The translations under genes and the position numbers were made by a program. Below the pieces are notes generated by a model, which saw nothing but the letters and a program-made list of their open reading frames with translations, had not been told where the DNA came from and did no database searches. Below are positions 1-42,653 of a stretch of DNA of 42,653 nucleotides, piece by piece. Within the stretch, counting starts at the first letter, position 1, and each line of letters begins with the position of its first letter. Source of the DNA: an uncultured Bacillota bacterium (GTDB lineage: Bacteria > Bacillota_I > Bacilli_A > Erysipelotrichales > Erysipelotrichaceae); the NCBI GenBank assembly GCA_949298975.1, contig CASFYR010000071.1:1-42653 (forward strand), in the 5' to 3' direction.

Positions 1-62
1 CTAAAGGAGGTGAAAAGAAGATTCACTTCAATAATCTAAGGGCAACCTTAGATTTTTTAATT
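1..62 (+). terminator. Intrinsic terminator of an upstream gene outside the window
   Basis: A 9-bp stem (AATCTAAGG at 33-41, CCTTAGATT at 46-54) with a short GCAA loop is followed by a T-run. One frame from base 1 reads a dozen codons into a TAA at 37-39, so a preceding gene may end there, but the stretch is too short to identify it. Confidence 0.7.
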
Positions 63-121
63 AATTGGTATAATTTTATAAATTGGTATAAAATAAATAA
101 TTATATCAAGGGGAGGACACG
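63..121 (+). promoter_or_regulatory. Promoter and ribosome binding site of the ABC exporter
   Basis: TTGGTA at 65-70 and TATAAA at 87-92 are 16 bp apart, a plausible sigma-A promoter. The 11-mer AATTGGTATAA occurs twice (63-73 and 81-91), so the -35 and -10 regions lie in a direct repeat. A strong GGGGAGG ribosome binding site follows before the ATG at 126. Confidence 0.55.
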
Positions 122-125
122 GCAA

Positions 126-1877
126 ATGTTGAAGAGGTTTATCGCATATTATAAGCCACATCTCAAACTGTTCAGTTTGGATATGCTGGCTTCGTTTTTT
201 GTATCGCTTATTGGCTTGTTATATCCGATCATTACCCGTAATATGCTCAACGATTATATTCCGAACCGGAAATTTGATCTGGTGATCTATTTTGGTGTCG
301 GTCTGTTGATCTTATATATCATCAGAATGTTTCTTAAATATTTTGTTCAATACTATGGGCATATGGTCGGCGTCTATATGCAAAGCGATATGCGGCGCGA
401 TATGTTCCGTCAGCTGCAGAAATTGCCTTTTTCTTTCTTTGATAATCATGAAACCGGCAAGATCATGTCCCGGATGACCAATGATCTGATGGAGATTTCC
501 GAACTGGCCCATCATGGTCCGGAAAACTTATTTATGAGCGGGATGATGATTGTCGGATCGTTTATCTATTTAAGCACGATCAATCTGGACCTGACGCTCA
601 TTATTTTTGCCTGTGTTCCGTTTTTGCTGGTAATCGCTTTGATCCTGCGCAAAAAGATGCGGGTCGCCTTTTTGGAATCCCGCAAAAGCATCGCTGTCAT
701 CAATGCTTCTTTAGAGAGCAGCGTATCGGGAATCAGAGTCACCAAAGCCTTTAATAATGCGGCTAAAGAAGAAGAAAAGTTTGCGATCGGCGATAAAGAA
801 TTTGTCAAGGCACGTTCCAAAGCTTATAAAGCCATGGGGCAGTTTTACGCTTCGACCGGTTTTATCACCGATGTTTTCAATGTCATCGTTTTGATCTCCG
901 GCGGGATCTTCTTATATAACGGTACGATCAATTTCGGCGATTATTCGGCTTTCATCGTCTCGGTAAGTCTGTTTGTTACCCCGCTTACGACCCTCATCCA
1001 GTTTACGGAACAGTATCAAAACGGCGTTACCGGTTTCCTCAGATTTTTGGAAGTCATGGATCAGACTCCGGAAAAAGCGAAAAAAGATCCGATCGAACTG
1101 AATAAAGCGGAAGGAAATATCGTTTTTGATCAGGTTGAATTCGGATATGATAATAAGCGCCGGATCTTAAAAGGGGTAAGCTTCAAAATCAATAAAGGAG
1201 AAACTTTGGCTTTGGTCGGACCTTCAGGCGGCGGCAAGACGACGGTCTGTCATCTTCTGCCTAATTTTTACCATGCTACCAAAGGAGCGATTTATCTTGA
1301 CGGCATCGATATTGAAAAGATCAGTTATGAATCATTAAGAGAAAATATCGGCATCGTCCAGCAAGATGTTTTTCTGTTTAACGGCAGTATTTATGAGAAT
1401 ATTCTCTATGGCCGGCTGGATGCCACGTATGATGAAGTTGTAACAGCTGCTAAAATGGCAAATATTTATGATTACGTCATGACTTTGCCGGATGGTTTTG
1501 ATACCCAGATCGGTGAAAGAGGAGTTAAACTCTCCGGCGGTCAGAAACAGCGATTATCGATCGCCCGGGTTTTCTTGAAGAACCCTTCGATCCTGATTCT
1601 CGATGAAGCGACCAGCGCCCTTGACAATACGACCGAGATCCTGATCCAAAACGCTTTAGACCGTCTTTGTGAGGGCAGAACGACGATCGTTGTTGCCCAC
1701 CGGCTGTCAACGATAAAAAACGCCGACCGGATCTTGGTTATCAATAACGGGATCGTTATTGAAAGCGGCAGTCATGATGAGCTTTTGAATTTGCAGGGAG
1801 TATACGCCAAACTGTATAATCTGCAGTTTGCAACCAAGGAAGACCGCTTGAATTTTGATCTGGCGGAAAATTATTAA
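126..1877 (+). CDS. ABC exporter half-transporter (MsbA/LmrA type)
   Basis: ATP-driven export of lipid, drug or peptide across the cytoplasmic membrane; the substrate cannot be read from the sequence. At 583 aa it has the usual length of a fused half-transporter that works as a dimer. An N-terminal six-helix membrane domain (about residues 15-310) precedes a nucleotide-binding domain with Walker A GPSGGGKTT near 365, Q-loop IVQQDVF, signature LSGGQKQR near 469, Walker B ILILDEATSALD near 489, and H-loop AHRLS near 524. All ATPase residues look intact. It has its own promoter, is a single gene, and ends at a terminator shared with the convergent araC-type gene. A partner half-transporter could lie upstream of the window. 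Confidence 0.9.
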   Translation: MLKRFIAYYKPHLKLFSLDMLASFFVSLIGLLYPIITRNMLNDYIPNRKFDLVIYFGVGLLILYIIRMFLKYFVQYYGHMVGVYMQSDMRRDMFRQLQKLPFSFFDNHETGKIMSRMTNDLMEISELAHHGPENLFMSGMMIVGSFIYLSTINLDLTLIIFACVPFLLVIALILRKKMRVAFLESRKSIAVINASLESSVSGIRVTKAFNNAAKEEEKFAIGDKEFVKARSKAYKAMGQFYASTGFITDVFNVIVLISGGIFLYNGTINFGDYSAFIVSVSLFVTPLTTLIQFTEQYQNGVTGFLRFLEVMDQTPEKAKKDPIELNKAEGNIVFDQVEFGYDNKRRILKGVSFKINKGETLALVGPSGGGKTTVCHLLPNFYHATKGAIYLDGIDIEKISYESLRENIGIVQQDVFLFNGSIYENILYGRLDATYDEVVTAAKMANIYDYVMTLPDGFDTQIGERGVKLSGGQKQRLSIARVFLKNPSILILDEATSALDNTTEILIQNALDRLCEGRTTIVVAHRLSTIKNADRILVINNGIVIESGSHDELLNLQGVYAKLYNLQFATKEDRLNFDLAENY

Positions 1878-1966
1878 TTTTTTGGGATTTTTCACGACCC
1901 TATCACAATAGTATGATTTAATACTTAATGTAGGATAGTAATAATTTTTTCATTCATTCTTCTCTA

Positions 1967-1992
1967 AAAAAACCTCGGTCCGAGGTTTTTTA
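1967..1992. terminator. Bidirectional terminator between ABC exporter and AraC regulator
   Basis: Ten-base-pair stem AAAAAACCTC / GAGGTTTTTT with a GGTCC loop. A-run on one side and T-run on the other let it stop both convergent transcripts. The regulator's stop codon lies at the hairpin's right edge. Confidence 0.85.
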
Positions 1993-2835
1993 TTTATTCA
2001 GTGATCGGCGGTAAGACGAAGGGCTTTGCCCTTTTAGACGTCTAAAAGTCTTGGAAAAATAACTCATATCGTTAAAGCCGCAGTTTAAAGCGATATCGGT
2101 TACGCTGGCATCGCTTATCAGCAGCAGTTCTCCCGCCGTTTCGATCCGATAGTAGTTGACATATTCGATCGGCGTCTTGCCGGTCATTTTTTTAAAAGCC
2201 CGGCAAAAATAACGCGGCGACATATCGGTGAGGTCGGCCAAAGCATCTAAAGTGATATTCTGATCGATATTCTTGCGGATATAACGGAAAACTTCCTTAA
2301 ATTTATGATTGCGTCCCGTTTTTTTACCATCAGTTCTTTTTTGCCTTTGATCATTCAGAAAGAGTCCGATCAGTTGCCATAACAGTCCGATGACGCACAG
2401 ATCATATCCGTCATCGGCGATATCCATTTTATCGAAGATCATTTTAATTATTGCTGAAGAAAATGAGTTTTTATCATATATGCCGTCAAAAAGATCGGCT
2501 GAAGCCAAAAAAGCCGCAAGGCTGTCTGAACAGATCGTCATCCCTTTGAATAACGAAGCAAGGTCAAACACCAGACAGTAGTATTCGCAATCATCCGGAA
2601 TACCGCCATGAACCGCTCCAGAGCCGATCCAGGCGCAATCACCTTTTGCCATGGTATAAGAACGTCCGTCAACGATCAGGTTGAAATGACCGGATTTAAC
2701 ATAGATCATCTCGTATTCGACATGCCAGTGGAAGGGCATCTGATAGCGGGGATAATTCTTGCCGACCCGATACAGTTCAAAAGGGAAATCAACGGTTCCA
2801 TGACGTTTATTCTCATAAAGTTCACGATAATTCAT
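1990..2835 (-). CDS. AraC-family transcriptional regulator of the fucose operon
   Basis: Probably a sugar-responsive activator of the divergent fucA-fucK-fucI operon (inferred from position). From the chosen start it is 281 aa. The N-terminal half has a cupin-like sensor pattern (PFHWHVEYEMIYV, then GDCAWIGSGAVHGG). The last ~95 residues hold two helix-turn-helix units, ending with the AraC signature around DIALNCGFNDMSYFSKTFRR. The start at 2835 was preferred to an in-frame ATG at 2865 because an AAGG motif lies 8 nt upstream. It could sense fucose, fuculose or fuculose-1-phosphate. Confidence 0.85.
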   Translation of the reverse strand: MNYRELYENKRHGTVDFPFELYRVGKNYPRYQMPFHWHVEYEMIYVKSGHFNLIVDGRSYTMAKGDCAWIGSGAVHGGIPDDCEYYCLVFDLASLFKGMTICSDSLAAFLASADLFDGIYDKNSFSSAIIKMIFDKMDIADDGYDLCVIGLLWQLIGLFLNDQRQKRTDGKKTGRNHKFKEVFRYIRKNIDQNITLDALADLTDMSPRYFCRAFKKMTGKTPIEYVNYYRIETAGELLLISDASVTDIALNCGFNDMSYFSKTFRRLKGQSPSSYRRSLNK

Positions 2836-2857
2836 TTGTAATACCTTATAAGTGAAT

Positions 2858-2887
2858 ATTATCATATTATTCGGCTAAATCCGCCAA
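2858..2887 (-). promoter_or_regulatory. Candidate promoter of the AraC-type gene
   Basis: On the minus strand TTGGCG (2882-2887) and GATAAT (2858-2863) are 18 bp apart, upstream of the start at 2835. The -35 overlaps the region where a divergent fuc promoter would have its -35, so the two may compete or be co-regulated. Confidence 0.4.
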
Positions 2888-2908
2888 GAATTTAGCAAAC
2901 AGATGTAA

Positions 2909-2949
2909 TATAATTAATGTAAGGGCTATCATTTGATAGATCGTTATCA
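2909..2949 (+). promoter_or_regulatory. fuc operon promoter and palindromic operator candidate
   Basis: A good -10 (TATAAT, 2909-2914) lacks a recognisable -35 at the right distance, as expected for an activator-dependent promoter. Just downstream is a perfect inverted repeat CTATCA-TT-TGATAG (2926-2939), whose TGATA half also pairs with TATCA at 2945-2949. It lies at about +5 to +18, a position typical of a repressor site. It does not fit the cre (CcpA) consensus. Confidence 0.45.
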
Positions 2950-2968
2950 TTAGTACAAGGAGGGAATT

Positions 2969-3679
2969 ATGGAAAATATCGATTTGATCAAAGAACAGAT
3001 CTGTGATGTTTGTCACAAAATGTGGCAATTGGGCTGGGTAGCGGCAAATGACGGCAACGTCAGCGCTAAATTGCCGGACGGCCGGATCGTAGCTACACCG
3101 ACCGGCATCAGTAAATCATTCATTACTCCGGAAAAACTGGTCATTTTAGACAGTGAGGGCAATATTCTGGAAGCTAATGAAGGTTATCGTCCGTCAAGCG
3201 AGATCAAAATGCATTTAAAATGTTATGAGAAACGTCCGGATGTAACCAGTGTCATCCACGCCCATCCGCCAGGTGCAACCGGCTTTGCGGTCGCTCATAA
3301 GTCGATGGATATGTATAATATGATCGAAGATGTTGCGGTCATCGGTTCGGTACCGCTGACACCTTATGGCACTCCTTCGACAAAAGAAGTGCCGGATGCA
3401 ATTGAACCTTATCTTGAAGAACATGATGTAATGCTTTTGGAAAATCATGGCGCTTTAGCGGTCGGCAGCGATGTCATCACTGCTTTCTATCGGATGGAAA
3501 GTCTGGAACTTTGGGCTAAAATTACGATCAATGCCGTTATTTTAGGCGGAAGCTATGATATCAGCCGGGAGAATATTCAAAAATTGATTGATTTACGGGG
3601 ATACTATCGGGTAACCGGTCGTCATCCAGGTTATAAGAAATATAATAAAGACGATAAAATGCTCAATAAAGGAGAATGA
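2969..3679 (+). CDS. fucA: L-fuculose-1-phosphate aldolase (class II aldolase)
   Basis: Cleaves L-fuculose-1-phosphate to DHAP and L-lactaldehyde in the cytoplasm, the last step encoded by this operon. The 236-aa protein belongs to the zinc class II aldolase/adducin family. Expected metal ligands are visible: His97 and His99 in the HAHP motif, and His160 in LENHG; Glu78 in PSSE fits the catalytic acid. N-terminal NDGNVS and TPTG phosphate-binding motifs are present. AAGGAGGG lies 6 nt before the ATG. The next gene begins immediately, with its ribosome site inside the end of this one. Rhamnulose-1-phosphate aldolases are related, but the fucose isomerase downstream supports fucA. Confidence 0.9.
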   Translation: MENIDLIKEQICDVCHKMWQLGWVAANDGNVSAKLPDGRIVATPTGISKSFITPEKLVILDSEGNILEANEGYRPSSEIKMHLKCYEKRPDVTSVIHAHPPGATGFAVAHKSMDMYNMIEDVAVIGSVPLTPYGTPSTKEVPDAIEPYLEEHDVMLLENHGALAVGSDVITAFYRMESLELWAKITINAVILGGSYDISRENIQKLIDLRGYYRVTGRHPGYKKYNKDDKMLNKGE

Positions 3680-3681
3680 CG

Positions 3682-5094
3682 ATGAAAACGGTTTTGGCTT
3701 TTGATTTCGGCGCTTCCAGCGGCCGGGCGATCAAAGCGACCTTCGATGGCCGGAAGATATCTTATGAAGAGATCCATCGTTTTGAAAATAATCCCAAAAC
3801 GATCGCCGGCCATATCCATCATGATCTGACCATGATCTGTGATGAGATCCATCAGGCTTTGAAAAAGGCCGGTAATGTTGATTCGCTGGCTTTTGATACT
3901 TGGGGGGTCGACTATGCGTTACTGGATGAGGCAGATAAGGTCATTATCGATCCTTTCCATTATCGTGATAACCGAACGGCCGACGCTTTAGCCAAAGCGG
4001 AAAAGATCATGACAAGTAAAGAACTCTATGCCCATACCGGCAATCAGATCATGAATATCAATACCCTGTTTCAGCTGATCTGTGATGATAATCTGACCAA
4101 GGCCAAGACCTTGCTGTTTATGCCGGATCTGTTTACTTTTTTGCTTTGCGGCAAGAAAGTATGTGAGAAAACCATTGCTTCTACTTCGCAGATGCTGGAC
4201 CTTGCGGCAGGTGATTGGAGCGAGGAGGTACTTAATGCCTATGGTATCAAACGCTCGCTTTTTGCACCGTTATGTCCAAGCGGTACTATTGTTGGTGAAT
4301 TTCAGGGTATCAAAGTCGTTGCGGTTGCCGGACATGATACGCAGAGCGCTTTTGCCGCAGTCGTTAATGCTGATGAAAATACGGCTTTGCTTTCCTGCGG
4401 GACCTGGTCTTTGATCGGTTGTGAAACAGATGGGCCGATCAATGATGAAATCAGCTTCAAGAATCAGCTGTCCAATGAAATCAGTGCTGAGGGCAAAATT
4501 GACTTTTTGAAAAACATCAGCGGTTTATGGCTGATCCAGGAGACCAGAAGGGATCTAAGAGCGAAGGGACAGGAGTATTCCTATGCCGATCTTGAACGAT
4601 TGGCTTTGGAAAGCGAACCGTTTAAATGTTTCATCGATCCCGATTCACCGTTGCTTTTCGCTCATGGCGATCTAATGGACAGAATCAAAGCGTATTGTGT
4701 TAAGACATCACAGGCGATCCCGCAGACTGTCGGTGAGATCGTGCGCTGCATCTACGAAAGTTTGGCACTAAAATATCGCCGATCTTTAGTTGAGATCGAG
4801 GAATGTACCGGCAAGAAATTTGACCGGCTGGCTATCATCGGCGGTGGTACCAAGGATGGATTGCTGTGTCAGATGGCTTCCGATTGCCTGGGGATCAAAG
4901 TTTCGGCCGGACCGATCGAAGCGACGGCTTTGGGCAATATCATGCTGCAGCTGATCGCTCTGGGCGAGATCAAAGATATCGAAGAAGGGCGCCGAATAAT
5001 CGAGAATACCGAAAAGATCAAGTATTTTGATCCGAAAGGCAACAAAGAAGAATGGGATAAAGCGTATGAACGCTTTGTTAATATCAAAGAATGA
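3682..5094 (+). CDS. fucK: L-fuculokinase (FGGY sugar kinase, rhamnulokinase-like)
   Basis: Phosphorylates L-fuculose with ATP to L-fuculose-1-phosphate. The FGGY/RhaB-type fold shows in the N-terminal phosphate-binding DFGASSGR (residues 8-15), the catalytic-base motif AGHD (Asp219), SCGTWSLIG, and the C-terminal adenosine motif GGGTKDGLL. Length from the chosen start is 470 aa, normal for the family. The start at 3682 was chosen because GGAG lies 7 nt before it; the ATG at 3676 leaves almost no spacing. By sequence alone rhamnulokinase is equally possible; the operon context decides for fuculose. Confidence 0.85.
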   Translation: MKTVLAFDFGASSGRAIKATFDGRKISYEEIHRFENNPKTIAGHIHHDLTMICDEIHQALKKAGNVDSLAFDTWGVDYALLDEADKVIIDPFHYRDNRTADALAKAEKIMTSKELYAHTGNQIMNINTLFQLICDDNLTKAKTLLFMPDLFTFLLCGKKVCEKTIASTSQMLDLAAGDWSEEVLNAYGIKRSLFAPLCPSGTIVGEFQGIKVVAVAGHDTQSAFAAVVNADENTALLSCGTWSLIGCETDGPINDEISFKNQLSNEISAEGKIDFLKNISGLWLIQETRRDLRAKGQEYSYADLERLALESEPFKCFIDPDSPLLFAHGDLMDRIKAYCVKTSQAIPQTVGEIVRCIYESLALKYRRSLVEIEECTGKKFDRLAIIGGGTKDGLLCQMASDCLGIKVSAGPIEATALGNIMLQLIALGEIKDIEEGRRIIENTEKIKYFDPKGNKEEWDKAYERFVNIKE

Positions 5095-5111
5095 TTTGAG
5101 GGAGGAAAAAA

Positions 5112-6896
5112 ATGAATTATCCAAAAATTGGAATCAGACCTACAATCGATGGCCGCTGGGGCGGCGTCAGAGAAAGCTTGGAAAAGCAGACGATGGGCAT
5201 GGCTTTAAATGCCAAAAAGATTATTGAGTCAACCCTGCGTTATCCGGATTCAACCCCGGTACAATGCGTTATCAGTGAAACAACGATCGGTGGCGGGGCA
5301 GAAGCGGCAAAATGCCATGAACAGTTTTCCAAAGAAAATGTCGTTGCAACCCTGACTGTTACTCCATGCTGGTGCTATGGATCGGAAACTTTTGATATGG
5401 ATCCAAAAACGATCAAAGCGGTCTGGGGCTTTAACGGTACGGAAAGACCGGGAGCAGTTTATTTGGCGGCAGTTATGGCAGCCCATGCCCAAAAAGGTTT
5501 ACCGGCATTTTCGATTTACGGCCATGATGTCCAGGACATGGATGACACGACAGTACCAGAAGATGTCAAAGAAAAGATCCTGCGCTTTGCCCGCTGTGCC
5601 GTTGCGGTCGGTTGGATGAGAAATAAGTCGTATGTTAATGTCGGCGGGGTCGCTATGGGCATTGCCGGTAGTTTCTGCGATGCCAATATGTTCCAGAAAT
5701 ATCTAGGCATCAGAGCTGAATGGGTCGATATGACCGAGATCATTCGCCGTATTACCTTAGAGATCTATGATCATGAAGAATATGAAAAAGCTCTTGCTTG
5801 GGTCATAGCTAACTGTAGGGAAGGTTTTGACTGCAATGCCGGCAAGGAGTTACCGGAAATCATCACTAAATCAAAAGTTGTTCCGGCAGATAAGGATTGG
5901 GAATTTATTACCAAGATGACTTTGATCGTAAGAGATATCCTTTACGGCAATAAGAAACTCGATGAAATGGGCTGGCATGAAGAAGCTTTGGGCAAAAATG
6001 CTTTGGCTGGTGGTTTCCAGGGACAAAGACAATGGACCGACTGGCTGCCAAATGCCGACTTCACTGAAGCGATCATGGCTAGTTCTTTTAACTGGAACGG
6101 TCCAAAAGAACCGACCCCTTTTGCAACGGAAAACGATACTTTAAATGGCGTGGCAATGATCTTAGGCCATCTTGTTTCCAATACCGCGCCTTGTTTCCAC
6201 GACGTCAGAACATACTGGAGTCCGGAGGCTTGCGAGAGGGTTACTGGGCTTAAACCGGAAGGCAAGGCAGCCGGCGGATTTATCCACTTGATCAATTCCG
6301 GTGCTACGGCACTTGATGGTTCAGGAGCCAGCGTCAACGAAAAGGGCGAACATTGCATGAAACCGTTCTGGGAAATGAAAGAAGAAGATGTGAATGCTTG
6401 TCTTAAAGCTACCGACTGGTGCCGGGCGAATTACGAGTATTTCCGCGGCGGCGGCTTCTCCAGCCATTTCCGCTGCAAAGCCGAAATGCCGGTAACAATG
6501 CTCAGAGTCAATATCGTTGAGGGCATTGGCCCGGTATTACAGCTGGCTGAAGGTTATACGGTTGACTTACCGGACCAGATCCATAATACGATCGATGTCA
6601 GAACTGATCGTACCTGGCCGACAACCTGGTTTGCTCCGATCCTAAACGGCAAAGGCGCATTCAAGGATGTTTACAGTGTCATGGCCAACTGGGGAGCTAA
6701 TCATGGTGTAACTGTTTATGGCCATGTGGGGGCTGAACTCATTACTTTAGCTTCAATGCTCAGAATCCCGGTAAATATGCATAATGTCGATCCAAGCCGG
6801 ATCTTCCGTCCGCACAGCTGGGCAGCCTTTGGCACTGATGATCTGGAAGCTGCTGACTTCAATGCCTGCAAGACTTACGGACCATTGTATAAATAG
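5112..6896 (+). CDS. fucI: L-fucose isomerase
   Basis: Interconverts L-fucose and L-fuculose with Mn2+, the first catabolic step. The 594-aa length matches the family (about 590). The three metal/catalytic residues known from E. coli FucI (E337, D361, H528) appear here with a constant +3 offset: Glu340 in ATEND, Asp364 in FHDVRTYW, His531 in ANHG. GGGAGG precedes the ATG by 7 nt. It is the last gene of the operon, followed by a strong terminator. No fucose permease or lactaldehyde reductase (fucO) lies in the window, so uptake and lactaldehyde disposal must be encoded elsewhere. Confidence 0.95.
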
Positions 6897-6901
6897 TTTA
6901 C

Positions 6902-6930
6902 AAAAGAGACCTGCGGGTCTCTTTTAAAGA
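6902..6930 (+). terminator. Terminator of the fuc operon
   Basis: Perfect 10-bp stem AAAAGAGACC / GGTCTCTTTT with a TGCG loop directly after fucI; the symmetrical A and T tracts could work in both directions. Confidence 0.9.
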
Positions 6931-6951
6931 AGTAATATTGTTTCTAGATTT

Positions 6952-7449
6952 ATGAATATACGATTATTTGAATATACAGATATATATAAGGGCACGATTG
7001 TAAAAATGATCGCCGATTTTTGGTTGGATCATAACGGCCGATAACCTGAAACAACAGAAGTTGAGAATGATCTCGACTCTTGGATGAAAGAAGGGAATGT
7101 TTTCTATCTGATCGAGACAACAGAAATTGTTGGATTTGCTCACCTTGGCGCTAGAGGAGACAAGGCCGACTGGCTTGAACATTTATATGTTATCCCCGGT
7201 ATGCGTCATAGAGGTATTGGCTCGACGGTTATACAACAACTGGAAAAAATAGTGAGCGGTTATTCGCAATCGCTGTATATCGAAGTAAGCGCCCGAAACA
7301 TTCCGGCTTTGAAATTATACTATCGAAATGGCTATGATACCTTAAATACTTTAACTCTTCGCAAAGATTTTCACGGTACCTTTAGGGGTGTCAAGGAAGA
7401 AGTGATTGGCGGGATGACTTTTAAAATAAAAAAAGATATCAAAGAATAG
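6952..7449 (+). pseudogene. GNAT-family N-acetyltransferase, interrupted by an in-frame stop
   Basis: Reading from the ATG at 6952, the frame gives a typical GNAT N-terminus (about 30 residues), hits TAA at 7042-7044, and continues in the same frame through the acetyl-CoA-binding core to 7449. The downstream part holds the hallmarks: VGFAHLG strand, LYVIPGMRHRGIGSTV (the acetyl-CoA pyrophosphate loop R-x-x-G-I-G) and the SARNIPALKLYYRNGY C-terminal motif. A single base change (for example CAA to TAA) explains the break. An internal ATG at 7084 would lack beta-1/alpha-1 and has only a weak GA-rich stretch upstream, so function is doubtful. Recent decay or a sequencing error would both fit. The substrate is unknown. 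Confidence 0.8.
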
Positions 7450-7461
7450 AAATCTTCTCTA

Positions 7462-7487
7462 AATAAAAACCGATCCTTTATGATCGG
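7462..7487 (-). terminator. Terminator of the cca-tRNA transcript (minus strand)
   Basis: On the minus strand CCGATC-ATAAAG-GATCGG is followed by TTTTTATTT, a standard intrinsic terminator about 35 nt past the tRNA 3' end. Confidence 0.8.
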
Positions 7488-7520
7488 CAATAAACCCTGA
7501 ACTTGGGGCGATAATAGCGA

Positions 7521-7596
7521 TGGTGCCGACGATAGGACTTGAACCTACGACCTACGCGTTACGAGTGCGTTGCACTACCAACTGTGCTACGTCGGC
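7521..7596 (-). tRNA. tRNA-Thr (anticodon CGT)
   Basis: The 76-nt minus-strand sequence folds as a full cloverleaf: 7-bp acceptor GCCGACG/CGTCGGC, D-arm GCAC...GTGC, anticodon loop CTCGTAA (anticodon CGT, reading ACG Thr), T-arm GTAGG-TTCAAGT-CCTAT, discriminator A and an encoded CCA. The last anticodon-stem pair is an A31-C39 mismatch, a mild oddity. It starts 11 nt after the stop codon of the CCA-adding enzyme gene on the same strand. Confidence 0.96.
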
Positions 7597-7607
7597 GTCG
7601 CTAATAA

Positions 7608-8711
7608 TTATAGCACTTCTAATGTTTTAAGGAAAGACATGATTTCATCTTTACTGTTTTTTATCTTTTTTTGTCTGATATTGGCAATCAGTTCTGCTTT
7701 GATCTTTTTGATTTTTTTGGGATCCATACCGTCTTTGATCAGTTTAGCAAAATCAACAGCCAGATTATTAGCACTAACAATATAATCTTTATTTTCTTCA
7801 TAGAAAATTAATGATTCTTGATCCTGGATGAAATGCAGGTAGTCAAGATATAAATTAAGATGCTTGATTTTGGCAAAATGGACGAGCAGGTCCGAACATT
7901 TACTCATTACCAGTTCTTTAGTCTTTTCTTTACTTGAACGGTCAATGATCAGTTTGTCAATTTCTTCCGGATGTCCTTCAAATAAAAGAGCAAGACGGAA
8001 TATCAAAGACGAAGTATCTTTAATACTTGGGCGGTAATTATACTGATAACATTCGCCTAATATTTCGCTGTATTCAGCAAGCACTTCAGGATGCGGCGCC
8101 TTGACAATCTTGATAAATTCCTGACTGCAGCGTTCAGCTGATATTTGTTTTAGTAAATGCTTTTGATCAAAAAGGGCTTGTTTTGTTCTGTCTTCGATCA
8201 CAAAGTTTAATGTTGCGGCAAAACGAATCGTTCTTAGAATTCTTAAAGCGTCTTCTTGCAAACGCTGGTTCGGATCGCCGATCGTTCTGATCAGCCTGCT
8301 TTTTAAATCGGCAAGTCCGCCGACATAGTCAATGATCTTTTCGTTTTCATCCATCAGCAAGCCGTTAATCGTTAAATCTCTTCTTTTGACATCTTCCATG
8401 ACGTTGCGGATAAAACTTACTTCGCTTGGCTGACGGTGGTTGAGATAAACTCCTTCCTGTCGGTAGGTCGTTATCTCGACATTCAGGTCTTCGGTGATGA
8501 CTGTGATCGTACCGTGTTTGATCCCGGTCTTTATTATTTTATACCCGGCTAATATCGCTATCAGCTCATCGGGCAAAGCGTTGGTCGTTAGATCATAGTC
8601 GTTAAACGGAGCTTTCAAAAGATAATCGCGCACCGCACCGCCGACGATGTAAACTTCAAAACCAGAGTTCTTTATCAATTGCATCAGCTGGATAATTCTA
8701 TGATCGACCAT
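7608..8711 (-). CDS. cca: CCA tRNA nucleotidyltransferase
   Basis: Adds or repairs the 3' CCA of tRNAs. The 367-aa protein is a class II nucleotidyltransferase: GGAVRDYLL near the N-terminus, catalytic DYDLTTNALP, RRDLTINGLLM, DPNQRLQEDALRILRTIRFA, and ERCSQEFIKI. No HD-domain signature is apparent in its C-terminal part. The start at 8711 was chosen because conserved homology begins there and a minus-strand TATAAT ends 6 nt upstream, leaving no room for a leader or ribosome site; an in-frame ATG at 8792 lies upstream of that -10. The tRNA-Thr gene follows directly, so the two are probably co-transcribed. Confidence 0.9.
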   Translation of the reverse strand: MVDHRIIQLMQLIKNSGFEVYIVGGAVRDYLLKAPFNDYDLTTNALPDELIAILAGYKIIKTGIKHGTITVITEDLNVEITTYRQEGVYLNHRQPSEVSFIRNVMEDVKRRDLTINGLLMDENEKIIDYVGGLADLKSRLIRTIGDPNQRLQEDALRILRTIRFAATLNFVIEDRTKQALFDQKHLLKQISAERCSQEFIKIVKAPHPEVLAEYSEILGECYQYNYRPSIKDTSSLIFRLALLFEGHPEEIDKLIIDRSSKEKTKELVMSKCSDLLVHFAKIKHLNLYLDYLHFIQDQESLIFYEENKDYIVSANNLAVDFAKLIKDGMDPKKIKKIKAELIANIRQKKIKNSKDEIMSFLKTLEVL

Positions 8712-8767
8712 ACAAAAATTATAGCTTTTAAACAGGCAAAATACTAGCCAAGAATTGTGATAGTTGG

Positions 8768-8790
8768 TAGAATATGGGCAGGAGGAATAC
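8768..8790 (+). promoter_or_regulatory. Rubrerythrin -10 box and strong ribosome binding site
   Basis: TAGAAT (8768-8773) is followed by AGGAGG (8781-8786), 7 nt before the ATG at 8794. No clear -35 is visible. The ribosome site settles the start against an in-frame upstream codon at 8764. Confidence 0.5.
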
Positions 8791-8793
8791 AAG

Positions 8794-9333
8794 ATGGAAT
8801 TAAAAGGTTCTCAGACAGAGAAAAATTTAGAAGCAGCGTTTGCCGGTGAATCCCAGGCACGCAATAAGTATACTTATTTCGCTAAGGTGGCGGCTGATGC
8901 CGGTTACGGTCAGATCGCCGACTATTTCTTGGAAACAGCCCGCAACGAGCAAGAACATGCCCGCTTATGGTTTGAAGCACTTCATGGCGGCAAGATGCCG
9001 GAATTGGCTGAATGCCTGAAGATGGCTGCTGAAGGCGAAAATTACGAATGGACTTCAATGTATAAAGACTTTGCCGCTAAAGCCAGAGAAGAAGGATTCA
9101 CTCGTATTGCTGCTCAAATGGATATGGTCGCCAAAGTTGAAAAGAATCACGAAGATCGCTACCTGAAATTATTGGAAAACGTCAATAATGATCAGGTCTT
9201 CGCTAAAGAAAACGATGAAGTTTGGATCTGCGCTGTTTGCGGTTATAAGCATACCGGCAAGAAAGCACCGATGGTTTGCCCGCTTTGCGGCTATCCTCAG
9301 ACCGTTTTCTCTTTGGACCGCGTCGATTACTAA
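8794..9333 (+). CDS. Rubrerythrin
   Basis: Peroxide-reducing non-haem iron protein of anaerobes, taking electrons from NAD(P)H through rubredoxin or similar carriers. The 179-aa protein has the two expected modules: a ferritin-like four-helix domain (GESQARNKYTYF near residue 18 and ARNEQEHARLWF near 50 give the first Glu and Glu-x-x-His iron ligands; KVEKNHEDRY gives the second pair), and a C-terminal rubredoxin-like domain with two Cys pairs (CAVCG, CPLCG). It is a single gene with its own promoter and terminator. Its presence suggests an obligate anaerobe or microaerophile. Confidence 0.95.
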   Translation: MELKGSQTEKNLEAAFAGESQARNKYTYFAKVAADAGYGQIADYFLETARNEQEHARLWFEALHGGKMPELAECLKMAAEGENYEWTSMYKDFAAKAREEGFTRIAAQMDMVAKVEKNHEDRYLKLLENVNNDQVFAKENDEVWICAVCGYKHTGKKAPMVCPLCGYPQTVFSLDRVDY

Positions 9334-9356
9334 TTTGTATATCTTAATATGAAATG

Positions 9357-9388
9357 ACCGAAGATAGAAATTGTCTTCGGTTTTTTTA
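9357..9388 (+). terminator. Rubrerythrin terminator
   Basis: Eight-base-pair stem ACCGAAGA / TCTTCGGT with a 9-nt loop and a run of seven T. Confidence 0.9.
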
Positions 9389-9389
9389 T

Positions 9390-9600
9390 TGCCGTCGTGG
9401 TGTTTATTTCGGCATTACCGATAACTCTGCTGATATCGTGCCAATCATAGGACAAAACTTTGTTCAGCAGGAAATCGAATAATAGATAACTGAAGAATGG
9501 CGTACATAGGAACCCCGGTTTTAAAAGAATGGCACATATGTGAACTGCACAGCCTAAAAGAAAACCGATATATTTAAATTACTAAAAGATGTCAGGTTTT
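9390..9600. other. Gene-free stretch with a possible mobile-element scar
   Basis: No supported gene lies between the rubrerythrin terminator and 9641. Two 20-nt imperfect direct repeats, starting AGAATGGC and ending GAAC, occupy 9494-9513 and 9526-9545; the second contains the palindrome CACATATGTG. One forward frame from about 9390 stays open for some 30 codons (ending with a TAA near 9482) but has no start, and I do not recognise it. Clustered end repeats plus a gene fragment would fit the remnant of an insertion sequence, but no transposase can be read. Confidence 0.3.
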
Positions 9601-9640
9601 TTGTCTGCGTCCAATAACAATACCCAAAGGAGGAATATCT

Positions 9641-10288
9641 ATGACACAAAAAGTGACGTCCGGGCCTAAGATTCGCTCAATGATCACCCTGAGCGATTAC
9701 TTTAAGAATTATCTTGAGGGGATGGTTCTGGCTTTTAAACCTAAAAATCTGCCTTTTACACTTGGCATTTCCATCCTTTCGTCTGTGTGCGGAACATTGC
9801 TTACTCTCTTTGTTTTCCCGGGTCTTTTTTCTTTAGATCCGACAGTCAATGCCGCTTACAGCGGCGTGGCCGTATTTTTGACGGTATCGACAGTGATGAA
9901 CATCGTCATCGGCTATCTGCATCAAAAGAATAATTATATAGCCGAAATAACCGGCACTTGGAAATTGTGGCTGCAGATGTTTGGCAAAGAGATAGATCGC
10001 AAGGAGCGGATAAGCGCCATCATTGCGATGACCATCGGCTTGCTTCTGGGCTGTTTTTTCAGTCATCCGTTTATGGTCTTGCTGGCTTTGGCTATGTGGT
10101 TTTTGGCGGTTGCCGGTGAAAAAGGACAGATCATGATTTTGGTTGCTGCTTTGCAAAACAGTCTCAGACAGAAATACCATTGGGAACACAAAATTGATTT
10201 TCGAATAGTCAGACGCAATCTGGCCGCCATGGCGGTGGGAATGTTCGTGACAGCTTTGATCTTGGGGATAGGAGGACTCTTTGCATGA
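9641..10288 (+). CDS. Multi-pass membrane protein of unknown function (cassette partner 1)
   Basis: I do not recognise a family. The 215-aa protein has a short polar N-terminus (about 35 residues) and about five hydrophobic segments (roughly 38-62, 70-93, 124-145, 147-170, 192-214), separated by a basic/aromatic loop (residues 95-122, with WKLWLQMFGKEIDRKER). There is no signal peptide and no visible catalytic motif. AAAGGAGG lies 8 nt upstream of the ATG. Its TGA overlaps the ATG of the next gene (ATGA), so the two are translationally coupled and probably form one complex. It could anchor, export or energise the zinc-ribbon protein encoded next. Confidence 0.75.
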   Translation: MTQKVTSGPKIRSMITLSDYFKNYLEGMVLAFKPKNLPFTLGISILSSVCGTLLTLFVFPGLFSLDPTVNAAYSGVAVFLTVSTVMNIVIGYLHQKNNYIAEITGTWKLWLQMFGKEIDRKERISAIIAMTIGLLLGCFFSHPFMVLLALAMWFLAVAGEKGQIMILVAALQNSLRQKYHWEHKIDFRIVRRNLAAMAVGMFVTALILGIGGLFA

Positions 10289-12339
10289 GTGGAAAAATGA
10301 AGAAATTTCTGATTCGCTTATTCTGCTTGGTATGGGTAGTGACCTTTTGCTTTAACTGTACGGCGATGGTTTTGCTGGCTGATGAAGACTGTCCGCATTG
10401 CGGTGATGATGTGCCAGAGGGCCTTGTTATCTGTCCGCATTGCTGGGTGTGTGTCAAATGCGGTGCTCAGAATAATGAGAATGCGACCGTGTGTGAAAAC
10501 TGCGGCGCTCAAAACAGCAGCGGCGGAGGTACTTCCGGCGGCGATGTGAGCGATGATCCAGGCAGCTCGTCCAATGAGCCCTCAAATGAAAATTCCTCTT
10601 CGCCAAATGACGGCACAAACGAAGAGCCCGCCACAACTGAAGTTCCGCCGATCGTCATGCCTGAGGATGTGGGAGATTTCACACCGATGGGCATAAGGAC
10701 AATCTCGATTGGTGATTTTTTCGGAGCACCGGCGTTCTTCTGCTGGCCGGAAGACTTACCGCTGCCTTTAAATGTCAATGAATATTGGGCGGGGGAGTAT
10801 TACAATCCGTGGCTTCAACAACAAATTGTTGAGGATAGTTATAGTTGGATGTATTTGCATACGGCCAGCGGTTATCCGGTTTATGAATTTCGCACCTCGG
10901 TCTTATACCAACCGACCAGTCAATCCTGGGATACTTTGGATTCGACCATCGAGCTTTTCAGTTCGACTCCGGGATGGAAGTTTGTCGAGGAAAATACATA
11001 TCATCATGATGCGATCGACGAGGATAATCCACCGGAAGAGCATCACAGATACGATTTTGAGACTGAACGAATGGTCGCGGGCATAAACACCAAAAGCGGC
11101 AAGGTTATCTACTTACCGGCTTGTTCAGTCACGATCAAAGTATATGCCGATATCAAAAACGGCCAGTACGTAAACTATCAATGCTGGATGCAATGCAGCT
11201 GCCCCATCGCCCAAGGCGCCTTCCCGGCCGTCGACATCTTAAATCCCTTAGACGGCACACAAAGCCCTCCATCAGACAGCGATGGCAACCGCGTTATTCA
11301 ACTGGAGGATGGCACCTATGTGACGATCGATGACAGCGGTGAGATCAATACCGACCCGTTCTATAGCGGGATCACCCAGGATGATGATGGCACCTACACC
11401 AATCAAAACGGCAGCCTGCCTGTTCCTGATTATCGGGATTATGAAGTGGGCGACATCGTCATTGTCGGCGGCGTATCCTTTATCCTTATGCTTGTGGCTG
11501 GTGTTCCTACCTGGGTTGGACCGGGCGGTATCGGCCTTGATGGCAAGTCATTGATTCCAGAAGACAAACCGAAAGAAGTTCCACCGACTGACGATGGGGA
11601 AAAACCAAAAGAACCGCAAAAGGAGGTCACACCGGATGATGACGGCGGTGATGAGCCAAAGGGCGATGACTGGCAGACGACGGCCGGATATATTACCGAG
11701 GCGATGAAAGGAACACCGATTGTCACCGAGATCATGGATCTGCTTCTGATTATGGGTGAAAAAGGCGTCAATGTCGGCAAACTGGCTGGACCTTTGGCCT
11801 CTGCCGGTTTTGAATTTATCGACTTTACGGCACAGGGCAGCGATGCGGTGACGGCCGGGATCAAGACGCTGATCTCAGCCGGCATGAAGATGGCAGCTGG
11901 GGCGGGCGCGACTTTTACTGACGCCGGACTCAATGCCATGAAGTATGAGTTCTGTGAATTTGCCAAACAGTTTGAACAGTACACCGGCATTGATACCAGC
12001 GGCATCCGCGATATGGCCTCAAGGCTTACTTCCACGGTCAGTCCGGGTGAAAATATCAAGAATACCGCCAGTGTCATGGTCGACTTTGTCCAAGAGGGCT
12101 ACAAGTGTCTCATCAGCAAGGAAAGCAATCAATTCACCACCGGTCTGCTTGAGGATTACCGCGCCGGCAAGTATGGCGAAAACATCAAGAATATGCAGCT
12201 TGCCACCGATATGATCACCGATTACTTCAACGGCAAACCGGTGCTTGAAGAGATTCAGACCGGTTTGGGTCAGATGCTTAAAGAGACAAATCAGTCGATC
12301 ACCGATTACATCAGCAAGAGCATTCTGAATTCCAAATGA
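10285..12339 (+). CDS. Large exported zinc-ribbon protein of unknown function (cassette partner 2)
   Basis: A 684-aa protein I cannot assign. In order: a basic/hydrophobic signal-like N-terminus (residues 1-33); a double zinc ribbon with four Cys pairs (CPHC, CPHC, CVKC, CENC, about 37-77); a Gly/Ser/Asn/Glu-rich linker (80-125); a Trp/Tyr-rich globular region (130-330); a repetitive Asp/Gly/Thr beta-rich part ending in GDIVIVGG and GVPTW motifs (330-415), faintly like carbohydrate-binding modules; a Pro/Lys/Asp spacer (425-470); and a helical C-terminus (475-684) with Gly/Ala-rich stretches such as AAGAGATF. Zinc ribbons behind an export signal are unusual. AGGAGG lies about 9 nt upstream. 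The Ala/Gly helices could insert in membranes, but that is speculation. Confidence 0.8.
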   Translation: MSGKMKKFLIRLFCLVWVVTFCFNCTAMVLLADEDCPHCGDDVPEGLVICPHCWVCVKCGAQNNENATVCENCGAQNSSGGGTSGGDVSDDPGSSSNEPSNENSSSPNDGTNEEPATTEVPPIVMPEDVGDFTPMGIRTISIGDFFGAPAFFCWPEDLPLPLNVNEYWAGEYYNPWLQQQIVEDSYSWMYLHTASGYPVYEFRTSVLYQPTSQSWDTLDSTIELFSSTPGWKFVEENTYHHDAIDEDNPPEEHHRYDFETERMVAGINTKSGKVIYLPACSVTIKVYADIKNGQYVNYQCWMQCSCPIAQGAFPAVDILNPLDGTQSPPSDSDGNRVIQLEDGTYVTIDDSGEINTDPFYSGITQDDDGTYTNQNGSLPVPDYRDYEVGDIVIVGGVSFILMLVAGVPTWVGPGGIGLDGKSLIPEDKPKEVPPTDDGEKPKEPQKEVTPDDDGGDEPKGDDWQTTAGYITEAMKGTPIVTEIMDLLLIMGEKGVNVGKLAGPLASAGFEFIDFTAQGSDAVTAGIKTLISAGMKMAAGAGATFTDAGLNAMKYEFCEFAKQFEQYTGIDTSGIRDMASRLTSTVSPGENIKNTASVMVDFVQEGYKCLISKESNQFTTGLLEDYRAGKYGENIKNMQLATDMITDYFNGKPVLEEIQTGLGQMLKETNQSITDYISKSILNSK

Positions 12340-12355
12340 GATAATAACTCACAAC

Positions 12356-12386
12356 AGTTTGGGGATGCCAAAAGCATCCCCAAACT
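12356..12386 (+). terminator. Strong hairpin after the zinc-ribbon cassette
   Basis: Perfect 13-bp stem AGTTTGGGGATGC / GCATCCCCAAACT with a CAAAA loop, 17 nt after the stop codon. No T-run follows, so it is not a textbook intrinsic terminator; it may protect the 3' end or need a factor. Confidence 0.5.
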
Positions 12387-12571
12387 ATATCCGGATCAAT
12401 TGCCGGCCATAAAACATCGGCCTTAAATCCCTGGGTCATTCACTATGTTTGGTTAATTGTCATAACAGTTTTCATTCAGGGGTAAGGCGGGATGACATAA
12501 AATGTTGGTTTAAATTGATGAATTTTGCTTTGGATTGTACTATACTAATCTAAAACAAGGAGCGCAATAAA

Positions 12572-13435
12572 ATGATAAGAACGAATAAAGATAAGTTGCC
12601 GATCGTATCGGTATGCGGTCAGACACAACATCCAACAGCCAAATATCCTGGCTATCATGTCGGCTATGACGGTCAGGGCAGAATTTTAGCCGGTACCGGC
12701 GGGATAACTTACAATTACTTTATCGGCGATATCTGTACCGGTATTGCCGGTGATCACATTGAACCGGGCTGTTCAACCTATAATCCTGACCCTAAATGTA
12801 ACGCTGCCTATAATCTTTTATCCTGCGTAGGTAACGAGGCGGTGGTTATCAGCGGTGAAGCTAAGGGCGAAAAGGGTTATGTTGTAGGTACGCATGGCGG
12901 GGTTGAACATGTCATGATTGCTTTTAGTGCCGATACTTTGGCTAAGCTGACATTAAGCGATCAGTTTATGATCCGCTCTTGCGGCCAGGGTCTCAGACTA
13001 TTGGATCATGACGACGTTCATGTCTTTAATTTAGATCCTGATCTTTTGGAAAAAATGGATATTCGCGAAGAAGGCAAAACGGTGATCATCAAGGTTGCCA
13101 AAATAATTCCGGCTTGTCTGATGGGCTCGGGTTTAGGCGCATCAACGCTGCAAAGCGGTGATTATGATATCATGATGCACGATCAGGAAACGGTCGATCG
13201 TTTAGGTCTTATGGATCTCAGATTCGGCGATCTTGTTGCCATTGAAGATCATTATGGCCTAAACGGACCTGATTATCGTCAAGGTGCGATGACGATCGGG
13301 GTCATTGTGCATTCCGATTCCTTCTCTTCCGGCCATGGCCCGGGTGTTTGTGCTATTATGACATCAGCCGGTCATCTGAAAGCTGAGATTGACGCCAGCG
13401 CGAATCTGAAAAAATATCTGCAATTTGCTAAATAA
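12572..13435 (+). CDS. DUF4438 family protein
   Basis: A 287-aa protein resembling the DUF4438 family known from Thermotoga and clostridial genomes; function unknown. It is rich in conserved Gly/His/Asp loops (GDHIEPG, GTHGGVEHVM, DHDDVHVFNL, GDLVAIEDHYG, HSDSFSSGHGPGV), which suggests a compact beta-rich enzyme or ligand-binding fold. There is no signal peptide or membrane segment. CAAGGAG lies 9 nt before the ATG, and a TATACT box at 12541-12546 is a likely -10. It is a single gene; ywiB follows with its own promoter. Confidence 0.75.
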   Translation: MIRTNKDKLPIVSVCGQTQHPTAKYPGYHVGYDGQGRILAGTGGITYNYFIGDICTGIAGDHIEPGCSTYNPDPKCNAAYNLLSCVGNEAVVISGEAKGEKGYVVGTHGGVEHVMIAFSADTLAKLTLSDQFMIRSCGQGLRLLDHDDVHVFNLDPDLLEKMDIREEGKTVIIKVAKIIPACLMGSGLGASTLQSGDYDIMMHDQETVDRLGLMDLRFGDLVAIEDHYGLNGPDYRQGAMTIGVIVHSDSFSSGHGPGVCAIMTSAGHLKAEIDASANLKKYLQFAK

Positions 13436-13439
13436 TTTA

Positions 13440-13479
13440 TTGACATTGAATCAAATATCGATAGAATAGTCTATGGAAT
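13440..13479 (+). promoter_or_regulatory. ywiB-rpoE promoter with almost no leader
   Basis: Perfect TTGACA (13440-13445), 16-bp spacer, TAGAAT (13462-13467). The expected transcription start (about 13473-13475) is only 5-7 nt before the ATG at 13480, and no Shine-Dalgarno is present. Confidence 0.8.
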
Positions 13480-13824
13480 ATGGAACAGGTTAAGGTAAGG
13501 GTGTTTGATCCGTCTCAGGATCGGACGATCATGTCATATACCGGCGTTACCGAAGACGGGGCAATACGTTTCTATGACGATGAAAAATATCTTAATACTA
13601 TTTCGTTCCGGCAAGATCGTATCTTGATCAAAAGAGAGGCAAAAGATTATAGATCGCTGATCTATTTATCTGAACATAAATCCCGCGCCAAAATTTATTC
13701 CGACCTTGGCGAATGGGAAATCGATATCCGGATGATCACGTTTGAAAGTGATGAAAACCTGATCAAAGCCGTGTATGATACCGGCCAGCTTTTGGCGATA
13801 GCTATTGAATTTATTAAGGAGTGA
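13480..13824 (+). CDS. ywiB: YwiB/DUF1934 family beta-barrel protein
   Basis: A 114-aa protein resembling the YwiB/DUF1934 lipocalin-like family of Bacillota; its function is not established. The sequence alternates short charged beta strands (VKVRVFDPSQDRT, ISFRQDRILIKREA, GEWEIDIRMITFES), as expected for a small barrel. In Bacillus ywiB also lies near rpoE. Here the stop overlaps the ribosome site of rpoE, indicating one operon. The ATG at 13480 is the only plausible start: an ATG 7 nt upstream is in another frame and stops after six codons. Confidence 0.75.
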   Translation: MEQVKVRVFDPSQDRTIMSYTGVTEDGAIRFYDDEKYLNTISFRQDRILIKREAKDYRSLIYLSEHKSRAKIYSDLGEWEIDIRMITFESDENLIKAVYDTGQLLAIAIEFIKE

Positions 13825-13829
13825 AATTC

Positions 13830-14174
13830 ATGACAAAGACCAGATCGATGACTGATATTGCATATGAGATCATGTCAAAAAAGAAAAGGGCCATACCTTT
13901 TAAAAAATTATGGGAAGAAGTCATAGAAAGATTGGGACTGGATCCTGACGACGCATCTGAGCGGATCGCCCAGTTTTATACCGATATGACTTTAGACAGC
14001 CGTTTTACTTCTTTGAAAGAAAATAAATGGGATCTTAAGGAACGGCATAAATTTGAGGAAGTCTATGTCGATCTGAATGATTTTGATGACGACGAAGAAG
14101 AAGACGAAGAAGATTTGTACGACGAAGATCTTGAGGGCGAAAACATCCACAAGACGGACGAAGAAGATTATTAA
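13830..14174 (+). CDS. rpoE: DNA-directed RNA polymerase subunit delta
   Basis: Bacillota-specific polymerase subunit that speeds recycling and tunes promoter selectivity. The 114-aa protein has the N-terminal winged-helix (HARE-HTH) domain (residues 1-80, with KKKRAIPFKKLWEEV and FYTDMTLDSRFTSL) and the acidic disordered tail that mimics nucleic acid (FDDDEEEDEEDLYDEDLEGE). AAGGAG lies 8 nt before the ATG at 13830; a GTG at 13821 overlaps that site and is unlikely to be used. A terminator follows at once. Confidence 0.93.
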   Translation: MTKTRSMTDIAYEIMSKKKRAIPFKKLWEEVIERLGLDPDDASERIAQFYTDMTLDSRFTSLKENKWDLKERHKFEEVYVDLNDFDDDEEEDEEDLYDEDLEGENIHKTDEEDY

Positions 14175-14200
14175 GCGATCGATTAAAGATCGCTTTTATT
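14173..14200 (+). terminator. rpoE terminator
   Basis: Stem AAGCGATC / GATCGCTT, 7-nt loop, followed by TTATTTT. Its T-rich tail sits where the -35 of the next promoter would be. Confidence 0.85.
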
Positions 14201-14218
14201 TTGCGTAAGAAACTTTGT

Positions 14219-14230
14219 TATAATAGAGGT
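14219..14230 (+). promoter_or_regulatory. -10 box placed for a leaderless transcript
   Basis: TATAAT (14219-14224) ends 6 nt before the ATG at 14231, so transcription should begin at or within a base of the start codon. The -35 region is only T-rich. Confidence 0.6.
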
Positions 14231-14860
14231 ATGAAATACGCTATCTTTGACTTTAACGGAACGATACTGGATGATTTTGCCGTTTCGCTTAAATGTATCA
14301 ATTTTCTGCTGGCAAAATATCTGAATGAAGGACCGATCGATCGCCAACGATATCTGGAAGTATTTACTTTTCCCGTCATTGATTACTATCGTGCGTTGGG
14401 TTTTGATTTTGATCGGCTGGATTATGATGATATCTGCGTTGATTTTATCAGCAAGTATGAAAGCTTGAAAGATGAGTACCGTTTAATGGAGGGAGCTGTT
14501 TCGCTGTTTGAGCATTTGAAGGCCCAAGGTTATCGTTTGGCCATCATCAGCGCTTCAAAAGAAGACAAATTAAGAAAACAGTGCGATGAATTGGGGATCA
14601 GCGGCTATTTTGAAACGATTTTGGGCACTAAAGATATCAAAGGCGGTTTAAAAGAAGATATCGCTTTTAACTATATGCAGGATAAAAATCCGTCTGATTG
14701 CATCTATATCGGCGATACGCTGGCTGACCTTAAAATAGCGGATGCTTTGGGTATCAGGTGTTATCTTTTGGGTGACTCCCATCAGTCAAAGAGCCGCCTG
14801 CTTGAAAAATGCGCTAATGTTTATGATAGTTTAAAGGAGATCGAAACATGTTTAGAATAG
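14231..14860 (+). CDS. HAD-superfamily hydrolase (phosphoglycolate phosphatase-like)
   Basis: Probable small-molecule phosphatase, 209 aa. HAD motifs in order: motif I FDFNGT near residue 6, a helical cap (about 15-80), motif II AIISAS near 110, a conserved Lys, and motif III/IV IYIGDTLADLKIA near 165. Motif I has Asn where the usual second Asp (general acid, DxDGT) is found, which may weaken or alter catalysis, although FNGT variants occur in the superfamily. The start at 14231 follows from homology; a TTG at 14201 lies upstream of the promoter -10. Its 3' end overlaps ispF by 13 nt. Confidence 0.8.
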   Translation: MKYAIFDFNGTILDDFAVSLKCINFLLAKYLNEGPIDRQRYLEVFTFPVIDYYRALGFDFDRLDYDDICVDFISKYESLKDEYRLMEGAVSLFEHLKAQGYRLAIISASKEDKLRKQCDELGISGYFETILGTKDIKGGLKEDIAFNYMQDKNPSDCIYIGDTLADLKIADALGIRCYLLGDSHQSKSRLLEKCANVYDSLKEIETCLE

Positions 14861-15330
14861 GACAATCAACGGATATCCACCAATTGGTGCCAAACCGCAA
14901 ACTGGTATTGGGCGGGGTGGAGATCAAAAGCGACAAGGGCCTGCTTGGGCACAGTGACGCCGATGCTTTACTGCATGCCATTATTGAAGCGATAATCGGA
15001 GCGATGGGCCTTAAGGATATCGGGATCCATTTCAGCGATAAAGATGAACGATACCGCGGGATCTCGTCAATGGTTCTTTTAGCGAAAACATACGAAATGA
15101 TGAACAATCATGGTTATATGATCGGCAATGTCGATTCCTTGATTCTGGTCGAGACGATCAAAATGGCTCCTTATATTGACAAAATGCGGGAGAATATCGC
15201 TAAGGTGCTGCATACCGATATTAATCAAATCAATGTTAAGGCGACAAGAGGCGAGGGATTGGGTTTTATCGGCCGCAGCGAAGGGATAATGGCGCAGGCA
15301 GTCGTTTTACTTGTCAGCAAAAATGGTTAA
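14848..15330 (+). CDS. ispF: 2-C-methyl-D-erythritol 2,4-cyclodiphosphate synthase
   Basis: Fifth enzyme of the MEP isoprenoid pathway, forming the cyclodiphosphate with release of CMP. At 160 aa it has the usual length. Metal ligands and motifs: STDIHQL (Asp9, His11), GHSDADALLHAI (HSDxD), DIGIHFSD, and the C-terminal VKATRGEGLGFIGRSEGI that lines the nucleotide pocket. AAAGGAG lies within the end of the HAD gene, 8 nt upstream, so the two are co-translated. Its presence shows that this organism makes isoprenoids by the MEP route. Confidence 0.95.
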   Translation: MFRIGQSTDIHQLVPNRKLVLGGVEIKSDKGLLGHSDADALLHAIIEAIIGAMGLKDIGIHFSDKDERYRGISSMVLLAKTYEMMNNHGYMIGNVDSLILVETIKMAPYIDKMRENIAKVLHTDINQINVKATRGEGLGFIGRSEGIMAQAVVLLVSKNG

Positions 15331-15362
15331 TAGGTATTTAAAAGAAGTTAAAAAAAGAGTAA

Positions 15363-15386
15363 TATAATAGTAGTAAGAGGAGGAAT
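15363..15386 (+). promoter_or_regulatory. Aldolase -10 box and ribosome binding site
   Basis: TATAAT (15363-15368) with no good -35, then AGAGGAGG 7 nt before the ATG. Confidence 0.5.
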
Positions 15387-15390
15387 AAAA

Positions 15391-16254
15391 ATGTTAGTTT
15401 CAGCAGAAGAAATGTTAAAGAAAGCACATGAAGGGCATTATGCCGTCGCTCAATTTAACATCAATAACCTAGAATGGACCAAATCCATCCTAAAGGCCTG
15501 TGAAGAGAAGAAATCACCAGTTATCCTGGGGGTATCTGAAGGGGCTGGAAAATACATGTGCGGATATAAGACTGTTGTTGCAATGGTTAAAGAGATCCAT
15601 GATTACATGGGCATCACCGTACCGGTAGCTATTCATTTAGACCATGGTTCATACGAAGGAGCCAAGGCAGCTATCGAAGCCGGTTTTACCTCTGTAATGT
15701 TTGATGGTTCGCACTATGATATCGAAGAAAATATCGAAAAGTCCAAAGAGATCATCGCTTATGCACATTCAAAAGGCATCAGTGTTGAATGTGAGGTCGG
15801 TGGTATCGGCGGCGAGGAAGACGGAGTTGCTTCTATGGGTGAGGTTGCCGATCCGGAAGAATGCCGCAGAGTTAATGAATTAGGCGTTGACTTCTTGGCT
15901 GCCGGTATCGGTAATATTCATGGCAAATACCCAGCTAACTGGGCCGGTCTTAACTTTGATGTTTTAGCCAAGATTCAGGATGTTACCAATGGTCGGCCGT
16001 TAGTTCTTCATGGCGGATCCGGCATCCCTAAGGATCAGATCAAGAAAGCCATTTCCTTAGGTGTTTCCAAGATCAATGTCAACACCGAGCTGCAGCTGGT
16101 ATTCGCTGACGCTACCCGTAAATATATTGAAGAAGGCAAGGATTTGCAGGGTAAAGGTTATGACCCTCGTAAGTTATTGGCTCCGGGTGCGGAAGCTATC
16201 GTCAACAAGTGCAAGGCAATGATCGACGATTTCGGTTCTGCTGATAAGGCTTAA
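15391..16254 (+). CDS. fba: Class II fructose-bisphosphate aldolase
   Basis: Cleaves fructose-1,6-bisphosphate to DHAP and glyceraldehyde-3-phosphate in central glycolysis. The 287-aa zinc enzyme has AVAQFNINNLEW near the N-terminus, the HLDHGS zinc/catalytic motif near residue 80, the ECEVGGIGGEEDG acidic loop near 130, GNIHGKYP and LVLHGGSG (zinc His) near 178-210, and the KINVNTELQ phosphate site. Tagatose-bisphosphate and related class II aldolases cannot be fully excluded, but length and motifs match bacterial Fba. It is a single gene with its own promoter and terminator. Confidence 0.93.
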   Translation: MLVSAEEMLKKAHEGHYAVAQFNINNLEWTKSILKACEEKKSPVILGVSEGAGKYMCGYKTVVAMVKEIHDYMGITVPVAIHLDHGSYEGAKAAIEAGFTSVMFDGSHYDIEENIEKSKEIIAYAHSKGISVECEVGGIGGEEDGVASMGEVADPEECRRVNELGVDFLAAGIGNIHGKYPANWAGLNFDVLAKIQDVTNGRPLVLHGGSGIPKDQIKKAISLGVSKINVNTELQLVFADATRKYIEEGKDLQGKGYDPRKLLAPGAEAIVNKCKAMIDDFGSADKA

Positions 16255-16274
16255 TATTATATCGGTTTTCATTT

Positions 16275-16300
16275 AGGCAGTTGTAAAACTGCCTTTTTTC
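16275..16300 (+). terminator. fba terminator
   Basis: Stem AGGCAGTT / AACTGCCT with a 4-nt loop and a T-run. Confidence 0.9.
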
Positions 16301-16318
16301 ATCTTTGATCATCATTGT

Positions 16319-16355
16319 TTGCCTATCACAATAATAATTTAGTATAATATTTGAG
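16319..16355 (+). promoter_or_regulatory. Promoter placed for a leaderless transcript (TPR-HAD-murA)
   Basis: TTGCCT (16319-16324), 18-bp spacer, TATAAT (16343-16348) ending 7 nt before the ATG at 16356. There is no Shine-Dalgarno. Confidence 0.65.
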
Positions 16356-17015
16356 ATGAAGAAAAGGGAAGAAGCACTGGCAATTTTAGACAGCCTCAGA
16401 GGCGATGAACCGATTGCCTTTATTCAGGAAAAACTATTGGAAGCCTATCGTTTGGATGACGGTCTTTTGGATGCTATGGTCCTTTATGCCCGAACAGTCG
16501 GCGATTTTTATCAGAAGGAAAAGATCCTGACGGCCGCTGTTGAGCATCACTGTCAGACCGGTTATGAGGATGAATTTGCCTTTCGCCAGCTGATTCGCGG
16601 TTTGAATGAACTGGCTCTTCTTTATATGAATTTTGGCCGGATGGCCTTGGCATTAAAGACTTATCAGAGGATATATCAATTAAAACCTAAAAACATCAAT
16701 CCCTTTAAGGAACGGCTTTATGCCCTCTATACTTATTTTGACCGCCGCGATCAGATCGATTTTGCTCCCGAAGACATCGATGAGCGGATCGTTTGGCTGG
16801 TTGACGGCATTGCCGCTTATGAGCATTCAGCTTATGATCAGGCTAAAGAGTGCTTTAGAAGATTGTTTCGGTCCGATCCGGATCTGAAAGTATTGATCAG
16901 TGGCGATGAGTCGGTCAAAGTCAATGGAAGATCGGCCGAACTGTTGAAAGATCATGCTTATCTGATCAATCGTTCCCAAGGATTAGTTAATTTTATGCAG
17001 GAGGTAAGCGAATGA
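16356..17015 (+). CDS. TPR-like helical-repeat protein
   Basis: Unassigned 219-aa cytoplasmic protein. Most of it is predicted helical, with TPR-like pairs: ALLYMNFGRMALALKTYQRIYQLKPKN (about 88-115) and AAYEHSAYDQAKECFRRLFRSDPD (about 155-180) carry the small/large residue spacing of the repeat. It has no membrane segment or enzymatic motif. It is the first gene of a tight operon: its TGA overlaps the ATG of the next HAD gene, which in turn overlaps murA. A scaffold or regulatory role is possible; nothing in the sequence decides. Confidence 0.65.
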   Translation: MKKREEALAILDSLRGDEPIAFIQEKLLEAYRLDDGLLDAMVLYARTVGDFYQKEKILTAAVEHHCQTGYEDEFAFRQLIRGLNELALLYMNFGRMALALKTYQRIYQLKPKNINPFKERLYALYTYFDRRDQIDFAPEDIDERIVWLVDGIAAYEHSAYDQAKECFRRLFRSDPDLKVLISGDESVKVNGRSAELLKDHAYLINRSQGLVNFMQEVSE

Positions 17016-17671
17016 TCAGAGCAGTTTTGTGTGATATGGACGGAACATTGGTTGATACCGAGCGCTATTATACCGATGGAACTTATAAGTGGATGAAAGA
17101 TAAATTCGCTTATTCCGGAAGCAAGGAATCGATCTTTAAGATTATCGGCACGACCATGGAGGAGACCTGCGCTATTTTGCGCGATCTGTTAAAGCTCGAT
17201 GAGACGGTGGCCGAAGTCATGCAGATCAATGATGATTATTTTGAAAACGAATCGTCGCTTGATTATCGCGAATACATCTTTCCGGAAGTAAGGGAAGCAA
17301 TAAACGAGATTAAAGACAAAGGCATCAAGATCGCTATTTGTTCCGCTTCCCCGCGCTGGGCGATCGAACAGTTTGTGAAAGAATGTGATCTTGGCGGCCA
17401 TATCGATTATGTAATTAGTGCCATGGAATGCGAAAGACAGAAGCCTTATCCTGATATTTATCTCCATGCCTTAAAGGCCTTAGGAGCAACAAAGGAGGAA
17501 GCTCTGGTTTTTGAAGATTCGTACAGCGGTATTAGCGCCGGGAAGAATGCCGGCATCATGACGGTAGCCCGCCGGGATTACCGTTTTGGTATCGATCAGA
17601 GTCAGGCTGATGCCAGTGTTGATGATATGCAGCAATTAATTAAAATGATAAAGGAGATCAATCATGGATGA
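17012..17671 (+). CDS. HAD-superfamily phosphatase/phosphomutase (beta-phosphoglucomutase-like)
   Basis: A 219-aa HAD subfamily IA enzyme. Motif I DMDGTLVDTE (residues 8-17) has both catalytic Asp residues; a helical cap follows; motif II is CSASPRW near 112; motif III Lys in RQKPYPDIY; motif IV ALVFEDSYSGISAGKNAG near 167. The motif IV FEDS-x-x-G pattern is typical of the beta-phosphoglucomutase and sugar-phosphatase group; the substrate is not predictable. Start and stop overlap both neighbours (4 nt with the TPR gene, 8 nt with murA), so it is co-translated. Confidence 0.85.
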   Translation: MIRAVLCDMDGTLVDTERYYTDGTYKWMKDKFAYSGSKESIFKIIGTTMEETCAILRDLLKLDETVAEVMQINDDYFENESSLDYREYIFPEVREAINEIKDKGIKIAICSASPRWAIEQFVKECDLGGHIDYVISAMECERQKPYPDIYLHALKALGATKEEALVFEDSYSGISAGKNAGIMTVARRDYRFGIDQSQADASVDDMQQLIKMIKEINHG

Positions 17672-18908
17672 CGCAATTATAATAAAAGGCGGAAAAAAAC
17701 TGAATGGTGAAGTCAGGATCAGCGGCTCAAAGAACGCAACCGTTGCTTTGATCCCGGCGACAGTGCTGGCAGATGGAGTGATGACCATTTTTGATGTTCC
17801 TAATATTTCGGATGTCGGTGCGCTTATTACTCTTTTAAACGAGCTTAATGTCAAGGTGACAAGAAAAGCCAATCATCTGATCATTGATACCGAAAATATT
17901 AAAAACGTAACTCTTGATCATGAAGCGGTCAGCAAACTCAGAGCCTCATATTATTTTATGGGGGCACTGCTGGGAAGGTATAAGTATGTCAAGATTCGGA
18001 TGTCAGGCGGCTGTTATCTGGGACCGCGGCCGATCAATCTGCATCTTAAAGGTTTTGAAGCCTTAGGTGCTACGGTCGATTATGATGATGGATATTATAT
18101 TATCAAAGCCGATGAATTGATCGGGACGAATATTTATCTGGACTTTGCTTCAGTCGGTGCGACCATTAATATCATGATGGCGGCTGTCTTTGCCAAAGGG
18201 CGGACGGTAATTGAAAATGCCGCGAAAGAACCGGAGATCATTGATTTGTCTTCGATGCTTAATAAGATGGGCGCCAAGATCAGAGGTGCCGGGACTAATG
18301 AAATTGTCATTGACGGTGTGGAAAGGTTGCATGGCTGCAACCATGAGATCATTCCTGATCGGATCGAGTCGGGAACCTATATCATTATGGCGGCAGCTTG
18401 TGCGGAAAAGATGCGTATCGTCAATGTTATTCCTCAGCATTTGGAATCGCTCTTGCTGAAACTGGAAGAAATGGGTATCAAGATGAATATCGGTATCGAT
18501 TACATTGAAGTATTTGCTTCTAAAAATCTCAAGGGCGTCGAAATTAAAACCTTGCCCTATCCGGGGTTTGCAACCGATCTGCAGCAGCCATTAAGCGCCT
18601 TGATGACCCAGGCGTTTGGTGTATCAAAGGTCAGAGATACGATCTATCCGGAAAGGACCAAGCATCTTCATGAACTGGCTTTGATGGGAGCGGATGTGGA
18701 AAAAGAAAGTAATTCTTTTACGATCACCGGTCCGACACCGCTTAAAGGAACAACCGTAACCGCTACTGATTTAAGGTGCGGAGCTTCACTGGTTATTGCC
18801 GGTCTTTTGGCCAGCGGTGAAACGATTATCAAAGACGCTTATCACATTTATCGCGGTTATGAAAACATCAAGGAAAAGTTAAAAAGTTTAGGGGCAGATG
18901 TTGAATAA
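17664..18908 (+). CDS. murA: UDP-N-acetylglucosamine 1-carboxyvinyltransferase
   Basis: First committed step of peptidoglycan synthesis: transfers enolpyruvate from PEP to UDP-GlcNAc. The 414-aa protein has the EPSP-synthase fold of two inverted alpha/beta domains. The N-terminal GSKNATVALIPA motif, the active-site Cys in SGGCYLGPRPINLHL (about residue 117; target of fosfomycin) and C-terminal DLRCGASLVIAGLLASG and HIYRGYENI motifs are all present. AAAGGAG lies 7 nt upstream, inside the preceding HAD gene. Many Bacillota carry two murA paralogues; which one this is cannot be told here. Confidence 0.95.
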   Translation: MDDAIIIKGGKKLNGEVRISGSKNATVALIPATVLADGVMTIFDVPNISDVGALITLLNELNVKVTRKANHLIIDTENIKNVTLDHEAVSKLRASYYFMGALLGRYKYVKIRMSGGCYLGPRPINLHLKGFEALGATVDYDDGYYIIKADELIGTNIYLDFASVGATINIMMAAVFAKGRTVIENAAKEPEIIDLSSMLNKMGAKIRGAGTNEIVIDGVERLHGCNHEIIPDRIESGTYIIMAAACAEKMRIVNVIPQHLESLLLKLEEMGIKMNIGIDYIEVFASKNLKGVEIKTLPYPGFATDLQQPLSALMTQAFGVSKVRDTIYPERTKHLHELALMGADVEKESNSFTITGPTPLKGTTVTATDLRCGASLVIAGLLASGETIIKDAYHIYRGYENIKEKLKSLGADVE

Positions 18909-18911
18909 TTG

Positions 18912-18988
18912 TTGATTTTGAAGGATACTTATGATATATTTTATAAGCACTTACTTTAAGTTGATAAGATACTTAAGGCAGAAGGGAG
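18912..18988 (+). promoter_or_regulatory. rpmE promoter and leader hairpin
   Basis: TTGATT (18912-18917), 17-bp spacer, TATATT (18935-18940). The leader contains an 8-bp hairpin CTTTAAGT / ACTTAAGG (18954-18961, 18971-18978, one G-U pair) ending just before the ribosome site AAGGGAG. Several Bacillota rpmE genes have autoregulatory L31-binding leaders; this hairpin is in the right place but is not proven to be one. Confidence 0.5.
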
Positions 18989-18994
18989 ATTGAC

Positions 18995-19201
18995 ATGAAA
19001 AAAGGAATTCATCCAGAGTACAAAAGAGTTACGGTAACTTGTGCCGGTTGTGGAGCTACATTCGAGACCGGTTCTACCAAAGGCGATATCAAGGTTGATA
19101 CATGTTCAAACTGTCATCCGTTCTATACCGGAAGACAGAGATTCGCAGCAGCTCAGGGTAGAATTGAAAAATTCAATAAAAAGTACGGAATCAAAAAATA
19201 A
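18995..19201 (+). CDS. rpmE: 50S ribosomal protein L31 (zinc-binding type)
   Basis: Large-subunit protein at the central protuberance/intersubunit bridge. The 68-aa protein is the zinc form: CAGC at residues 16-19 and [10 protein letters not shown] from residue 37 give the four ligands, and the tail FNKKYGI is typical. Zinc-type L31 is commonly exchanged for a non-zinc paralogue under zinc limitation; no paralogue is in this window. It is a single gene with promoter, leader hairpin and terminator. Confidence 0.97.
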
Positions 19202-19226
19202 GGGCTCGATCGGGTCCTTATTTTTT
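19193..19226 (+). terminator. rpmE terminator
   Basis: Stem AAGGGCTC / GGGTCCTT (two G-U pairs) extended by A/T pairs, with a T-run at 19221-19226; it overlaps the end of rpmE. Confidence 0.75.
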
Positions 19227-19242
19227 CTAGACAGGAGGGGAT

Positions 19243-19842
19243 ATGATGTATCAGCGCTATAAAGACGGCTGGGTTGAAGTGATATCCGGCTGTATGTTTG
19301 CCGGCAAAACGGAAGAATTGATCAGAAGGATCAAAGTTTTGGAGTTTGCCAAAAAAGAAATCATGGTCTTCAAACCAAAGATCGATAATCGATACTCTGA
19401 TACTAAGGTCGTATCTCATGCCGGCAGCAGCGTAGAATCGACGGTAATCAGCGATCCAAAAGAAATTCTGGCCCTAGTCAGACCCAGCACAGAGGTAGTG
19501 GCAATCGATGAGGTTCAGTTCTTTGATGATTCGATTTGTGAAGTGTGCAATCTTTTGGCCGCCAGACACAAAAGAGTCATGTGTGCCGGCCTTGATATGG
19601 ATTTCAGGGGCGAACCTTTCGGTCCGATGCCCAAACTCATCACACAGGCCGAATTTGTAACAAAACTGACAGCGGTATGCAACAAGTGCGGAGCACCGGC
19701 TACCCGTACTCAAAGGATGATCAACGGCCGACCGGCCAATTATCATGATCCGGTAGTTTTAGTGGGAGCCAGTGAATCCTACGAAGCGCGTTGCCGGCAT
19801 TGCCATGAAGTGATCGATCATCCCGTTTTAAAGGAGGAATAG
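19243..19842 (+). CDS. tdk: Thymidine kinase (TK1 type)
   Basis: Phosphorylates thymidine to dTMP in salvage. The 199-aa type II enzyme has the P-loop [15 protein letters not shown] (residues 15-29), Walker B-like [12 protein letters not shown], the [14 protein letters not shown] region, and a zinc site from two Cys pairs ([13 protein letters not shown]). The nucleoside-binding lasso residues around [19 protein letters not shown] are present. AGGAGGGG precedes the ATG. prfA starts 3 nt after the stop, so tdk, prfA and prmC form a transcription unit, an order common in Bacillota. Confidence 0.95.
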
Positions 19843-19844
19843 TA

Positions 19845-20936
19845 ATGAATGCTAGAGAGATAAAATTACAAAGCATCGAAGATCGCTATAATGAGATCAA
19901 TGATCTTTTAGGCAAAGAAGAAGTTGCTTCTGATCCTAAAATGGTAACGAAATTATCCAAGGAAGAAGCCTCCCTGAAAGAAGCCTACGATGCTTATCAG
20001 CATTACAAAAAAATAAAAAGCGATATTGCTGAAGCAAAAGAACTTACAGAGAGCGACGATCAGGAAATCAAAGAGATGGCCTTGATGGAACTGGAAGAAA
20101 AAACGGCGGAATTGGAAAAATTGGAGGCTAAGATCGAAGAGATCCTATTGCCGAAAGATCCGGAAGACGAATATGACTGTATCGTGGAGATCCGCGGTGC
20201 TGCCGGCGGGGATGAAGGCAATATCTTTGCCGGTGACCTTTATCGGATGTACGTTAAATATGCCGAAAACAACGGCTTTAAAACCCAGGTAATGGAGAGC
20301 AGTGAATCAGAAGCCGGCGGCTTTGCTCTGATCTCCTTTTTGGTAAAAGGCCATAACGCTTACCAGCATTTCAAATTTGAAAGTGGTGCTCATCGGGTTC
20401 AGCGAGTGCCAAAGACCGAAACGCAGGGCCGGATCCATACCTCGACCGCTACGGTATTAGTTTTACCGGATGTGGAAGAAGCAGATATCGAGATCCCGGA
20501 TTCCGACTTAGAGATCGAGACCCATCGTGCCAGCGGCGCCGGTGGTCAGCACATCAATAAGACCGACAGTGCGGTCCGTATCGTCCACAAACCAACCGGA
20601 ATCACCGTCAATTGTCAGGATGGCCGATCACAAATGGCCAACCGGGAAACGGCGCTGAAAATCATCAGAGCCCGGGTATATGAAGAAATGGCTCGTCAAA
20701 AGGCGGAAAAAGAAGGGGCTATCCGTCGGTCAAAGATCGGTACTGGCGATCGCAGCGAGAAGATCCGCACTTATAATTATCCGCAAAACCGGGTCAGCGA
20801 TCATCGGATCGGATTAACCATCACTCAGTTAGACCGAATAATGGATGGTCGGCTGGACGATGTCATCAACGCTTTATTGGAAAACGAGAAAAAAGAGAAA
20901 CTGCTGCATGAAAACGTACAATCAATTGCTGCATGA
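19845..20936 (+). CDS. prfA: Peptide chain release factor 1
   Basis: Recognises UAA and UAG and triggers peptide release. The 363-aa protein has the N-terminal coiled-coil domain, the PxT anticodon-mimic (VPKTETQG, PKT here), which marks RF1 rather than RF2, and the catalytic GGQ in SGAGGQHINKT, whose Gln is methylated by the product of the next gene. AAAGGAGG lies 7 nt upstream, in the end of tdk. The last 29 nt overlap prmC. Confidence 0.97.
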   Translation: MNAREIKLQSIEDRYNEINDLLGKEEVASDPKMVTKLSKEEASLKEAYDAYQHYKKIKSDIAEAKELTESDDQEIKEMALMELEEKTAELEKLEAKIEEILLPKDPEDEYDCIVEIRGAAGGDEGNIFAGDLYRMYVKYAENNGFKTQVMESSESEAGGFALISFLVKGHNAYQHFKFESGAHRVQRVPKTETQGRIHTSTATVLVLPDVEEADIEIPDSDLEIETHRASGAGGQHINKTDSAVRIVHKPTGITVNCQDGRSQMANRETALKIIRARVYEEMARQKAEKEGAIRRSKIGTGDRSEKIRTYNYPQNRVSDHRIGLTITQLDRIMDGRLDDVINALLENEKKEKLLHENVQSIAA

Positions 20937-21756
20937 ACCCAAGAAACGGTTTTATGAAGCCGGTATTATGCCGGAAGTGATCAAGGCTTACTTGTTTGAA
21001 TTATGCCAAGAGCGGGATATCGATTTGTTTATCAATTTGGATAACGAAGCTGACGTGCAAGTTGCAGCGGTCTTTGAAAAGGGGATCGAACGCTTGCTGA
21101 ATGGTGAACCGATGAACCATGTCTTAGGTTATTCGTGGTTTTACGGTTATAAGTTCATTACCAATCACGATGTCTTGATCCCGCGCTACGAGACTGAAGA
21201 ACTGGTTGGCAACATTCTGGCTATGATTGATACTTATTTTGCTGGCCGCAAGAAGATCGATCTGGTCGATGTCGGCACCGGTTCGGGGGCCATTGCGATC
21301 ACTTTAAAAAAAGAGGATGAGCGTTTGAATGTGACGGCAACCGATATCAGCGATAAAGCCCTGCAGGTGGCCAAACAAAATGCCCGTGAAAATACTGCCG
21401 AAGTCGAGTTTATCCAAGGCAATATGCTCGATCCGCTGATAGATCAATCACGGCGCTTTGATATTCTGGTATCAAACCCGCCCTACATTCCCCAAAACGA
21501 GATTTTGGAGCGATCGGTCATAGATTTTGAACCGCATGTAGCTCTGTTTGGCGGCAGCGACGGACTTTTCTTTTACGAAGAAATATTTAAGGGGGCAAAG
21601 AAAATACTGAATGATGATGGTCTGATGGCTTTTGAGATCGGTTATGATCAGAAAGAATCGCTGATGACCAAGACGGCCGTTTATTTCCCCAAGGCCGATA
21701 TTCAAGTCTTAAAAGATATCAACGGCAAAGACCGGATGTTATTTATCAAATTATAA
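20908..21756 (+). CDS. prmC: Release factor glutamine methyltransferase
   Basis: Methylates the GGQ glutamine of RF1/RF2 using S-adenosylmethionine. The 282-aa protein has a helical N-terminal domain, the substrate linker HVLGYSWFYGYKF, SAM motif I DVGTGSGAIAI near residue 130, and the catalytic NPPY motif (VSNPPYIP) near 190. The start at 20908 was preferred because homology begins there (KTYNQLLHEPKKRF); upstream in-frame codons read through prfA in an unrelated composition. Overlap with prfA implies translational coupling. Confidence 0.93.
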   Translation: MKTYNQLLHEPKKRFYEAGIMPEVIKAYLFELCQERDIDLFINLDNEADVQVAAVFEKGIERLLNGEPMNHVLGYSWFYGYKFITNHDVLIPRYETEELVGNILAMIDTYFAGRKKIDLVDVGTGSGAIAITLKKEDERLNVTATDISDKALQVAKQNARENTAEVEFIQGNMLDPLIDQSRRFDILVSNPPYIPQNEILERSVIDFEPHVALFGGSDGLFFYEEIFKGAKKILNDDGLMAFEIGYDQKESLMTKTAVYFPKADIQVLKDINGKDRMLFIKL

Positions 21757-21783
21757 CTGTCTTTTTTAAATGTGGAGGTTTAT

Positions 21784-22668
21784 ATGGCAGATTATGTAAT
21801 AACTTGCTGTTCGACAGTTGATCTGTCGGAAGATTTACTAAAAACCGGCGGAATCAACTATATTCCTTTTACTTTTCATTTAGACGGCAAGGATTATGAT
21901 GATGATTATGGAAAATCATACGAGATTCATCGCTTTTACGATGCGATGCGCAACGGCTCAATCCCGACTACATCTCAAGTCGGAACCGGCAGATATGAAG
22001 AAGAGTGGCGTCCGCTTTTAGCGAAAGGATTGAATGTATTGCATATTACTCTTTCCAGCGGGATATCGGGCACATATAACAGCGCTTTGCTGGCGGCTGA
22101 TCTTTTGAATGAAGAGTTCCAGGATGTCAGAGTTGAGGTCGTCGATTCGTTGTGTGCGTCCAGTGGTTATGGCATGCTGGTGATGATGGCTAATGCCAAG
22201 CGTTTGGAGGGAATGGGTTTTAGTGATAATCTTGAATGGGTCAAAGCCAATCGGCTTTACATTCACCACTGGTTTTTCCCAAGCGTGCTGACTTATCTGG
22301 TCAAAGGCGGCCGGGTATCAAAAATATCAGGAATGATCGGTGATACTTTGCACATCTGTCCGCTGATGAATGTTGATCAGAAGGGGCGCTTGATACCGCG
22401 GGCCAAGATCCGCGGCAAAAGGAAAGTGATGCAGGCTCAGGTTGAGAAAATGATCGAACATGCTGAAAACGGTCTGGATTATGACGGGAAGGTCTATATA
22501 TGCAATTCCGACTGCCTGGATGATGTCGAGTATCTCAAAAACAGGATCCTAGCCACTTTTAAAAAAGTTAAACAAGTTGAAGTTTTCAATATCGGTACCG
22601 TTATCGGTTCGCATACCGGCCCGGGAACGATTGGTCTTTTCTTTAAAGGTGATAAACGGGTTGATTAG
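21784..22668 (+). CDS. DegV family fatty-acid-binding protein (FakB-like)
   Basis: DegV proteins bind a fatty acid and present it to FakA for phosphorylation to acyl-phosphate, feeding phospholipid synthesis. The 294-aa protein has the family motifs: N-terminal STVDLSED, SQVGTGRYEEEW, the fatty-acid carboxylate-binding LSSGISGTYNSALLAA near residue 92, KGGRVSK near 175, and C-terminal GTVIGSHTGPGTIGLFF. GGAGG lies 6 nt before the ATG at 21784; a GTG at 21772 overlaps this site. A FakA homologue is encoded at 26194. Confidence 0.9.
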   Translation: MADYVITCCSTVDLSEDLLKTGGINYIPFTFHLDGKDYDDDYGKSYEIHRFYDAMRNGSIPTTSQVGTGRYEEEWRPLLAKGLNVLHITLSSGISGTYNSALLAADLLNEEFQDVRVEVVDSLCASSGYGMLVMMANAKRLEGMGFSDNLEWVKANRLYIHHWFFPSVLTYLVKGGRVSKISGMIGDTLHICPLMNVDQKGRLIPRAKIRGKRKVMQAQVEKMIEHAENGLDYDGKVYICNSDCLDDVEYLKNRILATFKKVKQVEVFNIGTVIGSHTGPGTIGLFFKGDKRVD

Positions 22669-22670
22669 TC

Positions 22671-22940
22671 ATGACGATCGGACAGCGCATCATTTATGGA
22701 CTGGCGGTTTTTCTCTTCTATACTGTTTTGTTTATCGCTGAGCTTTTACCGGTTAATTTTCTGATCGAGATGTTTACCTTTAACTTTTATCTCAAATTAG
22801 CCGTTTACCTGTTATTGATGATTATCGTTAATCCCATTATCACCTATCTTTTGGCACAACGGATCCCGCTTAAAGTCCATGACCTAAAACCGACCGATCT
22901 TGATCAAATCCGGCCGGACGAAGAAGACACTTTACAGTAG
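22671..22940 (+). CDS. Small membrane protein of unknown function
   Basis: An 89-aa protein with two hydrophobic helices (about residues 8-30 and 36-60) and a short charged cytoplasmic tail rich in Asp/Glu (residues 68-89). I recognise no family. It starts 2 nt after the DegV stop with no clear Shine-Dalgarno, so it is probably translated by ribosomes re-initiating after degV. The terminator of the operon begins inside its last codons. Confidence 0.6.
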   Translation: MTIGQRIIYGLAVFLFYTVLFIAELLPVNFLIEMFTFNFYLKLAVYLLLMIIVNPIITYLLAQRIPLKVHDLKPTDLDQIRPDEEDTLQ

Positions 22941-22951
22941 TGTCTTTTTTT
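22924..22951 (+). terminator. Terminator of the degV operon
   Basis: Stem AAGACACT / AGTGTCTT with a 7-nt loop and a T7 run, overlapping the stop codon of the small membrane protein. Confidence 0.85.
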
Positions 22952-22967
22952 AAGCGAATACTCGTGA

Positions 22968-22982
22968 TAGAATAAAGAGGAT
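22968..22982 (+). promoter_or_regulatory. murG -10 box with little or no leader
   Basis: TAGAAT (22968-22973) ends 9 nt before the ATG at 22983, so the leader is at most a few bases. An AGAGG sits at 22976-22980 but is too close to the ATG and probably too near the 5' end to serve as a normal ribosome site. Confidence 0.55.
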
Positions 22983-24044
22983 ATGAAAATAATGATGGTA
23001 GCCGGCGGCAGCGGCGGACACATATATCCGGCTTTAGCTCTGGCGGATGAATTAAAAAAAAGACATCACGAAATTGTTTTTGCCGGATCGGACAATCGAA
23101 TGGAAGACCAGGTGATTCCTCAAGCCGGTTATCCCTTTATTCCGATGAAGATCAAAGCCAACGAAGGATCACTGTTTGATCGTTTGGGCAGTATGATTTC
23201 GATTGCAGTGAATTATTTTAAAATACAAAAAGATCTTCGCGATGTTGATCTTGTGATTGGTTTTGGTAATTATATCAGTGTCCCGGTCATTTTAGCGGCG
23301 AAGAAGCTAAAGATCAAAACGATGATCCATGAACAGAATTCGTATGTTGGCCGGGCAAACCTTTTTTTAGAAAATAAGGTCGATCTGGTTATTGCCTCAT
23401 ATAAAGAAAGCCTTGCTCAGTTTAAAAATCCCCATACTTATCTGATCGGCAATCCCCGCTCTTCTGAAGCCGCTGGGGTAAAAAAAGATGCGGAAGTTAT
23501 AAAAGAACTTGGTTTAGATCCAACTCTTAAGCATGTCGTTATCTTCTTCGGCTCGCTGGGATCTTTAAGCGTATCACAGGTTATCGAGGAATATTTACGC
23601 TGTTTTGACGGTGGTTATGAAGTGATTTATGCTGCAGGTTCCCGTTATATTGCCGATTTTAAGGATCTGCAAAGAAAAGGGGTCAGGATCTTGGAAAAGA
23701 TCGATGCGATAAGAGTAATGGCTAATTGTGACCTAGCGGTAGTACGAGCCGGGGCGACGACGTTGGCGGAAATTACGGCGATCGGAATTGCCAGTATTTT
23801 AATTCCTTCGCCTTATGTACCGAATAATCATCAGTTTCATAATGCGATGTCGCTGAAAAATGCTGATGCTGCTGTTGTGATCGAAGAGAAAGACTTAAAT
23901 GCAGCTTTACTGCAAAGGACGATCGATGAATTAATGACTGATGATCGAAGAAGAAACAGAATGGCTGAAGATGCCAAAGCACTCGGTAACGAACGGGTTA
24001 TTGATGATATTATTGACAGGATAGACGAATTATGGAAACAGTAA
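22983..24044 (+). CDS. murG: UDP-GlcNAc:undecaprenyl-PP-MurNAc-pentapeptide GlcNAc transferase
   Basis: Adds GlcNAc to lipid I, making lipid II at the inner face of the membrane. The 353-aa GT-B enzyme begins with the glycine-rich GGSGGHIYPALALADEL (residues 8-24), has the HEQNSYVGRANLFL motif near 120, IFFGSLGSLSVSQ near 187, and the UDP-GlcNAc-binding VVRAGATTLAEITAIG near 255 followed by PNNHQFHNA. Length is normal. Its 3' end overlaps murB by 13 nt; murG, murB and divIB form a division/cell-wall operon. Confidence 0.95.
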   Translation: MKIMMVAGGSGGHIYPALALADELKKRHHEIVFAGSDNRMEDQVIPQAGYPFIPMKIKANEGSLFDRLGSMISIAVNYFKIQKDLRDVDLVIGFGNYISVPVILAAKKLKIKTMIHEQNSYVGRANLFLENKVDLVIASYKESLAQFKNPHTYLIGNPRSSEAAGVKKDAEVIKELGLDPTLKHVVIFFGSLGSLSVSQVIEEYLRCFDGGYEVIYAAGSRYIADFKDLQRKGVRILEKIDAIRVMANCDLAVVRAGATTLAEITAIGIASILIPSPYVPNNHQFHNAMSLKNADAAVVIEEKDLNAALLQRTIDELMTDDRRRNRMAEDAKALGNERVIDDIIDRIDELWKQ

Positions 24045-24922
24045 ATTTTTTATCTTCACATGGAGATCTGCGGCTTGATGCCAGTTTCAAAGATATTACA
24101 ACTATCAAGATGGGAGGCAAGATCAAATATCTTGTCTCACCGTTTGATCTGAACCGCTTAAAACTGATTGTTACCTATTTAAAAGAAGAAATGATTCCTT
24201 TTAAGGTCTTTGGCCGCGGCTCAAATATGATCTGCGGTTCAGGTGATTATGATGGCTGCATCATCAGGCTGGATCATATCAATCATTATCATTTTGATGA
24301 AGGGATGGTATGTGTGGAAGCCGGAATGATGGTGCCGCGTTTAGCGAATGTTTTATCATCGCAAGGGTTGAGCGGACTGGAGTTTGCCAGTGGTATTCCA
24401 GGTACGATCGGCGGTCTTATTTATATGAATGCCGGCGCTTATAAACGATCGATGATGGATATCGTTGATTCGGTGCTGGTCCTCATTGACGGGGAATTGA
24501 AGTGGCTGAGTAATGAAGAAGTCAGATTCAGCTATCGGCATAGTATTTTTCACGATCACAACGATTGGGTCATTGTAGCGGCTAAACTGCATCTTGTTAA
24601 AGATGATCCGGAAAAGATCAGGGAACTGATGGCCAACCGTTTAAGCCGCCGCCGGGCGACTCAGCCGTTAGATAAACCGAGTGCCGGCAGCTGCTTTAAA
24701 AACCCGGATAATGACTTTGCCTGGCGTTTGATCGAAGGGATCGGTTTTAGAGGATATCGCTATAACGGTATTATGGTTTCTGATAAGCATCCGAATTTTA
24801 TTGTGAATAACGGCGGCGGTAATGCCGAAGATTTCATTGCGACAGCCAATTTGATTCAGGCAAGAGTAAAGAACCAATATGATGTCGATTTGAAAATGGA
24901 AGTGGAGATTTTTAATTGTTAA
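24032..24922 (+). CDS. murB: UDP-N-acetylenolpyruvoylglucosamine reductase
   Basis: FAD/NADPH enzyme that reduces the MurA product to UDP-MurNAc. The 296-aa protein is the short type (MurB type II) typical of Gram-positives: FAD-binding KMGGKIKYLV and GRGSNMICG near residues 27-70, GIPGTIGGLIYMNAGAY near 120, and the catalytic-serine region PSAGSCFKNP near 215; the C-terminus has HPNFIVNNGGGNAEDF. It starts inside murG and its last 7 nt overlap divIB, so translation is coupled. Confidence 0.95.
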   Translation: METVNFLSSHGDLRLDASFKDITTIKMGGKIKYLVSPFDLNRLKLIVTYLKEEMIPFKVFGRGSNMICGSGDYDGCIIRLDHINHYHFDEGMVCVEAGMMVPRLANVLSSQGLSGLEFASGIPGTIGGLIYMNAGAYKRSMMDIVDSVLVLIDGELKWLSNEEVRFSYRHSIFHDHNDWVIVAAKLHLVKDDPEKIRELMANRLSRRRATQPLDKPSAGSCFKNPDNDFAWRLIEGIGFRGYRYNGIMVSDKHPNFIVNNGGGNAEDFIATANLIQARVKNQYDVDLKMEVEIFNC

Positions 24923-25770
24923 GAAGAAAAAAGAGCGAACAAGCGCAGGAAGTTGATAACTACCTGATAAATAAGCGCAGCAACGCCCGTAAAATAAAAC
25001 GGTTTACCACCCAAAAGCACCGAACTTTCCTTTTAGCGGTGTTTTTAGGCATGATTTTTATCACGTCTTTATATTTTGTCTCCCCCGTTTCCAATGTTTA
25101 TAAAGTAACGGTCAGCGGCAATCATTATTTTGATGATCAGTTTTATAGAGATTTAAGCGGTATTACCGATGATTCCAAATATCTTCTGACCATCTCTTTT
25201 CTGGCGGAAAACAAGCTGGAAAGCGATCCGCTGGTAGAAGAAGCAACAGTTATCCATGAGGATCATTCTTTGATTAGTATTGTGATCAAAGAAAAAGAAG
25301 TAGTGGCTTATACTTATGACAGCGAACCGTATCTCATCTTAAAGGATGGCGAGAAAGTGGCTTTTGAGGAGCGATATTTGGAAATATTGAGTTATATTCC
25401 TTTTTTGGAAGGATACAGTGATGATGATATCAAGATCATAACCAAAGGTTTTGAAAAACTAGATCAAGATATGATCAATGAAATATCCGAGATCCACCGC
25501 TATCCTTTCAGTTATGATGATAAGATGATGGAAGTGATCATGCGTGATGGCAACTATGTCTATTTGAGTTATTATGCTTTGCCGCTATTGAACAATTATC
25601 ACGCCATTGTATCAGAACTCAAGGAACCAAACAAGACCAACTGTATATTTGTCGATGAAATGTCCAGCAGCGCCTATACCTCGGATTGTCCGTTTTGGAC
25701 TGCCGAACCGAGCGAAAACAGTCAAAACAGCACTGCCGAAAGCAATGATACAGCACCTTTGCCGCAATAG
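24916..25770 (+). CDS. divIB: Cell division protein DivIB/FtsQ
   Basis: Bitopic membrane protein that links septal peptidoglycan synthesis to the divisome through FtsB/FtsL. The 284-aa protein has a basic cytoplasmic tail (1-38), one transmembrane helix (about 39-58), a POTRA domain (about 62-130: VYKVTVSGNHYFDDQFY, then DPLVEEATVIHEDHSLISIVIKEKE), a beta domain, and a low-complexity Ser/Asn/Glu/Pro tail. The start is TTG at 24916, with GGAG 8 nt upstream; no nearby ATG fits. The N-terminal cytoplasmic part is shorter than in Bacillus. Confidence 0.85.
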   Translation: MLRRKKSEQAQEVDNYLINKRSNARKIKRFTTQKHRTFLLAVFLGMIFITSLYFVSPVSNVYKVTVSGNHYFDDQFYRDLSGITDDSKYLLTISFLAENKLESDPLVEEATVIHEDHSLISIVIKEKEVVAYTYDSEPYLILKDGEKVAFEERYLEILSYIPFLEGYSDDDIKIITKGFEKLDQDMINEISEIHRYPFSYDDKMMEVIMRDGNYVYLSYYALPLLNNYHAIVSELKEPNKTNCIFVDEMSSSAYTSDCPFWTAEPSENSQNSTAESNDTAPLPQ

Positions 25771-25772
25771 TG

Positions 25773-25832
25773 TTTAAAAGACGGGATAAATAATGTATAA
25801 TTATGGTGCATGAAAATGATAGGAGTTTTGTT
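25773..25832 (+). promoter_or_regulatory. Promoter and ribosome site of the Asp23-fakA operon
   Basis: TTTAAA (25773-25778), 17-bp spacer, TATAAT (25796-25801), then TAGGAG 8 nt before the ATG at 25833. The ribosome site excludes the upstream in-frame ATG at 25803. Confidence 0.55.
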
Positions 25833-26192
25833 ATGTCAATTAAGAAGAATACCGCTTTAGGAAGCATAAGAATTTCTGATGATGCCATAGCTACTCTGAC
25901 CGGCAGTGCGGTCGTCGAGTGTTATGGTGTTGTGGGCATGGCTTCACAAAAAGTTATCAAAGACGGCTTTTATGAACTTTTGAAAAAAGAGAACTTTTCT
26001 AAAGGTGTTATTATAAAAAACAAACCGGAGGGAATTGAAGTTGATCTTTACGTCGTTATCAGTTATGGTGTGAAGGTCACTGAAGTCGTTAACGAGATCC
26101 AGAAACGAGTTAAATATACATTGGAAAAGACTTTGAATATGGATGTTTGCGCTGTCAATGTCTATGTTCAGGGAATAAAGGTGATGGGATAG
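25833..26192 (+). CDS. Asp23/Gls24 family envelope protein (YloU-like)
   Basis: Small Asp23/Gls24-domain protein associated with the cell envelope or alkaline stress in Bacillota. At 119 aa it comprises one domain: ISDDAIATLTGSAVVECYGVVGMASQ near the N-terminus, the strand GIEVDLYVVISYGVKVTEVVNEIQKRVKYTLE, and VCAVNVYVQGIKVMG at the end. In Bacillus the orthologue yloU precedes yloV (fakA), as here, and the two genes are 1 nt apart. Confidence 0.9.
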   Translation: MSIKKNTALGSIRISDDAIATLTGSAVVECYGVVGMASQKVIKDGFYELLKKENFSKGVIIKNKPEGIEVDLYVVISYGVKVTEVVNEIQKRVKYTLEKTLNMDVCAVNVYVQGIKVMG

Positions 26193-26193
26193 T

Positions 26194-27801
26194 ATGAAGA
26201 CAATTAATGGTTCGATATTAAAAGAATTGCTCAAAAGTGCCGACGCTAATTTGAGCAATCATCAAAAAGAAGTTGACGCCCTCAATGTCTTTCCGGTGCC
26301 GGATGGCGATACCGGAACAAATATGTCGATGACCTTTCAAAACGGAGTCAAGGATGCCGTGGCTTGTTACAGCGAGGATATCGGCGAAGTTTCCAAAGCT
26401 CTGTCACGCGGTCTTTTGATGGGCGCCAGAGGCAACAGCGGCGTTATTACATCTCAGATCTTCCGAGGATTTGCCCAAAGCGTTGAAGGTAAAAAAGCGA
26501 TCGATACTTCCGAACTGTCGGCAGCTTTTGAAAACGGAGCAAGGGTTGCCTATAAAGCGATCATGAAACCGGTGGAAGGTACGATCCTGACCGTTATCAG
26601 AGAGGCCAGCTGGTATGCCAACCATTACTTTGGCGAACATAGGGAAATCAGCATCGAAGAATACTTTGATAAACTGATCGAATATGCTCAGGACTCTTTA
26701 GAGCATACACCGGAACTGTTGCCGGTCTTAAAGGAAGTAGGAGTCGTTGACTCGGGTGGTCAGGGCCTGTTATACATCTTGGAAGGTTTTAAGGCTTATT
26801 TGGCCGGCGAGCCTTGCGTTAAACAGGATGGGGAGGTTCAGGATGCTTCCAGCGCCGCTTTAGAGGTCGATAATGATGAATTTGGTTATTGCACCGAATA
26901 TATCATCCGCTTAAACGACAAGAAGTTTGATGAAAATATCTTAAAGAATAAATTGGCTAAGATCGGCGAGTCGCTGGTCGTGGTTAAGGATGATGATATC
27001 GTTAAGGTTCATGTCCATACGCTGACGCCGGGTGATGCGCTTAATATCGCTCAAAGATACGGCGAATTTATCAAATTGAAGATCGAGAATATGCAAGAGC
27101 AGCATTCTCATATCGTCGAGGAAAAAATATCCGAAGTCAGGAAGGAATATGGCATTATCAGTGTTTGTTCCGGTGATGGATTAAACGAGCTGTTCAAGGA
27201 ATTAAGAGTCGATACGATCATCAGCGGCGGTCAGACGATGAATCCTTCGTGCGAGAGCTTCGTCGAAGAGATCAATAAACTGAATGCCGAACATATCTTT
27301 ATCCTGCCGAATAATTCCAATATCATTCTGGCGGCCAATCAGGCCAAAGATATTCTGAGCGAGCGCGATATCCATGTTTTGCCTACCAAGACGATCCCGG
27401 AAGGCATTGCGGCTTTGAGCATGTATTCACCGGAAGCTAAAGTGGAGGAAAACCTGGAGGAAATGCAGGGAGCCATTGCCAATATCGCTTCCGGTTCGGT
27501 TACCTACGCTATCAAAGATACGACATTCAACGGTATCGAGGTCAAAAAAGGCGATTTCATTGCCATGACCAGCAAAACGATCGTAGCGGCCAGCCCTGAC
27601 CGTTTAGCGGCAACATTAGGATTGCTGGATGAAATGTTTAAAAAAGAGGATGCGGAACTGATAACTCTTATCAGCGGCGAGGGTTCGACAGCAGAAGAAA
27701 TCTCGGCTATCGAAGATTATATTGCGGATAATTCCGATCTGGAGTTAGAAGTAATTGAAGGCGGCCAGCCGGTCTATTCTTACCTGTTTGGTGTCGAATA
27801 A
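26194..27801 (+). CDS. fakA: Fatty acid kinase catalytic subunit FakA (DAK2/YloV)
   Basis: ATP-dependent kinase that phosphorylates fatty acids bound to a DegV/FakB protein, providing acyl-phosphate for phosphatidic acid synthesis. The 535-aa protein has the N-terminal DhaL nucleotide-binding domain (FPVPDGDTGTNMSMTF near residue 31, with Asp ligands for Mg2+; GARGNSGVI near 77), a middle domain with HVHTLTPGDALNIA near 275, and a C-terminal DegV-like domain. A FakB-type protein is encoded 4 kb upstream. A hairpin follows the stop. Confidence 0.92.
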   Translation: MKTINGSILKELLKSADANLSNHQKEVDALNVFPVPDGDTGTNMSMTFQNGVKDAVACYSEDIGEVSKALSRGLLMGARGNSGVITSQIFRGFAQSVEGKKAIDTSELSAAFENGARVAYKAIMKPVEGTILTVIREASWYANHYFGEHREISIEEYFDKLIEYAQDSLEHTPELLPVLKEVGVVDSGGQGLLYILEGFKAYLAGEPCVKQDGEVQDASSAALEVDNDEFGYCTEYIIRLNDKKFDENILKNKLAKIGESLVVVKDDDIVKVHVHTLTPGDALNIAQRYGEFIKLKIENMQEQHSHIVEEKISEVRKEYGIISVCSGDGLNELFKELRVDTIISGGQTMNPSCESFVEEINKLNAEHIFILPNNSNIILAANQAKDILSERDIHVLPTKTIPEGIAALSMYSPEAKVEENLEEMQGAIANIASGSVTYAIKDTTFNGIEVKKGDFIAMTSKTIVAASPDRLAATLGLLDEMFKKEDAELITLISGEGSTAEEISAIEDYIADNSDLELEVIEGGQPVYSYLFGVE

Positions 27802-27807
27802 GCATTC

Positions 27808-27832
27808 AAGGTTATCAAATGATCACCTTTTT
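27808..27832 (+). terminator. fakA terminator
   Basis: Imperfect stem AAGGTTATCA / TGATCACCTT (one mismatch) followed by T5. Confidence 0.65.
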
Positions 27833-27851
27833 AAATAGATAATATTTATTT

Positions 27852-27968
27852 ATGAAGATCGATCATGAGCTGACAGGAAAGAGGATATTGATCCGCAATT
27901 ATCAAAAGATCGTTGATGAATTAGCCGATAGTTTTAAGGACTATTATCTGACCAAGTTATCCGTTTAG
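27852..27968 (+). CDS. Possible 38-residue protein, leaderless
   Basis: A short open frame with a charged, helix-forming composition (Lys/Asp/Glu/Tyr-rich, no Cys, no membrane segment). A TAATAT box (27840-27845) ends 6 nt before its ATG, the same layout as several confident genes in this window; there is no Shine-Dalgarno. I recognise no family, and it could also be the remnant of a gene lost from between fakA and recG. Confidence 0.3.
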   Translation: MKIDHELTGKRILIRNYQKIVDELADSFKDYYLTKLSV

Positions 27969-27991
27969 CTTGCCCTTAGGCGAAATTTAAC

Positions 27992-28011
27992 AAAATTAAC
28001 CCATTAATTTT
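27992..28011. promoter_or_regulatory. A/T palindrome before the Cof-type HAD gene
   Basis: Perfect 8-bp inverted repeat AAAATTAA-CCCA-TTAATTTT, about 50 nt upstream of the HAD start and close to a weak promoter (TAAAAT at 28025-28030). It could be an operator, or chance in A/T-rich DNA. Confidence 0.3.
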
Positions 28012-28061
28012 GGCGCTTTTGGAGTAAAATAGGAATAGTTTGAAAAAGGGGGATGAAAAAG

Positions 28062-28859
28062 ATGAAATTACTCGTATCGGATTTGGATGGAACGCTTTAT
28101 CCTCATAAACAGGTAAAAAATAAAAATCAATTCGAAGACAATGTTAAAGCCGTCAGAGAATGGGTTGAAAAAGGAAATAAATTTGTTGCTGCCAGTGCCA
28201 GAGACAAGCGTCATCATGAACAGCTGGTAAAAGAGCTGGGCTTTAATCTTAATTATATCGGTTCAAACGGCGCCGAGATCGTTTATGAGCAGGGGGAAGA
28301 AGTTACCAAAGATATTCCGCTGGAAGTTTTTATCCGAGTTGCTGAATTCCTAAAGGAAAAGAATATCAATGCGGCTGCCGGCACGACTTGCGAGGGGGAG
28401 AGACTGTGGTCCAGCCGTGATCGTTTCCCTTTTAACTGTGATGATAATCCCCGTTCACCATGGCGCAATGAGATCGTTGTTCCCGATCTTGCTGCTTTAG
28501 ATCCTGAAAAAAGGATCATCAGCGTTCATATTGTGGTTCCGCCGAAAAACCGTGATGAATTAGAGGCTATGATCGAAGGCTTAAAGATGAATGTGACAGT
28601 AACGACCAGTGATGTCGATCTGATCAATATCGAGCCTTACGGCTGTTCCAAAGGCGAAGCGGTATTGCAAGTGGCAAAGCGGTTCGGCATCGCGCCAAAA
28701 GACATTATTACGGTTGGTGATTCGGAAAACGATATCTCAATGCTGAAAGTTACCGAAAACAGTTACTGCATCGACCATGCGGAGCCCCGGGTCAAATGGC
28801 AGGCAAAAAATGTCGCTGCCTCAGTAGCGGAAGTTGTTCAAAGAGAACTTGAAAAATAA
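28062..28859 (+). CDS. HAD-superfamily hydrolase, Cof/YidA type
   Basis: A 265-aa type IIB HAD phosphatase, probably acting on a sugar phosphate or flavin-like phosphate. Motif I SDLDGTLYPH (residues 6-15), motif II ASARDKRH, large alpha/beta cap (about 85-185), conserved Lys in GCSKGEAV near 200, and motif IV TVGDSENDISML near 222 are intact. GGGGG lies 9 nt before the ATG at 28062; the ATG at 28053 touches that site and is less likely. A terminator follows. Confidence 0.85.
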   Translation: MKLLVSDLDGTLYPHKQVKNKNQFEDNVKAVREWVEKGNKFVAASARDKRHHEQLVKELGFNLNYIGSNGAEIVYEQGEEVTKDIPLEVFIRVAEFLKEKNINAAAGTTCEGERLWSSRDRFPFNCDDNPRSPWRNEIVVPDLAALDPEKRIISVHIVVPPKNRDELEAMIEGLKMNVTVTTSDVDLINIEPYGCSKGEAVLQVAKRFGIAPKDIITVGDSENDISMLKVTENSYCIDHAEPRVKWQAKNVAASVAEVVQRELEK

Positions 28860-28882
28860 CGGTCAATGGATCGTTATTTTGT
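28854..28882 (+). terminator. Terminator of the Cof-type HAD gene
   Basis: Stem AAATAACGGTC / GATCGTTATTT (one G-U pair) overlapping the stop codon, with a T-run; the following T-rich end provides the TTGTCA -35 of the next promoter. Confidence 0.75.
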
Positions 28883-28910
28883 TGTCAAAAGTAATACCTA
28901 TAAATATAAT
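28882..28910 (+). promoter_or_regulatory. Promoter of the ABC-F attenuator
   Basis: TTGTCA (28882-28887), exact 17-bp spacer, TATAAT (28905-28910): one of the best sigma-A promoters in the window. Transcription should start near 28917, a few bases before the leader ribosome site. Confidence 0.85.
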
Positions 28911-28932
28911 GGAAATATAAGGAGGTGACAAA

Positions 28933-28956
28933 ATGAGCTCATTCCTGGCTGAATAA
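28933..28956 (+). CDS. Leader peptide of the ABC-F gene (7 residues)
   Basis: Short frame encoding MSSFLAE. Its ribosome site AAGGAGGTGA (28919-28928) is a near-perfect complement of the 16S 3' end, far stronger than needed for a chance ORF. Codons 3 to 6 form the 5' arm of the terminator hairpin, so translation of this peptide controls whether the transcript reaches the ABC-F gene. Confidence 0.75.
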   Translation: MSSFLAE

Positions 28957-29003
28957 AAAAAGAAACATAAGTTTATCTTATGTAGTCGGGAAGATGTTTT
29001 TTT
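28940..29003 (+). promoter_or_regulatory. Transcription attenuator (leader-controlled terminator)
   Basis: Outer stem of nine contiguous pairs (28942-28950 with 28984-28992, two G-U), extendable past a GA bulge, enclosing a second hairpin ACAUAAG/CUUAUGU (28965-28983) and followed directly by U7 (28997-29003). The 5' arm is inside the leader ORF. A ribosome stalled by antibiotic on the leader would cover that arm and allow read-through. An alternative 9-bp pairing between the leader ribosome site (28925-28933) and 29000-29008 is also possible. Confidence 0.7.
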
Positions 29004-29066
29004 GTCACGATCATAATAATTAATCATATTTTTTGTCATCTTCTCATCTTTTAAAAGGAGAGAATT

Positions 29067-30548
29067 ATGTCGCTGATCAGTATTGAAAACTTATCTTTTG
29101 CCTATGATGACATGAATGGCAAACTGTTTGATAATGTCAGTTTTAAACTGGACACTAATTATAAGATTGGTCTTGTAGGACGCAATGGCACGGGCAAAAC
29201 TACTTTTTTGCGTTTGCTTAAAAGGGAACTGCCTTTTAAAGGACAGATCAGATCCAAGGTATCCTTTGATTACTTTCCCTTGCCGATCGCCGACAAGCGC
29301 AAAGCAATGGCTGTGATCATAGCACAGATCGATCCCGAACTGTCTGAATGGCAGATCATAAAAGAGATGAACGGCTTAAAAATCGCTATTGACTGCCTTT
29401 ATCAGCCTTATGATACTCTGTCTAAAGGCGAACAGGTCAAATTGATGCTGGCGGTCTTGTTCGCCAGAGAAAACCACTTTCTTTTGATCGATGAGCCGAC
29501 CGATCATTTAGACCTTATCGGCCGCAGGGTGGTGGCTGATTATCTTTCAAAGAAAAAGGGTTTTATCGTAGTATCGCACGACCGCCGCTTTTTAGACGGT
29601 TGTGTCGATCATATCATGGCGATCAACCCCTCGGGCATTGAAATTGTCAGTGGTAATTATTCATCCTGGCGCTATGATAAAGACCTTCGTAATGCAAACG
29701 AAATCAATGAGAATAACCGGCTTAAAAAAGAAATCAGCCGACTTAAAACGACGACTTTGCAAAAAGCCGAATGGTCGGACCGGATCGAGGCGACCAAGAT
29801 CGGCAACGGACCGTGTGATCGGGGCTATATCGGTCATAAAGCCGCCAAGATGATGAAGCGCGCCAAAAATATCCAAAAGCGTTTGGACCGCACGATCGCC
29901 CAAAAGGAAAGTTTGCTGAAGGATGTGGAAGCAAGCGAGAAGTTAAAGATCGGATCATTGGTCTATAATAAGAAACAATATTTTTATATGCAAGATCTGA
30001 CTTTCGGCTATGATGGTAAAACCGTTATCCGCGAGATCGATTTAACTTTAATGAGCGGCGATCGTCTGGCCATACTTGGATCCAACGGGTCGGGCAAGAC
30101 CAGTCTTATTCGTCTGATCATGGGGGATGAGAGAATAATATGGCAGGGAACTTTTGTCAAAAGCGATGATCTGATCATTTCTTATGTCAGTCAGGATACC
30201 GGCTATCTGAAAGGTTATTTGAACGCTTTTATTCATGAACATGTTGCCGATGAGACTAAATTTAAAACCATCCTGCGTAAACTGGGCTTTGAGCGGGATG
30301 ATTTTGATAAAGATATCGCCAAATTCAGCGAAGGGCAAAAAAAGAAAGTGTTGATTGCCAAAAGTCTGAGCGAGCATGCTCATCTGTATATTTGGGATGA
30401 GCCGCTCAATTATTTGGATATTGCCGCCCGCGATCAGATCGAGCATCTGATCCAAGAGAGCGAAGCAACGATGATCATGGTTGAGCATGACAGTTATTTT
30501 ATTGAGAAAACAGCCAACAAGTATTTGGATCTAAAAAGATACAATTAA
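29067..30548 (+). CDS. ABC-F ribosomal protection protein (Lsa-like)
   Basis: Cytoplasmic tandem-ATPase protein of the antibiotic-resistance ABC-F group; family members displace lincosamides, streptogramin A and pleuromutilins from the ribosome. At 493 aa it has two ATPase domains with no membrane segment: first Walker A GRNGTGKTTF near residue 38, signature TLSKGEQ near 118, LLIDEPTDHLDL; a linker (about 200-295) rich in Lys/Arg; second Walker A GSNGSGKTSL near 346, signature KFSEGQKKK, IWDEPLNYLD and VEHDSYF near the end. The opening ENLSFAYDD and the LYIWDEPLNYLD phrase closely match Lsa proteins. Drug range is inferred. Expression is set by the upstream attenuator; AAAAGGAGAG is its own ribosome site. 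Confidence 0.88.
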   Translation: MSLISIENLSFAYDDMNGKLFDNVSFKLDTNYKIGLVGRNGTGKTTFLRLLKRELPFKGQIRSKVSFDYFPLPIADKRKAMAVIIAQIDPELSEWQIIKEMNGLKIAIDCLYQPYDTLSKGEQVKLMLAVLFARENHFLLIDEPTDHLDLIGRRVVADYLSKKKGFIVVSHDRRFLDGCVDHIMAINPSGIEIVSGNYSSWRYDKDLRNANEINENNRLKKEISRLKTTTLQKAEWSDRIEATKIGNGPCDRGYIGHKAAKMMKRAKNIQKRLDRTIAQKESLLKDVEASEKLKIGSLVYNKKQYFYMQDLTFGYDGKTVIREIDLTLMSGDRLAILGSNGSGKTSLIRLIMGDERIIWQGTFVKSDDLIISYVSQDTGYLKGYLNAFIHEHVADETKFKTILRKLGFERDDFDKDIAKFSEGQKKKVLIAKSLSEHAHLYIWDEPLNYLDIAARDQIEHLIQESEATMIMVEHDSYFIEKTANKYLDLKRYN

Positions 30549-30577
30549 TTGTAAATGGTTTTCAATCGTGATAGAAT
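30549..30577 (+). promoter_or_regulatory. Promoter of the riboswitch-ATPase unit
   Basis: TTGTAA (30549-30554), 17-bp spacer, TAGAAT (30572-30577), starting one base after the ABC-F stop codon. Start of transcription is about 30584, just before the riboswitch. Confidence 0.75.
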
Positions 30578-30586
30578 ACTCTTTGT

Positions 30587-30671
30587 AATAGGGGAGTAGT
30601 TGACCTGACGGTGATTAAGCCAACAGCCGATCTTAAGAGATCTGGTTTAATATTAAACAACAAGACCTATT
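30587..30671 (+). ncRNA. yybP-ykoY (manganese) riboswitch
   Basis: The element opens with AATAGGGGAGTAG and closes with CAAGACCTATT, the conserved ends of the yybP-ykoY Mn2+ riboswitch, whose AATAGG/CCTATT arms pair as P1. Inside are hairpins GATCT-TAAG-AGATC (30629-30642) and GTTTAAT/ATTAAAC (30645-30658). The class senses Mn2+ and usually controls Mn exporters or P-type ATPases. The P1 3' strand is shared with the terminator, so metal binding should prevent termination. Confidence 0.85.
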
Positions 30672-30699
30672 GCCAGAAAAAGGGCAAATAGGTCTTTTT
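30663..30699 (+). terminator. Riboswitch expression-platform terminator
   Basis: Stem AGACCTATTGCC / GGCAAATAGGTCT (one bulged A) followed by T5. Its 5' strand includes the CCTATT that closes riboswitch P1, so the two structures exclude each other. Confidence 0.85.
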
Positions 30700-30725
30700 C
30701 TAAGTTATAAAGGGAGGACATAACT

Positions 30726-33323
30726 TTGAAGTTTTACAACATGAGCCAAGAAGAGACGGCGCAAAAACTGGGCAGTAATCTGTCTGACGGGCTGGATAAT
30801 TCTTTGGTCGAAAAAAGTCAGGCCAAGTACGGACTGAACGAATTAAAAGAAGCAGAAAAAGAAAGCATCATTATTAAGTTTTTGAAGGAGTTTACCGATC
30901 CTTTGATCATCATCTTGCTGATTGCCGCTTTGGTATCGGTAATTGTCGATCCGCATGAATGGATCGAAAGTCTGATCATTTTGATCGTTGTACTGATCAA
31001 TGCAATACTGGGCGTTTATCAGGAATCAAATGCCGAAAAGGCGCTTGAAGCCTTAAAACAATTATCCTCGCCGAACGCTAAGGTTATAAGAGGAAAAGAA
31101 AAACTGGTTATCCCGTCAAAAGAAGTGTGCGTTGGCGATCTGTTAGTGATCGAGGCGGGCGATTATATCGCTTCTGACGCCCGGATTATTGAAGCGTATC
31201 AGCTGCAGGTCGATGAGAGCGCTCTGACTGGCGAATCGCTGCCGGTGGAAAAAACCGCGATGAAACTTGATGGTGAATTGCCGCTGGGTGATCAGAAAAA
31301 TATGGTCTTTGCTTCGACGATGTGTACTTATGGCCGGGGGCTGGCAATCGTTACCAGCGTCGGGATGGGCAATGAAGTCGGCAAGATCGCCGATATGCTG
31401 CAAAACAGTGAAGAAACCACAACACCTTTGCAATATAAACTAGCGCAAATCTCCCAAGTGATCGGAATTATGTGCATTGCGATCTGTGCGGTCGTCTTCG
31501 GTTTGGAAATGCTTGATGGCATGGGGATCCTCGATGCTTTTAAAACAGCAGTAGCCCTGGCAGTCGCCGCTATTCCGGAAGGATTGGCCACAGTCGTTAC
31601 AATCGTTTTATCGATCGGAGTTACCAAGATGGTTGCCCATAATTCGATCGTCAGAAAATTGCCTTCGGTCGAGACCCTGGGTTCTTGTACGGTTATTTGT
31701 TCTGATAAGACCGGAACATTAACACAAAACAAGATGACTGTAACCAATATTTTTACTCCGGATGAAAAAGAGAGTCTTTTTTCAGAAAACGCCACCTCTA
31801 AAACCAAGGAACTGTTGGAATACTTTACCATGTGTTCTGACGGCACCATCTCAATTAAGGACGGCAAGGTCGAAGCGATCGGTGATCCGACGGAAACAGC
31901 GGTCGTATATGCTTTGAGCCTTTTGGGCAAGACCAAAGAAGAATTAAACACAGAACACCCGCGGCTTAAAGAATTCGCTTTTGATTCTGACCGGAAAATG
32001 ATGACGACGATCGTTAAAAATGCTGCCGGAAATTTACAGATCACCAAGGGGGCGCCGGATGTTATTTTCGCCCGCTGTCAAAACGATATCACCGAGGCGG
32101 TCAGGATCAATGAAAAAATGGCCGATAACGCCTTGAGAGTTTTGGCAGTCGCAATCCGCAAAGATGTGGATTTAAACAGCGATAACAGCGAAGACTATGA
32201 GAGAGATCTGACTTTCGTCGGTCTGATCGGGATGATCGACCCGCCGCGCAACGAAGTCAAATCAGCAATCGCCAAGGCTAAACAGGCCGGGGTCAAAACG
32301 GTAATGATTACCGGCGACCATCTGATCACCGCCAAAGCGATCGCCAGAGAACTGGGCATTTTAGAGCAGGGACAAAAAGCAATTACCGGTGAAGCGCTTG
32401 ACAAGATGAGCGATGAAGAATTGATTGCCAATGTTGAAGATATCCGGGTCTATGCCCGGGTAGCTCCAGAGCATAAAGTCCGCATCGTAAAAGCATTCCA
32501 GGCTAAAGGTGAAGTTGTGGCGATGACGGGCGATGGCGTCAATGATTCACCAGCCCTAAAGGCAGCCGATATTGGCTGTGCGATGGGGATAACCGGTACG
32601 GATGTATCCAAAGGAGCGGCAGATATGATCCTGACCGATGATAATTTCGCCACGATCATTGAAGCTATCAGACAAGGACGGGGCATCTACGCCAACATCA
32701 AGAAAGATGTCAATTTCCTGCTGTCATCCAATATCGGTGAAGTATGCACGATCTTTTTTGCCAGTGTCTTTGGCTTATTCGGCATCAGTTTGGGCACCCC
32801 GCTTTTACCGATCCACCTGCTATGGATCAATTTGATTACTGACGCTTTGCCGGCTTTCGCTTTAGGTATGGAAGAAACAGATGATAAAGTCATGAAAGAA
32901 AAACCGCGGTCAAAGAACGAATCATTCTTCGCTCACGGCATGGGCATTAAGATTGCTTTGGAGGGACTTACGATCGGTACCCTAACGCTTATCTCCTATA
33001 TGATCGGCAACAGCGATTCGCATGAAATCGGGATGACAATGGCCTTTATTACTCTGGTCATGCTGCAGCTGTTCCATTCGTTTAATATCAAGAGTTCCAA
33101 GAGCATTTTCAATAAACAGGTCTTTAACAACCGTTTCTTGTGGTTCTCGTTTATTATCGGTGTGGTTTTGCTGATGGTGATCATCTATGTGCCGTTTTTA
33201 TCCGATTTGTTCTCTTTAGCACCGCTTGATCCTTATCATTACTTTGTCGCTTTGGGTCTGGCGTCATTGATCATCGTAATTATTGAGATCACTAAGCTTA
33301 TTCAAAGAGCGATTGAAAAATAG
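30726..33323 (+). CDS. P-type cation ATPase (P2A; Mn2+/Ca2+ exporter)
   Basis: ATP-driven cation export from the cytoplasm. The 865-aa protein has the SERCA/PMR1-like layout: N-terminal cytoplasmic region, TM1-2, actuator domain with TGES (near 170), TM3-4 with AAIPEGLA, phosphorylation motif DKTGTLT (Asp near 328), nucleotide domain with KGAPD, hinge TGDGVNDSPALK, then TM5-10. Known Ca-site residues are kept: Asn and Glu in TM5 SSNIGEV, and Asn, Thr, Asp in TM6 WINLITDALPA. The start is TTG at 30726, 8 nt after GGGAGG. The upstream Mn2+ riboswitch points to manganese detoxification, although Ca2+ transport is equally compatible with the protein. Confidence 0.92.
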   Translation: MKFYNMSQEETAQKLGSNLSDGLDNSLVEKSQAKYGLNELKEAEKESIIIKFLKEFTDPLIIILLIAALVSVIVDPHEWIESLIILIVVLINAILGVYQESNAEKALEALKQLSSPNAKVIRGKEKLVIPSKEVCVGDLLVIEAGDYIASDARIIEAYQLQVDESALTGESLPVEKTAMKLDGELPLGDQKNMVFASTMCTYGRGLAIVTSVGMGNEVGKIADMLQNSEETTTPLQYKLAQISQVIGIMCIAICAVVFGLEMLDGMGILDAFKTAVALAVAAIPEGLATVVTIVLSIGVTKMVAHNSIVRKLPSVETLGSCTVICSDKTGTLTQNKMTVTNIFTPDEKESLFSENATSKTKELLEYFTMCSDGTISIKDGKVEAIGDPTETAVVYALSLLGKTKEELNTEHPRLKEFAFDSDRKMMTTIVKNAAGNLQITKGAPDVIFARCQNDITEAVRINEKMADNALRVLAVAIRKDVDLNSDNSEDYERDLTFVGLIGMIDPPRNEVKSAIAKAKQAGVKTVMITGDHLITAKAIARELGILEQGQKAITGEALDKMSDEELIANVEDIRVYARVAPEHKVRIVKAFQAKGEVVAMTGDGVNDSPALKAADIGCAMGITGTDVSKGAADMILTDDNFATIIEAIRQGRGIYANIKKDVNFLLSSNIGEVCTIFFASVFGLFGISLGTPLLPIHLLWINLITDALPAFALGMEETDDKVMKEKPRSKNESFFAHGMGIKIALEGLTIGTLTLISYMIGNSDSHEIGMTMAFITLVMLQLFHSFNIKSSKSIFNKQVFNNRFLWFSFIIGVVLLMVIIYVPFLSDLFSLAPLDPYHYFVALGLASLIIVIIEITKLIQRAIEK

Positions 33324-33329
33324 TTTTTA

Positions 33330-33363
33330 AGGAATTCTCATCTAAAGGGAATTCCTATTTTTT
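33330..33363 (+). terminator. Terminator of the P-type ATPase
   Basis: Stem AGGAATTC / GAATTCCT, 11-nt loop, then TATTTTTT. Confidence 0.85.
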
Positions 33364-33378
33364 GTTGAGAATATAAGT

Positions 33379-33390
33379 TATAATGTTGCT
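33379..33390 (+). promoter_or_regulatory. recG -10 box placed for a leaderless transcript
   Basis: TATAAT (33379-33384) ends 6 nt before the ATG at 33391. No Shine-Dalgarno is present; the -35 position falls in the preceding terminator's T-run. Confidence 0.6.
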
Positions 33391-35382
33391 ATGTCGTTTG
33401 AGGGAATCAAGTTAACCCCGAAAAGGGAAGCTGTCCTTGCCGCTTTGGGGATCGAAGATATCAGAGGAATACTGGAATACTATCCATATCGTTATGAGCA
33501 TAATGCCATAACACCTTTTAAGGCGCTGAAAAACGGAGATAAAGCGGTTTTCTATGCCGAAATGATCAGCTCAGCCAGCAGTTATCGCTTTCGAAAGAAC
33601 ATGACCGTTACCCGGTTCAAGATTTTGGTTGAAGATGAATACGAACTAACTGCAACGATCTTTAACCGCCCCTGGGCGAAGATGCTGAAGATCAATGACC
33701 GGCTTATCGTTATCGGCCGATATGAAGGCGAAGGCAAACTGACCGTCATGAATTACTATGACGCCAAGCGGCAGGATGTATTGGGGATCATACCGGTTTA
33801 TCCACTAAAAGACGGGATAGGACAGAATGATATCCGTAAGATCATCGAGCTGGTTTTAAACAAGATCGATCCGGATGATTATGAGCAAATTCCCCAAAAA
33901 TATCTGTGCTCCCATGGTCTTATTGATTACGCTTCGGCAATAAAGAATATCCATCATCCAGCCGGTACGCAGGCCTTGTATCAGGCGTTAGCCCGCTTAA
34001 AATATGAAGAGTTCTTAAGGTTTTATTTAGCTTTGGAATATATGCGTGGCAGCGATGACCAAAAACATAAACCGATCAAACATTTTGATCCAAAACAGAT
34101 AAAAGAATTCATCGCCGGTTTTGGTTTCACTTTGACCAAAGATCAGAACCAGGCAATCAGCGAGATCTTGGGCGATCTTGCTTCACCGAAGATGATGTAT
34201 CGGCTTTTAGAGGGTGATGTGGGTTCCGGCAAGACGGCTGTCGCTTTAGTGGCTCTATACGCCAATTATTTAAGCGGTCATAAAGGAGCGCTGATGGCGC
34301 CGACTGAGATTTTGGCGGTTCAGCATTATGAAGCGATGATTGTCCATTTAAAACCACTGGGCGTCAGGATAAAGATGCTTTCAGGATCAACTAAAGATAA
34401 AAAAGCAGTTAAAGCTGATTTGGCTGTCGGTGATTTTGATATCGTTATCGGCACTCACGCCCTGTTTTATGATGGAGTCAGCATTGATGGGCTGGGACTG
34501 ATTATTACCGATGAACAGCAGCGCTTCGGCGTAAAACAGCGCCGGATGCTTAAAAATAAAGGGGAGATGCCGGATTTTTTGATGATGTCGGCAACCCCGA
34601 TCCCGCGAACTTTGGCCGGGGCCATTTACGGTGATATGGATGTTTCGATCATTGAAACGATGCCGGCGGAGCGCAAGGGTTGTGATACATACTTTATCAA
34701 TCACAATCGCATTAAGGATATCACCAAAGATTTAGAAGCTATATTGGCTGAAGGTCAGCAGATCTATATCATCGCCGCGGCCATCAACAAAAGCGATCTG
34801 ATCAAAGCGAAAGATATCAGCGCTGTCTTTGACGAGATTCAAAACACCTTTAGGGGATACGACATTGCCATTCTGCACGGCCGGATGAGCAGCGAAGAAA
34901 AAGACGAAGTCATGAAACGCTTTAATGACGGACTTTATGATATCCTGATTGCTACGACGGTAGTCGAAGTGGGCGTTAATGTCAAAAATGCTACCGGGAT
35001 GGTTGTCTTTGATGCCGATCGTTTCGGCCTCTCACAGCTGCACCAGCTGCGCGGGAGGATCCAAAGAGGCGATAAGCGGGGAAAGTTTTATCTTTTAAGC
35101 GATACGAAAGAGCCGTCAACGATTGAAAGGCTGTGGGTTTTGGTTCAGACCAATAATGGTTTTGAGATATCGGTGGCCGATTTGAAATTAAGAGGGATGG
35201 GCGATATTTTAGGCGTCAGACAAAGCGGTTTGCCTTCTTTTGTCTTAGGCGATATCTTTAAAGATCATAAGATCATTGCCGCGGCCAAAAGCGACGCTAA
35301 AGCGATTATTGCCGATGACAGCGATAAAACCAAGCTGCTGGCAGAAGTTATTAAAAAAGCCCAGCAAAACTACATTGATTAA
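33391..35382 (+). CDS. recG: ATP-dependent DNA helicase RecG
   Basis: Branch-migration helicase that remodels stalled forks and Holliday junctions. The 663-aa protein has an N-terminal wedge/OB domain (about 1-220; PYRYEHNAI, RFKILVEDEYELTATIFNRPW), then two RecA-like domains: Walker A GDVGSGKTAVA near residue 275, MAPTEILAVQHY, the Walker B box DEQQRFGVKQR (the usual DEQHRFG with Gln in place of His), SATPIPRTLA, and C-terminal ATTVVEVGVNVKNA and QLHQLRGRIQRG. Length is normal. Only 14 nt separate it from rnc. The DEQQ box deserves checking; most RecG proteins have DEQH. Confidence 0.93.
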   Translation: MSFEGIKLTPKREAVLAALGIEDIRGILEYYPYRYEHNAITPFKALKNGDKAVFYAEMISSASSYRFRKNMTVTRFKILVEDEYELTATIFNRPWAKMLKINDRLIVIGRYEGEGKLTVMNYYDAKRQDVLGIIPVYPLKDGIGQNDIRKIIELVLNKIDPDDYEQIPQKYLCSHGLIDYASAIKNIHHPAGTQALYQALARLKYEEFLRFYLALEYMRGSDDQKHKPIKHFDPKQIKEFIAGFGFTLTKDQNQAISEILGDLASPKMMYRLLEGDVGSGKTAVALVALYANYLSGHKGALMAPTEILAVQHYEAMIVHLKPLGVRIKMLSGSTKDKKAVKADLAVGDFDIVIGTHALFYDGVSIDGLGLIITDEQQRFGVKQRRMLKNKGEMPDFLMMSATPIPRTLAGAIYGDMDVSIIETMPAERKGCDTYFINHNRIKDITKDLEAILAEGQQIYIIAAAINKSDLIKAKDISAVFDEIQNTFRGYDIAILHGRMSSEEKDEVMKRFNDGLYDILIATTVVEVGVNVKNATGMVVFDADRFGLSQLHQLRGRIQRGDKRGKFYLLSDTKEPSTIERLWVLVQTNNGFEISVADLKLRGMGDILGVRQSGLPSFVLGDIFKDHKIIAAAKSDAKAIIADDSDKTKLLAEVIKKAQQNYID

Positions 35383-35384
35383 GG

Positions 35385-35396
35385 TATAATTGTTTT
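35385..35396 (+). promoter_or_regulatory. rnc -10-like box placed for a leaderless transcript
   Basis: TATAAT (35385-35390) lies in the 14-nt gap after recG and ends 6 nt before the rnc ATG. There is no convincing -35 or Shine-Dalgarno; rnc may alternatively be translated by coupling to recG. Confidence 0.45.
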
Positions 35397-36077
35397 ATGA
35401 ATATTTTTGTGTTTTTGGATAAATATGACATCAAGTATGAGAACAAAGCCCTGATCGAACAGGCTTTTACGCATTCGTCTTATGTTAATGAACATAAAGC
35501 GTCCAAGGGTGATAATGAACGGCTGGAGTTTATGGGTGATGCGGTATTGCAGATTTGGATCTCAGATAAACTGTTCAAAATGCAGCCGCCGCTCAGCGAA
35601 GGTAAGATGACGACCAAACGGGCTAATTTGGTATGTGAAAAAGCCTTGGCTTCCTATGTCCGGGAATTTGGTCTTAATAAATATTTGAAACTGGGAGCCG
35701 GTGAAGAAAAAACCGGCGGAAGGAATCGCGACAGCGTTATCGCTGATATGTTTGAAGCATTGATCGGCGCAGTTTACATTGACAGCGGCATGGCTTCGGC
35801 AGACAAACTTTTGGATCTCATCATCTCGCCGCATATTCACAATTATGAAAATGAGGATGAGATCGACTATAAAACCAAATTGCAGGAGTATGTCCAGTCT
35901 GATTCCCGCAAATCGATCGTTTACGAAATTGAAAGCGTCAGCGGTCCAAGCAATAGTCCGGAATTTACTTTTATCGTCAAGATCGACGGACTGGTCTATG
36001 GCAAAGGCAGCGGTCATTCCAAAAAAGAAGCGCAAAAAGCTGCCGCTAAAAATGCTTTGGAAAAGATGGTGAAATGA
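35397..36077 (+). CDS. rnc: Ribonuclease III
   Basis: Double-strand-specific RNase that processes rRNA precursors and structured mRNAs. The 226-aa protein has the catalytic domain with THSSYVNEH, signature NERLEFMGDAVLQ near residue 40 (usual ERLEFLGDAVL) and DMFEALIGAVYID near 118 supplying the second metal-binding Glu, followed by a double-stranded-RNA-binding domain (about 155-226; KTKLQEYVQ to KKEAQKAAAKNALEKM). In many Bacillota fatty-acid genes (plsX, fabD, acpP) lie between recG and rnc; here the two are adjacent. Confidence 0.95.
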   Translation: MNIFVFLDKYDIKYENKALIEQAFTHSSYVNEHKASKGDNERLEFMGDAVLQIWISDKLFKMQPPLSEGKMTTKRANLVCEKALASYVREFGLNKYLKLGAGEEKTGGRNRDSVIADMFEALIGAVYIDSGMASADKLLDLIISPHIHNYENEDEIDYKTKLQEYVQSDSRKSIVYEIESVSGPSNSPEFTFIVKIDGLVYGKGSGHSKKEAQKAAAKNALEKMVK

Positions 36078-37288
36078 TGCTGAACGAAGCGAAGAAATGT
36101 CTGGCCTGTCTGAAACCGTTTTGCGAATCAGGATGTCCGTTGCATAATCATATCCGGGATTTCATTCAAGCCTATAAAGCAGGTGATATTTTGACTGCCC
36201 GGCAAATCGTGGCCAAGGAGAATCCTTTCCCTTATCTGACTTCCAGGATCTGTGCTTTTGAAAAACAATGCAGGGGACATTGCGTTAAAAACCATCAAAA
36301 CGATCCGGTACATGTCGGCCTTATTGAACGCTCGATCGCTGAATATGATCTTCCTTGGCAAACAAAGGCCGACAACGGTAAAAAAATCGCTGTTATCGGC
36401 AGCGGTGTGGCTGGCTTAACAATTGCAAAGCTGGCACTGATCGAAGGATATAAAGTTGATATTTACGATCGGGAGAAATTTGCCGGCGGCACAGTTTTGA
36501 CCGGTATTCCCGAGTATCGCCTGGATCGGAAATACGTTCTAAAAGCGGTAAATGAAATAAAGGAATTAGGCGGAAAATTTATTTTAGGACAATCTTTTTT
36601 TGCCGAAATGCTTGATCGATATCTGACAGAGTATGATCGGGTTGTCCTTTCTTTAGGGACGATGGCGGCTAACCGGATGGGCATTGTTAATGAAGAAAAA
36701 GCGGCAGACGGTCTTAAGGTCTTGTATGATCTCAATATTCTGAATAAGGCGGAAAAATACCGTGGCTATCGCAAAATCCATGTCGTTGGCGGCGGCAATG
36801 TCGCTTTGGATTGCGCCCGCAGTCTCAAACGGATCGCTGATGAAGTGACGATCGTTTACCGGCGCACCCGTCAGCAAATGCCAGCCAATGAGTCGGAAAT
36901 CATCGAAGCGTTAAGCGAGGGAGTGAAGATCATGGAACTGACAAATCCCTATGAAGTAAGGGATGATGGTTTTTATGCCGATCAGATGGTTTTAGGTGAA
37001 ACAGACGCCAGCGGCCGTCCGGCATTTAAAAAGGTCGAAGGGAGCGGTCATTTTGTACCAAGCGACCTTTTGGTCATGGCCATCGGTCAGAAAGTCAAGA
37101 CAGCAGATCTAAACGGCATCCAACTGGATCAAAGACAGCGGATCGCCGTTAATGATCATTATGAAACTTCGATAAAACGTGTCTATGCCTGCGGTGATTG
37201 TGTCAGCGGGGCCAGTAATGTCGCCAGCGCTATTCAAAGCGCCAAAGAATGTTTTAAGGGAATGACGGAGGACGAAAATGAGATTTGA
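36074..37288 (+). CDS. GltD-like NAD(P)H oxidoreductase with N-terminal Fe-S domain
   Basis: Flavoprotein related to the glutamate synthase small subunit and to NfnB/PreT-type proteins. The 404-aa protein has an N-terminal Cys-rich domain for two 4Fe-4S clusters (CLACLKPFCESGCP near residue 9 and CAFEKQCRGHC near 60), an FAD Rossmann motif VIGSGVAGLTIAKLA near 107, an NAD(P) motif VVGGGNVALDCARSLKR near 236, and the C-terminal YACGDCVSGASNVASAIQ FAD motif. No large glutamate synthase subunit is nearby, so it may pass electrons to a ferredoxin or another partner. It overlaps rnc at an ATGA; a second ATG at 36077 is an equally possible start. Confidence 0.8.
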   Translation: MMLNEAKKCLACLKPFCESGCPLHNHIRDFIQAYKAGDILTARQIVAKENPFPYLTSRICAFEKQCRGHCVKNHQNDPVHVGLIERSIAEYDLPWQTKADNGKKIAVIGSGVAGLTIAKLALIEGYKVDIYDREKFAGGTVLTGIPEYRLDRKYVLKAVNEIKELGGKFILGQSFFAEMLDRYLTEYDRVVLSLGTMAANRMGIVNEEKAADGLKVLYDLNILNKAEKYRGYRKIHVVGGGNVALDCARSLKRIADEVTIVYRRTRQQMPANESEIIEALSEGVKIMELTNPYEVRDDGFYADQMVLGETDASGRPAFKKVEGSGHFVPSDLLVMAIGQKVKTADLNGIQLDQRQRIAVNDHYETSIKRVYACGDCVSGASNVASAIQSAKECFKGMTEDENEI

Positions 37289-40200
37289 TGTCGATACATT
37301 TATTCAGGCGATGCAATATGATAAAGATAAAAGCCAGTTTTTGGCCGGCTTTGAGATCCTGGACGTCCTGTATTTGAAAAAAGACCAAAAAGCGATCGTC
37401 AAGGCAGCCAATTCGGTTATTTTACCTTTTACGATCTATGATCAGCTTAAACGGTATTTGAATGAATTGACATCCGTTGCGATCGAACTATACATCAAAG
37501 CGGAAAATGAAACGATATCGTTATGTGATCTGACGTCTTATCTCAAGGATTTTTCTTATCGTCATAATGATCTTTTTAAAAGCGCTTTTCCGTTAAGTGA
37601 AGAGGATAAGATCACTATTACGTATGATGACAAGAAACATTATGAGAGTGACGAAGGTCATTTTGCAAAACTGATCACTTATTTTCATGAGATCGGCTAT
37701 CATAACACGATCACTTTTTCCTATATCGAGAATGCAGAACCGAAAACCAAAGAAATAGCGGTGAAACTGTCCAATGAGGCTCCAAAAAAAGAAAATACCC
37801 CGTCTTTAAACAATAAACCGAAATACCGGAAAGTAAAACCGGAAAACTATCTGAAAGTTACGATCGACGATCTAAGGGAAGAGATGGATCACATTTATTT
37901 CGAGGGCATCATCTTTAAAGTCGATAATATTACTACCAAGACCAACAAGACCATTCAGACCCTTTATATCAAAGACGTTGATAATGCCGTCATTGCCAAG
38001 ATCTTTGAAAACGGCCGTTTTGATAAAGCGGCGCTGGCATTGAATAAAGAAGGGGAGATGGCAAAATTCTACGGCAGTTATCGCTACGATTCCTTCAGCA
38101 ATGATCACATGTTTTTTGTCGAAGCGATCCAGTTTATCGACTATGATGATTCCTTGCATGACGATGCTTTAGAAAAACGGATCGAACTTCATGCCCATAC
38201 CAATAAATCGGAGATGGATGGAGTATGCGAAGCGGAAGAGATCGTCAAAGCGGCTTTTGATATGGGACATGAAGCGGTGGCGATCACCGATCACTTTGTC
38301 ACACAAGCTTTCCCAAGAGCACAAAAAATGGCTGACAGCTGTCTTAAACGCCATCCGGAGCGCAATTTTAAGGTTTTGTACGGTTGCGAATTCAATATGG
38401 TCGATGAACGGCTGAATATTGTTTATAATCCTGATGATCGAGTTTTAGCAGAAGCGGAATATGTTATTTTCGACCTTGAAACGACCGGTCTTTCCACCCG
38501 TTTTGACCGGATCATTGAGTTTGGTGCGGTTTTGATGCATAAAGGCGCTATTTTGGCGCGCAAGGACTTTTTTATCAACCCAATGATGAAATTGGACGAC
38601 CATATTTCGCGGTTAACCAATATCAAAGATTCTGATGTTCAGAAAGCACGGACTTTCAGCGAATGCAAAGATGAGATCCTGGATTTTATCAAAGACCGGA
38701 TCTTGGTCGCTCATAATGCTTCATTTGACTTTGGTTTTTTAAACGAAGAATTAAAACGAATCGGTGAAGAGCCTTTACATAATACCGTTATTGATACGCT
38801 TGATCTGGCGCGGTCGATGTTTAAAAGAAGATCGTACCGCTTAGGCAATATGGCCAAGCAGTACGGAGTTGAATACAACGAAGAAGTTGCCCACCGGGCC
38901 GATTATGATGCGGAAGTATTGGCCGGGGTCTTTAACTTGATGCTTAAAGATACCCGTAAGGATAAAGTCGTAACAGCCAACGATCTGGCCGATTATCAAG
39001 ACGAGCTGGCCTATGTCAGAAAGATGGCATACCATACCAATGTCTTATGTAAAAATAAAGCCGGCTTGAAGGCTTTGTTCAAGCTGGTATCGATCGCTCA
39101 TACCAAGACGCTGGCGGTCTTCAGCGGTAAAAGCGGCAAAGGCGAAGGCGGGGAAGTTGTAGCTGAACCGCGGATCTTCCGCAATACTTTGAATGAGTAT
39201 CGGGAAAACCTTTTGATCGGCAGTGGCTGCCTTAACGGCGAGATCTTTGAATTGGCGCAAACCCGTTCAAAAGATGAACTGATGCGGGCGATGGCTTTTT
39301 ATGACTATATTGAGGTTCAGCCATTGGAAAACTACCGTCACCTTTATGAATACCGTAAAACTTTCTCCAAAGATCGTCTAAAAGAAATCATCCGAAGTAT
39401 CATTGAAGCTGCTTTGGAAAGCGGCAAGATCATCGTGGCTACTGGCGATCTGCATTATGTAAAAAAAGATGAAAAGATTTTGCGGGATGTGTATATCAAT
39501 GCTCTGGCGATCGGCGGCAGCCATCATCCTTTGTTTATCTATGATCGCGATATCCGCGCAAAAGCCGTGATGCCCGACCAGCATTTCCGCAATACCGAAG
39601 AGATGCTCGCAGCTTTTGCCTGGTTGGAAGATGATGATCTCATTAAAGCCATGGTAATCGATAACCCTAAAAAGATTGCTTCGATGTGCGAAGTGATCCG
39701 CCCGATCCATGATAAGCTTTATACTCCGGTCATTGAAGGTTCGGATGATAAATTACGTCAGATCGTTTATGACCGTGCTCATGAATTGTACGGGGAAAAA
39801 CTGGACGAAGTTATCGAAAAACGTCTGGAAAAAGAATTAAATGCTATTATCGGCAATGGCTATGGCGTTATCTATTATGTATCGCATCTGCTGGTCAAAA
39901 AATCCAATGACGACGGTTATCTGGTCGGATCAAGAGGTTCGGTCGGTTCGTCTTTGGTTGCGACAATGGCCAAAATCACTGAGGTCAATCCACTGCCGGC
40001 CCACTATGTCTGTCCGAAATGTCATTATCTGCGCTGGGAAAAGAATTATGCTTCCGGCTACAATTTGCCGGATGCGGTCTGCCCAATATGTGGCGAGCAT
40101 TTAAGGGGCGATGGCCAGGATATTCCGTTTGAAACTTTCTTAGGCTTTGACGGGGACAAGGTCCCGGATATCGACCTTAATTTCTCCAGTGAATATCAGG

Positions 40201-41612
40201 ATAAGGCTCATTTATTCACAAGAGAAGTGTTCGGTGAAGACCATGTGTTCAGAGCCGGAACTATTTCCACCGTAGCCGAGAAGACGGCCTTTGGCTATGT
40301 CAGCGGCTATCAGGAAGAAAAAGGCATCAATAGCATGTCAAAGGCGCAAAGACAGCGTCTGGCCTCGGGATGCGAAGGAGTCAAGCGAACGACCGGTCAG
40401 CATCCGGGCGGAATTATCGTTATTCCAAGTTACATGGATGTCTATGATTTTACCCCGGTTCAGTATCCGGCCAATGACCCCAATTCGGTTTGGCGGACAA
40501 CTCACTTTGATTTCCATGAAATTCATGACAATGTTTTGAAATTTGATATTCTCGGGCATGTCGATCCGACGGCAATGCGTCTTTTGCAGAATATTTCCGG
40601 CATCGATCCCAAGACGATCCCGATGAACGATCCGAAGGTCATGTCGCTGTTTTACAGCTCCAAAGCGCTCAATATCCAAAATGATATCTATGATGAACCG
40701 ACCGGAGCCTGTGGTTTGCCGGAATTTGGCACCCGTTTCGTCCGCCGGATTCTAGAGCTTACCCATCCGTCGACCTTCTCTGATCTTGTACAGATATCCG
40801 GTCTTTCGCATGGTACCGATGTCTGGAACAATAATGCCAAAGATCTGATTGAAGCGGGCATCGCCCTTAAAGATGTCATCGGTTGCCGTGATGATATCAT
40901 GGGTACGATGCTTTCCTATAATCTGCCTTCCAAAGCGTCCTTTGACATTATGGAAAAGGTCAGAAAAGGCAAAGGTTTGACCAGTGAGCAGGAAGCGATG
41001 ATGTTGGAGCATGATGTTCCTAAATGGTATATCGAATCCTGCAAGAAGATTAAATATATGTTCCCGAAAGCGCATGCGGTTGCCTATGTCATTATGGCGG
41101 TCAGAATTGCCTGGTTTAAAGTATATTATCCGGAATACTATTACGTCTCTTATTTCTCTTTGCGCTGTGATGCTTATGATATTGCTATCATGACCAAAGA
41201 TGCTGAAGCGATCAAGCGGCGGATGGACGAATTGAATGAGAAGATGATGTCCAAAGAACCGGGAAATCAGGCTTCCAAAAAAGAGCGTGATCTGTTCGAT
41301 ACACTGGAGATCTGTTTCGAGATGGTATCACGCGGCTATCGTTTGACCAATATTGATATCGAGCGTTCGCTGGCTACGGAATTTTTGGTCAACCCGGACG
41401 ATCATCACGAGATCATCCCGCCGTTTAAAGTCTTGGACGGTCTGGGTGACAACGTGGCCGAAAGTATTGTCAAAGCCCGCGAGAACAACGCCTTTATCTC
41501 TAAAGAAGATCTGATGAACCGTACTCAATTGTCATATACACTACTAAAGAAAATGGATGAACTTCATATTCTTGACAGTTTGGACGAAGAAAATCAGATG
41601 ACTCTCTTTTAG
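37278..41612 (+). CDS. polC: DNA polymerase III alpha subunit, PolC type
   Basis: Replicative polymerase of low-GC Gram-positives. The 1444-aa protein has the full PolC order: N-terminal domain, OB fold (about 195-290), PHP domain starting ELHAHTNKSEMDG near 303, an inserted DEDD proofreading exonuclease (VIFDLETTGLS near 395, HNASFDFGFLNEEL near 480, HRADYDAEVLA near 540), rest of PHP, a zinc ribbon (CPKC and CPIC, about 910-940), the palm with PDIDLNFS near 963 carrying catalytic Asp residues, TTGQHPGGIIVIP, and LSHGTDVWNNNA in the fingers. GGAGG lies 6 nt before the ATG, inside the end of the oxidoreductase gene. Confidence 0.97.
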   Translation: MRFDVDTFIQAMQYDKDKSQFLAGFEILDVLYLKKDQKAIVKAANSVILPFTIYDQLKRYLNELTSVAIELYIKAENETISLCDLTSYLKDFSYRHNDLFKSAFPLSEEDKITITYDDKKHYESDEGHFAKLITYFHEIGYHNTITFSYIENAEPKTKEIAVKLSNEAPKKENTPSLNNKPKYRKVKPENYLKVTIDDLREEMDHIYFEGIIFKVDNITTKTNKTIQTLYIKDVDNAVIAKIFENGRFDKAALALNKEGEMAKFYGSYRYDSFSNDHMFFVEAIQFIDYDDSLHDDALEKRIELHAHTNKSEMDGVCEAEEIVKAAFDMGHEAVAITDHFVTQAFPRAQKMADSCLKRHPERNFKVLYGCEFNMVDERLNIVYNPDDRVLAEAEYVIFDLETTGLSTRFDRIIEFGAVLMHKGAILARKDFFINPMMKLDDHISRLTNIKDSDVQKARTFSECKDEILDFIKDRILVAHNASFDFGFLNEELKRIGEEPLHNTVIDTLDLARSMFKRRSYRLGNMAKQYGVEYNEEVAHRADYDAEVLAGVFNLMLKDTRKDKVVTANDLADYQDELAYVRKMAYHTNVLCKNKAGLKALFKLVSIAHTKTLAVFSGKSGKGEGGEVVAEPRIFRNTLNEYRENLLIGSGCLNGEIFELAQTRSKDELMRAMAFYDYIEVQPLENYRHLYEYRKTFSKDRLKEIIRSIIEAALESGKIIVATGDLHYVKKDEKILRDVYINALAIGGSHHPLFIYDRDIRAKAVMPDQHFRNTEEMLAAFAWLEDDDLIKAMVIDNPKKIASMCEVIRPIHDKLYTPVIEGSDDKLRQIVYDRAHELYGEKLDEVIEKRLEKELNAIIGNGYGVIYYVSHLLVKKSNDDGYLVGSRGSVGSSLVATMAKITEVNPLPAHYVCPKCHYLRWEKNYASGYNLPDAVCPICGEHLRGDGQDIPFETFLGFDGDKVPDIDLNFSSEYQDKAHLFTREVFGEDHVFRAGTISTVAEKTAFGYVSGYQEEKGINSMSKAQRQRLASGCEGVKRTTGQHPGGIIVIPSYMDVYDFTPVQYPANDPNSVWRTTHFDFHEIHDNVLKFDILGHVDPTAMRLLQNISGIDPKTIPMNDPKVMSLFYSSKALNIQNDIYDEPTGACGLPEFGTRFVRRILELTHPSTFSDLVQISGLSHGTDVWNNNAKDLIEAGIALKDVIGCRDDIMGTMLSYNLPSKASFDIMEKVRKGKGLTSEQEAMMLEHDVPKWYIESCKKIKYMFPKAHAVAYVIMAVRIAWFKVYYPEYYYVSYFSLRCDAYDIAIMTKDAEAIKRRMDELNEKMMSKEPGNQASKKERDLFDTLEICFEMVSRGYRLTNIDIERSLATEFLVNPDDHHEIIPPFKVLDGLGDNVAESIVKARENNAFISKEDLMNRTQLSYTLLKKMDELHILDSLDEENQMTLF

Positions 41613-41622
41613 CTGGTTGCTA

Positions 41623-41651
41623 TTGCATAAATAATGGATAAATGATAGAAT
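41623..41651 (+). promoter_or_regulatory. rimP-nusA operon promoter
   Basis: TTGCAT (41623-41628), 17-bp spacer, TAGAAT (41646-41651), start near 41658. Confidence 0.75.
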
Positions 41652-41655
41652 AGTT

Positions 41656-41708
41656 ATGCATTCAAGGAGTGGGAAACCACTCCTTATATTATGGCTTGAA
41701 GGAGGATT
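41656..41708 (+). promoter_or_regulatory. rimP leader with competing SD/anti-SD hairpin
   Basis: A 9-bp hairpin AAGGAGTGG-GAAA-CCACTCCTT (41664-41685) is capped by a GNRA tetraloop and lacks a T-run. Its 3' arm contains CTCCTT, which could equally pair with AAGGAG of the rimP ribosome site (41699-41705), while its 5' arm is itself an SD-like AAGGAG. An 18-codon frame from 41656 (MHSRSGKPLLILWLEGGL) ends in a TGA overlapping the rimP ATG, but its ATG lies at or just before the expected transcript start. Confidence 0.5.
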
Positions 41709-42167
41709 ATGATCGAACTGGCAGAATTAAAAAAAGAGCTTGAAGAACAACTGGCTTTGGCCGGGTACCGCCTTTATGATGTCCGTTTGGATAAAGGTAA
41801 GGAAAAGATCTTGCATGTCGAAATTGACGAGCATTTGGATCTTGACAGGATCGCGGCGGTTTCGGAAATCGTTTCGGCTTATTTGGATGAACATGAGGAT
41901 TATATCGACGGCGAATATTTGCTTGATGTCGCTACAGCAGGGATCGAGCGTAAACTGCGCAGCCGTGAAGATATCATCGGCGCTAAGAATCAATATGTAT
42001 TCGCTAAGTTCAAACAGCCTGTAGGTCAATTAAAAGAGGTCTATGGGACGATCGAAGCCGTTGATGATCAGAATATTACTTTGAGCTATATGGATAAGAA
42101 TTTCAAAAGGAAACTGACCTTTCGGTTTGACGATATCAAATTCATCCGACTGGCAGTTAAGTTCTAA
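41709..42167 (+). CDS. rimP: Ribosome maturation factor RimP
   Basis: Needed for 30S subunit maturation. The 152-aa protein has the N-terminal alpha/beta domain (KKELEEQLALAGYRLYDVRLDKG, then HVEIDEHLDLDRIAAVSEIVSAYLDE), the conserved YLLDVATAGIERKLRSREDI segment (usual form LEVSSPGxERPL, with variation), and a C-terminal Sm-like barrel (QLKEVYGTIEAVDDQNITLSYM). GAAGGAGG lies 6 nt upstream. nusA follows 12 nt later, as in nearly all Bacillota. Confidence 0.93.
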   Translation: MIELAELKKELEEQLALAGYRLYDVRLDKGKEKILHVEIDEHLDLDRIAAVSEIVSAYLDEHEDYIDGEYLLDVATAGIERKLRSREDIIGAKNQYVFAKFKQPVGQLKEVYGTIEAVDDQNITLSYMDKNFKRKLTFRFDDIKFIRLAVKF

Positions 42168-42179
42168 GGAGAAAGGAAT

Positions 42180-42653
42180 ATGAGTGGAATTGATTTAAAG
42201 AACAAAAACTTTGTCGAAAGTCTGCGGATATTTGAAGATGACCGCAAGATCGATCCTGAGTTTATTATCGATGTTTTAAAGGAAGCGATCGTTAAGACTT
42301 ACCAAAAGCATATCGACGCCCCGGCTGCCAGCGTCAGAGTGGAAGTTACTCCCAAAGAGATGAAGATCTACCACGAACTGGAAGTGGTTGATGATGACAG
42401 TGACAAATACGATGAGACCTTGGATATTTATTTAAGCGATGCAATCAAAGTCAATCCTGACGCTAAGATTGGCGATATTATCGCGATGGAAGTTGATTTT
42501 AATGAGATTGGCCGTTCCTCGATCTCAGTAGCTAAGAATATGCTCAAACAAAAGATCAAGGAATACGAAAAACAGCGGGTCTATGAAGAGTACAAAGACA
42601 GAGTTTTCGATCTGACCAGCGGTATCATCAAGACGGTGGAAGAAAAATTCATC
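42180..42653 (+). CDS. nusA: Transcription termination/antitermination factor NusA (5' part)
   Basis: Binds RNA polymerase to modulate pausing, termination and antitermination. The window contains the first 158 codons and ends within the gene. Visible is the N-terminal polymerase-binding domain (FVESLRIFEDDRKIDPEFIIDVLKEAIVKTYQKH at the start; DAIKVNPDAKIGDIIAMEVDF; SISVAKNMLKQKIKEYEKQRVYEEY near the end). S1 and KH domains would follow beyond the edge. AAGGAGAAAGG lies just upstream of the ATG. Confidence 0.93.
   Translation, partial: MSGIDLKNKNFVESLRIFEDDRKIDPEFIIDVLKEAIVKTYQKHIDAPAASVRVEVTPKEMKIYHELEVVDDDSDKYDETLDIYLSDAIKVNPDAKIGDIIAMEVDFNEIGRSSISVAKNMLKQKIKEYEKQRVYEEYKDRVFDLTSGIIKTVEEKFI

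Follow-up and report, generated by a model that had tools for sequence, protein, structure and literature searches.

The expression of the Lsa-like ABC-F gene found at 29067-30548 (forward strand, 493 aa) probably depends on stalled ribosomes: Its leader has the layout of a ribosome-mediated attenuator, a reading to which we give a probability of about 0.6. The parts of this leader, their predicted pairings, their conservation and their covariation can be seen directly in the sequences we have compared. All coordinates are positions in the window, which is the whole stretch analyzed (42,653 nt of contig CASFYR010000071.1, assembly GCA_949298975.1, forward strand).

Both nucleotide-binding domains of the ABC-F protein are intact by motif. 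Lsa_all is its best NCBIfam family by about 190 bits, and Lsa(A) is its best solved relative. The first-pass annotation had called the gene Lsa-like, and these results bear out the relationship; nevertheless, the score of 639.8 bits does not reach the curated Lsa_all cut-off of 750, so we call the protein Lsa-like and not Lsa. The equivalog model ribo_prot_ABC_F is passed (446.9, cut-off 380). In the genomes searched, no relative is more than about 54% identical to it, and its short linker loop, GNGPCDRGYIG, recurs in the proteins of loci L053 and L058. The gene is absent in eight other genomes of the same genus. After it, a structured 5' leader with a terminator (30587-30701) precedes a gene for a P-type cation ATPase (30726). 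This second leader shows 74–85% identity with the sequence ahead of the ATPase in four genomes of the genus, where the upstream neighbour of the ATPase gene is unlike the one in the window. Against Rfam, it matches SSRC10 weakly (34.4 bits, gathering score 56) and the Mn2+ riboswitch marginally (11.2 bits).

The ABC-F leader looks like a transcription unit of its own, because a terminator-like hairpin at 28855-28878 (AATAACGGTC/GATCGTTATT followed by TTGTTGT, -9.5 kcal/mol) comes after the upstream gene, which codes for a HAD hydrolase. A sigma-70-type promoter, TTGTCA-17-TATAAT, is found at 28882-28910 and agrees with 11/12 consensus positions; transcription would start at about 28917. A strong ribosome site, AGGAGGTG (28920-28927), whose 3' end is paired in the predicted fold within the base of a hairpin, precedes a short upstream open reading frame (uORF) at 28933-28956: ATG AGC TCA TTC CTG GCT GAA TAA, coding for MSSFLAE. 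Codons 4-6 of this uORF constitute arm 1 of the hairpin, TTCCTGGCT (28942-28950). Arm 2 is AGTCGGGAAGATG (28984-28996); arm 1 pairs at 9/9 positions with its first part, AGTCGGGAA (28984-28992). The loop has 33 nt, including a nested hairpin, ACATAAG-TTTAT-CTTATGT, at 28965-28983 (28965-28971 with 28977-28983), which has similar counterparts in L100, L107 and L108. A U7 tract, the putative termination point, follows at 28997-29003, and the hairpin has a folding energy of -18.4 kcal/mol when its 3' end is placed inside this tract. All these elements, from promoter to U7, are located where the first-pass annotation had placed them.

That annotation had also proposed an alternative structure in which the ribosome site of the leader pairs with 29000-29008. 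The pairing is real (28925-28933 with 29000-29008; 0/200 shuffles as good), but it belongs to the same hairpin and forms its base; extended in this way, the hairpin has 24 predicted pairs besides the nested one. For the leader folding energy, 0/200 shuffles are as good (z -4.3 and -4.4). The uORF hairpin is the sole strong hairpin of the leader with a clean U tract directly 3' of it. It is not listed by the consensus terminator scan, since the scan takes only loops of 3–8 nt. No separate terminator next to the gene was found in the leader of the window, unlike the situation in most relatives. At the Rfam gathering score the leader has no match, and the only match elsewhere in the window is a tRNA.

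The true alternative, overlooked by the annotation, is a pairing of the second part of arm 2, GGGAAGATG (28988-28996), with CATCTTCTC (29037-29045). For this fixed 9-mer 0/2000 shuffles are as good; if any 9-mer of arm 2 is allowed, 11/2000. The ribosome site of the ABC-F gene, AAGGAGAG, is partly hidden in a predicted hairpin at 29041-29064, as is also seen in the unpaired probabilities, and the 5' arm of this hairpin overlaps CATCTTCTC: Positions 29041-29045 pair with 29060-29064 in the uninduced fold. The annotation had suggested folding with 28921-28950 masked, and a fold with arm 1 masked does predict a switch to the alternative pairing. When a ribosome is modelled on the uORF, the pairing between the two arms disappears and that of arm 2 with 29037-29045 rises from 0 to 0.18–0.77, depending on the position of the ribosome. 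At the same time, the mean unpaired probability of 29056-29061 goes from 0.10 to 0.18–0.28; with the ribosome at the uORF start codon it is 0.21. This gain is modest, therefore the translation switch is the weaker half of our model.

The comparison with relatives covers a non-redundant set of 95 regions ahead of Lsa-like genes, the window counted. A motif search picked a uORF of the M-x-x-F-S-C type in 41 of them; since the leaders were picked in this way, the peptide consensus is no independent test, while the pairing tests are. In about 35–40 relatives the consensus is roughly M-x-x-[F/I/V]-[S/L/P]-[C/A/Y]-(K/R)*. Examples are MYKFSC, MINFSCK, MRNISCR, MKTVSYR, MYNFLCK and MSSFSAK. The last one, from L061, shares 5/7 residues with MSSFLAE, and its codons differ synonymously, which hints at a coding constraint. 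By sequence, the uORF of the window is a divergent member of this family.

The relatives, too, have codons 4-6 paired in the same register with an arm further downstream. Among 21 distinct arm pairs 96.3% of the positions are paired, with 16 double changes; the maximum in 1000 column shuffles was 91.5%, with 10 double changes. These values come from codon-anchored ungapped arms, as MAFFT, when given arm-only composites, aligned the window in the wrong place. Because the choice of arm 2 as the best partner for its arm 1 biases the count towards pairing, a new search in shuffled downstream regions is the fairer control: A partner as good for codons 4-6 appears in 0/1000 shuffles for the window, and in 5% of shuffles or fewer for most relatives, not all. 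For L009, L061 and L069 no ungapped 9-nt partner is convincing; nonetheless, the uORFs of L009 and L061 are folded into a hairpin. Compared with the family consensus, six of the nine arm pairs of the window are changed on both sides (one of them to G-U) and one more on a single side, and all nine still pair. With few exceptions, arm 1 of the window does not pair with arm 2 of the relatives, nor the reverse. The first-pass annotation had read this leader as a leader-peptide attenuator and had named orthologous leaders lacking both the uORF and compensatory changes as evidence against it. The orthologous leaders share the uORF and have compensatory arm changes, which supports the reading, and the objection from sequence fails.

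The base of the hairpin also tends to include, in paired form, the ribosome site and start codon of the uORF: Such a base reaches p<0.05 in 14/39 leaders, the window counted, where about two would be expected. Nested hairpins recur among the relatives too. When a covariance model is built from 29 relatives, with the window left out, its top match in the 42.6-kb window is 28919-29019, in the right register; the match is a weak one, at 22.5 bits (E 0.034; 20.6 for the next chance match). The same model gives ten matches in 60 related genomes, at a threshold which misses the window itself, and the matches compared by position are directly upstream of an Lsa-like gene. A DNA search of 273 genomes of the family with the leader of the window gave only short chance matches and no homologous leader.

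Most relatives have, in addition, a compact terminator-like hairpin, usually 20–40 nt ahead of the gene, which is a predicted terminator. Its 3' arm is similar to arm 1 (e.g., TTTTCTTGTCGCTTTTATT); arm 2 can pair with it, and this pairing would in our model act as an antiterminator. A second arm 2 partner near the gene is found at p<0.05 in 26/39 leaders, the window counted. In L063, L067, L074 and L075, all from one genus, this partner is just upstream of the ribosome site of the gene (p 0.085, 0.065, 0.010 and 0.010, respectively), a possible precedent for the ribosome-site part of the model.

Some leaders deserve separate mention. L129, the plasmid gene lsa(E) (NZ_OR095738.1), has a leader of the same type, with uORF MYNFSC* about 360 nt upstream. 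L065, in a genome (G114) of the same family as the window, has a nearly identical leader, and its protein shares 97.6% identity with Lsa(E). In some relatives the uORF hairpin is also followed by a U-rich stretch, in L110 TTTTATTTA (-20 kcal/mol), possibly a second point of termination or pausing. Three-codon uORFs, MRN*, MRK* or MRR*, precede the Lsa-like genes of L013, L015, L020, L022, L025, L026, L028 and L029; six of them are in similar surroundings (GATGCGCAA...), and they resemble the short uORFs of VmlR and CplR. The uORF of L072, MLQNKA*, is 83 nt ahead of the gene, its arms extend to the ribosome site of the gene and no terminator is seen in this leader, which is possibly a case of translation attenuation only. 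L128 (lsa(B)) and two Bacillales homologues, L010 and L011, have a leader of another kind, with ACTCCGTATAAGTCG-type arms, where no F-S-C uORF was found. Finally, L019 (JAISTL010000188.1) is a 48%-identical Lsa-like gene with G+C-rich upstream DNA in a MAG labelled Methylobacteriaceae; such a position outside Bacillota is unexpected, and it could be due to mis-binning.

The mechanism we propose would work as follows. In the absence of drug, the ribosome would complete the seven codons of the uORF and depart, arm 1 would pair with arm 2 and the hairpin would close over the uORF start. RNA polymerase would then mostly terminate at the U7 tract, and in any read-through RNA the ribosome site of the ABC-F gene would stay partly hidden. 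A drug acting on the peptidyl-transferase center would make the ribosome stall on the uORF start or close to it; if VmlR, CplR and Lsa(A) are taken as a guide, the inducer would be a lincosamide, a pleuromutilin or a streptogramin A. The terminator could not form in this state, because the footprint of the stalled ribosome (about 28918-28949) would cover arm 1. By pairing with 29037-29045, the freed arm 2 could loosen the hairpin over the ABC-F ribosome site, and we infer that induction of the gene and resistance would be the outcome.

In the window, the uORF hairpin seems to double as the terminator, as far as the model goes. It could also be only an anti-antiterminator, its U-rich strand being paired with the start region; this role is conceivable because most relatives have a separate terminator-like hairpin close to the gene. 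A rival explanation is translation attenuation alone as in ermC, where the uORF hairpin would not terminate transcription and would merely keep arm 2 away from 29037-29045 until a ribosome stalls. The homologous hairpin of the relatives does precede a separate terminator-like one, the four leaders with an arm 2 partner beside the ribosome site would suit this explanation, and the loop in the window is large. On the other hand, an uninterrupted U7 is directly after so stable a stem, no other terminator was found in the leader of the window, and the predicted accessibility change is modest by itself; we find translation attenuation alone rather unlikely.

The signal might also be a general slowing of uORF translation, due to starvation or to any inhibitor of translation, instead of peptidyl-transferase drugs specifically. 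The mechanism needs only a ribosome parked on codons 1-5, and TopAI is described as having a uORF which senses several drug classes (PMC12121999). Nevertheless, uORF leaders are widespread among Lsa-like genes, and the characterized ABC-F leaders respond to the drugs which their protein counters (PMC9226507, PMC12421871), so general slowing appears unlikely as the signal. As for the uORF hairpin being the ordinary terminator of the HAD-hydrolase gene, with an accidental uORF, its distance of about 80 nt from the HAD stop codon would allow it. We have rejected this assignment as highly improbable: The hairpin at 28855-28878 is closer to the HAD gene, the promoter is in between, and other genomes keep the uORF and its paired arms together with the ABC-F gene.

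Attenuation by stalled ribosomes, our preferred reading, has well-described precedents. VmlR and CplR are each controlled at two levels, by attenuation of transcription and of translation (PMC9226507, PMC10201436). The vmlR leader of Bacillus subtilis has its uORF (MIN) inside the first hairpin, an alternative pairing which frees the gene and a hairpin over the ribosome site of the gene, all as predicted for the window; it differs in a separate downstream terminator hairpin, SL-3, in a NusG-dependent pause and in a uORF of three codons instead of seven (PMC9226507). The cplR leader of Clostridioides difficile (uORF MRI) agrees with our model in its combined attenuation, and its ABC-F protein is directed against pleuromutilins, lincosamides and streptogramins A, a class which we extend to the window by analogy. 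In cplR, the terminator itself hides the ribosome site of the gene and the uORF hairpin is separate, whereas in the window the uORF hairpin is the putative terminator (PMC10201436). In the msrD leader (MsrDL, MYLIFM), the ribosome stalls on top of the 5' half of the terminator hairpin, as we propose here; its peptide senses macrolides, it belongs to a different ABC-F family, and the part of the source at hand describes no ribosome-site switch (PMC10314930). The layout proposed for the window resembles terminator blocking of the MsrD type together with ribosome-site control of the VmlR/CplR type. The closest characterized ABC-F protein, Lsa(A) of Enterococcus faecalis, also has a short uORF, with a different peptide, the reported consensus being MAGN (PMC10201436).

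The M-x-x-F-S-C leaders, lsa(E) included, have the uORF register and arm pairing of the window, and in many of them also the pairing of the hairpin base and the nested hairpin. The first-pass annotation had suggested that the leader peptide, the nested hairpin and the ribosome-site pairing might be a new variant, a suggestion which is not supported, as many relatives have equivalents: The last two are features of the family and no novelties, because the relatives' leaders share both. What seems particular to the window is that the separate terminator, with its 3' arm mimicking arm 1, is missing and that the uORF hairpin is followed directly by U7. We have found no paper on M-x-x-F-S-C leader peptides, weak evidence of novelty given the few subscription papers covered, and searches with the peptide motifs returned only unrelated text. 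The mechanism is already known; what appears to be new is the class of uORF, together with the merged layout.

A wider proposal is tentative, and somewhat doubtful as a whole: A single uORF hairpin would serve as terminator, as shut-off of the uORF and as ribosome-site switch, a derived form of a widespread, undescribed M-x-x-F-S-C class which controls Lsa-like genes, those of gut commensals as well as the mobile lsa(E), and whose peptide aids drug-specific stalling. If the attenuator reading is true, a single design of leader peptide, with a uORF consensus in common, would control Lsa-like genes across several Bacillota orders, as well as lsa(E) on Enterococcus plasmids. One could then test if selection acts on the peptide sequence or on the RNA pairing alone, and if a sublethal amount of drug switches on Lsa-like genes in gut bacteria. 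The window, in turn, would show a leader which has lost its separate terminator, whose job has been assumed by the sensing hairpin.
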